Notes under the pieces: generated by a model
Seen by the model: the letters and a program-made list of their open reading frames with translations, nothing else
Told to the model about the DNA's origin: nothing
Databases searched by the model: none
Part shown: one piece after another, positions 1-64,000 of the stretch
How the letters are laid out: each line of letters opens with the position of its first letter
How positions within the stretch are numbered: the first letter of the stretch is position 1
Translations under genes and position numbers: made by a program
Source of the DNA: Nitrospirota bacterium
GTDB lineage: Bacteria > Nitrospirota > Thermodesulfovibrionia > Thermodesulfovibrionales > Dissulfurispiraceae
Assembly: GCA_040752355.1 (NCBI GenBank)
Contig: JBFMHE010000004.1
Span: 62,001-126,000 of the forward strand
DNA length: 64,000 bases
Reading direction: 5' to 3'

Positions 1-66
1 CTATTCGCAGCGGTCTTCAGAAGGGCCGCGGCCCCCGGCGCGGTGCTGCCCGGGGAATCGGGGTAG
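1..66 (+). CDS. Possible 3' end of an upstream plus-strand gene (partial)
   Basis: One frame stays open from the window edge and ends at a TAG at 64-66, giving a 21-residue tail ending PGESG. It stops 15 bases before tsaB, which would fit a gene upstream in the same operon. With so little sequence the family cannot be named, and it could equally be non-coding. Confidence 0.25.
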   Translation, partial: LFAAVFRRAAAPGAVLPGESG

Positions 67-81
67 CTCCAAGGAGAGGCG

Positions 82-765
82 ATGCGATTACTGGCGATAG
101 AGACGGCGACAGCGGTGGGCGGCGTGGCGATCATGGAAGATGACCTGCTCATCGCCGAGTCGAGAGCCAACGTGAAGGTGACCCACTCCGAGCGCCTCCT
201 GACCGAGATCGACCATGCGCTCACAAGCTCCCGCCTCACCATCGACGCTATCGATGTCTTCGCCCTTTCCACAGGCCCCGGGTCGTTCACCGGGCTCAGG
301 GTCGGTCTCAGCACGCTCAAAGGGCTCGCCTACGCCACCGCCAAGAAGGTGGTCGCGGTCCCGACGCTCGAGGCGTTCGCCTCGGCTATCACCTTCACCC
401 CGCATATGATCTGTCCGCTCCTCGACGCCCGGCGGCGGGAGGTCTATGCAGGGGTGTTCGCCTGGGAGGGAGACGGGCTCGTCCGCATACTGCCCGAGCA
501 GGCCGTGAAGCTCGAGACCCTGCTCGCCCGCCTCCACGAGCCGGTGGTCTTCCTCGGCGAGGGGGCTGCGCTGTACCGGAAGACCATAGAAGAGATCATG
601 GGAGAGCGGGCGCTCTTCGCCCGGCCGCGCGACATGGCGCCGTCGCCCGCGACCGTGGCAGCGCTCGGGATGCAGCGCGCCCGGAGCGGCGCCTTCGAAG
701 ACCCCGTTCGCCTCACGCCGCTCTATCTCAGGAAATCCGAAGCAGAGCTCAAATCACCCTCGTAA
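82..765 (+). CDS. tsaB: tRNA threonylcarbamoyladenosine biosynthesis protein TsaB
   Basis: The 227-residue protein belongs to the ASKHA-fold TsaB family, the non-catalytic partner of TsaD in making the t6A37 modification of ANN-decoding tRNAs in the cytoplasm. The family signature ETATAVGG is at residues 7-14 and GPGSFTGLRVG starts at residue 65. It has the usual TsaB length and lacks the TsaD metal-binding histidines. The start follows a clear ribosome site, AAGGAGAGG at 71-79. rimI follows 20 bases downstream, a common pairing in bacteria and a likely shared transcript. Confidence 0.93.
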   Translation: MRLLAIETATAVGGVAIMEDDLLIAESRANVKVTHSERLLTEIDHALTSSRLTIDAIDVFALSTGPGSFTGLRVGLSTLKGLAYATAKKVVAVPTLEAFASAITFTPHMICPLLDARRREVYAGVFAWEGDGLVRILPEQAVKLETLLARLHEPVVFLGEGAALYRKTIEEIMGERALFARPRDMAPSPATVAALGMQRARSGAFEDPVRLTPLYLRKSEAELKSPS

Positions 766-785
766 CTGCCGGCAGCGAGGCCGCG

Positions 786-1250
786 ATGAGACCGATCCGT
801 ATCCGCGAGATGTCACCCGACGATATACCCGAGATCATGCGCATCGAGCTCGAAGCCTTCACAACGCCCTGGACAGAAACGTCATTCAAGACCGAGCTCT
901 ACAGCAGGTTCTCCCTGACCAGGGTCGCGGTGCTCGACGGCGCAATCATCGGCTATATCTGCGTGCGCCAGATCGCCGATGAATGCCACCTGATGGACCT
1001 GGCGGTCCACCCCGGCCATCGGCAGCAGGGAGTGGCGACGCTGCTCCTCGAGGATATTCTGCAGGACATCTCGGCGTCGGAGTGCCGCTTCCTTTATCTC
1101 GAGGTGAGGATGTCGAACCAGGCGGCCAAGAGACTCTACGAAAAATTCGGCTTCAGGGTCGTGGGCATACGGAAAAACTACTATATCAACCCCTCGGAAA
1201 ACGCGCTCGTCATGATGCGGGAGCTGAAGCAGGAGGACACGCCGGCATAA
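786..1250 (+). CDS. rimI: Ribosomal protein S18 alanine N-acetyltransferase RimI-type GNAT
   Basis: This 154-residue GNAT-fold enzyme is expected to transfer acetyl from acetyl-CoA to a protein N-terminal amine, classically alanine 1 of ribosomal protein S18. The acetyl-CoA pyrophosphate loop RQQGVA is at residues 79-84 and the C-terminal GNAT motif RLYEKFGF is near residue 117. Length matches RimI. It sits directly behind tsaB, the usual genomic partner. The exact protein substrate cannot be read from sequence, so an S18-specific role rests on family and context. Confidence 0.88.
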   Translation: MRPIRIREMSPDDIPEIMRIELEAFTTPWTETSFKTELYSRFSLTRVAVLDGAIIGYICVRQIADECHLMDLAVHPGHRQQGVATLLLEDILQDISASECRFLYLEVRMSNQAAKRLYEKFGFRVVGIRKNYYINPSENALVMMRELKQEDTPA

Positions 1251-1342
1251 CGCGGACAGCACATCACAAGCTCGAAAACCCAGGCGCCAAACGAGAGATG
1301 CCCTCTCGATAACCGCCATTCCCCTTGTTCAGGGGTTGGTGC

Positions 1343-2440
1343 TCAGGATTTCGGACTTGCCGTCAGCTGCGTGCACGTTACCTTGTCGAGTTTCAGAAAA
1401 CGCATGCAGCCGTTGCAGGAGATGCAGTCCGCCTTTTCCTTGCCTGCCCTGAATCTCTCCGGCAGGTCGGGCTCGCGGATGAGGGGGCGCGAGAGCGAGA
1501 CGAGATCGGCATCCCCGCTGCCGAGGACCTCTTCCATCACGCTCCTCGAACGGAGACCGCCGACGAGCATGACCGGCACAGCCACCCGTTCCTTGAAGCG
1601 GCGCGCCAGGGTCCTGAAGTATGCCTCCTGTCCGGGGGCGAGGATGCCTGTCTGCACGGTCCTGCCCCCCGACTCGTACATGCCGCCGCTCACCTCGATG
1701 GCGGCAACGCCGAGGTCTTCGAGCCGCAATGCGGTCCTGAGGCTCTCTGCGGGGCCGAGCCCTCCCTCGACGAAATCGTCGGCATTCATTTTTATCATCA
1801 GGGGATAGGCTGCCCCCGTTTCCTTGCGCATCGCCTTGACGACCTCTTCGAGGAAATGGAACCGCCGCTCCTCGTCGCCTCCCCAATAATCCGTTCTCCG
1901 GTTGGTGTGGGGAGAAAGGAACTCGTTCACGAGATAGCCGTGCGCCGCGTGCACCTGGACGCCGTCGAACCCCGCATACTGCGCCCTGCCCGCAGCCTCG
2001 CCAAAGGCCTCGACGATCTCCCATATCTCCTCGTTCGTCATCTCCCGCGGCATCACCCTGGTGGAGGGGTCGTAGACTCCCGACGGCGCTATCGGCTGCA
2101 TGCCGCCGAGGAACGACGGGAGGCACTGCCTGCCGCCGTGCACCAGCTGGAGAACGATCTTTCCGTCGCGGCGGTGCACGGTATCGACGAGCCGCCTGAG
2201 CTTATCGATATAAAAGTCGTTATGGATGCAGAGCATCTGCGGCACCGAACGGCCCGAGACATGGACGAGGGCATTGCCGGTGATGATCAGCCCGACGCCT
2301 CCCAGGGCGAGCTCCTCATAGAACGCGATCAGTTCGTCGGTGACAAAGCCGTCCACATCCGCACGCTTCTCGTACGTTGCGGAACGGACCATCCGGTTCC
2401 CGAGCTGCATCCGGGCGAGAGAAAAAGGTTCGAAGAGCAT
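1343..2440 (-). CDS. Old yellow enzyme-like NADH:flavin oxidoreductase with C-terminal Cys cluster
   Basis: A 365-residue FMN-dependent TIM-barrel ene-reductase. The flavin/substrate loop HGGRQ starts at residue 101, the catalytic pair is H164 and H167 in VQVHAAHGYL, and the FMN segment SPHTNRRTDYWGG follows. The tail carries C339-x2-C342-x2-C345-x10-C356, resembling the [4Fe-4S] site of 2,4-dienoyl-CoA reductase-type enzymes, but the protein stops there. The FAD/NAD(P)H domain that normally follows is absent, so electrons probably come from a partner protein. Its ATG overlaps the stop of pdxA by one base (TGATG), indicating translational coupling. The physiological substrate is unknown. Confidence 0.85.
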   Translation of the reverse strand: MLFEPFSLARMQLGNRMVRSATYEKRADVDGFVTDELIAFYEELALGGVGLIITGNALVHVSGRSVPQMLCIHNDFYIDKLRRLVDTVHRRDGKIVLQLVHGGRQCLPSFLGGMQPIAPSGVYDPSTRVMPREMTNEEIWEIVEAFGEAAGRAQYAGFDGVQVHAAHGYLVNEFLSPHTNRRTDYWGGDEERRFHFLEEVVKAMRKETGAAYPLMIKMNADDFVEGGLGPAESLRTALRLEDLGVAAIEVSGGMYESGGRTVQTGILAPGQEAYFRTLARRFKERVAVPVMLVGGLRSRSVMEEVLGSGDADLVSLSRPLIREPDLPERFRAGKEKADCISCNGCMRFLKLDKVTCTQLTASPKS

Positions 2441-3402
2441 CAGCTCCTCCTTGCGGCGTTCTTCATACGGACCGCCATGGTGATCGCCTCGATCATGCTC
2501 GAAGGCCCGGCTACGCCTTTCCAGGCGATATCGTAGGCGGTGCCGTGGTCCGGAGAGGTCCGCACCAGGGGAAGCCCGACGGTCACATTGACCCCGGTAT
2601 CGAAGGCGATCATTTTAAGGGGGACCAGCCCCTGATCATGGTACATGCAGACGACGATATCGAACTCGCCTTTGTAGGCCTTATGAAAGAGGGCGTCGGC
2701 CGGGTACGGACCGGAAGCGGAGATGCCGCGGAGCTGCGCCTCCTTGACAGCGGGGAGTATCTCCATAATATCTTCGCTGCCGAAGATGCCCGCCTCCCCT
2801 GCGTGGGGGTTCAGCGCGGCAACGGCGATGCGCGGCTGCTCGATACCGAGCATGCTGCAGGCGCGCTCGGCAAGGCCGATAGTCTTGAGCACGCGCTCTT
2901 TGGTAACCAGATCGGGAACCTGCCTGATCGCTGCATGGATGGTGACGAGGATGACACGCAGAGGCCCGCCCGCGAGCATCATGGCAAAGTCCCTTGTCCC
3001 TGTCAGCTCTGCAAGAAGCTCCGTATGCCCCGGCCATGGATAGCCCGCGAGCTTCAGCGCCTCCTTCGAGATCGGGGCGGTAACCATGGCGTCGGCGCGC
3101 CTCTCCATGACCAGCTCTACCGCTTTCTTTACATAGGCGACGGCAGCGCTGCCCCCGAGAGCGGTGGGCCTGCCTTTTTCGAAACCGCCGGTTACAGCGC
3201 CGCACTCCACCAGCTCGAAGGCGGACGGATCGATCGAAAGGTTCAGTGCAGATGCGGCTTCAGCGAGCACCGCGCGGTCGCCGATGACGACGGGTGTGCA
3301 CTGCCCGGCAACCTCCCGGGAGAGGAGAGACTTCAGGACGATCTCGGGGCCGATCCCCGCAGGGTCGCCTATGGTAATCGCTACTCTTCTCGGCGTATTC
3401 AT
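2440..3402 (-). CDS. pdxA: 4-hydroxythreonine-4-phosphate dehydrogenase
   Basis: The 320-residue protein matches PdxA, which oxidises 4-phosphohydroxy-L-threonine with NAD in the DXP-dependent route to pyridoxal phosphate. The N-terminus AITIGDPAGIGPE and the C-terminal metal-site motif MYHDQGLVPLK are characteristic, and the length is standard. It lies two bases after the lolA stop and overlaps the ene-reductase start, so ftsK-lolA-pdxA-ene-reductase appear to form one minus-strand run. The PLP-dependent enzymes at 23.9-26.4 kb are separate users of the cofactor. Confidence 0.94.
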   Translation of the reverse strand: MNTPRRVAITIGDPAGIGPEIVLKSLLSREVAGQCTPVVIGDRAVLAEAASALNLSIDPSAFELVECGAVTGGFEKGRPTALGGSAAVAYVKKAVELVMERRADAMVTAPISKEALKLAGYPWPGHTELLAELTGTRDFAMMLAGGPLRVILVTIHAAIRQVPDLVTKERVLKTIGLAERACSMLGIEQPRIAVAALNPHAGEAGIFGSEDIMEILPAVKEAQLRGISASGPYPADALFHKAYKGEFDIVVCMYHDQGLVPLKMIAFDTGVNVTVGLPLVRTSPDHGTAYDIAWKGVAGPSSMIEAITMAVRMKNAARRS

Positions 3403-3404
3403 AC

Positions 3405-4142
3405 CTACTGCCGGATGACGTTCACCCCTTCGGGAGGAGAGAACTCGAAGACCTTATCGCCGACGCCCGTATTGGTCCTCACGTTCTTCAGCTGGATCTC
3501 GATCCTGTTGCCCAGCGTATCGGTGACGAACAGCGCCGCTATCGGGAACCCGCTCGGGGCGGTCTCGAGCTCCACTGCCGCGATGTTTCCCATGGGGCGC
3601 TTCGGCTTCAGGTGAAGCCGGCCGCTCCGCATCGAGATGTCGAACTCCTTCCGGATATCGCCGAAGCCGCTCAGCAGGGCGATGGGCGCCTGCCCGTAGG
3701 TCGCCCGGTCGAACTGCGACCTGAAGGCCTGTTTCTCCTTTTTTTGATAGATAATGATATCGTCCCCGGTGATGTAGACCACCTGCGGTCTGTCGCCCTT
3801 GAACTCCCACTTCACCTTCGGGGGCTTTATGAAAAACTGGCCGTTGTAGGTATCGGTCCTCTTGAGGTCCTTGATGAAGCTCCTCTGGACAAAGGCGCCC
3901 TGTATATCCTTGATCCCCTCGTATGCCTTCTGTATCCGGGCCACCTCCTCATCGGCAGCAGCGGCAGAGGAAAAAGACGGGGTAACCGCTATGAGGAGAG
4001 CACCGATGATAAAAGGGAAAACAAGCGCACTGCAGACCGCGCGTGCTTTCCTTCGCCTCGCCTCTTTATTCTTTATTTTGGATGCTGATTGCTGAGTGCT
4101 GACTGCTGATAGCTGATTGCTGATTGCTCTATTCACGCTCAT
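3405..4142 (-). CDS. lolA: Outer-membrane lipoprotein carrier protein LolA
   Basis: A 245-residue periplasmic chaperone of the LolA family that carries lipoproteins from the LolCDE complex to the outer membrane. The mature beta-sheet begins around ADEEVARIQKAYEGIKDIQG and includes the family stretch FFIKPPKVKWEF. The signal peptide hydrophobic core is at about residues 39-60, preceded by an unusually long, polar leader. Residues 4-22 are encoded by a dispersed GCTGAT-type repeat (4081-4128). No alternative start lies between this leader and the signal peptide, so the repeat seems to be translated. The ATG overlaps the ftsK stop (ATGA) with GGAGG just upstream. Confidence 0.86.
   Translation of the reverse strand: MSVNRAISNQLSAVSTQQSASKIKNKEARRRKARAVCSALVFPFIIGALLIAVTPSFSSAAAADEEVARIQKAYEGIKDIQGAFVQRSFIKDLKRTDTYNGQFFIKPPKVKWEFKGDRPQVVYITGDDIIIYQKKEKQAFRSQFDRATYGQAPIALLSGFGDIRKEFDISMRSGRLHLKPKRPMGNIAAVELETAPSGFPIAALFVTDTLGNRIEIQLKNVRTNTGVGDKVFEFSPPEGVNVIRQ
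4081..4128. repeat. Dispersed GCTGAT-type repeat, copy 1 (inside lolA 5' end)
   Basis: Short near-tandem units of the type GCTGATTGCTGA, GTGCTGACT and GCTGATAGCTGATT fill 48 bases. The same wording recurs at 22452-22528, 38367-38483 and 59115-59151. Here it is in frame in lolA and encodes the polar leader before the signal peptide. Confidence 0.8.
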
Positions 4143-6298
4143 CTCCTCCCCAGAAAATCCCTCGGTTTTCCTGCGCCCCTCGGCGGCCCGACGAGACCGT
4201 CCTCGGCGAGCAGATCCATTATGTTCGCCGCCCTGTTGTAGCCGATCTTGAACCGCCGCTGAATGGAGGAGATCGAGACCTCCCCGGCAGCCTCGGCGAA
4301 CTCTATCACCTTGTGGTACATATCGTCCCGCTCTCCGTCTTCCCCTGCTCCACGCTCCTGATCATCGGCAACGACGATGCTCTCGAACGAGGTGTAATCG
4401 GGCCTGCCCTGGGACTTCACGAATTCGGTGACTTCCCGCACCTCGGTCTCGCTCACATAGGCGCCGTGTATGCGGATGACCTTGACCCCCGGCACCATGA
4501 AGAGCATATCCCCCATGCCCAGGAGCTGCTCCGCCCCCTGCCCGTCGAGGATGGTGCGCGAATCGATCTTCGAGGTGACCTGGAACGAAATCCGCGCCGG
4601 GAAGTTCGCCTTGATCAGGCCGGTGATGACATCGACCGACGGCCGCTGGGTGGCGAGGATGAGATGGATGCCGGACGCCCGCGCCATCTGGGCGAGCCGC
4701 GCTATCGCATTCTCCACATCGCTCGGCGCGGTGAACATGAGATCCGCGAGCTCATCGATAAAGACCACGATATAGGGCAGCCGCTCCGAAGGCCCCGCCT
4801 GGCGGTTGTAGGTATCGATATTGCGCGCCCCCTTCTCCGCCAGGAGGCGATAACGGCGCTCCATCTCGAAGACCATCTTCTTCAACGCCTCGGACGCCTC
4901 TTTCGGGCTGGTGATCACCGGCGAGATCAGGTGCGGGATGTCGGCATAGACCGAAAGCTCGAGCAGCTTCGGGTCGATCATCAGCATCTTCACCTCTTCC
5001 GGCGTCGCCTTGTAGAGGAGACTGATGATCATGGCATTGACCGAGACGCTCTTCCCCGAGCCGGTCGCCCCGGCGACGAGGAGATGGGGCATCTTGGCGA
5101 GATCGGTCGAGACGGGGTTGCCGAAGATGTCCTTGCCCAATGCGAGGGTGAGCAGCGAGCTACTCCTCCGGAAGGTATCGGAACCGACGATCTCTCTGAG
5201 CGGCACCACGGCGCGGAGCCGGTTAGGCACCTCGATGCCGATGGTCGCCTTTCCCGCGATCGGGTAGACGCGGATGCTCTGCGCGCGGAGGGCGAGCGCG
5301 AGGTCGTCGGAAAGCGAAACGATCCTGTTGATCTTCACCCCGGCAGCGGGCTCGAACTCATACATGGTGACCACCGGGCCAGGGTGAGCGCCCTTTATCT
5401 TGCCGCTTACGCCGAAATCGGCGAGCTTGCGCTCCAGCCCTGCGGCGGCGGCATTGAGCTCTTCCTTTGCCGGCCCCTCGGCGCCCTCTCCCTCTTTCAA
5501 AAAATCGAGGGAGGGGAGGGCGTATCCTCCGCTGCCGCCTGCCCTGCCGCCTGCCCTGCCGCCGGCCTCGCGCTGCCCCTCGCGTACGGTCTTGTCCCCG
5601 GCCGGTCTCCTCTGCGGCGCCGGAGCGCGCACGATCTGCAGCTCATCGGCTGCAGGCTCTTTGACATCGATCAGCAGCTCGGGCAGATCGTCTCCGGGCT
5701 CCCGTGCTTCGGGAGCTCCCTGCCTCTCCCGTTTCCGGGCCGCTGCAGCGGTCAGGGAGGCGAAGGGAGAGATCGGGCTCATCAGGATGAGCGCGACCAA
5801 CGCGAGGGCAATGGCCAGGAGGTAGGCGCCGACCGTCGAGATGAGCCGCTCCGAGAGGTTCGCAAGGAGCAGCCCGATGACACCTCCCGGCAGCTCGCCC
5901 TTGAGGGGGACGGCCTTTGCGGAGAGCTGCAGGAGCATGGGGAGCGACAGCAGAAGCAGCGCGGCGCCGACAAGAGGAAAGACGTTCCTCTCCTTCCCGA
6001 GAATCCTCCTGACGCCGTACGCAGCCGCAAGGACCGGCAGGAGATAGGCGCACCATCCGGCGAGCGAGAGGAGAGCGTCCGCCGTGTACGCGCCGACGAT
6101 GCCGCCGTAATTATGCGTCGGCTCCGTCGTATAGGTGAGGAGAGAGCGGTCCCACCGGTCATGGCTGACGAGCGCGACCAGGAGATAAACGCTCCCGAGC
6201 AGCGCTCCTACTCCCTTTATCTCGTCCAGCCTCCGGCGGCCCGGAGACTGCCGTTCGCTTCCGGGAGAAGAAACATCGGCCCCGCTCTTGCCGTTCAT
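4139..6298 (-). CDS. ftsK: DNA translocase FtsK
   Basis: A 719-residue FtsK/SpoIIIE translocase that pumps chromosome termini through the division septum. It has four N-terminal membrane segments (about residues 28-47, 70-96, 107-124 and 153-174), a variable linker with a Gly/Arg-rich tandem stretch near 245-260, and the RecA-like motor with Walker A GATGSGKS at 410-417. The C-terminal gamma winged helix ends near GAGKPRDFLGRR. ATG 6298 is chosen. An alternative ATG at 6316 would overlap uppP by 16 bases, and neither has a strong ribosome site. The stop overlaps the lolA start (ATGA). Confidence 0.93.
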   Translation of the reverse strand: MNGKSGADVSSPGSERQSPGRRRLDEIKGVGALLGSVYLLVALVSHDRWDRSLLTYTTEPTHNYGGIVGAYTADALLSLAGWCAYLLPVLAAAYGVRRILGKERNVFPLVGAALLLLSLPMLLQLSAKAVPLKGELPGGVIGLLLANLSERLISTVGAYLLAIALALVALILMSPISPFASLTAAAARKRERQGAPEAREPGDDLPELLIDVKEPAADELQIVRAPAPQRRPAGDKTVREGQREAGGRAGGRAGGSGGYALPSLDFLKEGEGAEGPAKEELNAAAAGLERKLADFGVSGKIKGAHPGPVVTMYEFEPAAGVKINRIVSLSDDLALALRAQSIRVYPIAGKATIGIEVPNRLRAVVPLREIVGSDTFRRSSSLLTLALGKDIFGNPVSTDLAKMPHLLVAGATGSGKSVSVNAMIISLLYKATPEEVKMLMIDPKLLELSVYADIPHLISPVITSPKEASEALKKMVFEMERRYRLLAEKGARNIDTYNRQAGPSERLPYIVVFIDELADLMFTAPSDVENAIARLAQMARASGIHLILATQRPSVDVITGLIKANFPARISFQVTSKIDSRTILDGQGAEQLLGMGDMLFMVPGVKVIRIHGAYVSETEVREVTEFVKSQGRPDYTSFESIVVADDQERGAGEDGERDDMYHKVIEFAEAAGEVSISSIQRRFKIGYNRAANIMDLLAEDGLVGPPRGAGKPRDFLGRR

Positions 6299-6300
6299 CG

Positions 6301-7074
6301 TCACTGGCCCAGCCATACCCCTACTATTATAGCAGCAAGCAGGAATCTGTAGTAGACAAAGGCGTTCAACGGGTGTCTCCTCAGAAAGCTGAGGAGAAAT
6401 TTTATGGCGAAGTATCCTGATACGAACGCCGCGGCAAACCCGGCGGCGAAGACGTCGAGAGGATACCCGTCGGGATGCTCCACCAGCTTCCGCCCTTCCA
6501 GGAGGGTGGCGCCCGCGATGATCGGTGTCGAGAGGAGGAAAGAGAAGCGCGCTGCCGACTCCCGCTTGATATTCCTGAAGAGGCCGGCGGCGATGGTGAT
6601 GCCCGACCGCGAGACCCCGGGAACGAGCGCAACCGCCTGCGCACACCCGATGACGAGGGCGTCGAAGAGGGAGACCCGCTCCTTGAGCCGCCTGCCGCGC
6701 TTTTCAGCGACGAGCATGAGCACGCCGAAACCGACCAGCGAGAAGACGATGATCAGGGGGCTCCGGAAGGTCTGCTCGACGACATCGTTGAGAAGAATAC
6801 CGACGACCGCGGCGGGGATGGTGGCGAGCATGATGAAGAGCAGCGTATGCCGGTCTCTCGCGAACAGCTCGATCCAGTCGCGGTAAAAGCAGACGAGCAG
6901 GGCCACCAGGGTGCCGCCGTGGAGGGCGACATCGAAGGTGAGCGTATCGATATCTCCTCCCCATCCGAAGAACCAGGGGAAGAGGATCAGGTGGGCGGTG
7001 CTGCTGATGGGGAAGAACTCGGTGATCCCCTGCACGACGCCCATAATGACGGCTTTAACTACTTCAGTATCCAA
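6301..7074 (-). CDS. uppP: Undecaprenyl-diphosphatase
   Basis: A 257-residue polytopic membrane enzyme of the BacA/UppP family that dephosphorylates undecaprenyl diphosphate so the carrier lipid can be reused in peptidoglycan and LPS synthesis. Both signature segments are present: GITEFFPISSTAHL near the N-terminus and PGVSRSGITIAAGL in the middle. The length is standard. It ends immediately before ftsK, suggesting co-transcription of cell-envelope and division genes. The upstream side is a 240-bp hairpin element. Confidence 0.94.
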   Translation of the reverse strand: MDTEVVKAVIMGVVQGITEFFPISSTAHLILFPWFFGWGGDIDTLTFDVALHGGTLVALLVCFYRDWIELFARDRHTLLFIMLATIPAAVVGILLNDVVEQTFRSPLIIVFSLVGFGVLMLVAEKRGRRLKERVSLFDALVIGCAQAVALVPGVSRSGITIAAGLFRNIKRESAARFSFLLSTPIIAGATLLEGRKLVEHPDGYPLDVFAAGFAAAFVSGYFAIKFLLSFLRRHPLNAFVYYRFLLAAIIVGVWLGQ

Positions 7075-7097
7075 AAGCCCCCCTTTAATGAGAGTGT

Positions 7098-7337
7098 AAA
7101 TCCGAAATACTAAGAGGGTCTAACGCAATAACGCAGCATGGAGTCGGGCGAGGCATAGTATGTGAGCGGTATCAGCAGCCCGAAGCGGAGGAAGGATTCC
7201 GGAGCGGGTCGGTACGACTCGATTCCGAGCTGGTGCCTCGGAGGACGGCTGGATGCTGTCCGAGAATGAGCGAACATACTGTGCCTCGTCCGACTCCCCC
7301 TGCTCATTCCGTTAGACCCTCTTAGTATTTCGGATTT
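7098..7337. repeat. Large inverted-repeat (hairpin) element, family B copy 1
   Basis: The two 28-base ends (7098-7125 and 7310-7337) are exact reverse complements. Pairing continues imperfectly inwards around GAGTCGGGCGAGGCA on the left and TGCCTCGTCCGACTC on the right. The centre contains TCGGTACGA. The element fills the gap between uppP and the response regulator, carries no convincing ORF, and shares internal wording with the elements at 20281-20470 and 36882-37092. Confidence 0.8.
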
Positions 7338-7341
7338 CGCG

Positions 7342-8523
7342 TCAAATGTCCAGCTTGTCGTTTTCGGCGAGCGCCTTGAGATCGGCCGTGATTTCCTGGG
7401 AGAAGGGGTTGAGCTCCCAGGCCTTCTTGATGCTCTCGATCGCCTTCCGCTTCTCGCTCATCTCGAGGTAGGTCTTCCCCATCTGGTAATAGGCCCCGGC
7501 GTTGTTCCTGCTGATCTTCAGGACCCTGGCGTAGACGGCGAGGGCCTCCTGGGGATTGCCCGACTTGCGGTACGCCTCGGCGAGGCTCTGCATGATCGAG
7601 GTATCGGCGGGATTCATCTGGTGCGCCTTGAGGAGCACCTCCAGCGCCTTCTCGCTCTCGTTCTTCGAGAGGTACAGCTCGCCGAGCAGGTGTCCCGAGG
7701 TCGAGACATCGTCCCGCACGTCACCGTGCGCCTCCTGCAGCATCGTCTCCGCCTTGCCGGCATCGCCGGTCTTGTAGTAGAGCTTGCTCAGGGCGATGAG
7801 ACGGTCCGCATTCGAAGGGCTGATGGCATGGGCCTGCTCGTAATACTGTATGGCGGACCCGATGTCGCCGAGGCTCTCGTAGATCTCGCCGATCGCGTTG
7901 TAGGCCTTCACGAAGAGCGGCTTCTTCGCTATCGCCTCCTTGAAATAGGCAATCGCCTGCTGGGAATCCCCTTTGGCGAGCGCCAGGTGCCCGTACTGGT
8001 AGAGGAGCGCCGCGTTGTCGGGCGCCATTTCGAGGGCCGCGGCGATCTCGCGTTCGGCACTCACGAAGTCCCTGCTCTCGAGGTGCTGCCTGAAGCCCTG
8101 CATATGGAGCTCCAGCGTCGAGGGGTTGAAACGCTTCCGCAGCACCTTCGCGATCTTGTCTTCCAGCGCTCCCATGACGAAGGGCTTGATGAGGTACTCG
8201 CTCGCGCCGCCCTCCGCAGCGCGGGCGACCGTATCCTTTCGGGCCTCTGCGGTGACGAAGATGAAGCTGATGCCGTCGTAACGGTTGTCCTCGCGGACCG
8301 TCTTGAACAGCTCGATGCCGGTCATTTCGGGCATGTTGATATCGGCGATGATGAGATCGACCTTCGATGTCTTTACGATCTCCAGCGCGCTCTTGCCGTT
8401 ATCGGCGGTGACGACGTTCTTGAAGCCGAGTCTCGAGAGCATGTTCGCAACCGTGGCGCGCATGGTGGGCTCGTCATCGACGAAGAGACAGTTTATTTTA
8501 AGGTGTTCTACGGGAATACCCAT
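7342..8523 (-). CDS. Response regulator with C-terminal TPR repeats
   Basis: A 393-residue cytoplasmic protein with an N-terminal CheY-like receiver (residues about 8-130; acidic pair D16/D17, phospho-acceptor D61 in IIADINMPEMTG). Six or seven tetratricopeptide repeats follow to the C-terminus, for example the units around LLYQYGHLALAKGDSQQAIAYF and AYYQMGKTYLEMSEKRKAIE. It has no DNA-binding or enzymatic output domain, so it probably acts by protein-protein contact. The start overlaps the stop of the sensor kinase by one base, making the pair a likely two-component system. The signal and target are unknown. Confidence 0.88.
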   Translation of the reverse strand: MGIPVEHLKINCLFVDDEPTMRATVANMLSRLGFKNVVTADNGKSALEIVKTSKVDLIIADINMPEMTGIELFKTVREDNRYDGISFIFVTAEARKDTVARAAEGGASEYLIKPFVMGALEDKIAKVLRKRFNPSTLELHMQGFRQHLESRDFVSAEREIAAALEMAPDNAALLYQYGHLALAKGDSQQAIAYFKEAIAKKPLFVKAYNAIGEIYESLGDIGSAIQYYEQAHAISPSNADRLIALSKLYYKTGDAGKAETMLQEAHGDVRDDVSTSGHLLGELYLSKNESEKALEVLLKAHQMNPADTSIMQSLAEAYRKSGNPQEALAVYARVLKISRNNAGAYYQMGKTYLEMSEKRKAIESIKKAWELNPFSQEITADLKALAENDKLDI

Positions 8524-9788
8524 CAGACAGCTTCCTCCTTGAAACGTTCATGCGTTAACGGTTCGGGCAGAGAGAAGAGGAACCGTGCGCCGCCGCCGGG
8601 CGCATCCTCAACCCAGAGCCGGCCGCCGTGGGCGCTGACCACGAGCTTGCAGAAGGTGAGCCCGAGGCCGGTCGTCGCCTTGCCGTGCTTGACGCCCTCT
8701 TCCACCTGGAAAAACTTGTCGAATATCCGCTCCTTAAACTCGTCGGGAACGCCGCTGCCCCGGTCGGTGACGCTCACCAGCGTATCGCCCCCGGCGTCCC
8801 GGGCGATCCCGACCTCGATCTTCGTACCGTCGGGCGCGTGCTCCAGGGCGTTGAGCAGGAGGTTCGACAGGGTCCTGCCGATCAGGTCCTCGTCCGCGTA
8901 GCAGAGCAGCGGGCCGCACTCCAGGCCGAGGGTGATGTTCCGCAGCGCGGAGACGGTCCTGAGGGACTCGATCTCCCGCCGGGCGAGCTCCGCGAGGTCC
9001 GTCTCCTCCCGGAGGATCCTGATCTTCCCCTCCTCGAGCTTCGTGATGTCGAGAATATTCAGCACCATCCGCTGCATCTTATGAATATCCTGGAGCGCGA
9101 TGTTCACGCACTCCGCCTGGCCGGGCTGGAGCGGCTCGTAGGTGAGCATGTCCAGGTTCGCCATGATCGTGGTGATGGGCCCCTTCAGGTCGTGGACGAT
9201 GAAGCTGGTGAGACTGGTTTTCAGCTCATCGAGGCGCTTCAGCTGCTGCACCGCCTGCTCGTACTTCTTGACCTTCCGCTCGAGGAGGCTCTTCGCCTGC
9301 GCGGCATAGAGATACACCGAGAGATGGCGCGCCACCTCCATCGCCGTCTGCTGCTGCTCTCCGCTCATTATCCCTTCTCCCGTGCCGTCATCCCGGCCCC
9401 CCTGCATGTCGGTGAAGTTGATTACGCCGAGCTTTCTGTCCTCGTACTTGAGGGGAATGCTGAGGGAATACTCGGAATCGTACCTGCTCGCGTCGAGCGG
9501 CCTGAAGAAGGAGAGCTTCTTCCGGTCGGCAAGGAACGGGGCGTCATCGATGAGCGCCCTCGTCGAGACGGTCACCTCCGACAGCCGCCGCTTCTCCCCG
9601 ATGATCGCGGGATCGGTGGACGCCCGCACCTCGAGCGTCAGCTCGTCGGGGTTGATGAGCATGAGGGAGCACTGGGCAGCATTGAAGTGGCCCGCCAGCA
9701 CGCCGACCACCTGTTGAAGCGTGCGGTCGAAAGGGCCTTCGTCCCAGACCAGTATCGATCCTATCGTATAGAGCAGCCGTTCGGGCAT
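8523..9788 (-). CDS. GAF-domain sensor histidine kinase
   Basis: A 421-residue soluble kinase with no membrane segments. It has a GAF-like sensor (about residues 20-160), a short coiled coil, a DHp helix with phospho-acceptor H199 in FIVHDLKGPITT, and an HATPase domain with N box NLLLNALEHAPD, G1 DRGSGVPDEF and G2 TTGLGLTFCKLV. It is translationally coupled to the downstream receiver-TPR protein, its probable partner. The GAF ligand is not evident. Confidence 0.9.
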   Translation of the reverse strand: MPERLLYTIGSILVWDEGPFDRTLQQVVGVLAGHFNAAQCSLMLINPDELTLEVRASTDPAIIGEKRRLSEVTVSTRALIDDAPFLADRKKLSFFRPLDASRYDSEYSLSIPLKYEDRKLGVINFTDMQGGRDDGTGEGIMSGEQQQTAMEVARHLSVYLYAAQAKSLLERKVKKYEQAVQQLKRLDELKTSLTSFIVHDLKGPITTIMANLDMLTYEPLQPGQAECVNIALQDIHKMQRMVLNILDITKLEEGKIRILREETDLAELARREIESLRTVSALRNITLGLECGPLLCYADEDLIGRTLSNLLLNALEHAPDGTKIEVGIARDAGGDTLVSVTDRGSGVPDEFKERIFDKFFQVEEGVKHGKATTGLGLTFCKLVVSAHGGRLWVEDAPGGGARFLFSLPEPLTHERFKEEAV

Positions 9789-9825
9789 AAGGTACGGTAT
9801 ATATATCGGCAGATGCCGGGAAAAG

Positions 9826-11481
9826 CTAAACTTCCATGATGATCGGCATGATCATCGGGCGGCGGTCCATCGTGTTCCGCAGGTATTTCTTGAGGGTCGA
9901 GCGGAGCTTCGCCTGAACGAGGGCCGTATCGGCGATCACGTCCTCCTGGAGCTCCGAGAGGGTGGCGTCCATCAACCCTCTGACTTCGGTGATGATCTCG
10001 GGCGAGGCGTCCTCGAAGATGAAGCCGCGGGAGATGATCTCGGGCCCGGAGACGATCCGCTTGGTGGACTTCTCGATACCGACGAGGATGATGACGATGC
10101 CGTCGTGGGCGAGCATCCTGCGGTCTCTCAGGACGATATCCTCGACCCCGCCGACGCCCTTGCCGTCGATGAAGATCCGGCCCGCATTCACCTTCCCGTT
10201 CCGGCGGGCGCCCTCCTCCGTTATCTCGAGCACCGTCCCGTTCTCGAGGAGGAAGATATGGTCGTGGGGAATGCCCGACTTCTCGGCGAGCTTCGCATGA
10301 TACTTCCGGTGCCGGAACTCGCCGTGGATCGGGACGAAGTAGCGGGGCCGGACGAGGTTCATCATGAGCTTCAGCTCCTCCTTCGAGGCGTGCCCCGAGA
10401 CATGGATCTCGGACACCTTCTCGTAGATCACCTCGGCCCCCCGGGCCATGAGGTGGTTGATGATCTTCCCGATGGAGCGCTCGTTCCCGGGGATCATCTT
10501 TGCCGAGAGGATGACCGTATCCCCCTCTTTCACCTTGATGTGCTTGTGCTCGTCCGTGGCGATGCGGGAGAGGACGCTCATCGGCTCTCCCTGGCTCCCG
10601 GTCGTGATGATCACCACCTCTTCGTCCGCGAGGTCTTTCAGGTTCTCGAGCCGCACCCAGGTGTTCTTCGGCATCGTGAGATACCCGAGATCGAGGGCGA
10701 TCTGGGAGTTCGAGACGATGCTCCTGCCGCACATGATGACCCGCTTCCCGTGCTGCACCGCCACATCGATGGCCTGCTGGATGCGGTGAATATTCGAGGC
10801 GAAGGTGGCGATGATGATCCTCCCCCGCGCCTTCGCAAAGATATCCTCGAAGGCCCGCCGCACCTCCTTTTCGGAGAAGGTGAAGCCGCCCTTCTCGGCA
10901 TTGGTGCTGTCGGAGAGCATCAGCAGGGTCCCTTTTTCGCCGTACTCGGTGAACTTGTGGAAATCCATCAGCTCGCCGTCGACCGGCGTGGGATCGAGCT
11001 TGAAATCGCCGGTGTGGATCACGGCACCGACAGGAGTCGTTATGCCCAGACCGACCCCGTCGACGATGCTGTGGGTGACGCGTATGAACTCGACCGAAAA
11101 AGAGCCGAGCGTGACGGTATCCCTCGGCCGCACCGGCGTCAGGACGACCTCGTCGAGATGGTACTCTCTCAGCTTCTCCCTCACCAGGGCGAGGGTGAGC
11201 GGGGTGCCGTAGACCGGGACCTGCAGCTCTCGGAGCAGGAACGGCAGTGCGCCGGTGTGGTCCTCATGACCGTGGGTAAGGACAATGCCCCGCACCTTCT
11301 CCCGGTTGTCGAGGACATACGAGAAGTCCGGGATGACGAAATCGACCCCGAGCATGTCCTCTTCGGGGAACATCAGGCCTGCGTCGACGACGATCATATC
11401 GTCGCCATACTGGAAGACCGTCATATTGAGGCCGATCTCTTCGACCCCGCCGAGGGGAATGACGAGGAGGGACCCGTTCAT
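9826..11481 (-). CDS. rnj: Ribonuclease J
   Basis: A 551-residue metallo-beta-lactamase/beta-CASP ribonuclease acting in mRNA decay and rRNA maturation as a 5'-3' exonuclease and endonuclease. The metal motif HGHEDHTGALP follows H70, and the beta-CASP region includes SDSTNAEKGGFTFSE and the conserved HVSGHASKEELKLM. The C-terminal domain of RNase J is also present, so the length is full. It sits between the two signalling gene sets with no obvious operon partner. Confidence 0.95.
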   Translation of the reverse strand: MNGSLLVIPLGGVEEIGLNMTVFQYGDDMIVVDAGLMFPEEDMLGVDFVIPDFSYVLDNREKVRGIVLTHGHEDHTGALPFLLRELQVPVYGTPLTLALVREKLREYHLDEVVLTPVRPRDTVTLGSFSVEFIRVTHSIVDGVGLGITTPVGAVIHTGDFKLDPTPVDGELMDFHKFTEYGEKGTLLMLSDSTNAEKGGFTFSEKEVRRAFEDIFAKARGRIIIATFASNIHRIQQAIDVAVQHGKRVIMCGRSIVSNSQIALDLGYLTMPKNTWVRLENLKDLADEEVVIITTGSQGEPMSVLSRIATDEHKHIKVKEGDTVILSAKMIPGNERSIGKIINHLMARGAEVIYEKVSEIHVSGHASKEELKLMMNLVRPRYFVPIHGEFRHRKYHAKLAEKSGIPHDHIFLLENGTVLEITEEGARRNGKVNAGRIFIDGKGVGGVEDIVLRDRRMLAHDGIVIILVGIEKSTKRIVSGPEIISRGFIFEDASPEIITEVRGLMDATLSELQEDVIADTALVQAKLRSTLKKYLRNTMDRRPMIMPIIMEV

Positions 11482-11542
11482 AACGCAAACAACAAAAGAG
11501 AAGAAAGCAAAATAGGGGAGCTCCGAATTTCCGATGTTTTCG

Positions 11543-12661
11543 TTATCGCCACCGCTCTATCAACTCTTCGAAGCTGACATCGCCGTCGATGATCTGCATG
11601 ATCATCGGCTTGACGACCGACGATTCAGTCTTCGTCCTCCGTATGTCGATAATCTGATCGCCCACGGCAAAGAAGGCGTCCACCACCGCAGGAGAGAACT
11701 GCTTCTCCCGCTGGTCTTTTATGTAATCGACCGCCTTCTCGATCGGCCAGGCAGCCTTGTAGACGCGGTCCGAGGTGAGGGCGTCGAATACGTCGGCGAT
11801 CGCAACGATCGCCCCCGACAGGGGGATATCCTTCCCTTTCAGTCCGAGCGGGTAACCGGCGCCGTCCCACCGCTCGTGGTGCGAAAGGGCGATCTCTTTT
11901 GCGAGCTCGAGGAGCGGCAGGCTCGTACCGCCCAGTATCTTGCTGCCGATGACCGTATGGAGCTTGATGACCTTGAACTCGTCGTCCGTCAGCCTCCCCG
12001 GTTTCATCAGCACGCCGTCCGGGATACCTATCTTGCCCACATCATGCATGGGCGACGCATAGCGCATCATCATGCGCTGCTCGGTGTTCAACCCCAGCAC
12101 CTTGGTAATGAGATTCACATAGTCGGCGATGCGTTCGATATGCCTGCCCGTCTCGTCGTCCCTGAACTCCGCCGCCTTGCCCAGCCTGATAATCACCTCG
12201 ACCTGGGTATGCTCCAGCATCTGGAGCTTCTCGAGGAGGTTGGTCTCCATCACGTCGAGGGAGGTATTGAGGAACTCGTCGCGCTCCTTGAGCTTCAGCA
12301 TATTGCTCACCCGCGCCTTGAGCTCCTCGACGAAGAAGGGCTTGGTCACATAGTCGTCCGCGCCCAGGGAGAGGGCCCGGACAATGCTCTGCTTGTCGGT
12401 CAGGGCGGAAAGGACGATAACGGGGAAGTAGCGCTTCTCGCGTATTTCTTTCAGCCGTCCGAGCACGTCGAACCCGTCCATGACCGGCATCATCAGGTCG
12501 AGGACGAGGAGGTCGGGACAGCCGTCGTGCTCCATCAGGTCGAGGAGCTCTTTTCCGTTTTCGACTTTCTTTATGACGAGGTCCGGATCGTTCCTGAAGA
12601 CCGACTCGACGAGCTCGATGTTGATCGCCACATCATCCGCTACATAGACCGTCCGTTGCAT
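11543..12661 (-). CDS. Response regulator with HD-GYP phosphodiesterase domain
   Basis: A 372-residue protein with a receiver domain (phospho-acceptor D55 in LLVLDLMMPVMDGF) followed by an HD-GYP domain. The metal motif MHDVGKIGIPDG and the downstream HHERWDGAGYP are intact, which predicts hydrolysis of cyclic di-GMP. The final residues after RRTKTE form a short tail. A PilZ-type protein at the far end of the window could read the same second messenger, but the two are not linked genetically. Confidence 0.92.
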   Translation of the reverse strand: MQRTVYVADDVAINIELVESVFRNDPDLVIKKVENGKELLDLMEHDGCPDLLVLDLMMPVMDGFDVLGRLKEIREKRYFPVIVLSALTDKQSIVRALSLGADDYVTKPFFVEELKARVSNMLKLKERDEFLNTSLDVMETNLLEKLQMLEHTQVEVIIRLGKAAEFRDDETGRHIERIADYVNLITKVLGLNTEQRMMMRYASPMHDVGKIGIPDGVLMKPGRLTDDEFKVIKLHTVIGSKILGGTSLPLLELAKEIALSHHERWDGAGYPLGLKGKDIPLSGAIVAIADVFDALTSDRVYKAAWPIEKAVDYIKDQREKQFSPAVVDAFFAVGDQIIDIRRTKTESSVVKPMIMQIIDGDVSFEELIERWR

Positions 12662-12705
12662 TACTCCTCCGAAACGAATTCCTCTGCCGTATCCGGCCGG
12701 AAGCG

Positions 12706-15138
12706 CTACAGGCGCTTCCCCCTCAAGCGGAGCGAGTTGCTCACCACCGAGACCGAGCTGAACGCCATTGCCGCCGACGCGATCATCGGGTTGAGCAGGG
12801 GTCCTCCGAAGAGGTACAGAACGCCCGCCGCCACCGGGATGCCGACGATATTATAAAAGAACGCCCAAAAAAGGTTCTGCTTGATCGTCCTGATGGTCAG
12901 CTTGCTCAGCCTCACCGCATCGACCACGCTCTTCAGGTATCCCTTGATAAGGGTGATGTCCGACGCCTCGATCGCGATATCGGTGCCGGTGCCGATGGCG
13001 ATGCCCACGTCCGCCTCGGCCAGGGCGGGCGCGTCGTTGATGCCGTCGCCGACCATGGCCGTGACCTTGCGCTCCGCCTTCACCTTCCTGACGACCTCCA
13101 CCTTCTGCTCGGGCCGGACCTCGGCAAAAAAGGTTTCGATCCCCACCTCCCGCGCGATCGCCCGCGCCGTATTCTTGTGGTCCCCGGTGAGCATGATGAC
13201 CTCTATCCCCATCTCCCGGAGCTGCCGTATCGCCTCGAGGGACCCCTCCTTGATCGTATCGGCGATGGGGAACACGGCCGCCGCCTCGCTGTCTATCGCC
13301 ATGAAGACCGGGGTCTTTGCCTCCGCGGAGATCGTCTCGGCGAGCGATCCGAACGCCGCCGTATCGATGCCCTCCTTGCGGAGCAGCTCCTCGTTCCCGA
13401 TGAATACCTCCCGCAGCTCGCCCGAGACCGGGACCTGGGCCTTGACGCCGCCGCCCGGCACCGCGACAAACCGAACGGGGTCAGAGACAGCAACGCCCCG
13501 GTCATGCGCCTTCCTGACGATCGCCTGACCGAGGGGATGCTCGGAGAGCTTCTCCGCCGATGCGGCGATCCGGAGCAGCTCGGCGGCCGTCCTTTCTCCA
13601 ACAGGTATAATATCGACTACTTCGGGCTCTCCTTTAGTAATCGTTCCCGTCTTGTCGAGAATGACCGCTTGAATCCGGTGGGAAAGCTCCAGCGCCCCCG
13701 CATCCCTGATCAGGATACCGTTCTCCGCCCCCTTCCCCGTTCCGACCATGATCGCCGTCGGCGTGGCGAGCCCGAGCGAGCAGGGGCAGGCGATGATCAG
13801 GACCGCGATAAAGTTCATCAGCGCGAGCGTAAACGACGGCTGCGGGCCGAGCACATACCAGAGGACGAACGTGACCGCTGCAATGCCGATGACGATGGGG
13901 ACAAAAATGGAGGCGATTGTATCGGCGAGCCGCTGTATGGGCGCCTTGCTCCCCTGCGCCTCTTCGACGAGGCGGATGATCTGGGCGAGCGCCGTCTCCC
14001 TGCCGACCTTGAGCGCCCTCAGCCTGAAGCTGCCGGCCTTGTTGACCGTTCCGCTGTAGACGGTATCTCCGGCGCCCTTTTCGACCGGGAGGCTCTCGCC
14101 GGTGAGCATCGATTCATCGACCGTCGAGGCGCCCTCGACCACCGTACCGTCGACCGGGATCCTCCCCCCCGGCCGCACAAAGACGATGTCGCCGACCGTC
14201 ACCTCCTCGATAGGAATCTCCCGCTCGACGCCGTCGCGGAGCACGGTGGCGGTCTTCGCCTGCAGGCCCATGAGCTTCCGTATCGCCTCGGAGGTCTTCC
14301 CCTTTGCCCGGGCCTCGAGGAGCCTCCCCATGAGGATGAGCGTAATGATCGTTGCCGAGGTGTCGAAATAGATATGGGGCATTACCCCCCCGGCGACGAA
14401 GAGCCCGGGGGAAAAGGTCGCGGCGACGCTGTAACCATAGGCCGCGTTCGTCCCGACGCTGATGAGGGTATTCATGTTCGTGGCGCCGTGCTTCAGCGCT
14501 GAAAATGCGGCGGTATGGAACCTCATGCCCGTCCAGAATTGAACAGGCGTAGCGAGCGCGAAGAGGAGGTACCAGTTCGAGAGGACCGGCACGGTGTGGA
14601 ACATGCTCCCGATCATGATGGCGGTCGAGATGACTGCGCTGATAATGAACTGCTTTTTGAGCTGCGCGTACTCCCGCTCCCGCCGCGCCTTCTCGCGGTC
14701 GACAAACTCCCCGGCGGACTGCTCCGCGCTGTATCCCGCGTCGGCAATAACCCTTTTGAAGTCCTCGAAACCGACGACGGTCGGGACATACTCTACGGAG
14801 GCCCTCTCGGACGCCAGGTTGACCGTCACGTCGAGGACGCCGTAGAGTCCTTTCAGCGCACGCTCCACCGCGCCGACGCAGGCAGCGCAGGTCATTCCCC
14901 GTACGGCGAAATCCATCCTGACGGTCGCGACCCCGTAGCCCTCCTCTTTGATCGCCTCGACGATGGTCCGGAGGGGGACAGGGTTGTCCGGGTCCGCGAA
15001 CTCGGCGGTCGCCCGTTCGGCGGGAAAGTTTACCGCAGCGCTCTTTATTCCCTGGATTTTAGGAAGCGTTCTCTCTATGGCGGCCGCACAGGCAGCGCAG
15101 GTCATCCCCGTAACCGGGATGTCGATTTTAGAAACCAT
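12706..15138 (-). CDS. copA: Copper-exporting P1B-type ATPase
   Basis: An 810-residue inner-membrane pump that exports Cu(I). Two N-terminal heavy-metal-associated domains carry GMTCAAC at residues 11-17 and 81-87. The transmembrane CPC motif is in [15 protein letters not shown], the phosphorylation site is [12 protein letters not shown], the HP dipeptide is in [10 protein letters not shown], and the hinge is [16 protein letters not shown]. The start has no ribosome site. A candidate -10 (TAAAAT at 15145-15150) lies only six bases from the ATG, so the message may be leaderless. A TSUP permease is divergently transcribed. Confidence 0.95.
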
Positions 15139-15198
15139 TCAACTATTTTAGAAAATATCAAATTCAAAATGCAAAACGTATATAGTATAATTCTTTCC
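15139..15198. promoter_or_regulatory. Divergent overlapping promoters for copA and the TSUP permease
   Basis: Towards copA: TTGCAT (15169-15174, minus strand), an 18-base spacer and TAAAAT (15145-15150). Towards the permease: TATAAT at 15186-15191 with a weak TTCAAA 17 bases before it. Both -10 boxes lie 6-8 bases from an ATG and neither gene has a Shine-Dalgarno sequence. The AT-rich wording around 15150-15178 also resembles a common intergenic repeat. Confidence 0.45.
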
Positions 15199-16173
15199 AT
15201 GCCACCGCTTCCCGAGAGCTTGACGGCTGCCTTCACCGTTGTCTTTCCCGTTTCGGGGGTCGCTGCCAACATCCTCGTCCCCCCTCTCGTCGCGCTGGTC
15301 ATCTCCTTCTTCACCTCCATGGGCGGGGTCTCGGGAGCCTTTCTTCTGCTGCCGTTCCAGATGAGCGTCCTCAACTACACCGCGCCCTCGGTAAGCGGCA
15401 CCAATCACGTCTTCAATGTCGTCGCCATCCCCAGCGGCGTCTGCCGGTACATCAAAGAGGGGCGGATGGCATGGCCGCTCACCTGGGTCATCGTCGCGGG
15501 AACGCTGCCGGGAGTATTTCTCGGCTACTATCTCAGGGTGTACTATCTGCCCGATCCGCAGTCGTTCAAGTTTTTCGTGGGACTGGTGCTGCTGTATATC
15601 GGCGTCAAACTGCTCAAAGAGTTCGTCGGCATGCCGGGCAAAAGGCCCCCGGCGGCCGGGACCGCCGGGGCGAAGGTCAGCGCCAAGACCGCCGGCCTGC
15701 CTTCCGATGCCGTCGTCAGGACGACAGCGGTATCCCCGAAAAGGATCGAATACGAATTCCGGGGAGAGCGCTTCGCTTTCAGCACCGTAAGCATGTTCGT
15801 CCTCGCCCTCGCCGTCGGCATCGTCGGCGGCGCCTACGGCATCGGCGGCGGCTCGATCATCGCTCCCTTCTGCGTCGCCGTGTTCCACCTGCCGGTCTAT
15901 ACCATCGCGGGGGCGGCGCTCATGGGGACCTTCATCACCTCTGCTGCCGGGGCGCTCTTCTTCAGCCTCATCCCTTCGTCCGGCGGGGTCCCGACAATGC
16001 CCGACTGGCCCCTGGGCATACTCTTCGGCATCGGGGGATTCATCGGCATGTACCTCGGTGCGAGGGCCCAGAAATTCGTTCCGCAGAGGGCGATAAAGCT
16101 GATGCTCGGCATCGTTATCGTCTTTCTCGCGCTGGGCTACATCTTTCCGTTCATCCTGCACCTCTTCGGCTAA
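15199..16173 (+). CDS. TSUP/TauE-SafE family membrane permease
   Basis: A 324-residue inner-membrane protein with about eight hydrophobic segments in two related halves separated by a charged loop (residues about 140-190). The repeated glycine-rich helices FTSMGGVSGAFLLLPFQ and GIVGGAYGIGGGSIIAPF are typical of the sulfite/sulfonate exporter TSUP family. The ATG at 15199 is preferred because the N-terminal helix then begins directly; an in-frame ATG at 15169 would add ten residues encoded by repeat-like AT-rich sequence. The substrate cannot be told from sequence; sulfite, sulfoacetate or another organosulfur anion is possible. Confidence 0.85.
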   Translation: MPPLPESLTAAFTVVFPVSGVAANILVPPLVALVISFFTSMGGVSGAFLLLPFQMSVLNYTAPSVSGTNHVFNVVAIPSGVCRYIKEGRMAWPLTWVIVAGTLPGVFLGYYLRVYYLPDPQSFKFFVGLVLLYIGVKLLKEFVGMPGKRPPAAGTAGAKVSAKTAGLPSDAVVRTTAVSPKRIEYEFRGERFAFSTVSMFVLALAVGIVGGAYGIGGGSIIAPFCVAVFHLPVYTIAGAALMGTFITSAAGALFFSLIPSSGGVPTMPDWPLGILFGIGGFIGMYLGARAQKFVPQRAIKLMLGIVIVFLALGYIFPFILHLFG

Positions 16174-16259
16174 CCATGGCCTCCGGCGCTGCTCCTTTAG
16201 GTTCTGCACCCAAGCTCGCCTGATCAAAACGTCCCGCGATCGGTTATCATATCCCCCTC

Positions 16260-16829
16260 GTGAAAAGACCGGACGACTTCCATCTCATCGCCAGATTCAT
16301 GCAGGGCGACCCCGCTGCCTTCGAGGAGATCGTCCGCGCCTACCAGGACAGGATATATACGCTCTGCCGCCACCTGCTCGGCGACCGCCATGATGCGGAG
16401 GACGCGGCGCAGGACACCTTCGTCAAGGCGTACCGGAACCTCGACGATTTCAAACCGGAGGCGTCCCTCTATACCTGGCTCTACCGCATCGCGGTCAACA
16501 CCTGCATCGACTACCGCAGGAAGCCCTTCTTCGAGTCGCTCTTCAAGCGCTCCGGTGAGGGGGAAGAGCTCACGATCGACCCTGCCGCGGATTCGCCCTC
16601 CCCGGAGCGCCTCTACGAATCGAAAGAAGTGGGCAGGGCCCTGCAGAAGAGCCTGAAGCGGCTGTCGCCGAAGCTGCGCACGGTCCTCATACTCAAAGAG
16701 GTCGAAGGGCTCTCCTATGAAGAGATAGCGGCGGTGCTGGAGGTCTCGACAGGCACGGTAAAGTCAAGGATTTCAAGGGCCAGGGAAGAAATCAGGGCCC
16801 TGATGAAAAAATTTACGGAACAAACGTGA
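16260..16829 (+). CDS. ECF-type RNA polymerase sigma factor (RpoE-like)
   Basis: A 189-residue sigma-70 family factor with region 2 (IVRAYQDRIYTLCRHLLGD, then DAEDAAQDTFVKAYRNLDDF) and region 4 (LSYEEIAAVLEVSTGTVKSR), and no region 1 or 3. It starts at GTG 16260. The next gene encodes a zinc-finger anti-sigma factor, followed by a periplasmic metal-sensor-like protein and efflux genes, so this factor probably switches on the 16.2-23.8 kb envelope/efflux block in response to an envelope or metal signal. Confidence 0.92.
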   Translation: MKRPDDFHLIARFMQGDPAAFEEIVRAYQDRIYTLCRHLLGDRHDAEDAAQDTFVKAYRNLDDFKPEASLYTWLYRIAVNTCIDYRRKPFFESLFKRSGEGEELTIDPAADSPSPERLYESKEVGRALQKSLKRLSPKLRTVLILKEVEGLSYEEIAAVLEVSTGTVKSRISRAREEIRALMKKFTEQT

Positions 16830-16862
16830 GCGACAAACGTTTAACACTCAGGAGGCAACGAC

Positions 16863-17312
16863 ATGAACTGTCCGCAGAGAGAACTGCTTTCGGCCTATAA
16901 CGACGGCGAGCTCAACCCTGGAGAAAGAGAGCGCCTGAAGGCGCATATAAGCGCCTGCCCTGCGTGCAGCAGGGAGCTCGGGGAGCTCGCCTCGCTCCGC
17001 CGGCTCTTCGGCGGGGCGAAGCGGTTCACGGCGCCGTATGGCTTCTCGCCCAGGGTAATGGCGCATGCCGGTGCGCAGAGGGCGCCGCGCTTCGCCGGGA
17101 TCCCCCTCTTCGCCAGGCTCGCCGAGACAGTGGTCGTGCTCGCCATGATCTTCATCGGCATGGTTTCGGGGAGCATGCTTGCCTACACGCTTGCGGGGCC
17201 GAACACGGGAAGCGGCTCGTCATTATTCTCGCTCGAGCTGTTCGAGGCCGCGCCCCCGGATTCCGTGGGCGGTGTCTATCTCGCCATGACCGAGGCGGAC
17301 CATGAGAAGTAA
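16863..17312 (+). CDS. Anti-sigma factor with N-terminal zinc finger (zf-HC2)
   Basis: A 149-residue inner-membrane protein. The cytoplasmic zinc-binding anti-sigma domain has C3 and the H-x3-C-x2-C motif HISACPAC (residues 28-35). One membrane helix is at about residues 82-106, with a short periplasmic tail. This is the usual architecture of an ECF-sigma inhibitor that is released by a periplasmic signal. It lies 33 bases after the sigma gene behind the ribosome site CAGGAGG, and its last 11 bases overlap the next gene. Confidence 0.88.
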   Translation: MNCPQRELLSAYNDGELNPGERERLKAHISACPACSRELGELASLRRLFGGAKRFTAPYGFSPRVMAHAGAQRAPRFAGIPLFARLAETVVVLAMIFIGMVSGSMLAYTLAGPNTGSGSSLFSLELFEAAPPDSVGGVYLAMTEADHEK

Positions 17313-17778
17313 CCGGATGCTCAAATTCGCCCTGGCCGCCTCGCTCGTCCTGAACCTCACCGTTCTGTCCACCGTCGGCTTCCTGTATTACCAGAAGAGC
17401 TCCTCCTGGGTCTCGCCCTTCGGCACGGTCATGAAGAGGGACCGCTTCCTCTTCGAGGAGCTCTCGCTGCGGCCGGAACAGAAGCAGGCCCTGCGGGAGC
17501 GGGCGATCCCTTTCAGGGCGGAGATAGACCGGCAGCGGCAGGAGATCGGCCTCAAGAAGAAGGCGCTGCTCGCTCTCATGCGCACCGGCAATCCCTCGCC
17601 CGATACCGTTGCCGCCGCGGTCGCGGAGATCGGCGGGATGCAGGAGAGAATGCAGCATACAATAGTCAAGCATATGCTCGAAATGAAAGGCATGCTCGGG
17701 AGAGAGCAGCAGGAAAAGTTCCTCGACCTGATCGAGAAGGCCATGACAGAAGGAGGGCAGCCGGGATGCACACCGTGA
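17302..17778 (+). CDS. Periplasmic heavy-metal sensor-like / Spy-CnrX-type protein
   Basis: A 158-residue protein with an N-terminal signal anchor (residues about 6-27) and a helical periplasmic domain carrying the LTxxQ-like segment LSLRPEQKQALRERA. That pattern is shared by Spy, CpxP and CnrX-type sensors. It overlaps the anti-sigma gene by 11 bases and the TolC gene by 13, so it is in the same operon. By analogy with CnrX/CnrY/CnrH it may present the signal to the anti-sigma factor, but the metal-binding residues cannot be assigned with certainty. Confidence 0.75.
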   Translation: MRSNRMLKFALAASLVLNLTVLSTVGFLYYQKSSSWVSPFGTVMKRDRFLFEELSLRPEQKQALRERAIPFRAEIDRQRQEIGLKKKALLALMRTGNPSPDTVAAAVAEIGGMQERMQHTIVKHMLEMKGMLGREQQEKFLDLIEKAMTEGGQPGCTP

Positions 17779-19175
17779 GAACAGAACCGGCAACCAGCCG
17801 GAAACGGGGAGGACTCGTCGCGCTCTGCTGCGTTCTCCTGTCTCTGGCATTGCCGGCCGGCCCTGCCGGCGGCGAAACCGCCGCTATCGCGACTATCGCC
17901 ACTATAGAAGGGAGGACGCTTACCCTCGATGAATGCATCGCGATCGGGCTGAAGAGCAATCCCGCTGCGGAGATCTCGTTCCAGAACCTCAGGGCGGTCG
18001 AGGAGCGGATCGGCGAGGCGTGGGGAACGTATTATCCCTCGCTCAAGCTCACCACGGCATATACGTATACGACGCCGCAGGACGACCGGATGGCGATTCT
18101 CCCGGACAGCTACGATACCCGCTTTTTCCTGCGGCAGCTCCTCTTCGACGCCGGGGGCACCTCGAGCCTGGTCAGGAGCATACGCCACAGTATCCGGACC
18201 CAGGAGTACGACCTCCAGAGGACGAACCTCGACATCGTCGTGAACGTCACGACCTCCTATCACGAGGTACTGAAGCGGCACGATCTGATCGAAGTTGCAC
18301 AGGCGGCGTTCACGAGCGCCGATACGCATTTGCAGCAGGCCCGTGAGCTCTACAAAGAGGGCCTCGCCCCCCGCTCGGATGTCATAAAGGCGGAGGTGCA
18401 GCGCTCCAATGCCCAGCTCGATATCATCAGGGCGGAAAACAGCCATCTGCTCGCAAAGGCGAATCTCGCCGCAGCGATGGGGCTGCCGGTCACGACCGGC
18501 TTCGCGGTCGTGCCGGTGCCAGGAAAGGTGACCGAGCCGGCGGCGCTGCCTCCCTTGGGCGCCGCGATGGCGGCAGCATACGACCAGAGGCCCGAGCTCA
18601 AGGGGAGCAGGGCTCGGATCGATGCAGCAGAGGCCGGCGTACAGCAGGCGCGGAGCGGTTTTTATCCGAACCTCAGCCTCGATGCCTCTTACGGATGGCA
18701 GGAGAGCAGCTTCCTTCCGGATGACAAAAAGTGGAGCGTGGGCGTAACGGCGAGCATCCCCCTCTTCGAGCAGCTCACCGCACGGTCGCGGGTCAACCAG
18801 GCCCGGGCGAGTCTTGCCGGGACCAGGGCGGCTGAGACGCAGACGAAACGGGCTGTCGAGCTCGATGTGGAGCAGGCCTGGCTCGCGCTCAAAGAGGCGC
18901 TGGAACGGTCATCGGTGACCGAAAGGACGCTCGAGCAGGCCCGGGAGGACATGCGCGTTTCGGAAGGGAGATACAGAGAAGGGGTCGGGAATATCCTCGA
19001 GGTGAACGATGCGCAGACTGCGCTGACCCAGGCAAGGACGAACCATGTCGTTGCGCTGTACGACATCGTCAACGCGCAGGCGCGGCTCGACAGGGCGATA
19101 GGGAAGGGACCAGTGGCCAGATCGGTAACGGCCAGATCGGTAACGGGCATACCGGTAAGGGAGGAGAGTAGATAA
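17766..19175 (+). CDS. TolC family outer-membrane efflux protein
   Basis: A 469-residue outer-membrane duct of the TolC/OEP family. It has a signal peptide (about residues 15-38) and two homologous halves of long periplasmic helices and membrane strands, with repeated segments such as YKEGLAPRSDVIKAEVQRSN and YREGVGNILEVNDAQTALTQ. A small tandem repeat near the C-terminus (two copies of ARSVT, from 19116) is seen. The stop abuts the ATG of the adaptor gene, so duct and adaptor are co-translated. The substrate is unknown. Confidence 0.9.
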   Translation: MHTVRTEPATSRKRGGLVALCCVLLSLALPAGPAGGETAAIATIATIEGRTLTLDECIAIGLKSNPAAEISFQNLRAVEERIGEAWGTYYPSLKLTTAYTYTTPQDDRMAILPDSYDTRFFLRQLLFDAGGTSSLVRSIRHSIRTQEYDLQRTNLDIVVNVTTSYHEVLKRHDLIEVAQAAFTSADTHLQQARELYKEGLAPRSDVIKAEVQRSNAQLDIIRAENSHLLAKANLAAAMGLPVTTGFAVVPVPGKVTEPAALPPLGAAMAAAYDQRPELKGSRARIDAAEAGVQQARSGFYPNLSLDASYGWQESSFLPDDKKWSVGVTASIPLFEQLTARSRVNQARASLAGTRAAETQTKRAVELDVEQAWLALKEALERSSVTERTLEQAREDMRVSEGRYREGVGNILEVNDAQTALTQARTNHVVALYDIVNAQARLDRAIGKGPVARSVTARSVTGIPVREESR

Positions 19176-20246
19176 ATGAAAAAGAGGCTGGTTATCGTAA
19201 GCGTCCTGCTGATCCTGGGGCTCGCGAGCTCCGTGGGCGCCTACAAGTTTTTCAGCGGCCGGGGCAGCAGGGAAGCAACCTTCCAGACGGAAACGATCAG
19301 GAAGCGCACGATCTCCTCGATCGTGCAGGCGACCGGCGTGATCCGGGCGAAGATCGGTGCCGAGGTGAAGGTCGGCTCGCGGATATCGGGCAAGGTCGAA
19401 ACCCTCTATGCCAACATCGGCGACGCGGTGAAAAAGGGCCAGGTGATCGCGCGGCTCGAGCAGGAAGACCTGAGGGCAAAGGTCAACGAGACGAGGATGA
19501 ACCTGAAGATCGTCGAGGCGAACCTCGACCTGGCGCAGAAGAACCTCCAGCGTATGCAGAATCTCTACGCGAAGGACTTCGTCTCCCGGGACAAGGTCGA
19601 TGTGGCGGAACGGGATTACAAGGCAGCGCAGGCCCAGGCGAGCCAGCTCAGGGAGTCCATACGGTACAACGAAACGCAGATGTCCTACGCCACCATCGTC
19701 GCGCCCATCTCGGGGGTGATCGCCTCGGTCGCCACCCAGCAGGGGGAGACGGTCTCGTCATCGGCGCTGAACGTGCCGACCTTCGTCACCATCGTCGATC
19801 TGAACCGGCTCGAGGTGTACGCGTATGTGGACGAGACCGACATCAGCAAGATAAAGCCGGGGTTCGAGGCGACCTTTACCGTCGATTCATTCCCTGACAG
19901 GGATTTCAAGGGCACGGTGACCGCCGTGTATCCGAAGGCGACTATCCAGGACAACGTGGTCTATTACATCACCATCATCTCGATCGAGAACCCCGAGGGA
20001 AAGCTGAAGCCCGACATGACGGTGAACGCCACCATCTACCTGAACAAGCGCGAGGGTGTGCTCGCCGTGCCGAATAAAGCGATCAAGAGAGAGGGGGGCA
20101 GGAAGGTGGTCCAGGTGCTCGAAAGCGGAAAGCCCGCGCTGCGGACCGTCAAGACGGGATGGAAAGACGGGAGCTACACCGAGGTCATCGAGGGGCTCCG
20201 CGAGGGAGAGACGGTGGTGACGGGGGAGGTGGCAAAGGCGGAGTAG
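19176..20246 (+). CDS. MacA-like periplasmic adaptor (HlyD/RND family)
   Basis: A 356-residue membrane-fusion protein. It has an N-terminal anchor helix (about residues 4-22), lipoyl/barrel-sandwich halves around VGSRISGKVETLYANIGDAVKKG and APISGVIASVATQQGETV, a helical hairpin between them, and a beta-barrel/membrane-proximal domain ending in VVTGEVAKAE. It would link the TolC-type duct with the ABC proteins downstream. It begins the base after the TolC stop. A 190-bp hairpin element separates it from the ATPase gene. Confidence 0.9.
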   Translation: MKKRLVIVSVLLILGLASSVGAYKFFSGRGSREATFQTETIRKRTISSIVQATGVIRAKIGAEVKVGSRISGKVETLYANIGDAVKKGQVIARLEQEDLRAKVNETRMNLKIVEANLDLAQKNLQRMQNLYAKDFVSRDKVDVAERDYKAAQAQASQLRESIRYNETQMSYATIVAPISGVIASVATQQGETVSSSALNVPTFVTIVDLNRLEVYAYVDETDISKIKPGFEATFTVDSFPDRDFKGTVTAVYPKATIQDNVVYYITIISIENPEGKLKPDMTVNATIYLNKREGVLAVPNKAIKREGGRKVVQVLESGKPALRTVKTGWKDGSYTEVIEGLREGETVVTGEVAKAE

Positions 20247-20280
20247 AGAGAGGAGCGTTGTCCGGACTTGCCGGGGTGTC

Positions 20281-20470
20281 GAATCCAGCTCGACAGGGGC
20301 TGTATTCCGCTCAGGTGATATTTTTCTGCTGCTCTAGAGCTCGTTCCGCTATAGCAGCACAACTCGGTCGTACCGACCTCGGACACCTGCTGCTATGGCC
20401 GCTCCACTTCGCCAAGAGCAGCGACGAAAAATATCAATTCGCTCCATTCAACCCCTGTCGAGCTGGATTC
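20281..20470. repeat. Large inverted-repeat (hairpin) element, family B copy 2
   Basis: The 54-base arms (about 20281-20334 and 20416-20470) are imperfect reverse complements with 19 identical end bases reading GAATCCAGCTCGACAGGGG. Pairing resumes nearer the middle, where GCTATAGCAGCA faces TGCTGCTATGGC and the centre reads CGGTCGTACCGACC. The core TCGTACCGA is the reverse complement of the core of the 7098-7337 element. It is inserted inside the efflux operon between the adaptor and the ATPase genes. Confidence 0.8.
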
Positions 20471-20504
20471 CGGAAAAACTAGTTTGCAATAGAGGAGGAA
20501 ATAC

Positions 20505-21184
<680 letters not shown>

Positions 21185-21185
<1 letters not shown>

Positions 21186-22444
21186 TGGCGAAGACGGTCT
21201 CCCTCGCACTCAAAGGATTGGCGAAGTACCGGATGAGGACCTTCCTCATGATGCTGGGCATCGTTATCGGGATCGCGACGCTCACGGTGATCGTCTCGAT
21301 CAGCAAAGGCGCCCAGGCGAAGATCATGAAGGGCATACAGAGCTTCGGGACGAACGCGGTGCTCGTCTCCGCAGGCGGCGGCAAGATGTTCGGCCCGCCC
21401 GACGAAGACACCACTTCCCTCACCCTGGAGGATGCGGCAGCCATAAAGGAGTCGGTGAAAGGCATAAAGCACATCGCGCCGTTCACGGTCAGCGTCTCCC
21501 AGGACATCATCTACGGCAACCAGAACACCGCCTCCCCGGTCCTCGGCGTGACCCCGGAATGGATGGACGCATGGCAGTGGTACGTCGACAAGGGCGAGTA
21601 CATCAGCGATGAGGACAACGCCTCGATGAGCAAGAACGCGGTCATAGGCCGGACCGTCGCGCGAGAGCTCTTCGGCGACCAGAACCCCATCGGCGAGACG
21701 ATCCGCATCAACACTACCAATTTCAAGGTCATCGGCATCATGGCCCACCGCGGGACGAGCCCGATGGGCATGGACATGGACCGCCGGGTCTTCGTCCCCC
21801 GGACGACGGCGATGAGAAAGCTGTTCAACATCGACCATGTCGGCATGATCAGGATGTATGTCGAGGACGAAGCGAAGCTCCGGGAAGTGACGATGAATGT
21901 GACCGCCCTCCTCAGGGAGCGGCACCATATCGCGCCGCCCCAGGAAGACGACTTCAGGGTGACCAACACCATGAAGATGGCGGCGATGGCGAAGGGGGTT
22001 TCGAAGACCCTCCGCACGTTTCTCATCCTCCTCTCGGTGATCTCGCTCGGCGTGGGCGGCATCGTGATCGCCAATATAATGTTCATCTCGGTCAACGAGC
22101 GGAAGAAGGAGATCGGCATACGCCGCGCCTTCGGCGCCAGGGCAAAGGACATCATGAACCAGTTCCTGGGTGAAGCGCTGATGGTAACCGTCAGCGGGGG
22201 CATACTCGGCACGCTGCTCGGGTTCGTCGTATCGAAAGTGATCTCGATGATTCCGGTGGCCTCTTCAATGGGGTCGATGGGGGGATCGATGGGCAAGAAG
22301 AAGATGATGACCATGCCCGCGGTGATATCATGGGAGCCTTTTGCGCTCGCCTTTCTCTTCTCGGTGCTGATCGGCGTGCTGGCAGGCATCCAGCCCGCGA
22401 AGAAAGCGGCGGCAATGGACCCCGTGGAAGCGATCAGAGGATAA
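21185..22444 (+). CDS. MacB-like ABC transporter permease (first of a pair)
   Basis: A 419-residue permease with one N-terminal helix (about residues 17-38), a large periplasmic MacB_PCD domain and three C-terminal FtsX-type helices beginning near LRTFLILLSVISLGVGGIVI. The canonical segment ERKKEIGIRRAFGARAKDI is present. A Gly/Met/Ser-rich stretch (about residues 358-375, SSMGSMGGSMGKKKMMTMP) within the last periplasmic loop is unusual and could contact metal; that is inference. Coupled to the ATPase gene by overlap. Confidence 0.88.
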
Positions 22445-22451
22445 GAACTTA

Positions 22452-22528
22452 AGCAATCAGCAGTCAGCTTTCAGCCAATAAAAAAATTCTTTCTTTTGCT
22501 GAGAGCTGATGGCTGACAGCTGATTGCT
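22452..22528. repeat. Dispersed GCTGAT-type repeat, copy 2, forming a hairpin between the two permeases
   Basis: The left arm (22452-22475, AGCAATCAGCAGTCAGC onwards) and right arm (22498-22528, ending GACAGCTGATTGCT) are inverted copies of the same short units around an A/T-rich loop. It occupies nearly the whole gap between two genes of one operon, so it will be transcribed and could act as an RNA hairpin. Confidence 0.8.
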
Positions 22529-22533
22529 CTGCC

Positions 22534-23757
22534 ATGCTCATGAAACTGCTCAAAGGCACCCGCATAGCGCTCAAGACGCTCTTCAGCCACAAGCTGCGGA
22601 CCGCCCTTGCCACGCTCGGCATCGTCATCGGCGTCTGCTCGGTCATCGTCATGGTAGCCATCGGCGAAGGAGCGCAGCAGCAGGTGCTCTCGAAGATCCA
22701 GGCGATGGGCACCGACCTCGTCATGGTCACCGCAGGGCAGGTGAGGATCATTGCGGGCAGGCCGCGCCAGACCGGCACTACCACCACGCTCACGCTGCGG
22801 GACCTCAAGGCGATCGAGGAGGAAGCGCCGTCCGTAAAGGCCGTCGCCCCGGCCCAGAGCAAGAAGCTCCTGGTCAAATACGATACCGTCAGCACCTCGA
22901 CGACGGTCACCGGCACCACCGAAGCGATCCTCCCGATACGGACGCTCTCCCTCGAGAAGGGGAGGTTCTTCAGCGATGACGAGAACAGGACCATGCAGCG
23001 GGTTGCGGTCATCGGGACCACGGTTGCGAAGAACCTCTTCGAGAACAGGGACCCCGTCGGCGAGAGCATCCGCATCGGGAAGGTCTCGTTCGAGGTGATC
23101 GGCGTGCTCGGAGAAAAGGGGACCGACCTGGTCGGGACCGACCAGGACGACGTCGTCTATATCCCGATCACGACCGCGTTGCGGCGGCTCTTCAATCTCA
23201 CCTACATAAACAATATCTATATTCAGGCGAAGGATTCGGGCCGCATCGAGAAGGCCGCTGCCGAAGCAGCGGAGGTCCTGCGCGAGAAGCACCGGTTGCG
23301 CAATAAGGCCGACGACTTCACCATACAGAGCCAGACCGAGATCCTGAATACGGAGAAAGAGACCGCCCGGACCTTCACCAATCTCCTGAGCGCCGTTGCC
23401 GCGATCTCCCTGCTCGTCGGCGGCGTCGGCATCCTCGCGATCATGCTCATCTCGATCAAGGAGCGGACCAGGGAGATAGGCGTGCGCAGGGCGGTGGGGG
23501 CGCTGCGGCGCGACCTCCTGCTCCAGTTCATCATCGAGTCCCTCACCCTCAGCGTGAGCGGCGGCATAGCCGGGATCGTCCTCGGCGCCCTCATCTCCCT
23601 CGGCGCCGCTCATTTCACCCGATGGCCCCTCAGCCTTTCGGTCCCCGCGGTCATCGTCGCCTTTCTCTTCTCCGCCCTCATCGGCGTCGCCTTCGGCGTC
23701 TATCCCGCGGCAAAAGCGGCCCGCCTCGATCCGATCGAAGCCCTGCGGTCCGAATAA
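22534..23757 (+). CDS. MacB-like ABC transporter permease (second of a pair)
   Basis: A 407-residue permease built like its neighbour: N-terminal helix, MacB_PCD periplasmic domain, and FtsX C-terminal helices with the signature ERTREIGVRRAVGALRRD. It lacks the Gly/Met stretch of the first permease, so the two are paralogues and not a simple duplication. With one ATPase upstream they may form a heterodimeric transporter or two alternative homodimers. No gene follows on this operon; thrC begins after a separate leader. Confidence 0.9.
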   Translation: MLMKLLKGTRIALKTLFSHKLRTALATLGIVIGVCSVIVMVAIGEGAQQQVLSKIQAMGTDLVMVTAGQVRIIAGRPRQTGTTTTLTLRDLKAIEEEAPSVKAVAPAQSKKLLVKYDTVSTSTTVTGTTEAILPIRTLSLEKGRFFSDDENRTMQRVAVIGTTVAKNLFENRDPVGESIRIGKVSFEVIGVLGEKGTDLVGTDQDDVVYIPITTALRRLFNLTYINNIYIQAKDSGRIEKAAAEAAEVLREKHRLRNKADDFTIQSQTEILNTEKETARTFTNLLSAVAAISLLVGGVGILAIMLISIKERTREIGVRRAVGALRRDLLLQFIIESLTLSVSGGIAGIVLGALISLGAAHFTRWPLSLSVPAVIVAFLFSALIGVAFGVYPAAKAARLDPIEALRSE

Positions 23758-23815
23758 AAAAGGGCGCGCTCATGTTGAACATCCAGGGACGCTTGTGATA
23801 TTCTTCCTTTTACAT

Positions 23816-23866
23816 CGTGAACAGTACGGGACAGGTCAGGCCCCGCCTTCAGGCCTGCCGTTCACG
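23816..23866 (+). promoter_or_regulatory. Stem-loop in the thrC leader
   Basis: CGTGAAC at 23816-23822 pairs with GTTCACG at 23860-23866, and further GC-rich pairing (CAGG/GGCC with GGCCTG) lies inside. The structure ends just before the ribosome site GAGAAGGG of thrC. It could be an attenuator or regulatory leader; no known riboswitch consensus was recognised. Confidence 0.4.
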
Positions 23867-23883
23867 GAACGAGAAGGGTGAGT

Positions 23884-25221
23884 ATGGAATTTAAGGCCTG
23901 GTTTCAATGTATCAATCAGCAGTGCCGGGCGCGCTATCCGCTGAACTCCATCATCTACCGGTGCACGGCGTGCGGCTCGCTGCTGGAAGTGCAGCACGAC
24001 CACGACGCCCTCATGTGCCGCAAGCCCGCCGAGTGGAAGAAGCTCTTCGAGGACCGGTACAAATCGACCGAGTGGCCTTACGGCTCCGGCGTGTGGGGCA
24101 AAAAAGAGTGGGTCCTGCCGAACGTTCACAACGATAATGTCGTTTCGCTGTACGAGGGCGGCACCAACCTCTTCTGGGCCGAGCGCTTCGGCAAGGTGAT
24201 CGGCATCGACAATCTCTGGGTCAAGCTCTGCGGCAACTCCCACAGCGGCTCGTTCAAAGACCTCGGCATGACGGTGCTCGTCTCGCAGGTCAACCAGATG
24301 ATCAGCGAGGGCGCCCCCATCAAGGCGGTCGCCTGCGCGTCGACCGGCGACACGTCCGCCGCCCTGGCGGTCTATTGTGCGGCGGCAGGCATCCAGTCCG
24401 TCGTCCTGCTGCCGAAAGGCAAGATATCGACGGCACAGCTCATTCAGCCCATCGCCAACGGCTCGCTGGTGTTGTCGCTCAACACCGATTTCGACGGCTG
24501 CATGCGCGTGGTACAGGAGATCACGAAGCGCGAAGACATCTACCTGGCCAACTCCATGAACTCCCTCCGCGTCGAGGGACAGAAGACCGTCGGCATCGAG
24601 ATCGTCCAGCAGTTCGACTGGCAGGTGCCCGACGTGATCATCATCCCCGGCGGCAACCTCGGGAATGTCTCCGCACTGGGCAGCGGCCTGCTCATGATGA
24701 AAGAGCTCAACCTCATCGATAAGCTGCCGCGCATCGTGGTGGCCCAGGCAGAGCACGCCAACCCCCTCTACCGCTCGTATCTCAAGAACTTCGAGACCTT
24801 CGAGCCCATTCAGGCGCAGAACACGCTCGCGAGCGCCATTCAGATCGGCAATCCGGTCAGCGCCGAGAAAGCGATCCGCACCGTGAAGCAGTTCAACGGC
24901 ATCGTCATGGACGCCACCGAGCAGGAGCTGGCCGACGCTGCGGCGCTCGGCGACAAGTCAGGCATGTTCAACTGCCCGCACACCGGCGTCGCCCTGGCAG
25001 CGCTGATCAAACTGATCAAGGCCGGAAAGATCGACAAGTCCGAGCGCGTCGTGGTCATCTCCACCGCCCACGGACTGAAGTTCACCGATTTCAAGGTCCG
25101 TTATCACGAAGGGACGCTCGACTTTCCCTGCCAGTACGCAAACAAGCCCATCGATCTCCCGCCGAGCGCGGATGCAGTCATGGACGCCCTGAATCACACT
25201 TTACTCAAGGGAGATAAATAG
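23884..25221 (+). CDS. thrC: Threonine synthase
   Basis: A 445-residue PLP enzyme converting O-phosphohomoserine to threonine. It has an N-terminal zinc-ribbon-like segment (C-x4-C, then C-x2-C in [11 protein letters not shown]), the PLP lysine in [14 protein letters not shown], and the phosphate-binding loop [18 protein letters not shown] 23884 fits the spacing from the ribosome site GAGAAGGG (23871-23878); the in-frame GTG at 23878 is too close. The next gene begins three bases after the stop and also uses a homoserine ester, so the pair is a branch-point operon. Confidence 0.93.
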
Positions 25222-25224
25222 AGA

Positions 25225-26424
25225 ATGCCCGAGAACACCAGGAAGTGGAAGCCTGCCACCCTTGCCATACACGGAGAGAAGCGCACGCCCAAACCGTACT
25301 ATGCGGTCTCGACGCCGATTGTCCACACTTCGAACTTCTATTTCGATACCGCCGGTGATGTCTACGATTTCATGAAGGCGAAGGGTGAGGGCCGCGTGGT
25401 GCGCGAGCACGAATACGGACGCTACGGCAACCCGACCCAGCAGGAGTGCGAGCGCAAGCTGGCGGCTATCGAGGGCGCGGAGCGGGCGGTGCTGTTTTCG
25501 ACCGGCATGAGCGCGGTGATCCTGACCCTCATGACCTATATGAAGCCCGAAGGCCATATCATATTCACCAACGACTGCTACCGCCAGACCCGCGACTTTG
25601 CGACGAATATGCTCTCGAAGTTCGGCATCCCGGTCTCCATCGTCGACCCGAATGCCGAAGCGGTCGCCCGGGCGATCAAACCCACTACCAACATCATCTT
25701 CACCGAGTCCCCGACGAATCCCTATCTGCGCATCCTCGACCTCCCGGCTATCGTCACGGTCGCGAAAAAGCACAACGTGATGACCGTCATCGACGCCACG
25801 CTGGCGACGCCGTATAACATAAAGCCGCTGGACAGGGGCGTGGATATCGTCATCCACTCCGCGACCAAGTACCTCGGCGGGCACAACGACCTGCTGGCAG
25901 GCGTCACCCTCGGCAAACACGATCTGCTCACCGATCTCTACAAGATGCAGCGGATGATCGGCGCCACGCCCGGCCCGCTCACCTGCTTCCTGCTCGAGCG
26001 CGGCCTGAAGACCTTCGCCATGCGTATGGAGCACCACAACCGCGCCGGTCTGGCCGTCGCCCGCATGCTGGAGGCTCACCCGAAGATCGAGAAGGTGTGG
26101 TATCCGGCGCTGGAGTCGCACCCGGACCACACGGTCGCGATGGAGCAGATGAACGGCTTCGGCAGCGTGATCACGTTCCTGCTCAAAGGCGGGGACAGGG
26201 AGACGCGGAGATTCATCGATGCGCTGGAGCTCTTCCTGATCACCCCCAGCCTCGGCGGCAGCGAGAGCCTGGTGACGCAGATGTCGACCATGTCGTTCTT
26301 CGATTATCCCGAGGACTACCGCCAGGCCATCGGCATGGTGGACAACCTCGTCCGGCTCGCGCTCGGCCTCGAGGACGTGGACGACCTGATCGCTGACCTG
26401 AAGCAGGCGCTGGACAGGATATAG
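25225..26424 (+). CDS. Cys/Met-metabolism PLP enzyme (cystathionine gamma-synthase or O-acylhomoserine sulfhydrylase type)
   Basis: A 399-residue fold-type I PLP enzyme of the trans-sulfuration family. The substrate/cofactor region YGRYGNPTQQECERKLAAIEG (near residue 58), VIDATLATPYN with the cofactor aspartate, and the Schiff-base lysine in HSATKYLGGHNDLLAG are all present. Members act on activated homoserine with cysteine or sulfide to give cystathionine or homocysteine; sequence alone does not settle which. Tight linkage to thrC suggests it competes for phosphohomoserine- or acylhomoserine-derived carbon. Confidence 0.9.
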   Translation: MPENTRKWKPATLAIHGEKRTPKPYYAVSTPIVHTSNFYFDTAGDVYDFMKAKGEGRVVREHEYGRYGNPTQQECERKLAAIEGAERAVLFSTGMSAVILTLMTYMKPEGHIIFTNDCYRQTRDFATNMLSKFGIPVSIVDPNAEAVARAIKPTTNIIFTESPTNPYLRILDLPAIVTVAKKHNVMTVIDATLATPYNIKPLDRGVDIVIHSATKYLGGHNDLLAGVTLGKHDLLTDLYKMQRMIGATPGPLTCFLLERGLKTFAMRMEHHNRAGLAVARMLEAHPKIEKVWYPALESHPDHTVAMEQMNGFGSVITFLLKGGDRETRRFIDALELFLITPSLGGSESLVTQMSTMSFFDYPEDYRQAIGMVDNLVRLALGLEDVDDLIADLKQALDRI

Positions 26425-26464
26425 ACCGCGCTCCAGCGGCCGCCCGGTCTCCGCGAGGAGGAGC

Positions 26465-26959
26465 TCATTTCGGCAGACCGCTTCTGCCGCGCTGCTGCTT
26501 CCATTCGTACTCCATGAACACTTCTTCCTCTGCGGCAACGATCTTCCTGCTCAGCTCTTCCCGTTGCACGATGCTGAAGATGTGCTCCGCGTCTCCGAAC
26601 AGACCTATCTCTTCACCGGCAAAATGCGCCTCCGTCGCCTCCCTCAGGAGGGAGAACCGGGCATTCCATTCCCGATGAACGGTACAGGCCGCCATCTGAC
26701 CGAGAAACAGCTTGATGCGGCGGTGGTCTTCCATGGCGTAGATCACCCGCGGACGGACGGCGTCGTCTTCCTCGAGGGCCGAATAGAAGAACTGCTCCTC
26801 TCCCGCCATATGGGTTTCGAGGCTCTGCCTCAACTGCAGGAAGAGACCGGCCTCCTGCTCTGCCTGCTCTCTCGTCTCGGCGTCCACAGAAAGGCCGATC
26901 TTCCGGAGCAGGTCCAGTATGTAATCATGGTCCTCTTTGAGAATGGCAAGCATGTCCAT
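26465..26959 (-). CDS. Hemerythrin-like HHE domain protein
   Basis: A 164-residue all-helical protein with the iron-ligand pattern of hemerythrin: H11 in KEDHDYILDLL, HMAGEEQFFY, MEDHRRIKLFL and HFAGEEIGLFGD. Such di-iron proteins bind O2 or sense oxygen, iron or nitrosative stress in the cytoplasm. No signal peptide is present. It is transcribed alone, convergent with the PLP-enzyme gene. Confidence 0.87.
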   Translation of the reverse strand: MDMLAILKEDHDYILDLLRKIGLSVDAETREQAEQEAGLFLQLRQSLETHMAGEEQFFYSALEEDDAVRPRVIYAMEDHRRIKLFLGQMAACTVHREWNARFSLLREATEAHFAGEEIGLFGDAEHIFSIVQREELSRKIVAAEEEVFMEYEWKQQRGRSGLPK

Positions 26960-27181
26960 GCCTTTCCTCCTCTCACGAAATGTCTTCTCTCTGGAATTTT
27001 CGGTGTTTTTTCAGGAAAGCGTTACGATACGTGCTGCGGGATGGGGGAATAACCTCTACTCAAAGGATATAGGCAGGAGCGCCACCTGTCAAGCGCGCCT
27101 CTCAGGCGGGAGCGCAGCACCCATGCGGCAGGGTGCTGTCGCCCCCCGCCGCTCTGATTAGTGCTTGGTTCTGTACAGAGC

Positions 27182-27757
27182 CTAGAACCTCACTTGGGGC
27201 GTCTCCCTCTGCGCCGCGGGTGTCTCGAAGTACTTCGCCTCCTCTACGCCGGCCAGCGCGGCGATGAACCTGCCGGCAAAGCTCCTGCGGTAGGAATTCA
27301 GACTCTGGACCGCCTCGTTGTACCGCTTCCGCTCCACGGCGATCCTGTTCTCCGTGCCCTCGAGACTGTCCTGCAGCTTCAGAAAGGACTCGTTCGCCTT
27401 CAGCTGCGGGTAGGCTTCCCGCAGCACGAGAAGACGCGAGAGGAGGCCTTCGAGCTGCTGCGAGGCCGCTATCTTTCCGGCAGGCGTCGGCGCCTGGAAA
27501 TACTGCGTCCTCGCCTGGGCGATATTTTCGAAGATCTCCCGCTCGTGCTTTGCATACCCTTTCACCGTCTCGACGAGATTCGGGATGAGATCGTACCGCC
27601 GCTTGAGCTGGTTGTCCACCTGCGCCCACTGCGCCTTCACCTGCTCATCCATGGCGACCACCTTGTTGTACTGCCCGACGATCCACCCGCCGAACAGGAC
27701 ACCGATGACGACAAGGACACCGAGAACCACCAACAACGCCTTCACTCCCTGACTCAT
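27182..27757 (-). CDS. lemA: LemA family protein
   Basis: A 191-residue protein with one N-terminal membrane helix (about residues 5-27) and the helical LemA domain, including YNKVVAMDEQVKAQWAQVDN and LKRRYDLIPNLVETVKGY. A strong ribosome site, AAAGGAGGAGG, lies just before the ATG. LemA genes are commonly beside TPM-domain genes, as here (27893-28759). The biochemical role is not established. Confidence 0.93.
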   Translation of the reverse strand: MSQGVKALLVVLGVLVVIGVLFGGWIVGQYNKVVAMDEQVKAQWAQVDNQLKRRYDLIPNLVETVKGYAKHEREIFENIAQARTQYFQAPTPAGKIAASQQLEGLLSRLLVLREAYPQLKANESFLKLQDSLEGTENRIAVERKRYNEAVQSLNSYRRSFAGRFIAALAGVEEAKYFETPAAQRETPQVRF

Positions 27758-27810
27758 GGAACCTCCTCCTTTAGAAACAAATCCTAAACACTACTATCGA
27801 ACCTCTAAAC

Positions 27811-27891
27811 AAATTCGGAGATACAATCCTCACTTCTGATTTTTGTCGTTTTATATTGTTTCGGATTCAGTGCTTCGGATTTCGGATTTGC
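27811..27891. repeat. Dispersed TTCGGATTTCGGATTT-type repeat, copy 1
   Basis: An AT-rich stretch between lemA and the TPM gene with units such as TTTCGGATT, GCTTCGGATTTCGGATTTG and AAATTCGGAG. Matching units occur at 56480-56579 and at the tips of the 7098-7337 element. Translated readings give repetitive peptide strings with no domain, so it is intergenic repeat sequence. Confidence 0.65.
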
Positions 27892-27892
27892 A

Positions 27893-28759
27893 TTACCAGC
27901 TCCCCGATGCCCCCCCGCCGCCGAAGCCTCCGCCGCCTCCGCCGAAACCGCCGCCGAAGCCCCCGCTTCCGCCGCCGCCGAACCCGCCCCCGCCGTACCA
28001 TCCACCATAATGGCCACCATAATGGCCACCGCCGCGGCGGCCTCCATAAGAGCCGGTCCTTCCTCCCGAGGCGGCGAAGAGCAGCAGGCAGAGGCCGGGA
28101 TGCTTGATGAGAAAGACGGCGGCAATCAGAAGAAACACGAGAAGAAAGAAGCCCTGCGCAGGGCTGATCTTGTAAGCTTTCCTGCCATACTCCCGCTCGA
28201 TCTTCGGGAAGCCGGTAATCTCGACCCCCTCGCGGTCGGCGATGGTCTTGATAACAGCGAGGGTGGCGTTCGTGACGCCGCCGCCGTAATCGCCCTTTCT
28301 GAAGTGGGGAACGAGATAGGTTCTGCCGATGGAGCCGACCATGCTGTCGGGGAGGACGGCTTCGAGCCCGTAGCCGACCTCGAAGCGGTAGCGCCGGTCC
28401 TTGAGGGCCACCGCGATCAGGACGCCGTTGTCCTTGCCCTTCTGTCCGAGCTTCCACTGCTCGGCCATGCGCAGAGAGAATCCCTCGATATCTTCGCCGT
28501 CGAGGCTCTCGATGGTGAGGATGACGACCTGGGCGGTCGTCTTCTGCTCCAGCTCGCGGAGATAGCCGTTCAGCTTCGCTTCGGCGCTGTCGTTGATAAT
28601 GCCGGCGAGATCGACGACGTAGTCGGACGGCGCGGCAGGAGGTTCGGGAGTGGCGGCAGAGGCAGGTGAGAAACAAGAAGCGAGAAGCAAGAGGGCAAGA
28701 ATGAACGATACGATAGAAACAGTACACAACGTCTCTTTACTTCCTGCTTCCCCCTCCAT
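27893..28759 (-). CDS. TPM domain protein (TLP18.3/Psb32/MOLO-1 type) with glycine-rich tail
   Basis: A 288-residue envelope protein. It has a signal peptide with core SFILALLLLASCFSPASA, a TPM domain (about residues 38-180; YVVDLAGIINDSAEAKLNGYLRELE cut short here, then RYRFEVGYGLEAVLPD), one membrane helix near residue 205, and a C-terminal tail of Gly/Ser/Tyr repeats ending GGASGSW. ATG 28759 is chosen because AGGA lies just before it; ATG 28792 has no ribosome site. TPM proteins are often described as phosphatase-like or assembly factors, but the role is uncertain. Pairing with lemA is typical. Confidence 0.85.
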   Translation of the reverse strand: MEGEAGSKETLCTVSIVSFILALLLLASCFSPASAATPEPPAAPSDYVVDLAGIINDSAEAKLNGYLRELEQKTTAQVVILTIESLDGEDIEGFSLRMAEQWKLGQKGKDNGVLIAVALKDRRYRFEVGYGLEAVLPDSMVGSIGRTYLVPHFRKGDYGGGVTNATLAVIKTIADREGVEITGFPKIEREYGRKAYKISPAQGFFLLVFLLIAAVFLIKHPGLCLLLFAASGGRTGSYGGRRGGGHYGGHYGGWYGGGGFGGGGSGGFGGGFGGGGGGFGGGGASGSW

Positions 28760-28769
28760 GCTTCCTGTT

Positions 28770-29537
28770 TTATTTATGTGCCTGGAGCTCATCGATGACG
28801 GCGCCTATACGCTCCGTGGCCTTGTAGTACTCTTCGAAAGCGGTCTCGATCTCGCCCTTCGAGAGGGTTATCTTCCTCTGCTTGAGCAGGAGCATCTTCT
28901 TGAATATGTCCGTCTCGACCGCGACCGTCTCGCAGAGCCGGTCGAGCACCGCGTGCTTCGGCACCGGCGGCTCCTGCCCCATGAGAGAGATGATCGCCCT
29001 GAAGAGGGGAATGTACCCGGTAATGGACTGGGAGAGCTTTTCGACGAGAAGCGGCTTCTTGTCGAGCGTGGCGACATACCCTTGCCTCAGCCCGATCAGC
29101 TTCGTCTTCACTTCGCGCTCGCACTGGAGCCTCAGGTGCGCCTTGTCGATCGTCAGTCCCTCGAGGATATCCTCACCGTAGACGGTCCGGTGGATGAGCC
29201 GCAGATCGGAGAACTCGATGGGAAAGACGTCGAGAGAGCCCCGGATATACGCGGCGGTCATGATGAGCGGCGCCGCGACATTCTTCTTCCTGTATTTATC
29301 GCCGATGGAAGCGAGGAACCTGAGGAAGCCGAAGTCCATCTCCTTGAGAACGACGAGGGAGTTGATGTCGGACACCTTTTCCTGGTAATCGGGCGTAAGC
29401 GCGCTGCCCGTGATGTGGAGAGAATGGAGGGCGCCGCCGTACCGGGCGAGCAGCTCTTCGAAGAACGGGGCTATCCGCGCAGCGACCGCCGGATCGACAT
29501 CATATAAGGGTAACGAGGGACTATCAGACGGACTCAT
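28770..29537 (-). CDS. Uncharacterised nucleotidyltransferase-like protein
   Basis: A 255-residue soluble protein. Residues about 42-65 read HITGSALTPDYQEKVSDIN, a GS...DxN arrangement resembling the GS...DxD metal site of the polymerase-beta nucleotidyltransferase fold but with asparagine in the second position. The rest is helical and charged (PIEFSDLRLIHRTVYGED, then a helical C-terminal half ending IDELQAHK). It may be a catalytically altered nucleotidyltransferase or a look-alike. Its stop lies 11 bases before the TPM gene start, so the three minus-strand genes may be co-transcribed. Confidence 0.6.
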   Translation of the reverse strand: MSPSDSPSLPLYDVDPAVAARIAPFFEELLARYGGALHSLHITGSALTPDYQEKVSDINSLVVLKEMDFGFLRFLASIGDKYRKKNVAAPLIMTAAYIRGSLDVFPIEFSDLRLIHRTVYGEDILEGLTIDKAHLRLQCEREVKTKLIGLRQGYVATLDKKPLLVEKLSQSITGYIPLFRAIISLMGQEPPVPKHAVLDRLCETVAVETDIFKKMLLLKQRKITLSKGEIETAFEEYYKATERIGAVIDELQAHK

Positions 29538-29701
29538 GTGAAATTATACCATACCGGAGGAAGCGCCCCGGCTGACGAAGGGAGGGGTTGCCTTATGCCG
29601 CAGGCATTTGCGCGATCTCCCGTTATTGTGACCTCCGTCACGGCGGCACCGGGGCTGTTTTTCTACAATAGCCCCATAGGCTGCCAGGAACAACAACATC
29701 C

Positions 29702-29734
29702 GGCCGGAGGCCCTCCTCTCCGGCCACTTTTTTT
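29702..29734 (+). terminator. Rho-independent terminator without an obvious upstream gene
   Basis: GGCCGGAG (29702-29709) pairs perfectly with CTCCGGCC (29718-29725) across an eight-base loop and is followed by a run of seven T (29728-29734). No plus-strand gene precedes it closely, so it either protects the next promoter or ends a short unannotated RNA. Confidence 0.75.
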
Positions 29735-29778
29735 CCTCCCTCCCCCGCTCATTGTGCCAGGCGCTCTAAAATTATAAC

Positions 29779-29819
29779 TTGACATTATCTGCTCCACTGG
29801 TGATAATGTGCATATGCAC
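29779..29819 (+). promoter_or_regulatory. Promoter and palindromic operator for the NifX-like gene
   Basis: TTGACA (29779-29784), a 17-base spacer and GATAAT (29802-29807) form a good sigma70 promoter. A perfect palindrome, GTGCATATGCAC, follows at 29808-29819 over the expected transcription start, a position suited to a repressor. The DUF134 regulator encoded at 30753 is one candidate binder. Confidence 0.6.
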
Positions 29820-29842
29820 AAAATCAGCGAAGGAGGCATGGT

Positions 29843-30223
29843 ATGAACGTTTGTTTTCCCGTACAGAAGGACGAGGGGCTCGAAAGCACGGTCTTCAACC
29901 ACTTCGGCTCGGCCCCCCTGTTCGTCGTCGTCGACCTGGAGACCGGAGCGGTATCGACCATCGTCAATAAAGACCAGCACCACGCCCACGGCGCCTGCAA
30001 CCCCCTCAAAGCGCTCGACAGCCGGAAGGTTGACGCGGTCGTCGTCGGCGGCATCGGCGGCGGCGCCCTGAACAGGCTGAACCAGTCGGGCATCAGGGTC
30101 TATCGCGCCGATGCGGCGAGCGTGAAAGAGAACGTCGCGAGACTTCAGGCGCAGCAGCTGCGTGAATACATGCCGCAGCAGTGCTGCGGCGGCCACACGC
30201 ACGGCGGAGGATGCGCACACTAG
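29843..30223 (+). CDS. NifX/NifB-type dinitrogenase iron-molybdenum cofactor family protein
   Basis: A 126-residue small protein of the NifX/NafY/MTH1175-like fold: N-terminal NVCFPVQKDEGLESTVFNHFG, then VVVGGIGGGALNRLNQSGIRVY, and a metal-suited tail QCCGGHTHGGGCAH. In nitrogenase systems such domains carry cofactor precursors, but stand-alone copies beside Mrp or DUF134 genes are common in anaerobes without nitrogenase. AGGAGG sits six bases before the ATG. No nif genes occur in this window. Confidence 0.88.
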   Translation: MNVCFPVQKDEGLESTVFNHFGSAPLFVVVDLETGAVSTIVNKDQHHAHGACNPLKALDSRKVDAVVVGGIGGGALNRLNQSGIRVYRADAASVKENVARLQAQQLREYMPQQCCGGHTHGGGCAH

Positions 30224-30379
30224 CTCAGCTCGACCGCCGTTGCACAGAAGACGCGACGAGAGACTCCTCACTGTTGCGCATGCCCTGACAGGGGCGCTGG
30301 ACAGAGATATCCAATTTTCGCAGAAAAGTATTACAATAGCGCTACGGAGAATAATCGCGACCGTGTAAGGAGGGTATTC

Positions 30380-30724
30380 ATGCGAGACGATCTGTTCATA
30401 ACAAGGGTGAGGGCGTTTCATTATGCCGTCGGTATTTTAGGAAACCAGCAGAACGATCCTCTCTGCGCCCAGTGCGCCGCCTTTGCGAGAACAGCCGAGG
30501 CGGTCACCAGCCGTTTCGCCGAATTCCAGACGGCCCATGCTGCGGAGCGCAAAAGACTCCCCGAGGAGCTCTCCGACATCTTCAGGGATATCATCGATAA
30601 GATAGCGATGCTCGACCGGCCCGACGAGCCGGTGCGCCAGAAGAAAGCGGGGAACTGCAAGCTTCCCTCCGGCCTCTGTTTTACCAAGGAGATCTCCGCC
30701 TTCTTCGAGAAGCTCGGGAGCTGA
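30380..30724 (+). CDS. Hypothetical protein with cysteine pairs
   Basis: A 114-residue protein not recognised as any family. It has CAQC at about residues 29-32, two further cysteines near residues 92 and 98, no signal peptide, and a mostly helical, charged middle. The ribosome site AAGGAGGG lies just upstream. It sits between the NifX-like and DUF134 genes on the same strand, so a shared role in metal-cluster handling or regulation is possible, but that is only context. Confidence 0.6.
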   Translation: MRDDLFITRVRAFHYAVGILGNQQNDPLCAQCAAFARTAEAVTSRFAEFQTAHAAERKRLPEELSDIFRDIIDKIAMLDRPDEPVRQKKAGNCKLPSGLCFTKEISAFFEKLGS

Positions 30725-30752
30725 GCGCCGCAGCCGGGAAAGAGTACGCGTA

Positions 30753-31055
30753 ATGCCCCGTCCAAAGAAGCCGAGAAAGTGCCGGTGCCCGTTCAAGGAG
30801 CACCAGGGACCGATCTGCAAACCTGTAGGCATGCCCATGAACGAGCTGAAGCAGGTCACGATCTATCGCGACGAGCTCGAGGCGATGCGGCTCTGCGACC
30901 TGAAGGACATGACCCAGCAGGAGGCGGGAGCGAGGATGGGCGTTTCCCGGGGCACGGTCCAGCGGCTCCTCTCGAGCGCCCGCAAGAAAGTGGTCAAAGC
31001 GATCACCGAATGCAAAGCCCTCGTCTTCGAGGAAGAGACGAATACTAAAAGCTGA
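30753..31055 (+). CDS. DUF134 family DNA-binding protein
   Basis: A 100-residue regulator-like protein. The N-terminal RPKKPRKCRCPF and the central helix-turn-helix MTQQEAGARMGVSRGTVQRL, similar to sigma region 4, are the DUF134 signature. Family members are frequently encoded beside NifX-like proteins. The start lies 28 bases after the hypothetical gene. Its last 11 bases overlap the convergent lipid A deacylase gene. Confidence 0.85.
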   Translation: MPRPKKPRKCRCPFKEHQGPICKPVGMPMNELKQVTIYRDELEAMRLCDLKDMTQQEAGARMGVSRGTVQRLLSSARKKVVKAITECKALVFEEETNTKS

Positions 31056-31596
31056 TCGAGAGGAACAGGTATTGCGTATTCAGCCCCTCGTTCTTGTCGT
31101 ACAGGCTCCCGTTGGAGAGGTGGCGGAGACGGTAGGATGCCCGCAGGAGCCGCTTGCCCGCCGTCATCTCTATGCCGGCGCCGGCCATGGCGCTGAACAG
31201 GAAGGGCCCGTCGAGCTCCTTCCCGTCGATCCTCTTCCGGCTCGCATAATTCACCCCCCCGCCTATCTCGATGAAGGGCCGCACTGTTCCTGAAGGCGCT
31301 ATCGCTCGAATAAGGGGAGCGATTCCCGTAATCACCGTCACCCGCCCCTCGTGCTCGATAAACTCGATATCCCCCTCGACGCCGAGACGGAACACCCGCG
31401 AGCCCGCCAGGGGTATGAAGACTGCAGGGGAGATGAGAAACTGCGTGGAGTTGACGCCGTTGAGGTTGATCCCCCCGCCGAGACCCAGCTCAAAAAGACG
31501 CCCCCCCGCCGCTGCATCGCACACAGCGCCGGCGGAGAGGACCAGGATCGTACAGAGCGCAAGCACCATCCCCGACGCGCGGACGACCGTCTTCAT
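31045..31596 (-). CDS. PagL-like lipid A 3-O-deacylase / acyloxyacyl hydrolase
   Basis: A 183-residue outer-membrane beta-barrel with a signal peptide (about residues 8-30). The C-terminal segment YRLRHLSNGSLYDKNEGLN contains the H-x-S-N arrangement and nearby glutamate that match the catalytic residues of PagL, which removes an acyl chain from lipid A. Alternating hydrophobic strands and the terminal phenylalanine fit a barrel. The length is close to PagL. It could instead be a non-catalytic barrel, since overall similarity cannot be measured here. Confidence 0.7.
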   Translation of the reverse strand: MKTVVRASGMVLALCTILVLSAGAVCDAAAGGRLFELGLGGGINLNGVNSTQFLISPAVFIPLAGSRVFRLGVEGDIEFIEHEGRVTVITGIAPLIRAIAPSGTVRPFIEIGGGVNYASRKRIDGKELDGPFLFSAMAGAGIEMTAGKRLLRASYRLRHLSNGSLYDKNEGLNTQYLFLSISF

Positions 31597-32004
31597 GATC
31601 TCCTCCTGTTATAATCCTGTACTAAGCAGGGAAATAAACAGCGGAACGGCTCCGAGGAACTCTCTTTTTTAAGTGTAGCGCTTTTTAACGGCAACGAAAA
31701 GAAGTTTTTCAGGCTTTCGCGTGCACCTTTTACTGCGTTCCGGCCGGTGTCCCGTCGCCGAGGCCCGGGAGTATTCTGGAGTAATGACGCTCCTGAGGCC
31801 CCATGCGCAGCCGCAGGGAAAGAAAGTGACTCCACCACGGTAGCCAAGAAGCAATAAGTCTACCACTGTAAAGCTCACTTGACTAACCGCTCTCTTTTTC
31901 CTTCACATCGGTTCATGTGCCACTCAGATTCATGTATACACTTGTATACCTGTCTGATTATGTATATACTATAAGTGATTCACAAAAGGGTTGCGGGGGG
32001 TGCA
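31597..32004. other. Island left flank: intergenic stretch and composition shift
   Basis: About 400 bases without a convincing gene. Short ORFs here have no recognisable domains. Base composition falls from GC-rich to AT-rich between about 31660 and 31940, marking the probable left side of the TcmP island. The TcmP promoter lies at 31942-31970. No exact flanking repeat to the right boundary (~35160) was found. Confidence 0.5.
31934..31970 (+). promoter_or_regulatory. Promoter with inverted repeat for the TcmP operon
   Basis: TTGTAT (31942-31947), a 17-base spacer and TATACT (31965-31970) form a plausible promoter. GTATAC-ACTT-GTATAC (31934-31949) overlaps the -35 and could be an operator. 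The spacing supports translation from ATG 32005 over the earlier GTG 31975. Confidence 0.6.
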
Positions 32005-32856
32005 ATGCTTGAGAAGCTGCCGCGTTTAGAAGACGACGACCTGATAACGCCTGAGGTCGGACTGTGGGCGGAATTTAAGTACAGGCTCGTGTGGAACTAT
32101 GCAAAGATGTTCTCATCATCAATGAAATCAAAGTGGGATGCCCGGGTGTATATAGACCTCTATGCCGGTCCGGGACGCGCCAGACTGGAAAAAACAATGA
32201 CAATTGTACCCGCCTCTCCGCTGCTGTCCTTAAACATTGCAGATCGGTTTGATAGATACATATTTTGTGAGAGCGACAGCATGAAAATAGAAGCCCTGAA
32301 AAAAAGAGTTGTACGGGATTACGCCGGGATCGATATCCGTTTCGTTGAGGACGATGTCAACAGCAACATCGAGAAGGTTATTTCACAGCTACCTGCTCAT
32401 CGAAAAGATTTCAGAGTCCTCAGCTTTTGCTTCGTCGACCCGTACAGTATCAGAAATCTCAATTTCCAGACCATTCAACAGCTGTCGGAAAAGTATATGG
32501 ATTTTCTCGTTCTCATACCCTCGGGAATGGATGCGAACAGAAACATTGATGCCTATTACATGCAAGAGTCGAGTACGGCTATCGAGTATTTTACCGGCTC
32601 CCCGAATTGGCGGGACGAGTGGCGTGCTCAAAGAGGCCGCTGGGATACGTTCGGTTCGTACTTTGCTGATCTCTTTGGAAGACAGATGAAGGCATTAGGA
32701 TACATTTACGATGGGATTGCCGATATGGAGCTTGTGCGGTCGGTAGATAAAAACCTTCCGCTCTATCATTTGGCCTTCTTCAGCCGCAATAGATTGGGAC
32801 AAAAGTTCTGGAAAGAAGCCAGGAGATATAGCGACGATCAACTCGACCTTCTATAA
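32005..32856 (+). CDS. tcmP: Three-Cys-motif partner protein TcmP
   Basis: A 283-residue protein of the TcmP family, a recurrent partner of DUF5131 (Gp37/Gp68) three-Cys proteins. Its layout resembles a class I methyltransferase: DLYAGPG at residues 51-57 in place of motif I, FCESD at 87-91, and FVDPYS at 143-148 in place of a catalytic DPPY-like motif. That enzymatic reading is inference. ATG 32005 follows a G-rich ribosome site; an in-frame GTG at 31975 falls too close to the -10 box. The DUF5131 gene follows 21 bases downstream. The function is unknown. Confidence 0.8.
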   Translation: MLEKLPRLEDDDLITPEVGLWAEFKYRLVWNYAKMFSSSMKSKWDARVYIDLYAGPGRARLEKTMTIVPASPLLSLNIADRFDRYIFCESDSMKIEALKKRVVRDYAGIDIRFVEDDVNSNIEKVISQLPAHRKDFRVLSFCFVDPYSIRNLNFQTIQQLSEKYMDFLVLIPSGMDANRNIDAYYMQESSTAIEYFTGSPNWRDEWRAQRGRWDTFGSYFADLFGRQMKALGYIYDGIADMELVRSVDKNLPLYHLAFFSRNRLGQKFWKEARRYSDDQLDLL

Positions 32857-32877
32857 TATCCGGCAAGGAGATGCGCA

Positions 32878-33606
32878 ATGGCTCAGGCATCGAAGATAGA
32901 ATGGACTCAGGTGACATGGAATCCTGTTACCGGGTGCTCAAAGATAAGCGAAGGCTGCAGGAACTGTTACGCTGAGCGCATGGCGTTGCGTCTCAAGGCA
33001 ATGGGCAGTACACGCTATCGAAACGGTTTCAAACTGGCGCTTCATCATGATCTGGTAGATTTGCCCCTCCGCTGGAAAAAACCCAAGATCATCTTCGTAA
33101 ACTCAATGAGCGACCTCTTCCATAAAGATGTTCCTTTGTCATTTATAAACAATGTGTTCACGACTATGAGCGAGGCACGCTGGCATGTATTTCAAATTGT
33201 GACGAAGAGAGCCGAGCGGCTTTCGGAGATATCAAACAAAGTCTCCTGGTCTCCGAACGTGTGGGTCGGCGTAACCGTTGAATCAAACAACTATCTATCT
33301 AGGATAGATGAACTCAGAAAAGTTCCTGCCTCAGTCAGATTCATCTCAATAGAACCGCTACTATCCGATCTGCCGGATCTCTCACTTGAAGGAATCGACT
33401 GGGTCATCGTCGGTGGTGAGTCAGGCCCGAAGAGCAGAGCCATGAAAGCCGAATGGGTGCGTGATATTAGAGAGCAATGCATCAAAACTAATGTCCCTTT
33501 CTTCTTCAAACAGTGGGGAGGGTTCAGGAAATCTAAAAGCGGCAGGATGCTGGATGGCTGCGTATGGGACGAGATGCCAGCAATGGTACCTACAGGGGCG
33601 GTTTAG
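32878..33606 (+). CDS. DUF5131 / phage Gp37-Gp68 family three-Cys-motif protein
   Basis: A 242-residue protein with the family N-terminus [16 protein letters not shown] and cysteines C20, C27 and C30 in [15 protein letters not shown]. That spacing recalls, but does not equal, the radical-SAM C-x3-C-x2-C motif. Later segments [28 protein letters not shown] and [10 protein letters not shown] suggest a TIM-barrel-like fold related to radical SAM enzymes (inference). AAGGAGA precedes the ATG. It is always the natural partner of TcmP-type genes; the reaction is unknown. Confidence 0.82.
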
Positions 33607-33696
33607 GAGAGGTAGTTCAAGAGAAACCAGTATCTAAAAGAGAGAGATGCTATAATCCGATGGGTAAATAGCTACATTTCGATGAGCGAGGGGGAT

Positions 33697-35160
33697 ATGA
33701 ATATTTCCAAGTTATCTTTTGGCGCACCCGCTGCTGAACGTGATATTGAGAAAGGACTTATTGAGTATTTCGTTGAGTCTGATGCTTATCGTCGTATTTT
33801 TAATAGGGAGAAGTTCATTTTATTGGGAAATAGAGGCTCAGGGAAGAGCGCCATTTTTAAAATCTTAGCAGAGAAGGAAAAAAATGCGGGCACTTTGGTT
33901 ATTGAGCTTTCACCAGAGGATTATTCATATGAGATGTTCTCAGGAATAATGGCAAAAGAACATCAGGGATTTTGGGCTAAGCAGGGAGCGTATGCTGCTG
34001 CTTGGAAATATCTAATTTATATCTCAGTTATGAGAAGAGTTTCAGGACGTGGTGGGCTAAAGAGTGGAGCGGCCGCCAAAGTATATAATTTTTTGAGAGA
34101 TAATTTTAAAGGACATCAAGACAATCCACTTGATATTCTTTTATCGTATTTAAAACGTTTTGAAGGGGTTAAAGTCGGACCTTATGAGGTCGGTGCGAAA
34201 ACTCGTGAGTTACAGAAGCTTTATAAATTAGAAGAAATACAATCGCTCATACCGGATATTATTACTCTTTGCAAGCGCCAAAATGTTGTCCTGCTCGTAG
34301 ATGAGTTAGACAGAGGCTGGGACGCATCAGAAGATGCTAAAGCATTTGTGGCAGGTTTGTTTCAGGCTGCTATTAAAATCAATGAGCATGCTCCATCTTT
34401 ACGCGTATTGGTTTCATTAAGAAAGGAGCTTTATGATAATATCCCGGCTTTATATGAGGATGCCCAGAAGTATAGAGATATCATAGAAGAGATTCAATGG
34501 GATGAGCCTATGCTAATGCAAATGGTTACTAACCGGATTAGGTACTCTTTGCCAGAGCTTAAAGAGAAATCTATCGAGGAGTGTTGGAACTCAGTTTATG
34601 CTGAAACTTTAGATTACAGACAAACTAAGTCTTTTAATTATATGGTTGATCGCACTCTCTATAGACCTCGTGAAATAATCCAATTCTGTACTGAAACATC
34701 GCTCAAGGCAAGAGAGGTTAACTCGTGGCCTATCGACTATGATATTATCAGTAAGACCGAAGTAAAATATTCAGAAGATCGTGCTAAAGATATTGCTGCG
34801 GAATATAGGTTCCAGTATCCTGGCCTGTTAAAGGTGTTTGAGATCTTTCGTGGACTCTCCTACAATTTAGATCGCGACGGTCTGGAGCTACTGTGCCTAG
34901 GAATAACAATGGAAGAGTACAACGTTGATGAGGCGTCATCTTGGTGTCACAATCAGTCGCCTGAATTTCTAATTGAGGTATTATGGAGGATCGGATTTCT
35001 CAGGGCCCAAGCCGTGGGAGGAGTAAAAGGATTGAGAAGGAGTGGCAGCTCTTATCTCGGCCCCCATCAAATATCAAATCTCAATCTCCATACTATTTCT
35101 CGATTTCATGTTCATCCCATGTTTCGTAGTTTTCTTGCCATGAAAGAATCGCGGACTTGA
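33697..35160 (+). CDS. P-loop ATPase, Sll1717-like family
   Basis: A 487-residue ATPase encoded by clearly AT-rich DNA. Walker A is GNRGSGKS at residues 44-51 and Walker B is VVLLVDELDRG at 197-207. A helical C-terminal region without recognised domain follows, ending near HPMFRSFLAMKESRT. The architecture recalls signal-transducing NTPases found near mobile or defence genes. ATG 33697 is preferred over 33682 because GAGGGGGAT lies just before it. It ends the island: the MFS remnant resumes within a few bases of its stop codon. Its link to TcmP and DUF5131 is by position and composition. Confidence 0.78.
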   Translation: MNISKLSFGAPAAERDIEKGLIEYFVESDAYRRIFNREKFILLGNRGSGKSAIFKILAEKEKNAGTLVIELSPEDYSYEMFSGIMAKEHQGFWAKQGAYAAAWKYLIYISVMRRVSGRGGLKSGAAAKVYNFLRDNFKGHQDNPLDILLSYLKRFEGVKVGPYEVGAKTRELQKLYKLEEIQSLIPDIITLCKRQNVVLLVDELDRGWDASEDAKAFVAGLFQAAIKINEHAPSLRVLVSLRKELYDNIPALYEDAQKYRDIIEEIQWDEPMLMQMVTNRIRYSLPELKEKSIEECWNSVYAETLDYRQTKSFNYMVDRTLYRPREIIQFCTETSLKAREVNSWPIDYDIISKTEVKYSEDRAKDIAAEYRFQYPGLLKVFEIFRGLSYNLDRDGLELLCLGITMEEYNVDEASSWCHNQSPEFLIEVLWRIGFLRAQAVGGVKGLRRSGSSYLGPHQISNLNLHTISRFHVHPMFRSFLAMKESRT

Positions 35161-35310
35161 GGTTACCCAGCTCACCGTCGAGGGAAAAAGGTGGTACTCA
35201 GCGACAATGTCGGGTACCGCCACCTGGAACATCGTGCCGTTGAGCACGGAGAGACATATAACGAAGCCGAGCGACAGGAGAATCTTCCGCCGTGCCTGCA
35301 CCTCATCCAT
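35161..35310 (-). pseudogene. Truncated N-terminus of an MFS transporter (DHA2 type)
   Basis: From ATG 35310 the minus strand encodes about 50 residues typical of a major-facilitator N-terminus: charged start, first helix ILLSLGFVICLSVLNG, then VAVPDIVAEYHLFPSTVSWV. Homology ends at codon 50 (about 35161), exactly where the plus-strand ATPase stop codon (35158-35160) lies; the frame then reads ATPase antisense. The rest of the transporter is missing on both sides of the island, so the gene was cut and its body lost. It neighbours an efflux operon. Confidence 0.78.
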
Positions 35311-35450
35311 CGATGCACTTCCTTGCCCTGTTCAGCCGGTATCAGGCACGATGCAGGCCCGAACGGCTCGAAATCCCTATGCTCTCTCTATAACAACTTC
35401 GTCTACTTTCTTATTCCAGGAGAGGCGCTGCTACAGAGCCGATTCATAGC
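35311..35450. other. Intergenic stretch beside the MFS remnant
   Basis: About 140 bases between the MFS start and the TolC stop with no supportable gene or RNA. It would contain the old promoter of the broken MFS gene; no clear promoter boxes stand out. Confidence 0.4.
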
Positions 35451-36812
35451 TCACTTCCCGCCTCCCATTGCGCGCTCTATATTCGCCTGCGCGACTTTGT
35501 AGTCGTACAGCGCCCCGTTGTATGCGGTCTCGGCGTTGCGGAAGGCGATGAGCGCGTCCGTCACCTCTATCGGGTCTCCCACGCCGGCATCATATCTTCC
35601 TGTGGCGATGTCGAGGTTCTCCCGCGCCTGCCGCACCGTCAGCTCGGCGGCGCCGATGCGCTCTTCCGCCTCATTCAGGTTGAGATAGGCCTGCTGTATC
35701 TCGAGCAGGATGAGCTGCCGCAGGGACTGCTCGTTCGCCCTGACCACATCGAGCGTCGCCCGTGCCTCGTCCACCTGGCTCCTGGTGAGAAATCCATTAA
35801 ACAGCGGGAAGGAGACGACGGCGCCCACGCTCCATCCGTCGTCCAGGGGTGTCCGCTCCCCTGATGCCGAATACGACGCGCTGCCGCTCACCGTCGGGTA
35901 GTAGCCCTTGCGGGCGAGCTCGACCGACTGTTCCGCCGCGCGCCCCTGGAAGAGCGTCGACTGGAGGTCCGGCCTGTTGGCATAAGCGCGCGCAACGGCG
36001 CTGTCGAGCGATATATCGTATTTGGCGAAAGAGAGGCTGTCCTCCACCCTGAACTCCGGGGCGGTGGGGATGCCCATCGCATTCCTGAGCGTCACCCAGG
36101 CGATGCGATAGCTGTTCTCCGCCCGTATCTGGTCGAGCCGCGCAGTGCTCAGGTCGACCTCCGCCTTGGTCACATCGAACTTGGGTTTCAGCCCCACCTC
36201 GAAGAAGCCCTTCGCCTGCTCCAGGTGCTGCCCGAACTGCTTCACCACCTCCCGCGCCACCTCCCTGTTCCGGTCCGCCCGCAGCACGCCGTAATAGGAT
36301 TCCCGGACATTGAGGACGATCTGGTCGGTAACGTCCTTCAGATCCATCCGCGATGCGTCGAAGGTGAAGCGCTGTATCCTGACCTGGGTCGAGGTCCTGC
36401 CGAAGTCGTAGAGATTCTGCCGCAGGGCTGCGGTTCCGCTGAATTCAGAATTCCGGCCGACGATGGTCCGCGATCCGGAACGGGAGGTGAAGTCGGAGGT
36501 GTCGTACCCTGCGGAGAGGTCGATCTGCGGGTAGTAGGAGGCAGCAGCCTGCCCTATCCTGCTCCGCACCGCCTCGACCGAACTGCCTGCGGCGGCGATG
36601 GCCGGATGACTCCGGAGCGCGATCGCCACGCACTGTTCGAGAGTGAGGAGCTCTCCCTCACGCAACACCCCGCCGGCTGTCGCACCTCCTGCCGCATTCG
36701 TCCCGTTCACCGCAGGAGCGGGATCCTGCGCTCCGGCAGGGACGCTCACGACCCCGGCCAACAGCAGCACAACCGACAGCACAATAACAAAACTACACCG
36801 TATGCCACGCAT
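35451..36812 (-). CDS. TolC family outer-membrane efflux protein (second system)
   Basis: A 453-residue TolC/OEP protein. It has a signal peptide with core SFVIVLSVVLLLAGVVSVPAGA, an Ala/Gly-rich linker, then the two homologous helical/strand halves (FEVGLKPKFDVTKAEVDLST and YDAGVGDPIEVTDALIAFRN). ATG 36812 is chosen because AGGAAG lies seven bases upstream; a further in-frame ATG at 36848 would add twelve residues. It is the last gene of the TetR-MacA-ATPase-permease run but is separated from the permease by a hairpin element. Confidence 0.9.
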   Translation of the reverse strand: MRGIRCSFVIVLSVVLLLAGVVSVPAGAQDPAPAVNGTNAAGGATAGGVLREGELLTLEQCVAIALRSHPAIAAAGSSVEAVRSRIGQAAASYYPQIDLSAGYDTSDFTSRSGSRTIVGRNSEFSGTAALRQNLYDFGRTSTQVRIQRFTFDASRMDLKDVTDQIVLNVRESYYGVLRADRNREVAREVVKQFGQHLEQAKGFFEVGLKPKFDVTKAEVDLSTARLDQIRAENSYRIAWVTLRNAMGIPTAPEFRVEDSLSFAKYDISLDSAVARAYANRPDLQSTLFQGRAAEQSVELARKGYYPTVSGSASYSASGERTPLDDGWSVGAVVSFPLFNGFLTRSQVDEARATLDVVRANEQSLRQLILLEIQQAYLNLNEAEERIGAAELTVRQARENLDIATGRYDAGVGDPIEVTDALIAFRNAETAYNGALYDYKVAQANIERAMGGGK

Positions 36813-37130
36813 AAGCAACTTCCTTTCTATCACGTTCACGAAGCGCAATCCATCCTATTCATACCTCACTCCACGCCATAGAGATGCTATGCTCTGTGAG
36901 CGGTATGGTGAGCTTGCAGGAGGGCATGGATGCCCCCCCTTATCTGATAAATGGGCGAGCCCCCACACCTGCCCCAAAAAGACCTTGTCTTTCTGGGGAC
37001 CCCATAGAACAGAAGGGCCCCGAAATGGCGAAGGCATTTCGGGTTGAGGGCAGGATGCTTTCTGAGAATGAGTCGAACAGAGCATAGCATCTTTATGGCG
37101 TGCGCAGATGCAGACGAGCCGATCGAGAGC
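36813..37130. other. Gap between TolC and permease genes holding a hairpin element
   Basis: About 320 bases. Short ORFs on both strands here are readings of the inverted repeat at 36882-37092. Outside the repeat the only support is the TolC ribosome site. An inner perfect hairpin, CCCGAAATG / CATTTCGGG, sits near 37018-37043. Confidence 0.6.
36882..37092. repeat. Large inverted-repeat (hairpin) element, family B copy 3
   Basis: Sixteen-base perfect arms AGATGCTATGCTCTGT (36882-36897) and its reverse complement (37077-37092) enclose about 180 bases with further internal hairpins. GTGAGCGGTAT after the left arm and GGATGCTTTCTGAGAATGAG before the right arm closely match the inner flanks of the 7098-7337 element (GTGAGCGGTAT and GGATGCTGTCCGAGAATGAG), showing that they belong together. 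Confidence 0.75.
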
Positions 37131-38360
37131 TTACTCATACCGCAGCGCCTCTATCGGGTCGAGGAGCGACGCCTTGTATGCCGGGTAGAACCCGAAGAAC
37201 ATGCCGACGACCCCCGAAAAGCTGAAGGCCAGGACCACCGAGAGCAGCGAGACCGTCGTCGGCCATCCGGCGAGGGCCGAAAGGATCTCGGAGCCCGATA
37301 TCCCGATGACGATGCCGAAAATGCCCCCGATCAGCGACAGCGTGAGCGCCTCTATGAGAAACTGCAGCCTGATATCCCAGGTCCGGGCCCCTATCGCCAT
37401 GCGTATACCTATCTCCCGCGTCCGCTCCGTGACCGAAACGAGCATGATGTTCATGATCCCTATCCCGCCCACGAGGAGCGAGACCGAGGCGATGGCGCCG
37501 AGCAGTATGGTCATCACCCTGGTCGACTGCTCCTGCGTCTGCATCATCTGGGTGAGGTTCCTCACCGTAAAATCGTTATCCTGCCTCGGGCCGAGGCGAT
37601 GGCGCTGTCTGAGCAGCTCGGTGATCTGGTGTTCGGCGTCGTCGAGGTCGTCGGCGCTCTTCGCCTTCACCATGATCGTCCTCACCATGCCGGGAAAGGC
37701 GGTCCCGAAGAGCTTTTTCTGCGCCGTCGTCACCGGCACATAGATCACATCGTCCTGGTCCTGCCCGTTCGGGGACTGGCCTTTGCGGTCGAGCATGCCG
37801 ACCACGGTAAAAGGGACGTTCTTTATCCTCACGACCTGCCCCACGGGATCGGCGTCTCCGAAAAGATTGTCGACCACCGTCTGCCCGAGCAGGGCGACCT
37901 TGGCCGCGCTCCGCACATCGTCGCCGGTAAAGGCCCTCCCCGCAGCCAGAGGCCAATCCTTGACCTGCAGCATATCCGGGGTCGTGCCGGTCACCCCCGT
38001 CGACCAGTTCTGGCTTCCGGCGATGACCTGGCTGACGCCGTTCAATACCGGGGCGACATACTGGACAGCGGGGCTCTCGCGCTGTATCGCCTCTGCATCG
38101 GCCATCGAGAGCGTGGACTGCGTTCCCGCTCCCATCCGGACCCCGCCCGAGGTCGTGGCGCCGGGCAGTATGATGATGAGGTTGCTCCCCATGCTCGAGA
38201 TCTGCTCGGCTATCCGCTGGCGCGCTCCCGAGCCCACGGCGAGCATCGCGATGACCGCGCCCACGCCGATGACGATCCCGAGCATCGTCAGCGACGAACG
38301 CATCTTGTTCACCATGAGCGACCTGAACGAAATACTTATGGTAGAGGAAAGATCGATCAT
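37131..38360 (-). CDS. MacB-like ABC transporter permease (second system)
   Basis: A 409-residue permease with an N-terminal helix (about residues 19-42), a MacB_PCD periplasmic domain, and FtsX-type C-terminal helices with the signature ERTREIGIRMAIGARTWDI. It has no ATPase domain; the ATPase is the upstream gene 38487-39170. The order adaptor, ATPase, permease, TolC is a complete MacAB-TolC-type exporter. A GCTGAT-type hairpin repeat lies just before its start. Confidence 0.92.
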   Translation of the reverse strand: MIDLSSTISISFRSLMVNKMRSSLTMLGIVIGVGAVIAMLAVGSGARQRIAEQISSMGSNLIIILPGATTSGGVRMGAGTQSTLSMADAEAIQRESPAVQYVAPVLNGVSQVIAGSQNWSTGVTGTTPDMLQVKDWPLAAGRAFTGDDVRSAAKVALLGQTVVDNLFGDADPVGQVVRIKNVPFTVVGMLDRKGQSPNGQDQDDVIYVPVTTAQKKLFGTAFPGMVRTIMVKAKSADDLDDAEHQITELLRQRHRLGPRQDNDFTVRNLTQMMQTQEQSTRVMTILLGAIASVSLLVGGIGIMNIMLVSVTERTREIGIRMAIGARTWDIRLQFLIEALTLSLIGGIFGIVIGISGSEILSALAGWPTTVSLLSVVLAFSFSGVVGMFFGFYPAYKASLLDPIEALRYE

Positions 38361-38366
38361 ATCCTT

Positions 38367-38483
38367 AGCTCTCAGCCATCAGCTGTCAGCTTTCAGCAAA
38401 GACAAAAGGCACAACGCGCAGAACCGTGCTCCCGCGAAGCTGCCGGCAGTCTGCCGATGGCTGACTGCTGATAGCTGATGGCT
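38367..38483. repeat. Dispersed GCTGAT-type repeat, copy 3, hairpin between ATPase and permease genes
   Basis: Left arm 38367-38397 (AGCTCTCAGCCATCAGCTG onwards) and right arm 38453-38483 (ending GATAGCTGATGGCT) are inverted copies, as in the 22452-22528 copy. It again occupies an ATPase-permease/permease boundary in a MacB-type operon. Confidence 0.8.
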
Positions 38484-38486
38484 CAT

Positions 38487-39170
38487 TCACATCGCCTCAT
38501 CGCTCACGATCCTGCCGTCGACGAACCGGACGATGCGCCTGCCGTACGCGGCGATATCGGGCTCGTGGGTCACCAGCGCTATCGTTATTTTCGACTCGCT
38601 GTTCAGCTTCACGAAGAGCTCCATGATCTCGACGCTCGTCCGGGTATCGAGGTTCCCGGTCGGCTCGTCGGCAAAGATAAGCGGCGCTGCGTTCACCATG
38701 GAGCGCGCGATCGCGACGCGCTGCTGCTGCCCTCCCGAGAGCTGGCTGGTGAAGTGGTGCTCCCTCCCTGCAAGCCCTACGGTCCGGAGCGCCTCCCGCG
38801 CCCGCTCCCTGCGCTCCTTGGGCGGCACCCCGCTGTAGAGCATCGGCAGCTCGACGTTCTCGAGCGCCGAGGTCCTCCTGAGGAGGTTGAACCCCTGGAA
38901 GACGAAGCCGATCTTCCTGTTCCGTATCGACGCGCGCTCATCGCGGCTGAGCTGCGCCACATCTTCGCCGTCGAGCAGATACCGCCCGCTCGTCGGGGTG
39001 TCGAGACACCCGAGGATATTCATAAAGGTCGATTTGCCGGACCCCGACGGTCCCATGATCGCGATGAACTCCCCCTGCTCGACGCTGAGCGAGACATTGT
39101 CGAGCGCAGTGACCGCCACATCGCCCATCCGGTACACCTTCGCGAGCCCTTTCACATCGATGAGCGCCAT
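38487..39170 (-). CDS. ABC transporter ATPase, MacB/LolD type (second system)
   Basis: A 227-residue ATPase with Walker A GPSGSGKST, signature LSGGQQQR, Walker B LIFADEPTGNLD and VTHEP. It is the energy module for the permease downstream. It starts 13 bases after the adaptor stop with a GAGGAGG ribosome site. It is similar to, but clearly distinct from, the ATPase at 20505-21185. Confidence 0.93.
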   Translation of the reverse strand: MALIDVKGLAKVYRMGDVAVTALDNVSLSVEQGEFIAIMGPSGSGKSTFMNILGCLDTPTSGRYLLDGEDVAQLSRDERASIRNRKIGFVFQGFNLLRRTSALENVELPMLYSGVPPKERRERAREALRTVGLAGREHHFTSQLSGGQQQRVAIARSMVNAAPLIFADEPTGNLDTRTSVEIMELFVKLNSESKITIALVTHEPDIAAYGRRIVRFVDGRIVSDEAM

Positions 39171-39182
39171 GTCCTCCTCTCC

Positions 39183-40370
39183 TTAAAACATCCGGGGGCC
39201 TGACGGAGCGCGGCCGCCCTTCTGCTTCTCGAGGGATTCGACGATCACGCCCTGCCCTTCCCGCAGCGCTCCCGGCTGGACTTCGGTGTACATGCCGTCG
39301 CTTATGCCCGTGGTTACCGCAACCCGCTTCGGCGTACCGCTGTCGAGCACCCACACTCCCCTGCCCTTCTCCTTGTGCTGCGGCTGCTGCGGCTTCTGGC
39401 CGGAGGACCTTTTGCGGTCGTCAGGCAGCCGGAAGCGGAGCGCCGCGTTCGGGACCCTGAGCACATCGCTCTTGCTCGAGACGACAATGGAAAGGTTCGC
39501 CGTCATGCCGGGCTTGAGCTTGAGCTCGGCATTGTCCACCTTGACCACCACATCGTAGGTCACCACATTCTGGACGGTGATAGGGGCATTTCTCACCTCG
39601 GATACGCTGCCCTTGAAGACGAGGTCGGGATAGGCGTCCACCGTAAACTCGACCGGCTGCCCCACGGCAACCCGACCGATATCGGCCTCGGCGACATTGC
39701 TGTTGATCTGCATCTTCGTGAGGTCTTTCGCTATGGTGAAAAGCGTGGGCGTCTGGAAGCTCGCTGCCACGGTCTGCCCTACATCGACGCTCCTCGAGAC
39801 GACGGTCCCGTCGACAGGGGAGAGGATCCGCGTGTACCGGAGATTGATCTCGGCCATTCTCAGGGCCGCCTCTGCCTGGGCCACCTGCGCCTTTGCCGCG
39901 CTCACCTGCGCCCGCGCGGTCTCGTAGTTCGTCTCCGCCGTATCCACCTCGCTGCGGGCGATGAAGTTCCTGGCGAAGAGCTCCTTGTTGCGCTCCGCGG
40001 TCCTCTTCGCGTCCGCACGCGCAGCCTCGGCCTTATCCAGGTTTGCCCTCGCCGAGAGGAGATTCGCCCGGGCCTGCGCCACCTGGGCCTCGAAGGTAGC
40101 GGGGTCGATCTGCGCGATCATCTGCCCCTGCCTGACCGGGGAGTTGAAATCGACATAAAGGCTCTTGACGGTGCCCGAGACCTGGGTGCCGACGAGGACC
40201 GTCGTCACCGCGTTCACCGTGCCCGTTGCAGTGACCGAGGCCGAGAGCACTCCCCTGGTGACCTCCTCGGTCCTGAACTTCACGCCGTTTTCCCTGCCCC
40301 CCAGCAGCGCAAACGCGACGGATGCGAGGACTGCAACAACAACCCCTGCCATGATACTCTTTTTCATCAT
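39183..40370 (-). CDS. MacA-like periplasmic adaptor (second system)
   Basis: A 395-residue membrane-fusion protein with an N-terminal anchor (about residues 5-23), lipoyl-like halves around GTVKSLYVDFNSPVRQGQ and LSPVDGTVVSRSVDVGQTV, and a long coiled-coil hairpin rich in Ala/Arg/Glu between them (about residues 95-165). It has the beta-barrel and membrane-proximal domains and a basic, low-complexity segment near PDDRKRSSGQKPQQPQHKEK. It follows the TetR gene by 16 bases, in the same orientation. ATG 40367 is an alternative start. Confidence 0.9.
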   Translation of the reverse strand: MMKKSIMAGVVVAVLASVAFALLGGRENGVKFRTEEVTRGVLSASVTATGTVNAVTTVLVGTQVSGTVKSLYVDFNSPVRQGQMIAQIDPATFEAQVAQARANLLSARANLDKAEAARADAKRTAERNKELFARNFIARSEVDTAETNYETARAQVSAAKAQVAQAEAALRMAEINLRYTRILSPVDGTVVSRSVDVGQTVAASFQTPTLFTIAKDLTKMQINSNVAEADIGRVAVGQPVEFTVDAYPDLVFKGSVSEVRNAPITVQNVVTYDVVVKVDNAELKLKPGMTANLSIVVSSKSDVLRVPNAALRFRLPDDRKRSSGQKPQQPQHKEKGRGVWVLDSGTPKRVAVTTGISDGMYTEVQPGALREGQGVIVESLEKQKGGRAPSGPRMF

Positions 40371-40386
40371 GTCGTAAACTTCCCTT

Positions 40387-40986
40387 TCATTTCACGGTGC
40401 CTCTCATGAAGATATCGACGAAACCCCTGATCGTGGCATGCACATCGATGCTGCGGTATTTCTTGCGCATCAGGATTTCGTTCACATTGAAAAAGGAGAA
40501 CAGCATGCCCAGGTAGGCGCGCGCGGCGGTCTCGGGATCGAATTTGCGCAGGGCCCCCTTCTTCTGCATCTCGCTGAAATAGGAGGCGAGGGCCTTGAAG
40601 ACCTCGTCGACGAAGGTGTGGTACACCGTCTGGATCTTCTCGGGATATCGCTGCATCTCGGCATGCATGATCCTGATGAGGTCTTTCCGCTGGTCGAGGG
40701 TCTCGAGGAAACGGCGCGCGATCACCGTCAGCGCCTTGTCGTACGCCATGTCCCGCACTTCGGGGAGTATCCCCTTGAGGGCCGGCAGGAATGAATAGGC
40801 AGTGATGACCTCTTCGAAGAGCTCTTCCTTCGAGGAGAAGTGGCGGAAGAGCGTCACCTCGGCGATGCCCGCTTCCCGGGCGATCTCCCGTGTCGTCGCG
40901 CCCAGATACCCTTCACGGGAAAACAGCTTCAGTGCTGTTTCGAGTATCTTGTCCCTCGTCGGGACCGCTTCATCCGTATGCTGCAT
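40387..40986 (-). CDS. TetR family transcriptional regulator
   Basis: A 199-residue regulator. The N-terminal helix-turn-helix is GATTREIAREAGIAEVTLFRHF (given in part) within residues about 10-55; the C-terminal ligand domain is helical and ends GFVDIFMRGTVK. It heads the operon for the second MacAB-TolC exporter and probably represses it until a ligand binds. ATG 40986 is chosen because GAGGGAG lies upstream; the in-frame ATG 41034 lies next to the operator-like dyad and lacks a ribosome site. Confidence 0.88.
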   Translation of the reverse strand: MQHTDEAVPTRDKILETALKLFSREGYLGATTREIAREAGIAEVTLFRHFSSKEELFEEVITAYSFLPALKGILPEVRDMAYDKALTVIARRFLETLDQRKDLIRIMHAEMQRYPEKIQTVYHTFVDEVFKALASYFSEMQKKGALRKFDPETAARAYLGMLFSFFNVNEILMRKKYRSIDVHATIRGFVDIFMRGTVK

Positions 40987-41035
40987 ACTGCCGCTGCTCC
41001 CTCTCTCAATACGGCACGGAACCGCAGAAGACATA

Positions 41036-41089
41036 GGTGTAAGTGCTTACTAACATGGTAGATTACCGCAGAGCGAGGGGCGATGTCAA
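41036..41089 (-). promoter_or_regulatory. Promoter and TetR-type operator for the second efflux operon
   Basis: On the minus strand TTGACA (41084-41089), an 18-base spacer and TAATCT (41060-41065) precede a dyad with arms GTAAG and CTTAC around two bases (41039-41050), which extends imperfectly to 41036-41054. The dyad is immediately downstream of the -10, where a TetR-family repressor would block initiation. Confidence 0.5.
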
Positions 41090-41146
41090 TGGAAGGGGTG
41101 AAGGGAGCTCACAAGGGGGCTGCGAAAAAGGGAACAGGACCGCCGG

Positions 41147-41818
41147 TCAGCTCTTGATGCAGACACTCCTGACGAAGGTGAGCGCCGAGAGCGCGTCGAG
41201 AAGTCTTTTGAGCGAGGTCTTCCGGTAGAAGGCGACGGTGAAACGGAAGGTCGTCTCCCCACCCTCCCTGCAGTGCTCGTAATCGACATTCTGGACTATC
41301 GCCCCGGAGCGCTCGATGACCGAGGTGAGGGAATCCTCATCGACATCCGCCTCGGCGCTGACGGTGACGAAGCGGAAGGTCTGCTTCGGCATCTTCCGTT
41401 CGACGATTCTCAGCACCATGAGGGTGATAAGGGTTATGATGAAGGCGACAATGCTCGCCAGGTAGAGACCCCTGCCGATGGCGAGCCCGATCGCCGAGAC
41501 GATCCAGATGCAGGCAGCGGTCGTCAGCCCCTGTACCGTGAAGCCCGTCTTCAGGATGACGCCCGCCCCGAGAAAGCCGACGCCGGTGATCGCGCCTGCC
41601 GCGATCCTGCCGGGATCGGCCCGGACATAGGCGGGGTCGAAACCGTCCAGCGTGATATTGTACTCGGAGACGATCATGAGGAGCACGCAGGCGACACAGA
41701 CGAGCAGCTGCGTCCTGAACCCGGCAGGCCGGCCGTGTATCTGGCGCTCGAACCCGATGATACCGCCGATGACGGTGCCGAGCAGAAGGCGGAAGACTAT
41801 TTCGGTCTCTGAAATCAT
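41147..41818 (-). CDS. MgtC/SapB family membrane protein
   Basis: A 223-residue protein. Four or five membrane helices occupy residues about 5-135 with the family signature GGIIGFERQIHGRPAGFRTQ and the motif ITGVGFLGAGVILK. A soluble ACT-like C-terminal domain follows (about residues 140-223). MgtC proteins are linked with magnesium limitation and membrane energetics. It stands alone between the efflux and hydrogenase regions. Confidence 0.92.
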   Translation of the reverse strand: MISETEIVFRLLLGTVIGGIIGFERQIHGRPAGFRTQLLVCVACVLLMIVSEYNITLDGFDPAYVRADPGRIAAGAITGVGFLGAGVILKTGFTVQGLTTAACIWIVSAIGLAIGRGLYLASIVAFIITLITLMVLRIVERKMPKQTFRFVTVSAEADVDEDSLTSVIERSGAIVQNVDYEHCREGGETTFRFTVAFYRKTSLKRLLDALSALTFVRSVCIKS

Positions 41819-41870
41819 AGAATTTATTATAAGTTATCGACGATACGTAATGATAGTTGAGGAGTGCACG

Positions 41871-42377
41871 CTAAGGGATGGTCTTCCTCGGGCTGGCGGA
41901 TGCCTCCGGCGTTGCAGCAAGCCCGAGCGAGGCGAGCTCCTCCACGATCAGAGCGGCCAGCCGGGGGACGCCCGCCCTCACCTCATCGGACAGCTCGAGC
42001 CCCGTATCCATGCTCTTGGGCTCGATACCGAGGAGCACGATGCGCCGGGGCATCGAATCGGTCAACTGGGCGGCGGCGAGGAGATCGGAGAGCCCGAGCT
42101 GGTGCGGAGATATCTTGCTGTTGAAGAGAGCGGGAACGTCAGCCCCTTCCAGGCGAATGATCGTGCCGGGCGGATTTCCTGTCCTCACCACATCGACAAT
42201 GATGACGGCGTCCCTGTTCTGGATGTAATGGAGCAGCTCGATGCCCATGGTGCCGCCGTCGATCACTTCGACGCCTTCGGGCACGCGATAGCGGTCCTGG
42301 AACTCCTCGACGACGCGGACGCCCGCGCCCTCATCGCTCAAGAGAAGATTGCCTATGCCCATGACGAGAATGTTCAT
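41871..42377 (-). CDS. hybD: Hydrogenase maturation protease (HybD/HyaD type)
   Basis: A 168-residue endopeptidase that removes the C-terminal extension of a [NiFe] hydrogenase large subunit after nickel insertion. The N-terminal motif MGIGNLLLSDEGAGVRVVEE has the conserved glutamate/aspartate nickel-site region (E17), and GGTMGIELLHYI and DVVRTGNPPG are typical. It is the last gene after the Hyb-type large subunit, so its substrate is most likely that protein, which keeps a 15-residue extension behind its final histidine. Confidence 0.9.
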   Translation of the reverse strand: MNILVMGIGNLLLSDEGAGVRVVEEFQDRYRVPEGVEVIDGGTMGIELLHYIQNRDAVIIVDVVRTGNPPGTIIRLEGADVPALFNSKISPHQLGLSDLLAAAQLTDSMPRRIVLLGIEPKSMDTGLELSDEVRAGVPRLAALIVEELASLGLAATPEASASPRKTIP

Positions 42378-42389
42378 GATTATAAATAT

Positions 42390-42425
42390 AGAATCCGGGA
42401 GCCGGAATTCCGGCTCCCGGATTCT
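42390..42425. repeat. Perfect 36-bp palindrome between hydrogenase large subunit and protease genes
   Basis: Bases 42390-42425 are identical to their own reverse complement, with centre GGAATTCC and ends AGAATCCGGGAGCC / GGCTCCCGGATTCT. It starts five bases after the large-subunit stop in transcription order. It can fold into a loop-less hairpin in mRNA and has no T-run, so it is better seen as a processing/stability hairpin or repeat than as a terminator. Confidence 0.85.
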
Positions 42426-42429
42426 GAGC

Positions 42430-44130
42430 CTAAAACGCCCTTACCTTCACGATCTCCTTCTTGTCCGTATCGACCACATGGATCGCGCAGGCGAGGCAGG
42501 GATCGAAGGAATGGACGGTCCTCAGCACCTCGAGCGGCTTTTCGGGGTCTGCGACGGGATTGCCGATGAGCGACGCCTCGTAGGGGCCGAGCTGGTCGTT
42601 GCCGTTCCGCGGCCCCGCGTTCCAGGTCGAGGGCACGACAGCCTGGTAGTTCTTGATCTTGCCCTTGTCGATAACGACCCAGTGCGAGAGCACGCCGCGC
42701 GGCGCCTCGTGGAACCCGAAGCCCTTGACCTCGCCCCTCGGGAACTCGGGGCGGTTGAAGGTGGCCGTATCGCCTTTCGCAACATTGTCCATGAGCGCCT
42801 GCCACTGCTTCTGGAGGGTCTCGTACATGACTGCGCAGCGCACTGCCCGGGCGGCGTGGCGGCCGATGGTAGAGTGGAGCGCAGCGAGGGGGACCTTCGC
42901 GCCTGCAAGGCTGCTCACCGTGGCGAGGGCTTTATCGGCATACTTCTTCGTCGGCGCATGGCCGGCCGCGTACATGCAGAGGACATTCGCGAGGGGGCCG
43001 ACCTGGGCGGGCTTGCCGTTGAAGGTCGGCGACTTCACCCAGGAGTATTTCCCGTTGTCCTGGAAATCGGTGTACTGCGGAACGGTCTCCTCCTCCCACG
43101 GATGGCGGCTCCAGGCGCCTTCGTACCAGGAGTGCTTGACGCTCTCTTTGACGCCGGCCCTGAAGAGCTCGTCCTGGAAGCTCCTGATCGGCTTGAAGCT
43201 GCCGATATTGCCGGCCTCGATAGAGCCGCCGGGGTGCTCGAAGAGGGTGCCCCTGGTATCCATCGGGAAGTCGGGGACAGAGAGATAGTTGGTCACCCCT
43301 GCGCCGTACCTGGTCCAGTCGGCATAGAAGGCGCCGACAGCGCAGACATCGACGAAATAGACTTCGTTGACGAAGTCGCCGAGCTCGTCGATGAGGGTCT
43401 TGATGTAGTAGAGCCGCTCCATGTTCAGCGTCGAGGGGCTGTCGGGGTTGATGGGATTCGCAACGCCTCCGACCGCGAGGTTCTGGATATGCGGGGTCTT
43501 GCCGCCGAGGATCGAGACGATCATGTTCGCCTTGCGCTGGTACTCGAGCGCCTGCAGGTAGTGGGCCGCGGCGAGGAGGTTCACCTCGGGCGAGAGCTTC
43601 ATCGCCGGGTGGCCCCAGTAGCCGTTCGTAAAGATGCCGAGCTGCCCGGTGCCGACGAAGGTCTTCAGCCTCTCCTGCACTTCCTTGAAGTGCTGCGCGC
43701 TGTTCTGGTGCCAGGTCGAGACGCTCTGGGCGGTCTGCGCGGTCTTCCTGGGGTCTGCCTTCAGGGCCGAGACGATATCCACCCAGTCGAGTGCGGAAAG
43801 GTGGTAGAAGTGGACGATGTGGTCATGAATGGCATGGGCGGCGATGATGAGGTTTCGTATGTATTGCGCATTCAGGGGGATCTCCATCTTCAAGGCGTTC
43901 TCGACGGCCCGCACCGAAGCGATGGCATGCACGGTGGTGCAGACGCCGCAGATCCGCTGTGTGAAGAGCCACGCCTCGCGCGGGTCGCGCCCCTTGAGGA
44001 TCAGCTCGATGCCGCGCCACATCTGGCCCGACGACCAGGCGTTCTTTACCTGGCCGCCGTCGATCTCGCAGTCTATTCTCAAATGTCCTTCGATTCTTGT
44101 AACCGGATCAATCGTGATTCGTTTTGACAT
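42430..44130 (-). CDS. hybC: [NiFe] hydrogenase large subunit, Hyb-like (group 1)
   Basis: A 566-residue catalytic subunit. The L1 motif RICGVCTTVH (C61, C64, H68) and L2 motif DPCLACAIH (C545, C548, H551) hold the NiFe centre; both use cysteine and not selenocysteine. Fifteen residues after H551 form the extension cut by the maturation protease. ATG 44130 is chosen: GAGGAGG lies upstream, and the longer open frame above it overlaps the HybB gene. Together with HybO, HybA and HybB it forms a periplasm-facing uptake hydrogenase passing electrons to quinone. Gene order matches hybOABCD of enterobacteria. Confidence 0.95.
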   Translation of the reverse strand: MSKRITIDPVTRIEGHLRIDCEIDGGQVKNAWSSGQMWRGIELILKGRDPREAWLFTQRICGVCTTVHAIASVRAVENALKMEIPLNAQYIRNLIIAAHAIHDHIVHFYHLSALDWVDIVSALKADPRKTAQTAQSVSTWHQNSAQHFKEVQERLKTFVGTGQLGIFTNGYWGHPAMKLSPEVNLLAAAHYLQALEYQRKANMIVSILGGKTPHIQNLAVGGVANPINPDSPSTLNMERLYYIKTLIDELGDFVNEVYFVDVCAVGAFYADWTRYGAGVTNYLSVPDFPMDTRGTLFEHPGGSIEAGNIGSFKPIRSFQDELFRAGVKESVKHSWYEGAWSRHPWEEETVPQYTDFQDNGKYSWVKSPTFNGKPAQVGPLANVLCMYAAGHAPTKKYADKALATVSSLAGAKVPLAALHSTIGRHAARAVRCAVMYETLQKQWQALMDNVAKGDTATFNRPEFPRGEVKGFGFHEAPRGVLSHWVVIDKGKIKNYQAVVPSTWNAGPRNGNDQLGPYEASLIGNPVADPEKPLEVLRTVHSFDPCLACAIHVVDTDKKEIVKVRAF

Positions 44131-44150
44131 GGAATATTCCTCCTCGATAG

Positions 44151-45287
44151 TTATGCATGCTTCAGGCTCGGCAGCACGGGAAGGGTCTTGACAAAGAGCA
44201 GGTAGCCCATGATCTCCACCGCGATCAAACCGACTGTTATCATTGTTTCCGAAAAGGACGGGAAGTAGTGCCATCCGGGACCGGGATCGAATCCCACCAG
44301 GAATGTGTTGAAGCGGTATACCGCACCCGCCAGCAGCATGAGGACGGCGCCGATAAAGAGCATGCGCGGCCTCTCCCTGTTTGCCGGGCTGAAGAGAATA
44401 ACCGTGGGTATCAGGTAGAGCAGGTTTTCGACAATGAACATGATGCTCTTCATATCTCCCCTGAAGACAAGGCCGAGCTCGCCTCTTCCGATGAGGTCGC
44501 CGAACCGTATCACGAGGTAGAGCGCAAGGAGCTTGGGGATAATCGCGCTGAGCTTGGCAAGGAGGCCGGTCTCCAGGGGCCTTCTGAATCCGACGGAAGA
44601 GAGGATCGATTCGAAGACGACGATCGCATACCCCATGGTAATCGAAGTGATCAGGAAGAGCAGCGGCAGGAATCCTGTCTGCCAGAGCGGGGAGACCTTC
44701 TGCCCGGCGATATAGACCAGCAGCCCCAGCGACGACTGGTGCATGGTGGGCAGGAGCACGCCCACCGCGATGAACAGGAAGAGCACCTTCCTGAGCACTT
44801 TGAGCATCCTCTCCTTGTTCCATCTCTCCAGAAAGGAGGGGGCGAACTCTATCCAGAGCACCATGATGTACGTCGTAACGCACAAGGCCACCTCGAACAT
44901 GACGGAGCTCAGCTGGGAATACCAGGGAAGGATCAGATTGTACGCCTGCCAGTAGCGGCCCACGTCGAAGAATATCGATACGCCGGCAAGCGTGTAGCCG
45001 AACATGCTCGCGAGGATCGCGGAGCGGATGAGGGGATAATAGGTCTTTTTATTGAGCACATATACCAGCATCGCCAGCGCATACCCGCCGCAGGCAAAGG
45101 CAGTGCCCACGACCACATCATAGGTGATCCAGATGCCCCAGGGGTACCCGTCGCTCATGTTGGACACCGCGCCGATGCCGTAGACGAAACGCTTGACGAG
45201 CAGGACGCCTGCAAAGAGCGCAACGGCCGCAAGCACGAGAAAAGGCCTGGTGACGATTTTTCCGCCGAGCGGTCTAAACTCTCCCAT
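44151..45287 (-). CDS. hybB: HybB/NrfD-like quinone-interacting membrane subunit
   Basis: A 378-residue polytopic protein with nine or ten membrane helices. The segment DGYPWGIWITYDVVVGTAFACGG (given in part) and the later SSVMFEVALCVTTYIMVLW are typical of the NrfD/HybB family. It anchors the hydrogenase and transfers electrons from HybA to menaquinone. It has no haem-binding cytochrome b pattern. The start lies 12 bases after the hybA stop. Confidence 0.93.
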   Translation of the reverse strand: MGEFRPLGGKIVTRPFLVLAAVALFAGVLLVKRFVYGIGAVSNMSDGYPWGIWITYDVVVGTAFACGGYALAMLVYVLNKKTYYPLIRSAILASMFGYTLAGVSIFFDVGRYWQAYNLILPWYSQLSSVMFEVALCVTTYIMVLWIEFAPSFLERWNKERMLKVLRKVLFLFIAVGVLLPTMHQSSLGLLVYIAGQKVSPLWQTGFLPLLFLITSITMGYAIVVFESILSSVGFRRPLETGLLAKLSAIIPKLLALYLVIRFGDLIGRGELGLVFRGDMKSIMFIVENLLYLIPTVILFSPANRERPRMLFIGAVLMLLAGAVYRFNTFLVGFDPGPGWHYFPSFSETMITVGLIAVEIMGYLLFVKTLPVLPSLKHA

Positions 45288-45298
45288 GTCTCTCTCCT

Positions 45299-46270
45299 TT
45301 ACCGATCATCGTTATTTTTGGTGCTCCTGTGTACTGCATAAAGAAGACCGCCCAACAAGGCGATAGGAGCGATCATGCCCCGGTAGATCATATGCTGGAG
45401 CCCTTCGGACCGGGCGGCGTCGGATGTTTCGGAGAGCTTCGGCATGCCGAGCTTGTCAAAGGGCACACCGGCGAGCATGAGCACCTGGGTGCCGCCGCCT
45501 TCCTTCTCTCCATAGATACGCGGCTGGTATACCGCCTCTACCGTGCGGTGCGACGTTTCCCTCGAGCCGATGCGTCCAACAGGGAACCCGTATTCCTCAC
45601 CGGGTTTCAGGGTCAGTCGGTACCTGGCCTCTTCCAGCAGGTCCTTTGTCGTGCCGAAGAGCGACGCGCCGGTGGGGCAGAATTCGCAGCAGGCCGCGTA
45701 GCCGCCCTCTTTGATGCGATGAGAGCAGAGCTGGCATTTCCTGATCTGCGGAAAGGGGGCGTCCCACTCGAACTTCGGGATATTGTAAGGGCACGCGACC
45801 TGGCAGTAACGACACCCCAGGCAGGCGCCCTTGTTGTAGCTGACGATCCCGCTTTTGGGGTCTTTCGTCAACGCGGAGACCGGACAGGCAGAGACGCAGG
45901 ACGGGTCGATGCAGTGCATGCACTGGCGCTTGACGAACGAGAAGCCGTCCTCCCTGTCCTTCGCAGCGCCGGCGCCGTGGGTATACAGCTTTATGATGTT
46001 GAGGGTTTTGCCCGAAAGGTCGATGGCGTTGTCCCAGAGCTGGTCGGTCGTCGAAAAATCGGGGGGCATGCTGTTGTGCTCCTTGCATGCCGCAACACAG
46101 GCCTTGCAGCCGATGCAGAGCGTTGCATCATAGAGAATACCGACCGCTTCCGGGGGCATGGCTTTCTGCTGCCGCGCAAAAGGCTGCGCAAGGGCGGAAG
46201 GGACATCCGCAGCCAACAGCAGCCCGCCGCAGGCAACTCCTTTCAGGAAATCTCTTCTCTTCATCTCCAT
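45299..46270 (-). CDS. hybA: HybA-like four-cluster ferredoxin subunit, Tat-exported
   Basis: A 323-residue electron-transfer subunit. The Tat motif RRDFLKG (residues 5-11) precedes four [4Fe-4S] motifs: CIGCKACVAACKEHN, CMHCIDPSCVSACPV, CLGCRYCQVACPYN and CQLCSHR with a late CCEFCP. A C-terminal hydrophobic helix (APIALLGGLLYAV) anchors it in the membrane. It lies between the small subunit (stop 46274, three bases away) and HybB. Confidence 0.94.
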   Translation of the reverse strand: MEMKRRDFLKGVACGGLLLAADVPSALAQPFARQQKAMPPEAVGILYDATLCIGCKACVAACKEHNSMPPDFSTTDQLWDNAIDLSGKTLNIIKLYTHGAGAAKDREDGFSFVKRQCMHCIDPSCVSACPVSALTKDPKSGIVSYNKGACLGCRYCQVACPYNIPKFEWDAPFPQIRKCQLCSHRIKEGGYAACCEFCPTGASLFGTTKDLLEEARYRLTLKPGEEYGFPVGRIGSRETSHRTVEAVYQPRIYGEKEGGGTQVLMLAGVPFDKLGMPKLSETSDAARSEGLQHMIYRGMIAPIALLGGLLYAVHRSTKNNDDR

Positions 46271-46273
46271 GGC

Positions 46274-47419
46274 CTACTCCTCTTTCTTGGTGGATTTCTT
46301 CGCCTGCCCAGCTGCATCGCCGTCATGATCGCCGAGCCTCTTGGCGAGTGTCGCGCCCGCGCCGATGGCAGCGCCGGCCACCCCCGCGACAACGGCGGCG
46401 CCGGCGATGGTGATGCCGCCTCCCTTCTCTTCGTGGATGCGCGGATAGGTCGCCGGCGGCGTGACGCGATGGAGCTTGGCGACGGTATGGAGCGGGGTGT
46501 TGAAGCCGACCCCTTTTTCGCTGCAGCCGAAGCAGGGATGCCCGGCGCCGACCGGCCAGGTGCCGCCGCCGGTGTCGCCGAACTGGAGGGTAGAGCAGTT
46601 GTTGAAGGTCTCGGGCCCTTTGCAGCCCAATTTGTAGAGACAGTAGCCTTTTCTATGGTTATCATCGCCGTACTGAACGGCGAACCGCCCTGCATCGAAG
46701 TGAGGGCGCCGCTCGCAGTTCTCGTGGATCAGGCGGCTGTAGGCGAACTTCGGCCTCCCGTGGTCATCCAGCTCGGGGAGCTTCTTGAGGGCCAGGAAGT
46801 GGAGCACGGTCGAGAGGAGGTTGTAGGGATTCGGAGGGCAGCCGGGGATCGTCACGACCGGCTTATCCTTGATGATCTCGGGAACGCTCTTTGCGCCGGT
46901 AGGGTTCGGGCCTGCCGTGGGAATGCCGCCCCACGAGGCGCAGGAGCCCATGGCGACGATCGCCGCAGCATGGGGAGCGGTCTCCTTGAGGATATCGAGG
47001 GCGGTCTTGCCCGCGATCTTGCAGTAGATGCCCCCGTCTTTCGTCGGGATGGAGCCGTCGACGACGAGAATGAACTTTCCCCTGTTCTCCTGGATGGATT
47101 TCTGCTTGGCAGCCTCTACCTGATGGCCTGCTGCAACACTGAGCGTTTCCGAATAGTCGAGGGAGATGAGATCGAGGAGGAGATGCTCCAGGGTGGGATG
47201 GGTCGACCTGAGCAGCGACTCGACACAGCCGGTGCATTCCTGGAACGAGAGCCAGATGACCGGGGGGCGCTTCGGGCTGGTTATCGCTTCAGCGATCTTT
47301 GCGCCCATGCCCAGCGGAAGCCCCATGCCAGCCGCCATAACAGTACAATATTTCAGGAAATCTCTTCGCGATATGCCTCCGAGCTTTTTCCTGACATCAT
47401 CGGATTCGTGCTCTTTCAT
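46274..47419 (-). CDS. hybO: [NiFe] hydrogenase small subunit, Hyb-like, Tat-exported
   Basis: A 381-residue small subunit. The Tat signal SRRDFLKYC (residues 17-25) is followed by the proximal cluster ligands C62 and C65 in FQECTGCVESL, then GSCASWGG and PGCPPNP. Distal and medial ligands lie in HENCERRPHFDAG, LYKLGCKGP and GHPCFGCSEKG. The proximal motif has the ordinary cysteine count, so it is not the six-cysteine oxygen-tolerant type. A C-terminal helix (ITIAGAAVVAGVAGAAIGAG) anchors it. ATG 47419 follows GGAGGT by five bases; ATG 47431 is less well placed. Confidence 0.95.
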   Translation of the reverse strand: MKEHESDDVRKKLGGISRRDFLKYCTVMAAGMGLPLGMGAKIAEAITSPKRPPVIWLSFQECTGCVESLLRSTHPTLEHLLLDLISLDYSETLSVAAGHQVEAAKQKSIQENRGKFILVVDGSIPTKDGGIYCKIAGKTALDILKETAPHAAAIVAMGSCASWGGIPTAGPNPTGAKSVPEIIKDKPVVTIPGCPPNPYNLLSTVLHFLALKKLPELDDHGRPKFAYSRLIHENCERRPHFDAGRFAVQYGDDNHRKGYCLYKLGCKGPETFNNCSTLQFGDTGGGTWPVGAGHPCFGCSEKGVGFNTPLHTVAKLHRVTPPATYPRIHEEKGGGITIAGAAVVAGVAGAAIGAGATLAKRLGDHDGDAAGQAKKSTKKEE

Positions 47420-47717
47420 AGTTACCTCCATTCATATTTGTCACTGATCTATAAATATAAAAGGGACTATCGAGCAAAGCAGCACTGTTATGGTCGCCAT
47501 GTATTTTGATGTTATTAACATTATAATGTCAATAAAATAATTGAACAAGCCCCTTTCATTATCTGGAAAGCAAAGAATGTCGGGAATCACGAGTCGGGGT
47601 TACCGTGACGACCTGAAGGCGCGTTGCAGTATGAGCGTCTCCGCAAAAAAGAAGGCCCGCATATGACAGCAGGCGAAAATCATATACAAGCCGGGTCGGA
47701 AAAGCAGAGACGATATA
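47420..47717. other. Intergenic stretch upstream of the Hyb operon
   Basis: About 300 bases with no gene. It contains the AT-rich Hyb promoter and a 24-bp near-perfect palindrome (47512-47535). The distal part (47560-47710) shows nothing supportable beyond weak pairings. Confidence 0.6.
47512..47548 (-). promoter_or_regulatory. Promoter with 24-bp palindrome for the Hyb operon
   Basis: On the minus strand TTGTTC (47543-47548), a 17-base spacer and TATAAT (47520-47525) precede hybO by about 100 bases. The -10 lies inside 47512-47535, where TTATT-A/G-ACATTA meets TAATGT-C/T-AATAA; only one pair is mismatched. The TTGAC...GTTAA form recalls CRP/FNR-family sites, but the regulator is unknown. 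Confidence 0.6.
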
Positions 47718-47831
47718 TTATTTCCCTACGAAATACATCTTCCAATAGATGAGGAAGATGCTGTACACCAGGAGCGCAGCAAGGGCGGCTATTACCAGCC
47801 GTGCTACCCATTTCGATCCTTTCTCCTTCAT
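47718..47831 (-). CDS. Small membrane protein, 37 residues
   Basis: An ATG at 47831, preceded by GAAGGGGGT with good spacing, opens a 37-codon frame. It has a basic start (MKEKGSKWVAR), one hydrophobic helix LVIAALAALLVYSIFLIYW, and the tail KMYFVGK before TAA. It lies 80 bases after the Mvh-side protease gene and before the Hyb promoter, on the same strand. It is not a recognised family. It could be a small accessory or anchor of one of the hydrogenases, which is inference from position. Confidence 0.6.
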   Translation of the reverse strand: MKEKGSKWVARLVIAALAALLVYSIFLIYWKMYFVGK

Positions 47832-47911
47832 TATTACCCCCTTCAGATACAAGGTTCGTACGCTGCTGCTCTGCCTCTCTACCCTTATTCAGTACCAAAT
47901 AAGCGGCAATG

Positions 47912-48385
47912 TCAAGGTAAATTTTTGCCGCCCAGCATCTCTATTATGGAATGCACAGCAAGGGGGACCGCATCGCGTACCGCCCTTGTCATCGCCGTCC
48001 CGAAGTGCGTCACATCGGCAGCCTCTATGGCGACTATTGAGATGTCATCCGGCAGCTCGAGCCCCATGCGCCTGCCGGCATCGAGAGCGCTTTTGAGCGT
48101 GGTGTCGTGAGCCGAGGCAGTGTGGAGCGGCATGGAGATGTCGTCCAGCGCAAGACAGCGGACAGCACCGGCTTGTCCGTCCGGCGTGCAGACCGCATCG
48201 ACAAGGATAATGCGGTCATAGCCGACCATCGCCTCCATCAGCCGCAGGCCGCCTACCGAGAGCTCCATAATAATGAGGTCGTCGCTGGCAGGAAGCTGCT
48301 CTTTGAGCTCCCGCACCACCGCAATGCCGACGCCGTCGTCACGGAGAATCGGGTTGCCGAGGCCGATGATCAGGGTCTTCTTCAT
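47912..48385 (-). CDS. Hydrogenase maturation protease (HycI/FrxA-like)
   Basis: A 157-residue protease with the family opening LIIGLGNPILRDDGVGIAVV and a central SVGGLRLMEAMVGYDRIILVDAV (given in part). It follows the MvhA-type large subunit by 14 bases and is therefore its probable processing enzyme, separate from the protease for Hyb at 41871-42377. The presence of two proteases fits the known specificity of these enzymes for single large subunits. Confidence 0.88.
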   Translation of the reverse strand: MKKTLIIGLGNPILRDDGVGIAVVRELKEQLPASDDLIIMELSVGGLRLMEAMVGYDRIILVDAVCTPDGQAGAVRCLALDDISMPLHTASAHDTTLKSALDAGRRMGLELPDDISIVAIEAADVTHFGTAMTRAVRDAVPLAVHSIIEMLGGKNLP

Positions 48386-48399
48386 AAGCGAATCCTTAC

Positions 48400-49890
48400 T
48401 TATCGCAGGTATTGCGCCATCTCCCTGAGCACGGTACCCTGCGCATCACGGATTATCACGCTCAGGGGCATCGTGCCGGGAAGGGAGTGCGTTGCGCAGG
48501 CAAAGCAGGGGTCGTAGAGCCTGAAGGCCATCTCTATCCTGTTGAGGAGCCCCTCCTCGATGATGCTCTTTTTCCGTATCAGCGTTTGAGCGGCCTTCTT
48601 GATGGATAAGGCGATCGGCGCATGGTTATGGGTCGTGCCGACGATGAGGTTCACCCTGGTCAGCACGCCCCGCTCATCGGTCCGGTAGTGGTGCAGCAGG
48701 GTGCCCCTCGGCGCCTCGACAGAGCCGACCCCTTCCGAAGGCTTCTCCCTGGGGATGGTGCGAATGTGCGGGTCGGTGATCTCCGGATCGCGGCTCAGCT
48801 CGAGCATACGCTCCGCTGCATAGAGCAGCTCGATCAGCCTCGCCCAGTGGGTGGCGAGGCGGTTGTGGACCGGCCGGTAGCGGCCGTCGACCTTCCTCGA
48901 CCCGAAGGTCTCGAAGAAGTACTCGAACGCCTCCTGCGCGTACGGCGTCGCCATGCCCTCCGCTGCATTGAGCCGGCTGAGCGGCGTCGCACAATAGACG
49001 CCGCTCTCGCTGCCGTCGGCAAAGCCCTTCCAGCCGACCTTCTTCAGGTAGGGGAATTTCAGGTAGGTCCAGGATTCGACATGCTCGGCGATGTGCTGGC
49101 GGTAGTCACGCGGATGGAAGCGCGCGAACTCCCTGCCGTCGGGATCGACGATGCGGAGCATCCCGTCATAGAAGTTCACCCGGTCCTCGTCGTCGACCGT
49201 CCCCATATAATACGTGCGGTGCAGGTAGGTGTCCGAGAAGACGCTTTCGCGGAAGGCGGTGTCGCCCTGTAGTATCCGGCTGAAGAGGTCGAGGCTGTAG
49301 AGCGCGAAGGCGACATTCCGCTCTGCCGCTGTTTCGATCTCCCTGCGCTCCTCTTCGGTGACCGGTTTGCTCCATCCCCCCGGCAGCCCGCTGCAGGGGT
49401 GTATCGCCCTTCCCCCTATCGTCTGGATGACGTGGTGATTTCTGCGCCGGCACTCGATGACCTCCTTTCCCTTTTCGCTCCCGATCTTCCGCAGCACGCC
49501 GAGGAGGTTCCTCTCTGCCGGCGGCGCATCGGGCCCCACGATGAGATCGGGGCCGCCGAGGGCGTAGAAATGGGTGGTGTGGTCCGCAACGAAGAAGGCG
49601 CTGTAGAGGAGCTCCCTGATCTTCCGCGCAGCCGGAGGCGGTTCGACCCGATAGAGCGCGTCGAGCGCTTTCGTCGAGGCGATATGGTGCGCCTCGGGGC
49701 AGATACCGCAGATGCGGTTGGTGATATTCGGCATGTCCTCGGCAGCGCGGCCGATGCAGAACTGCTCGAAGCCCCTCAGCTCGGGAACAATGAAGTAGGC
49801 GTTCGCCACCTCCCCCTCATCGTCGAGGAATATCTCGATCCTGCCGTGTCCCTCGAGCCTGGTGACGGGGTCGATGCTGATCTTCTTCAC
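48400..49890 (-). CDS. mvhA: MvhA-type [NiFe] hydrogenase large subunit (group 3)
   Basis: A 496-residue cytoplasmic catalytic subunit. L1 is NRICGICPEAHH (C61, C64) and L2 is DPCFACATH (C462, C465), followed by a 28-residue tail that may be removed on maturation. Sequence and neighbours (MvhG, MvhD, HdrABC) assign it to the F420-non-reducing, Hdr-linked type. It starts with GTG at 49890, overlapping the mvhG stop as GTGA. Confidence 0.94.
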   Translation of the reverse strand: MKKISIDPVTRLEGHGRIEIFLDDEGEVANAYFIVPELRGFEQFCIGRAAEDMPNITNRICGICPEAHHIASTKALDALYRVEPPPAARKIRELLYSAFFVADHTTHFYALGGPDLIVGPDAPPAERNLLGVLRKIGSEKGKEVIECRRRNHHVIQTIGGRAIHPCSGLPGGWSKPVTEEERREIETAAERNVAFALYSLDLFSRILQGDTAFRESVFSDTYLHRTYYMGTVDDEDRVNFYDGMLRIVDPDGREFARFHPRDYRQHIAEHVESWTYLKFPYLKKVGWKGFADGSESGVYCATPLSRLNAAEGMATPYAQEAFEYFFETFGSRKVDGRYRPVHNRLATHWARLIELLYAAERMLELSRDPEITDPHIRTIPREKPSEGVGSVEAPRGTLLHHYRTDERGVLTRVNLIVGTTHNHAPIALSIKKAAQTLIRKKSIIEEGLLNRIEMAFRLYDPCFACATHSLPGTMPLSVIIRDAQGTVLREMAQYLR

Positions 49891-50939
49891 GCCCGTCCCT
49901 TGCCTTTCCGGTCCGCCGCCTCATCCGTGACAGGAGAGGCCGGCCGGGCCCTGTTCAGGAGCGCGTGGGCGAGGCTGAATTTGTAGAACGTGCCGACCGG
50001 GTCCACAATCGGCTCGAACGCGGCTTCGACTTCACGCTGCATCGCCTCTTCCGGCTGCCCGGCGGACCCCGCATCGGTGATGGATGCCAATGCCGAGAGC
50101 ATGGCCGCGCCCTGGTCAGCCACGCCGGCCGGGGCGCCGTAACACCCGATGCAGGGCATGTTCGCCCCGGGGCAGAGAGCAGTGCATCCTCCCCTGGTGG
50201 CGGGCCCCATGCAGACGATGCCCTGGTCGATGAGGCAGCGCGTGCTGTCGGGTATTATCTCGTAGAGGCGGCGGAAGCGGAGCCTGCGCTGTTCACGCCC
50301 GGTCCAGCTCCTGATCCGGGGACACTCCTCGCAGAGCGCCCTGGTTCCCGCTCCGAGCACGGCGCCCTTCTCCGGAAGCCCGCTCGTGCCCATGAAGAGC
50401 TCCATAACTGCTTCGAGCTGGTGCGCCTCGGGAGGACAGCCGGGGATCATATAATCGATATCCACGGTCTGGCGCACGCTCCTGACCGTATCGTAGAGGC
50501 CGGGGAGCCGCAGCTCGCCCTCCGCCACCCGGGTGCTCAGGCGCGGGACGACCGCGGGATCGGTCACTGTGGTGCTCGGGTTGTCGAGATAGACCGTGAT
50601 CAGGTGGTCGTCCGCGGAAGAGAGATTCGAGAGACCCGGCATGCAGCCTTCGACAGCGCAGGAGCCGAACGCGACAAAGACGGCGGATTTCTTCCTGAGC
50701 AAACGGGCCATTGCCTCGTCTTCTTCGGTACGGATAGCGCCGTTGAAGAAGGTGAGCGCGAGAGCGCCGTCGGCAAGGCCTTCGATATCGCTCTTTTTGC
50801 CGTCCATGACGCAGGGCCAGAAGACCGGCTCGAAGGCCTCGGCAAAATCGAGGATCTTTTCGTTTATGCCGAGCAGGGCGATATCGCACCCCCCGCACGC
50901 TGCGGCCCAGTACATGGCGAACTTCGGCTTGTCCGCCAT
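49887..50939 (-). CDS. mvhG: MvhG-type hydrogenase small subunit
   Basis: A 350-residue iron-sulfur subunit without export signal, so cytoplasmic. Proximal cluster ligands are C15 and C18 in WAAACGGCDIALL, with GSCAVEGCMPG and PGCPPEAHQ further on. The C-terminal region carries CMGPATRGGCTALCPGAN and PCIGCYG for additional clusters. ATG 50939 overlaps the mvhD stop (TGATG); a longer open frame upstream is antisense to nothing and overlaps mvhD, so it is rejected. It passes electrons from MvhA to MvhD. Confidence 0.93.
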   Translation of the reverse strand: MADKPKFAMYWAAACGGCDIALLGINEKILDFAEAFEPVFWPCVMDGKKSDIEGLADGALALTFFNGAIRTEEDEAMARLLRKKSAVFVAFGSCAVEGCMPGLSNLSSADDHLITVYLDNPSTTVTDPAVVPRLSTRVAEGELRLPGLYDTVRSVRQTVDIDYMIPGCPPEAHQLEAVMELFMGTSGLPEKGAVLGAGTRALCEECPRIRSWTGREQRRLRFRRLYEIIPDSTRCLIDQGIVCMGPATRGGCTALCPGANMPCIGCYGAPAGVADQGAAMLSALASITDAGSAGQPEEAMQREVEAAFEPIVDPVGTFYKFSLAHALLNRARPASPVTDEAADRKGKGRA

Positions 50940-51388
50940 CACCGCTCTCCCTGCAGCGCGGCGGTCCCGCTCCTGCGGCCAGCGATCCCGAGCGGGCCGA
51001 GCCTCTTCAACCGCCCGGTCATGGCATTGACCGTATCCGCGAGCACCGCTCCCTCCGAGGCCGAGAGCCAGACGAGCCGGAGCCGCTCTTCCTCTATGCC
51101 GAGCTGACCGGCGAGCTTCTTCAACAGATGGAAGCGGCGGAGGGTGCGCAGGTTGCCGCTCTGGTAGTGGCACTCTCCCGGATGGCATCCCGCGATCAGG
51201 ACGCCGTCGGCGCCCTCCCTGAATGCCTTGAGCACGAACTGCGGCTCTACCCTTCCGCTGCACATGACCCGTATGATGCGGAGGTTCGGCGCATACCGGA
51301 GCCGCGCGGTGCCCGCCAGGTCCGCCGCACGGTAGGTGCACCAGGTGCAGAAGAAGCCGACGATGACCGGTTCAAAAGGCTCGCTCAT
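50939..51388 (-). CDS. mvhD: MvhD-type [2Fe-2S] subunit linking hydrogenase to HdrA
   Basis: A 149-residue protein with the conserved cysteine set: C14 and C17 in [13 protein letters not shown]43 in [10 protein letters not shown], and C68 and C73 in [10 protein letters not shown]. In Mvh-Hdr complexes this subunit carries electrons from hydrogenase to HdrA. Some homologues use selenocysteine here; these codons are cysteine. A basic/Gly tail (about residues 128-149) is less conserved. It precedes mvhG and follows hdrA by 66 bases. Confidence 0.93.
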
Positions 51389-51454
51389 AGCTCGTTAAGA
51401 TCAACCATAAAAAAGGACAATTTGAAAATGATGAATTCATTCATTGTACTCTTT

Positions 51455-53440
51455 TCATTTTGATTGTTTATTTCTGTCATAGAGTATCCCCTCGATCTCG
51501 GCCATCACCTGCTCTGCGGTAAAGTGCGCTCCGGTAATCGCCCGGCTCGGGCAGGCAGCGACGCAGACGCCGCATCCCTGGCAGAGGGCGGGGTTGATCG
51601 CAGTCGCGCCCTGTCCCTCCTGCGCCGCAATGGCGCCGTAGGGGCAGAGCTCGCAGCAGATGCCGCAGCCGCTGCACCGCCCGTCATCGATGCGCGCCCG
51701 CAGCGGCTCGAGCTCGACCTCTCCCCTGCTGATGAGCGCCAGGACCCTCGAGGCCGCGGCCCCGGCCTGGGCGACCGTATCGGCGATATCCTTGGGTCCC
51801 TGGCAGGCCCCTGCGATGAAGACGCCCTCTCTCAGAGTGGCGACCGGGTCGAGCTTCGGATGGCGCTCCGAGAAGAAGCCGGCAGCATCACACCCTATGC
51901 CGAACGTATGGGCGACCTCCCCGGCATCGGCACGTGCCTCGATGGCCGGGCTGAGGATGACCATATCCACGGGAATGCGGCGCTGGACTCCGAGCAGGGT
52001 ATCCTCTGCCTGCACCACGAGCTTCCGCTCTTCGGCCTTGGTGTAGGCGGTGTCCATGACCGCCGCCGCCCTTCCCCTGATGAAGTGGACGCCCTCTTCG
52101 AGGAGCTTGTGATAGAGCTCCTCGAAGGTCTTTCCGCCGGCGCGCATATCGATATAGAAGTTGTAGACCTCGGCGCGGGTCCGCTCTTTGATCAGATGGG
52201 CGAACTTCAGCGAGTAGAGGCAGCAGATCCGGGAGCAGTACTCGCGGTAGTTCTTGTCGCGGCTCCCGACGCAATGGATGATGGCGACGCTCGCGGGCTC
52301 GGTAGCGCCGTCGCGGAGCACGATCTTGCCGCCGGTAGGGCCCGCGCTGCTGAGCATCCGCTCGAACTCGATGCTCGAAAAGACGTCGGCATATCGTCCG
52401 TAGCCGTACTGCGGCACCTGCCGCGGATCGAAGAGATCGAAGCCGGTGGCGAGGACGATGCTTCCTACGCTGAGGTCGAAGAGCGCGTCTTCCTGGTTGT
52501 AGTCGATCGCCCCGGCAGGGCACTCCTTTTCGCAGACCATGCACTGCCCTGTTTCGAAGAAGCTGCAGTGCTCGCGGTCGATCACCGGGAGATCGGGGAC
52601 CGCACCCGCAAAGGGCTTGTAGCACGCATGCCGGTACCCGAGCCCCTCCTCGAAATCGGTATCGATCACTTTCCGGGGGCACTTCTGCACGCAGATGCCG
52701 CACCCCGTGCAGCGGCTTTCATCGATGGAGCGCGCCCTCTTCCTCACGGTCACCGTAAAGTTGCCGATATATCCCTTCACTGCTTCCACCCCGCTCCAGG
52801 TCAGAAGCGTAATGTGGGGATGCTGTTTCACCGCAGCCATCCGGGGGTGGAGCATGCAGGCCGAGCAGTCGAAGGTCGGAAAGGTCTTGTCGAGCTGGGC
52901 CATATGGCCGCCGATACTCGGCCGGCGCTCTACGAGATAGACCCGTCTGCCGGCGTTGGCGATCTCGAGCGCTGCGGTGATCCCGGCAATGCCCCCTCCT
53001 ACCACCAGCGTTTCGGGGTTGATCGGGACTCTCATCGGCTGCAGCGGCTCGTGGAGGCGCACCCTGCTGACCGCTGCAGCGACGAGGGCCTTGGCCTTTT
53101 CCGTGGCCTGTGCGATATCACCCGTGACCCAGGCATCCTGCTCCCTGATGTTCGTTATCTCGAGGAGGAAGGGATTCAGCCCGGCCCGCTCGCAGGCGGC
53201 CCTGAAAGTCGCCTCGTGCATATGGGGAGAGCAGGCGGCGATGACGACGCGGGTAATGCCCTTCTCCTGCCGGTCCCGCTTTATCGTCTCCTGGCCGGAG
53301 CCGGAGCACAGGAACATATCGGTCCGCGCCACGGCAACGTCCTCGATCGACGAGGCGAAGGCAGCGACCGTCTCGACATCGACCGCCTCGGCGATGTTGG
53401 CGCCGCATTGGCAGATATAGACGCCGATCTTCTCGCTCAC
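51455..53440 (-). CDS. hdrA: Heterodisulfide reductase subunit A (HdrA)
   Basis: A 661-residue flavoprotein, the electron-bifurcating hub. It has an N-terminal domain with YICQCGANIAEAVD (C10, C12), the FAD site VVGGGIAGITAALEIA, the cluster segment TFPTFDCSACMLHPRM, two ferredoxin motifs in the middle (RCTGCGICVQKCPRK and CMVCEKECPAGA) and two at the C-terminus (RCSGCGICCELCP and CQGCGVCVAACPS). GTG 53440 is chosen because it overlaps the hdrB stop as GTGA and has AGGAG seven bases upstream; ATG 53458 is less likely. Confidence 0.94.
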   Translation of the reverse strand: MSEKIGVYICQCGANIAEAVDVETVAAFASSIEDVAVARTDMFLCSGSGQETIKRDRQEKGITRVVIAACSPHMHEATFRAACERAGLNPFLLEITNIREQDAWVTGDIAQATEKAKALVAAAVSRVRLHEPLQPMRVPINPETLVVGGGIAGITAALEIANAGRRVYLVERRPSIGGHMAQLDKTFPTFDCSACMLHPRMAAVKQHPHITLLTWSGVEAVKGYIGNFTVTVRKRARSIDESRCTGCGICVQKCPRKVIDTDFEEGLGYRHACYKPFAGAVPDLPVIDREHCSFFETGQCMVCEKECPAGAIDYNQEDALFDLSVGSIVLATGFDLFDPRQVPQYGYGRYADVFSSIEFERMLSSAGPTGGKIVLRDGATEPASVAIIHCVGSRDKNYREYCSRICCLYSLKFAHLIKERTRAEVYNFYIDMRAGGKTFEELYHKLLEEGVHFIRGRAAAVMDTAYTKAEERKLVVQAEDTLLGVQRRIPVDMVILSPAIEARADAGEVAHTFGIGCDAAGFFSERHPKLDPVATLREGVFIAGACQGPKDIADTVAQAGAAASRVLALISRGEVELEPLRARIDDGRCSGCGICCELCPYGAIAAQEGQGATAINPALCQGCGVCVAACPSRAITGAHFTAEQVMAEIEGILYDRNKQSK

Positions 53441-54396
53441 CGCGCATCTCCTGGCCATGGCCTGGGCATAGGGAGCGCGGTCCCGCTGTCGCGTCTCGTC
53501 CCGGTCCTCCCTGCTCCCGGCGATCCGCCTCTTCTGCGGGAGAGCACCGGCTCTGCCGAGACGATCTCTTTACCGATGCCGAGCGCAAGCGGGTCGATGC
53601 CGAAGGCGAGCCCGATGAGCTGCGGGAAAAAGAGCACCGGGATCGAGAACGAGGTCGAAAAGCAGCTGTTCACATCCTCCTGGTAGGCATCGAGGTTCAT
53701 CTGGCAGACCGGGCACGACACGGCAATGATATCCGCCTTGCATGCAGCAGCGTCTTTGAGTATCCTCCGGAGGAGCTCATATGCAGTCGTTGTTTTGATG
53801 TGCGGCATATGCCCCCCGCAGCAGCTCGCCTTCATAGTGAAATCGACTACGGTTGCGCCGAGCGCAGAGAGCAGGCGGTCCATCGAGGTCGGGTATTCCG
53901 GATGGTCAAACCCGCCCCTCGGCCTGGTCAACATGCAGCCGTAGAAAGGCGCCACGCGCACGTGGGCCAGCGGGCTCGTCACTTTGCTTGTAATGACTTC
54001 CAGTCCTATATCGTTGAAGAAGATATCGAGCAGATGCCGTATCCTCAGCCCCCCGGGCTCGTAATGCACGCCGCCCTCCGCAAGCGCCGCATTCACCGAC
54101 TCCTTTATCCCCGGGTTCTTGAGCATCACCTCATCGGCCCTTCTCAAATTGAGGTAGCACAGGCTGCACGACGTGATCACCTGGGAACAGCCCTCGGGAA
54201 CCAGCGCCAGATTGCGCGCAGAGAGCGCATAGTGCGCCAGCCGGTTAAGGGAGAGATACTCGGTCGCTCCGCAGCAGTTCCAGTCGGGGATGTCGGTAAG
54301 CGTTATGTCGAACACATCCATCACCGCTTTCGCCGACTGTGCATATGCTAAAGCCATGTGCTCGGAGGAGCAGCAGGGGTAGAGAGCATACGTCAT
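53437..54396 (-). CDS. hdrB: Heterodisulfide reductase subunit B (HdrB)
   Basis: A 319-residue catalytic subunit with two CCG domains: WNCCGATEYLS with CSLCYLN, and YGCMLTRP with SCCGGHMPH and CPVCQMNLD. These hold the noncubane [4Fe-4S] clusters that cleave disulfides. The C-terminal 45 residues (from about SAEPVLSRRRGG) are basic and Pro/Gly-rich, longer than usual and without recognised domain. Its start overlaps the end of the MerR-HdrC gene by four bases (ATGA-type). The natural disulfide partner in this organism is unknown; DsrC-like proteins are possible. Confidence 0.93.
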   Translation of the reverse strand: MTYALYPCCSSEHMALAYAQSAKAVMDVFDITLTDIPDWNCCGATEYLSLNRLAHYALSARNLALVPEGCSQVITSCSLCYLNLRRADEVMLKNPGIKESVNAALAEGGVHYEPGGLRIRHLLDIFFNDIGLEVITSKVTSPLAHVRVAPFYGCMLTRPRGGFDHPEYPTSMDRLLSALGATVVDFTMKASCCGGHMPHIKTTTAYELLRRILKDAAACKADIIAVSCPVCQMNLDAYQEDVNSCFSTSFSIPVLFFPQLIGLAFGIDPLALGIGKEIVSAEPVLSRRRGGSPGAGRTGTRRDSGTALPMPRPWPGDAR

Positions 54397-55319
54397 ACGT
54401 TACCTCCTATCTTCTTGGCCTTTTCCACGATGCGGCGAAGCTGTTCAATGCCCTGTATCCTCGAGGGACCGAGCACGATGCGCTCTTTCTTGTAGAGCTT
54501 CAGGGCCAGCGAGCCCCAGGAGTGGCGGTCGGCGGCATTATGGGTGAGCCGGTAGCGCATGGCGAGCCCGAAATCGAAGCTCCGGCCGTAGCGCTCGACG
54601 AGGGTGACGAAGGTCTTCGAGAAGTCGTAGGCGTCCGTGATCATCACAATGCCCTCGCGCACCGCCATCTGTTTCAGCGTGTACATGATATCGGTGATCG
54701 GTATCTGCTGCGGACAGCGGACCGTGCAGTAGTAGCAGGACACGCAGAACCACGGGGTATTGCTCGAGAGGACCTCGTGCCTGAGCCCTGCCTGCATCAG
54801 GGCGAAGAGGTGGCGCGGCGTATAATCCATATCCGCAGCCGAAGGACAGGAGCCGCCGCAGGTGCCGCACTGGAGGCAGTGGGGCAGCAGAGCGCCTTCA
54901 GGCGTTGCGGCGATAACTTCCTGCATAAAGGTGCGGTCCTCCCTGTGCGGCAGAACCGCCGAACGCCCGCCCTTGCTCCTGAACGGACCGGCGGCTCCTT
55001 CGTCCACGCCTCCCGGCCCCTTCGAAAACGGGGAGGGCGCTTCATCCTCCTGGTATATGAGGAAGGTCTCTTTGATTTCGGTAAGGTTGTACCCCTTGCT
55101 CTTCAGGGCGAATATCCACTTGATCGTATCGACAACGCTGCAGGGATAATAGAACTTTACGCCGCCCGTCTCCTGCCCTTTCCGTATCCCCTTGGGGAGA
55201 AGCCCGGTCTGGACATAGAACTGGAAGGTCCGCTTGGTGAGCTTGTAGTCGTCTTCGGAAAGAATGCCGATTATTTCATCGAGAGTATAGAGCGGCTCGT
55301 TTTTCTCCTGAGTATCCAT
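54393..55319 (-). CDS. MerR-type DNA-binding domain fused to heterodisulfide reductase subunit C
   Basis: A single 308-residue frame with two distinct parts. Residues 11-88 form a MerR-like winged helix: LTKRTFQFYVQTGLLPKG, then YYPCSVVDTIKWIFALKSKG and YNLTEIKETF. Residues 126-308 are HdrC: C148-x2-C151-x2-C154-x3-C158 and C192-x2-C195-x2-C198-x3-C202, ligands of two [4Fe-4S] clusters. Residues 89-125 are a low-complexity linker encoded by a repeat-like hairpin (55009-55036). There is no internal stop or ribosome site between the parts. No Shine-Dalgarno sequence precedes ATG 55319, and a promoter ends eight bases upstream. A redox-sensing regulator that is also a complex subunit is inferred. 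Confidence 0.85.
   Translation of the reverse strand: MDTQEKNEPLYTLDEIIGILSEDDYKLTKRTFQFYVQTGLLPKGIRKGQETGGVKFYYPCSVVDTIKWIFALKSKGYNLTEIKETFLIYQEDEAPSPFSKGPGGVDEGAAGPFRSKGGRSAVLPHREDRTFMQEVIAATPEGALLPHCLQCGTCGGSCPSAADMDYTPRHLFALMQAGLRHEVLSSNTPWFCVSCYYCTVRCPQQIPITDIMYTLKQMAVREGIVMITDAYDFSKTFVTLVERYGRSFDFGLAMRYRLTHNAADRHSWGSLALKLYKKERIVLGPSRIQGIEQLRRIVEKAKKIGGNV
55009..55036. repeat. Hairpin repeat encoding part of the MerR-HdrC linker
   Basis: CCCC-TTCGAAAAC-GGGG (55017-55033) with flanking CTCCC and AGGG forms a stem-loop of a type often seen as dispersed repeats (read on the coding strand as SPFSKG-like peptides). It lies in frame between the DNA-binding and the iron-sulfur domains. Confidence 0.55.
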
Positions 55320-55326
55320 TCATTAG

Positions 55327-55355
55327 AATATACTGTTACTAACAGTACATGTCAA
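55327..55355 (-). promoter_or_regulatory. Promoter of the MerR-hdrC-hdrBA-mvhDGA operon with perfect dyad in the spacer
   Basis: On the minus strand TTGACA (55350-55355), a 17-base spacer and TATATT (55327-55332) form a near-consensus promoter. The 17-bp dyad TACTGTTA-G-TAACAGTA (55331-55347 on the minus strand) lies almost centred in the spacer, which is where MerR-family regulators bind. The transcription start would fall at about the ATG, implying a leaderless message. Confidence 0.75.
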
Positions 55356-55398
55356 GGAAACAATGAGGGGGATGCTTTCTCTTTTAGTATCAAAAAGT

Positions 55399-56424
55399 TC
55401 AGCAGATTCTGGGGAGCTGCTCTCCGGTCAGCATATCAAGGACTCTCGTATTGCCGACAGCGGTCTCGAGGAGGACCCGCCGCTGCGGCTCGGCAAGGAC
55501 TTCTCCAACGATGGCCGACTGCCGGCCGAGGTGATTTTTCCTCATCGCATCAAGGACATGAGTTGCCGAATCCCGTGCCACCACCGCGACGAGCTTTCCC
55601 TCATTGGCGAGATACAGGGGGTCGAGCCCGAGAAGCTCGCAGGCGCCCCGCACCTCCTCCCGGACCGGGACAGCCTCTTCCCTGACGATCATCCCGTGTC
55701 CCGAGGACGCCGCGAATTCGTTGAGCGTCGTTGCCAGGCCGCCCCTGGTGGGGTCGCGCAGCGCCTTTACCGCCCCTTCGATCGAGAGCATCTCCCTGAC
55801 AAGGGCGTGGAGCGGAGCGCAGTCGCTCGCGACGGGGACCTCCATCTGTATGCCTTCGCGCTGCGCCATGACGGCGATGCCGTGGTCGCCTACATAGCCC
55901 GAGACGATGATGAGGTCCCCCGGCGAACACCGCGCCGGGGAGAGCGTAACGCCGCCCCTCACTATGCCGATGCCTGCGGTGTTGATGAAGATCTTGTCTC
56001 CCTTGCCGCGTTCCACCACTTTCGTATCGCCCGTGACGATCTTCACTCCCGCCTGCTCCGCCGTGCGCGCCATCGAGTGCACGATCCTCTCGAGCTCATC
56101 CATCCCCAGCCCCTCCTCGATGATGAACGAGGCGCTCAGGTAGAGCGGCTCGGCGCCGCCCATGGCGAGGTCGTTGATGGTTCCGCATACCGCGAGCGTG
56201 CCGATGTCGCCGCCGGGAAAAAAGATCGGGCTCACGACATAGGAATCGGTGGTAAAGGCGAGCCGCGGTGCAGGCGTCTCTGACGAGGCGATACTGAAGA
56301 CGGCCTGGTCATTGAGCGGGGCGAGGAGCTCGTTGTCGAACGCCTTCAGGAAGAGCTCGCCGATAAGCTGGTGGCTCAGCTTGCCGCCGCTGCCGTGGCT
56401 CAAAAGAATACACCTATCGCTCAT
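55399..56424 (-). CDS. hypE: Hydrogenase maturation factor HypE
   Basis: A 341-residue ATP-binding enzyme of the PurM/AIRS fold that converts the carbamoyl group on its C-terminal cysteine to the cyanide ligand of the NiFe site. The N-terminus ILLSHGSGGKLSHQLI and the C-terminal PRIC with the reactive terminal cysteine are intact. It is the last of the six hyp genes in transcription order, separated from hypD by a repeat-filled gap. Confidence 0.95.
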   Translation of the reverse strand: MSDRCILLSHGSGGKLSHQLIGELFLKAFDNELLAPLNDQAVFSIASSETPAPRLAFTTDSYVVSPIFFPGGDIGTLAVCGTINDLAMGGAEPLYLSASFIIEEGLGMDELERIVHSMARTAEQAGVKIVTGDTKVVERGKGDKIFINTAGIGIVRGGVTLSPARCSPGDLIIVSGYVGDHGIAVMAQREGIQMEVPVASDCAPLHALVREMLSIEGAVKALRDPTRGGLATTLNEFAASSGHGMIVREEAVPVREEVRGACELLGLDPLYLANEGKLVAVVARDSATHVLDAMRKNHLGRQSAIVGEVLAEPQRRVLLETAVGNTRVLDMLTGEQLPRIC

Positions 56425-56479
56425 GCTTCCGATCCTTGCTCCTCAGAATTACGCTGTAGAAAACACAGCGCACATTACA

Positions 56480-56579
56480 TTCGAAATTCCAAGCACGAAA
56501 TTCGAAACAAGGTCAAAAATCACGATTGAAAACCGCAGCCTTCGAGTTTCGGATTTCGTATTTCGTGCTTATTGTTTGT
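56480..56579. repeat. Dispersed TTCGGATTTCG-type repeat, copy 2, inverted
   Basis: Left units TTCCAAGCACGAAATTCGAA and right units GAGTTTCGGATTTCGTATTT are inverted copies able to pair. It fills the hypD-hypE gap and runs into the last codons of hypD, where it helps encode the GRNKQ tail. It is related to the stretch at 27811-27891. Confidence 0.7.
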
Positions 56580-57663
56580 TTCTCCCGTATTTATAGTACG
56601 CTGAACAGGTTCCTTCAGACGATACCATGCACGGCCCCTGCGGGGACTCCGGCAGGCAGGAGCTCCCGAAGAGCGGGCATTCGTAGGGGCTCATCACGCC
56701 CTTGATGATGTCGCCGCAGGAACATCCCGGCGGCTCCTCATCGCTCCCTGCGCCGAGAGCGAACCGCTGCTCGGCGTCGAAGGCGCCGAAGGACTCCCTG
56801 ATCTTCAGACCGCTCGAGGGGATCATCCCTATCCCCCGCCACGAGGCATCGGCCGTCCCGAAGACCTGCTGCACGACCTCCTGCGCCTTCCTGTTGCCCT
56901 CCTCTGTCACGACTCGTGTGTACTGGATCTCTATCGCAGCGCGGCCGGCTTCGATCTGCGCAGCGAGCATATGGATCCCCTGGAGCACATCGAGCGGCTC
57001 GAAGCCCGCGATGATACAGGGCGCGTGGTAATCGTCGGCAATGAACCGGTAGGCGCCGGCGCCGATCACGGCAGTCACATGGCCGGGACAGAGGAAGCCG
57101 TTCAGCTCGACCTCGCCGCTGTCGAGGAGCGCCCGCATCGCCGGCGGAGTGAGCTTATGCAGCGAGAGGAAAGAGAGATTCTTTATCCCCCGGTCCCTCG
57201 CCATGATCATCGTCGCGGCAACGGTCGGAGCGGTCGTCTCGAAGCCGACCGCGATGAAGAGCACCTCTTTCCCGGGGTGCGTCGCTGCCAGGGCGAGCGT
57301 ATCCATCGGAGAATAGACGACCCTGACATCGCTTCCCCGAGCCTTCTCCTCCTGCAGGGACGAGGCCGAGCCCGGCACCCGCATCATGTCGCCGAAGGTC
57401 GCCGTGATGATATTCCTCTCCCTCCTGATGAAATCGATGATGCGGTTCAGGTCGCCCGCCGACGTCACGCAGACCGGGCAGCCGGGCCCCGAGATGAGAC
57501 GGATCGTCTGAGGCAGGACATCCCTGATGCCGTATTTCGAGATGCTGTGGGTATGGCTTCCGCATATCTCCATGATCGCCGCCCTCTTGGTAGAAAGCGC
57601 GCGGATACTGGCCAGTATGCCCTGCGCAATATCCTTCTGCCGGTATTCGTCAACGTACTTCAC
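56569..57663 (-). CDS. hypD: Hydrogenase maturation factor HypD
   Basis: A 364-residue iron-sulfur protein that, with HypC, assembles the Fe(CN)2CO unit. Motifs MEICGSHTHSISKYGIRDVL (given up to the family block), GPGCPVCVT, FETTAPT and the C-terminal cluster cysteines in GCSCGDIIKG, YECPLFGSSC and GTCSAYYKYG are present. The start is 13 bases from the hypC stop. Its final residues overlap repeat sequence, giving a slightly odd tail. Confidence 0.95.
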   Translation of the reverse strand: MKYVDEYRQKDIAQGILASIRALSTKRAAIMEICGSHTHSISKYGIRDVLPQTIRLISGPGCPVCVTSAGDLNRIIDFIRRERNIITATFGDMMRVPGSASSLQEEKARGSDVRVVYSPMDTLALAATHPGKEVLFIAVGFETTAPTVAATMIMARDRGIKNLSFLSLHKLTPPAMRALLDSGEVELNGFLCPGHVTAVIGAGAYRFIADDYHAPCIIAGFEPLDVLQGIHMLAAQIEAGRAAIEIQYTRVVTEEGNRKAQEVVQQVFGTADASWRGIGMIPSSGLKIRESFGAFDAEQRFALGAGSDEEPPGCSCGDIIKGVMSPYECPLFGSSCLPESPQGPCMVSSEGTCSAYYKYGRNKQ

Positions 57664-57675
57664 GACCGCACCTCA

Positions 57676-57915
57676 TCACCGCACTTCATGATCTCCGGGG
57701 TCCTCTCGGAGGAATTCGCTCAGGAGCCGGAGCGTCTCCTGCGCCTCCGCATCATCCACCTTCTGAATGGCGAACCCCGCATGGACGATGACATAATCGC
57801 CCACCTTCACGTCGTCCATGAGCATCAGGCTCGCCTCTTTCCTGGCGCCCGCCACATCCACCTTCGCCATGGCATCCGTAATCTCTATGACCCTGCCGGG
57901 TATTGCTATGCACAT
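57676..57915 (-). CDS. hypC: Hydrogenase maturation chaperone HypC
   Basis: A 79-residue OB-fold chaperone. The essential N-terminal cysteine is in MCIAIPGRVIEI, and VGDYVIVHAGFAIQ is the second family block. It holds the iron unit with HypD and delivers it to the large subunit precursor. It lies six bases after the hypF stop in transcription order. Confidence 0.95.
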   Translation of the reverse strand: MCIAIPGRVIEITDAMAKVDVAGARKEASLMLMDDVKVGDYVIVHAGFAIQKVDDAEAQETLRLLSEFLREDPGDHEVR

Positions 57916-57920
57916 ATCCG

Positions 57921-60302
57921 CTACACTCCTCGCTTCGCGCGTTCGCAGGCGACGATCGCCTGGCCCAATGAGATGCAGCCGTCATTGACCGGGACCTTCC
58001 GGTGGAGCCGGACCGTGAATCCCGCTTCCCTCAATGCCGCTGCTGCACTGCCGTAGAGCAGCCTGTTCTGAAAAACGCCGCCGCTCAGCACCACGTCATG
58101 GATGCCATAGGCGCTGCGCGCCTCCACCGCGGCGTCGACGATGACAGCCGCGAGCGTATGATGAAAGCGGCGGGCGATTACCGGCGGTGCAACACCGCGC
58201 TTGATATCCCCGACGATGCTCCGGATCATCGGCCGCACATCGATATCGCCGCACCGGCCGGGGGAGATATCTTTTTTATTATACGGGTACGGCTCCCTGA
58301 TTTCCTCTTTGCAGGCATGGGCGGCCATTTCGAGGCCGACGGCAGCCTCTCCCTCATAGGTGATGCGGTCCCGTATTCCCAGCAGCGATGCTGCTGCATC
58401 GAAGAGCCGTCCCGCGCTCGAGGTGAGCGGCGTATTGATCCTGTTCCTGATCATCGTCATGACGAGGTCGCGCTCCCTGCGGTCGAAGCGCTCCGCGAAG
58501 GAAGGAAGCGCTGCCAGGGCGTCCTCGCCGAAGGTCTCGTACAGATAGGCAGCCGCGCAGCGCCACGGCTCTCTCGCCGCGCGGTCGCCGCCGGGGAGCG
58601 GAACATACCCGAGATGGGCCACCCGCTCGAACGACGCCCTGTCGGCGCGCAGCACCTCACCGCCCCATACAGCGCCGTCGTCGCCGTATCCGGCGCCGTC
58701 GAAGGCGATGCCGATGACCGCACCGGTCAGGCCGTGCTCGGCCATGCAGGCCGCGATATGCGCGTGATGGTGCTGCACCGCGGTCCGCTGCCCGGACGGA
58801 ATGCCGTGCTGCTCGGCATACGCGAGGGCGAGTTTCGTACTGAAATAATCGGGGTGGAGGTCATGGGCGATCACAGCGGGCTCGACCCTGAAGGTGTTCT
58901 TCAGGTTCTTCAGCGTTTCCCTGAAAAAACCCTGGGCCGCGTAGTGCTCGAGATCGCCGATATGCTGGCTGACGATCGCCTTCGTGCCCTTCGTCAGGCA
59001 GAAGGTATTCTTGAGATCGGCGCCGCAGGCGAGCACCTCTGCTCCGCACTCCTCACCGATCTCGATCGTCTCGGGCACAAAGCCGCGAGCCCTCCGTACT
59101 ATGGTAATTTCAGGAGCTGACTGCTGATTGCCGACTGCTGACTGCTGCCTTAGCACGTGCACTATCGAATCATCCACCCTCATATAAATATCCCGGTTGT
59201 GCAGAAGAAAAGCGTCGGCCAGGGGTGAGAGCTTTTCGAGCGCCTCCTCGTTGGTGATCACGATAGGCTCTTCCGTCCTGTTGCCGCTCGTCATGACGAG
59301 CGCGGTAAGAGGACTCCCTGATGACGGAGGATCGAGGAAAAGCAGGCAGTGGAGCGGCGTGTACGGAAGCATGACGCCGAGGCTGTCGTTCCCCGGGGCC
59401 ACCGGGGCCGCAAGGGGCGAGGGGAGGCGTTTCCGGAGCAGCACTATCGGCCGTATCCTGCTCTCGAGAAGCCGCCGCTCCTCATCCGAAAGGAAGCACA
59501 CCATCCCGGCTGCCGCGGCATCGGGAACCATCAGGGCGAAGGGTTTGTTCGACTTTCTCTTCCGCTCCCGCAATCTCCCCACCGCCCCTTCGTTCGTCGC
59601 ATCGCAGCAGAGATGGAAACCGCCGAGCCCTTTGACAGCGACAATGGCCCCCTGCTTCAGCAGTTCCACGACAGCCTGTATCGGGTCCTCCGCTGAGGAA
59701 CGAGCGCCATGAGCTATGAGCTCTACGTTCGGTCCGCATGCGGGGCAGGCGTTCGGCTGGGCATGGAAGCGGCGGTCTCCGGGGTCGTGGTATTCACGGG
59801 CGCATGCAGCACAGAGAGGGAATGCCGCCATGGTCGTCTTCGCCCGGTCATAGGGGATATCGCGCACGATCGAATAGCGCGGCCCGCAACTGGTGCAGTT
59901 GATGAAGGGATAACGGTAGCGCCGGTCATGCGGGTCCTGCAGCTCTTTCAGACAATCGGGGCATACCGCGATATCCGGCGATATCAGGGTAAAGCTCCCT
60001 TCTTCGGCATGGCTCTCCCGTATCGAAAAATCGCGGTAACGGCCTCCGCCGGCGAGGCGTTCTACGGAGAGGGTATCGATGCGCGACAGCGGCGGCGGTG
60101 CGGTACGGAGCTCATGCACGAATGCCTCGATCGCCTCTTCACCGCGCGAGCCCGCGGCATCGTCGCTCTCGACCTCGATGAGCACTCCCCGGGTAACGTT
60201 CCGGCAGAATCCTTTGAGGCGGTGCTTGAGGGCGAGATGGTAGACAAAAGGACGGAATCCGACGCCCTGAACGACTCCGGTCACCTGGACGATCGCTCTC
60301 AC
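57921..60302 (-). CDS. hypF: Carbamoyltransferase HypF
   Basis: A 793-residue enzyme making the carbamoyl group for the cyanide ligands from carbamoyl phosphate and ATP. Domains: acylphosphatase (VTGVVQGVGFRPFVYHLA near residue 7), two zinc fingers (CPDCLKEL with CTSCGPR; CAACAREY with CPACGPN), a YrdC-like domain, and a Kae1-like domain with HHHAHIAACMAEH. About thirteen residues near 385-397 (QQSAVGNQQSAPE) are encoded by a GCTGAT-type repeat. GTG 60302, overlapping the hypB stop as GTGA, is preferred; ATG 60335 would add eleven residues. Confidence 0.93.
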   Translation of the reverse strand: MRAIVQVTGVVQGVGFRPFVYHLALKHRLKGFCRNVTRGVLIEVESDDAAGSRGEEAIEAFVHELRTAPPPLSRIDTLSVERLAGGGRYRDFSIRESHAEEGSFTLISPDIAVCPDCLKELQDPHDRRYRYPFINCTSCGPRYSIVRDIPYDRAKTTMAAFPLCAACAREYHDPGDRRFHAQPNACPACGPNVELIAHGARSSAEDPIQAVVELLKQGAIVAVKGLGGFHLCCDATNEGAVGRLRERKRKSNKPFALMVPDAAAAGMVCFLSDEERRLLESRIRPIVLLRKRLPSPLAAPVAPGNDSLGVMLPYTPLHCLLFLDPPSSGSPLTALVMTSGNRTEEPIVITNEEALEKLSPLADAFLLHNRDIYMRVDDSIVHVLRQQSAVGNQQSAPEITIVRRARGFVPETIEIGEECGAEVLACGADLKNTFCLTKGTKAIVSQHIGDLEHYAAQGFFRETLKNLKNTFRVEPAVIAHDLHPDYFSTKLALAYAEQHGIPSGQRTAVQHHHAHIAACMAEHGLTGAVIGIAFDGAGYGDDGAVWGGEVLRADRASFERVAHLGYVPLPGGDRAAREPWRCAAAYLYETFGEDALAALPSFAERFDRRERDLVMTMIRNRINTPLTSSAGRLFDAAASLLGIRDRITYEGEAAVGLEMAAHACKEEIREPYPYNKKDISPGRCGDIDVRPMIRSIVGDIKRGVAPPVIARRFHHTLAAVIVDAAVEARSAYGIHDVVLSGGVFQNRLLYGSAAAALREAGFTVRLHRKVPVNDGCISLGQAIVACERAKRGV
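59115..59151. repeat. Dispersed GCTGAT-type repeat, copy 4 (in frame inside hypF)
   Basis: Units AGCTGACTGCTGATT, GCCGACTGCTG and ACTGCTGCCTT match the other copies. Here they encode the Gln/Ser/Ala segment QQSAVGNQQSAPE between HVLR and ITIVRRARG, in the YrdC-like part of HypF, where relatives have only a short loop. Confidence 0.75.
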
Positions 60303-60952
60303 CCTGCTGCTTTTTCCGCGAGAAAGTCGCTCCATTCCCTGATGCCGGCGCCGTCCGTACAGGACGTTTTAAATATCTTCAGGTGATGATTTATCGAAAG
60401 CGCGTTCTCTTCCGCCCGCCGGAGGTCGAAGTTGGTATAGGGAGCGAGGTCGATCTTATTGATGATGAGCACCCTCGCGGCATGGAAGAGCGCGGGATAC
60501 TTGAGCGGCTTGTCGTCGCCTTCGGTGACGCTCATGACAGCCACCTTCATGTCCTCGCCGAGGTCGTACTCGGCCGGGCAGACCATGTTGCCGACATTTT
60601 CGAGAATGAGGAGCCGCACCGCGCCCTGTTCGAAGAGCCAGGGCAGGGTATGGTGGATCATATGGGCGTCGAGATGGCAGGCCTTGCCGGTGGTGATCTG
60701 CTTTACCGGTATGTTATAGCGAAGGAGACGCTGCGCATCGAGGTCGGTCTGGAGGTCCCCTTCGATCACCGCCAGCCCGAAGCGTTCGCGCAGGCGCTCG
60801 ACCGTGCGCTCGATGAGAGTGGTCTTCCCCGACCCCGGCGAGCTCACCATATTGATCGTATAGATGCCCCGCTCTTTGAGGGCCTTCCGGTTCTCCTGCG
60901 CCAGGGCATCGTTCCTGCCGAGTATCTTCTCGTCTATCGTAATATCATGCAT
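60299..60952 (-). CDS. hypB: Hydrogenase nickel-incorporation GTPase HypB
   Basis: A 217-residue GTPase that inserts nickel with HypA. It has the P-loop SSPGSGKTT (residues 37-45), the metal/switch segment TGKACHLDAHM, LLILENVGNMVCPAEYDLG and NKIDLAPY. It lacks the histidine-rich N-terminal nickel store of some homologues. ATG 60952 (MHDITIDEK) is chosen over ATG 60991; it overlaps the hypA stop by eight bases with GGAGGGAG upstream. Confidence 0.95.
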   Translation of the reverse strand: MHDITIDEKILGRNDALAQENRKALKERGIYTINMVSSPGSGKTTLIERTVERLRERFGLAVIEGDLQTDLDAQRLLRYNIPVKQITTGKACHLDAHMIHHTLPWLFEQGAVRLLILENVGNMVCPAEYDLGEDMKVAVMSVTEGDDKPLKYPALFHAARVLIINKIDLAPYTNFDLRRAEENALSINHHLKIFKTSCTDGAGIREWSDFLAEKAAG

Positions 60953-61298
60953 CGAACTGCTCTCCCTCCATGGATATGATATCGAGCTCATGCCCGGCGA
61001 CGTGGTCGATGGAGAGGCTGCTGCATGCAGGACACCGCGAAAGATACCCTTCGATGCGAAATTCCCTCCCGCACTCCCTGCATCTGCCGGTAAGCGGGAC
61101 CTCCTCGATCTCGAGGACCGCGCCGTCCAGCGGGGTATCCTTGATCGAGGCCTCGAAGCAGAACCGCAGCGACTCGGGCTCGACAGCGGACATCTCCCCT
61201 ATTCTCACCCGCACCTGCCTGAGGCGTTCAACCCCATGCCGCGCCATATGCTCTTTCACAATATCGAGCATGCTCAGCGTTATCGACATTTCATGCAT
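60945..61298 (-). CDS. hypA: Hydrogenase nickel-incorporation protein HypA
   Basis: A 117-residue nickel metallochaperone. The N-terminal MHEMSIT supplies the nickel ligand H2, and the zinc site is C73-x2-C76 and C89-x2-C92 (GRCRECGREF and SRCPACS). It is the first gene of the hyp run. Its upstream region (61299-61350) has an AT-rich dyad TACTA-TTTTT-TAGTA and a TATACT box on the minus strand but no confident promoter. Confidence 0.95.
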   Translation of the reverse strand: MHEMSITLSMLDIVKEHMARHGVERLRQVRVRIGEMSAVEPESLRFCFEASIKDTPLDGAVLEIEEVPLTGRCRECGREFRIEGYLSRCPACSSLSIDHVAGHELDIISMEGEQFDA

Positions 61299-61412
61299 CG
61301 CCCGTCTGCTCCGTGTCGTTGCCAGTACTATTTTTTAGTATAGCATAGGCGCCGCCCGCAGCCTTTGCGCTCCGCTGAACCGATCAGGCGCAGCTCCCGG
61401 GCTCAGCTGTTT

Positions 61413-61442
61413 TTGACTCGTGCGGACCCTTCGTGATACTAT
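61413..61442 (+). promoter_or_regulatory. Promoter of the selenocysteine tRNA
   Basis: TTGACT (61413-61418), an 18-base spacer and TACTAT (61437-61442) lie about 50 bases before the tRNA 5' end, the right distance for a tRNA leader. Confidence 0.5.
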
Positions 61443-61490
61443 ACATTTGAATCTTTTGAATCTTTCCGCTCAATCAACATCCTTGCAACT

Positions 61491-61588
61491 GGGAGTGCAT
61501 AGGGTTCTGGTGTCCCTCCTGGACTTCAAATCCAGTGTTGCCGGCCACAATCCGGCAGGGTGGGTTCGATTCCCACACGCTCCCGCCA
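61491..61588 (+). tRNA. selC: Selenocysteine tRNA (anticodon TCA)
   Basis: A 98-base tRNA with encoded CCA. The acceptor GGGAGTG pairs with CGCTCCC, discriminator G. The D arm is AGGG/CCCT; the anticodon arm CTGGA-CTTCAAA-TCCAG has anticodon TCA. The long variable arm GCCGG/CCGGC and the T arm GTGGG-TTCGATT-CCCAC complete it. TCA decodes UGA, and the long variable arm is diagnostic for tRNA-Sec. Its 3' end is duplicated at 62857-62884. The hydrogenase and Hdr genes of this window use cysteine, so its client proteins lie elsewhere. Confidence 0.95.
61561..61588 (+). repeat. Attachment-site repeat, proximal copy (within tRNA-Sec)
   Basis: The 28 bases from the T arm through CCA; identical to 62857-62884. 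This copy completes the functional tRNA. Confidence 0.8.
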
Positions 61589-61655
61589 CTCCTGCCTTAT
61601 AATTCAAGTGGTTCATTAATTTCAACTCTATGTCCCGGATATGTCCAGGGGGTTG

Positions 61656-61901
61656 TTCAATCGTCAACTGCCCTATCTTGGCGTGCAAGGCCTTAACGTC
61701 GGGGCCGATCTCGTCCTTCTTGCCATTGGCAAACACTTCCTCTGCTTGCTCCAGCATCTGCTTCTTCCATTCCGTGATCTGATTCGGATGCACATCAAAC
61801 CGCTGGGCCAACTCCGAAAGGGTTTGTTCCCCTTTGAGTGCTTCCAGCGCTACTTTTGCTTTGAATCCTGCTCCGTGATTCCTTCTCGGTCTTCTTGCCA
61901 T
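61656..61901 (-). pseudogene. IS3-family transposase OrfA remnant
   Basis: About 82 codons from ATG 61901 read like an IS3/IS911 Orf[21 protein letters not shown], then a helix-turn-helix around [20 protein letters not shown] and [18 protein letters not shown]. After this the frame runs into unrelated sequence and the antisense of the tRNA. The downstream catalytic OrfB is absent, so the insertion sequence is dead. Confidence 0.75.
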
Positions 61902-62030
61902 TGTCGCTGCTCCTTTTAGTCCTCTTATTGTAGAGCAGCTTTATCACTTATGTCCCTGTCTAATTTTTCCAGACCAGCTCTGAGCGCCAGAAGTTGAGGA
62001 AACGACCTCAGAAAGCAGCTGCATAAAACC

Positions 62031-62072
62031 GGACATTTCTATTTTGGTAAAAATAGGACATTTCTATTTTGG
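62031..62072. repeat. Two 17-bp direct repeats
   Basis: GGACATTTCTATTTTGG occurs at 62031-62047 and 62056-62072. Repeats of this wording are seen at the ends of some insertion sequences (IS21-like ends are one possibility), but no such transposase is nearby. Confidence 0.55.
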
Positions 62073-62096
62073 CTTGACACGGCAGAAAGATTTATG

Positions 62097-62126
62097 TTGA
62101 AATACATAGAATACTATGTATATAAT
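62097..62126 (+). promoter_or_regulatory. Promoter/operator of the toxin-antitoxin pair
   Basis: TTGAAA (62097-62102), an 18-base spacer and TATAAT (62121-62126). The spacer is itself a dyad, TACATAG-AATA-CTATGTA (62103-62120), where an antitoxin dimer could bind and shut off the operon. Confidence 0.65.
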
Positions 62127-62152
62127 TACGTATCAATAGTGAGAGGTGCTGC

Positions 62153-62434
62153 ATGTTGGTTGAAACGGAAAAAATGATCCCGGTAACAAAATTGCAGAAA
62201 GAGCTTACCCGGAAGCTCAGGGAAGTATCCGAGACAGGCGAGCCTCTCTATGTGCTCAGGAACAATGAAATGGCGGCAGTGATACTCTCTGCTGAGGAAT
62301 ACGAAATGCTGAAGCAGGCAGAGGAGATTCTTGAGCACTTTGAGATCGCCGAAACGGTTGAAAAGAGGTTGAAGGGTCATGATCGGTCTAAGAATATCCC
62401 TTGGGAGAAGCTGAAGAAGAGGCATGGCGCATAG
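62153..62434 (+). CDS. Phd/YefM-family antitoxin
   Basis: A 93-residue DNA-binding antitoxin. The N-terminal fold MIPVTKLQKELTRKLREVSE with YVLRNNEMAAVILSAEEYEML is the Phd/YefM pattern, and the charged C-terminus (KRLKGHDRSKNIPWEKLKK) would wrap and neutralise the toxin. GAGAGGTG precedes the ATG. Its last 11 bases overlap the toxin gene. It very likely autoregulates through the spacer dyad upstream. Confidence 0.88.
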   Translation: MLVETEKMIPVTKLQKELTRKLREVSETGEPLYVLRNNEMAAVILSAEEYEMLKQAEEILEHFEIAETVEKRLKGHDRSKNIPWEKLKKRHGA

Positions 62435-62762
62435 GATTGAATTCATCCCCGATGCTGCAGAAGACTTCAATTCCCTCGATAAATCGATAAAAAAAGAAGC
62501 GACGAAAAAGATCGACGCTCTTTCGGAAAACCCTTTTTTAGGCGCCCCGCTCGGAAACAAATTCGGAATAAACCTGACAGGGCTTTACAAGCTCTACTTT
62601 GCGAGAAAGAAATATCGCATCGTCTACCGGCTGTTTGGTGAGCAGATAGAAGTGATCGAGATAGTCGGTATCGGCAAACGTGATAAGAAAGAGATATACA
62701 GGCTTGTTGCAAAACGATTGAAGAAATTATGCAAAACGGGAAGTGGTGGATGCTTTCCGTGA
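62424..62762 (+). CDS. RelE/ParE-family toxin
   Basis: A 112-residue toxin of the RelE/ParE superfamily: IEFIPDAAEDFNSLDKSIKK, then GLYKLYFARKKYRIVYRLF with the basic residues of the active surface, and EVIEIVGIGKRDKKEIY. RelE-type members cleave ribosome-bound mRNA while ParE-type members inhibit gyrase; the sequence favours the RelE side but does not prove it. The last ~15 residues (KLCKTGSGGCFP) read through into the integrase-tail sequence and look acquired. Confidence 0.87.
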   Translation: MAHRIEFIPDAAEDFNSLDKSIKKEATKKIDALSENPFLGAPLGNKFGINLTGLYKLYFARKKYRIVYRLFGEQIEVIEIVGIGKRDKKEIYRLVAKRLKKLCKTGSGGCFP

Positions 62763-62899
62763 GGTCCAGGAGCGGGAAAACAAGGTGGTGGAACTGAAGA
62801 CCGCCACCAAACAGCCGCCACGGTGCCGGCAAACCCAATGCTGGAGCCAGCTTCCATGGGTTCGATTCCCACACGCTCCCGCCATGACTCCTTTTTAAT
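62706..62899 (+). pseudogene. Probable integrase C-terminal remnant running through the distal attachment site
   Basis: In a frame different from the toxin, an open stretch reads REVVDAFREVQERENKVVEL followed by KTATKQPPRC and, across the repeat, [13 protein letters not shown] before a stop. Integrase genes that end inside their own tRNA attachment site give just such tails. No start codon or catalytic residues are present, so this is only a fragment; the family assignment is inference. Confidence 0.4.
62857..62884 (+). repeat. Attachment-site repeat, distal copy
   Basis: Exact 28-bp copy of 61561-61588 without the rest of a tRNA. The following bases (ACTCC...TTAATTCAA) also resemble those after the real tRNA. 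Confidence 0.8.
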
Positions 62900-63261
62900 T
62901 CAATAGCTTTATCGTCTTCCCCCTCTGAATCGGTGAGCATCGCATATCCTCCTTGATGTCCATTGATAATACTGGATATTCTTGTTCTATTCCGATCAGA
63001 AGTGTAAGCTTTTCCGACAGAGTGTCGAAAAACCTTGCACTTCTGGCAGGTCTGAAACATTTAGTACCAATAACTTATATATGTGGACCAAAATTTGCTT
63101 GCTATTGAGGGACAGCATAATTTTTCTCTGGACGGCGGGACGCCGTATGAGGCATACTGGAAGGTGCCCCGGCAAGGGGTGCAGAAGGGGGCATGATGAC
63201 CGGTGGTTTCCACCTTGAGTCAGCCGACAGACCATCCAATCATTGGGGGACCACCTCTCGA
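62885..63261. other. Intergenic stretch between the tRNA-Sec element and the PilZ response regulator
   Basis: About 380 bases without a gene. It holds the 49-bp hairpin at 62997-63045 and, nearer the response regulator (63130-63240), several small GC-rich stem-loops such as ACGGCG-GGA-CGCCGT and GGTGG-TTT-CCACC that may form a structured leader. No known riboswitch consensus was recognised. Confidence 0.5.
62997..63045. repeat. 49-bp hairpin repeat
   Basis: Arms 62997-63018 (CAGAAGTGTAAGCTTTTCCG onwards) and 63024-63045 pair at 19 of 22 positions around the loop AGAGT. Its ends read CAGAAGTG / CACTTCTG. It resembles repetitive extragenic palindromes; only one copy is seen in this window. Confidence 0.65.
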
Positions 63262-63942
63262 ATGAAGCGCATACTGATTGTCGACGGCGAGCCGCTGATT
63301 CGTTACTCTCTGGAGAAGCTCCTCAAAAACTACAACGTAGAGGTCAAGGCCGCAAAGAACGGCGCGGAGGCGCTCGTCGAGATCAACGCATGCTTTTACG
63401 ATATCTGCTTTCTCGATCTCTGGCTCCCCGACAGCTACGGCATCGACATCCTCAAGCGCATAAAAGAGACGTACCCGATGAGCAAGGTCATGGTCATGTC
63501 GAGCTCCCCGATCAGCGAGGAGACGAGGGACATCCTCGACAAGGAGGCGTACGTCTTCATAGCAAAGCCCTTCGATCTCCCCCGCATACGGTCGCTCGTC
63601 AAGCAGCTCTTGGAGGAATGCGAACAGCAGCGCGCCGAGGTGGATGATGGGGACAAGACCTTCATGGAGCGGCGGCGCTTCGAGCGGAGGCCCTTTGCCA
63701 GGAGCATCACCTACTCCGTCAGCAGCTTCGATGTCCTCAAGCCCAAGATGGTCGACCTCGATGCAGAGATCGTCGATATCAGCGCCGCCGGCATGGGGAT
63801 ACGGACAGACTATCCCCTCGACCCCGGCAGCGTAATCCGCTTCCCCGTTATCGGTGACGGCATCAACAGCATTGCAGGCGTAGTCAAGAATACGGTCGCG
63901 CTCGACCGCGACCTGTATCGGGCCGGCATCGAGTTCGTCTAA
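63262..63942 (+). CDS. Response regulator with C-terminal PilZ-like domain
   Basis: A 226-residue protein. A receiver domain (about residues 1-120; phospho-acceptor aspartate in ICFLDLWLPDSYG, lysine in FIAKPFDL) is joined by an acidic linker to a PilZ-like domain starting ERRRFERRPFARSITYSV and containing DISAAGMGIRTDYPL. The RxxxR and D-x-S-x-x-G motifs predict cyclic di-GMP binding. ATG 63262 gives the usual receiver start (MKRILIVDGEP); in-frame ATGs at 63193/63196 would add an unrelated leader. No partner kinase is adjacent. Confidence 0.87.
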   Translation: MKRILIVDGEPLIRYSLEKLLKNYNVEVKAAKNGAEALVEINACFYDICFLDLWLPDSYGIDILKRIKETYPMSKVMVMSSSPISEETRDILDKEAYVFIAKPFDLPRIRSLVKQLLEECEQQRAEVDDGDKTFMERRRFERRPFARSITYSVSSFDVLKPKMVDLDAEIVDISAAGMGIRTDYPLDPGSVIRFPVIGDGINSIAGVVKNTVALDRDLYRAGIEFV

Positions 63943-63963
63943 CCTCTCCCCTTCACGCCGCCG

Positions 63964-64000
63964 TCAGCGCCGTACGCCGAGGATGCCGTCCACCTGGGAG
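63964..64000 (-). CDS. Possible 3' end of a minus-strand gene (partial)
   Basis: A minus-strand frame enters from the window edge and ends SQVDGILGVRR at a TGA (63964-63966). It would be convergent with the PilZ regulator. Only eleven codons are visible, so the product cannot be named. Confidence 0.3.
   Translation of the reverse strand, partial: SQVDGILGVRR

Follow-up and report, generated by a model that had tools for sequence, protein, structure and literature searches.

The PADLOC collection holds PDC-M41 and PDC-M30, modules of TcmP and DUF5131 that stand there as mere candidate defence modules. P-loop ATPases of the Sll1717 family are captured by the model NF047389, and the DHA2 group of MFS efflux transporters includes the Tet(L) and EmrB types. 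Our literature searches found no paper on DUF5131 and none on Sll1717. In the window, that is, the whole 64 kb stretch of DNA analysed here, relatives of all these families lie side by side. TcmP, a three-Cys-motif partner protein, is encoded on the plus strand at 31975-32856 (the start may be the ATG at 32005) and matches TIGR04474 at 1.5e-38 and PDC-M41A at 1.4e-26. The adjacent DUF5131 gene, at 32878-33606 on the same strand, matches PF07505 at 2.9e-99 and PDC-M41B at 1e-118, so that the pair is known by profile match. The last gene of the island, at 33682-35160 and also on the plus strand, encodes an Sll1717-family P-loop ATPase that matches NF047389 over the whole model (2.2e-85; 287 bits against a cut-off of 75). 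Its position after TcmP-DUF5131 differs from that in locus L078 (319-7978), where a close homologue has hsdS on one side and an hsdR-like gene on the other, in a type I restriction-modification operon. The ATPase is also no part of the TcmP-DUF5131 pair of the sister genus (genome G019), which lies at a different locus, shares 78% protein identity with the pair in the window and has no ATPase within the 400 bp examined downstream. Beyond the ATPase lie the first 49 codons of a minus-strand gene homologous to DHA2 transporters (35164-35310), which lacks about 400 codons of the transporter body and is not a functional transporter.

The right junction

The minus-strand open reading frame from the ATG at 35310 reads MDEVQARRKILLSLGFVICLSVLNGTMFQVAVPDIVAEYHLFPSTVSWVTS and then continues in the antisense of the ATPase as SPRFFHGKKTTKHG. 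Searches with NCBIfam models return MFS efflux families only (Tet(45) at 2e-4, Tet(L) at 5e-4, EmrB at 0.02), and these weak matches are consistent among themselves. Among 396 genomes of the phylum there are six full-length homologues (E values of 2e-13 to 8e-12), with open frames of 467-544 codons, which match the fragment at 49-64%; two further genome samples yielded no homologue closer than 64%. The residues common to the fragment and these homologues include the first helix and extend to an SWV motif that ends at codon 49 (position 35164), after which the homologues read V/M-T/S-G/A/S-Y and the window T-S-S-P. Since the fragment matches six full-length genes up to codon 49, it represents a true gene start and not a chance reading frame. 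A tblastn alignment with the nearest homologue covers 35289-35155, and homology ends at codon 49-52, short of a body with 12-14 membrane helices. The first-pass annotation had described this N-terminus running into ATPase antisense and the lack of the transporter body in the window, and both observations are borne out here, with the family residues secure to 35164. The body is missing from the whole genome as well: a protein search did not recover it, it is absent among the genome's Pfam MFS_1 matches, and the C-terminal half proposed as a check was not found elsewhere. The same fragment in relatives free of the island, which had been named as the finding that would speak against an insertion, was not seen in any of the 30 other family genomes examined.

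On the other side of the junction, six ATPase homologues from Gammaproteobacteria, Verrucomicrobia, Actinobacteria and Bacteroidetes, 46-63% identical, align to residue 488-491 of 492. The C-terminus was aligned with five of the six, all of which agree for the last time at E489 (codon 35146-35148); the window then reads S-R-T-stop, a tail that is not alignable to the homologues. We rejected a truncation within the ATPase body, as the homologues carry 1-9 unconserved residues past the last conserved Glu and the window carries three. Judged by this alignment, the ATPase is complete to its conserved C-terminus. At the 46-63% level it is present in none of 395 other genomes of the phylum, where the single weaker match is 26% identical, and a search of viral contigs gave no candidate.

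Because E489 is the last conserved residue of the ATPase and V49 the last secure codon of the MFS gene, the junction falls within 35149-35163. This interval contains the ATPase TGA, which lies at 35158-35160 as had been claimed. The proposal that the island edge coincides with this stop codon thus holds as far as the interval includes it, but it is not certain that the TGA belongs to the island side; it may derive from either the ATPase or the MFS antisense. If S51 and S52 of the MFS are native, the ATPase stop could be an MFS serine codon read on the opposite strand; at position 51, half of the homologues are compatible with a native serine.

Host flanks and the left scar

The left host flank is formed by a PagL-like gene on the minus strand (31045-31596; Pfam PagL, 6e-21), whose orthologue at the same place in locus L024 is 51% identical. 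Host intergenic DNA upstream of PagL occupies 31597-31705, and its pairwise DNA alignment with L024 stops at 31705. The right flank comprises a TolC-like gene (35451-36848, minus strand; Pfam OEP, 6e-75), which has homologues in 17 further family genomes, and upstream of it a TetR-MacA-MacB operon, identified by NCBIfam models and conserved in the family (37131-41034, minus strand). Locus L024 belongs to a genome of another genus in the same family (G015) and has no island; it shows PagL-EmrB-EmrA-TolC-MacB-MacA in the same order and on the same strand, with an EmrB of 512 aa and an EmrA of 371 aa, so that the neighbour of TolC in the nearest comparable relative is EmrA. A DUF134-EmrB-EmrA arrangement and an EmrA-EmrB pair by DUF_28770 recur in G004 and G008 (L089, L095). 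The genus under study is represented in this comparison by the genome of the window alone.

No EmrAB pair is present between PagL and TolC in the window. What is found there is an 81-bp minus-strand scrap of an EmrB pseudogene at 31750-31830, which covers codons 86-113 with one frameshift and is homologous at the DNA level to the EmrB of the syntenic locus. It was detected by nhmmer with a profile built from four EmrB genes, and scored 8.8 bits against a best value of -3.6 in 500 dinucleotide shuffles; nothing else in the 64 kb, or in a reversed copy of that sequence, matched the profile. There is no EmrB orthologue elsewhere in the genome, the best match being 27% identical over 131 residues. 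We also considered whether this scrap and the right fragment could be two parts of one interrupted MFS gene and rejected it, as the CGxAW-L-S residues of the scrap are EmrB-like and not Tet(L)-like. Some 100 bp separate the scrap from the TcmP promoter, and the scrap has also lost sequence on the side of PagL.

History of the locus and rival explanations

Base composition sets the block apart as foreign and also divides it. TcmP and DUF5131 have 47-49% GC and the ATPase 40%; GC3 is 0.36 in the ATPase, 0.55 in TcmP/DUF5131, about 0.76 in the MFS fragment, which is host-like, and 0.81 in TolC. In the DNA fetched around six close ATPase homologues we found neither TcmP nor DUF5131. Since the pair and the ATPase occur apart elsewhere, the island is composite and the ATPase is no obligate partner. 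The island of the first-pass annotation is made up of no fewer than two units that differ in origin and travel separately, and the three genes should not be taken for one system on this locus alone.

We read the right edge as the scar of an acquisition of foreign DNA coupled to a deletion of host DNA, with a probability of about 0.83. The truncation and loss of a target gene by insertion plus deletion had been proposed before; the proposal gains support from the EmrB scrap, which is a second scar at the opposite edge. The body of the MFS gene is indeed lost, but the loss is larger than this one gene and takes in most of an EmrAB-type cluster. Remnants of two transporters on the expected strand at both edges indicate that PagL and TolC once enclosed an efflux cluster, which was replaced. 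The ancestor would have carried TetR-MacA-MacB-TolC-(Tet(L)-like MFS)-(EmrA)-EmrB on the minus strand, running toward PagL. The foreign TcmP-DUF5131 and Sll1717-type ATPase would have been joined between EmrB at about codon 86 and the MFS gene at about codon 50, with loss of the host DNA between these joints, and the remaining EmrB toward PagL would have gone either at this step or afterwards. As the left scar is also deleted on its PagL side, more than one event is likely. Illegitimate recombination, through microhomology or end joining, is the most likely way of joining, because no recombinase, repeat or target duplication was found. The comparison with an island-free relative carrying an intact MFS gene next to TolC, suggested earlier as a check, could not be made as no such relative was found, and hence we infer the exact order before insertion and the number of events. 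We likewise infer that MFS and EmrA stood together at the ancestral site, that a single event made the joining, and by which mechanism. The event is of an ordinary kind, a clear scar of DNA gain and loss. Nevertheless, it fixes the edges of a defence-type gene block almost to the base and reveals what the block cost its host, namely an efflux transporter cluster.

A stepwise history, in which deletion or pseudogene decay of the efflux genes came first and the foreign units then settled in neutral debris, the ATPase after TcmP-DUF5131, is given somewhat less than even odds and is partly compatible with acquisition coupled to deletion. The frameshift in the EmrB scrap and its cut on the PagL side fit such a history, as do the different GC contents of TcmP/DUF5131 and the ATPase and their separate occurrence elsewhere. 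However, the MFS fragment keeps an intact frame and is well conserved right to the junction, so that this gene was not visibly decayed when it was cut. The doubly cut, frameshifted EmrB scrap points to some earlier decay; the clean MFS frame speaks for a cut in a gene still whole. That the MFS fragment arrived as cargo of the island and was never a host gene is very improbable: although none of the other family genomes examined has this MFS, the fragment has a host-like GC3, unlike the island, follows on from the TolC operon without a change of strand, and has no match at the closest ATPase homologue loci.

Insertion by a site-specific mobile element, be it an integron, a transposon, a prophage or a tyrosine-recombinase island, would agree with the sharp right edge, and one ATPase homologue locus (L081) does carry a tyrosine recombinase. 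The chance of this is slim, since none of the three island genes is a recombinase, integrase or transposase, the two edges share no direct word longer than 7 bp, which does not exceed what shuffles give, and the sole tRNA call is 26 kb away; nor did we find a target-site duplication, flanking direct repeats or terminal inverted repeats at the island edges. An assembly chimera might be considered for a genome in 44 contigs, but it is barely credible in view of two independent edges, the left one with a remnant of the gene expected from relatives, and of a TcmP-DUF5131 pair whose closest kin is found within the family, in a sister genus. Far from the island, a transposase ORF (HTH_Tnp_1) lies at 61470-61901 in a low-GC stretch at 61-63 kb; the only ARAGORN call, a tRNA-Sec at 61491-61588, overlaps it on the opposite strand and may be false.

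The TcmP-DUF5131 unit and its promoter

The pair is preceded by a promoter, TTGTAT-N17-TATACT, at 31943-31971 on the plus strand, and the same hexamers and spacing recur in the sister-genus locus L118/L129 and in no other locus fetched. Over the -35 hexamer lies a palindrome, TATACACTTGTATA (31935-31948), which is perfect in the window and retained in 13 of 14 letters in G019. Promoter and palindrome, common to the window and G019, put the start of the foreign unit on the left near 31930. The gene before the G019 pair is presumably an LptG-type permease, as it reads like one. A search of viral contigs gave no relative of TcmP.

The palindrome over the -35 hexamer is possibly a damage-response operator. 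Induction by damage is considered because a DNA polymerase IV-like gene directly adjoins the pair in at least one other genome. We regard it as unlikely, taken as a whole, that TcmP-DUF5131 is a small mobile unit with its own palindrome promoter, induced by DNA damage, and that the neighbouring ATPase borrowed its stop from the MFS antisense. The polymerase IV-like gene stands directly after DUF5131 in locus L131; a comparable gene is present in L133, farther downstream. In L133 of genome G039 (6413-6725, after reverse complement), TcmP appears to be internally deleted, with residues 11-35 joined to 201-286, and the DUF5131 gene beside it is intact.
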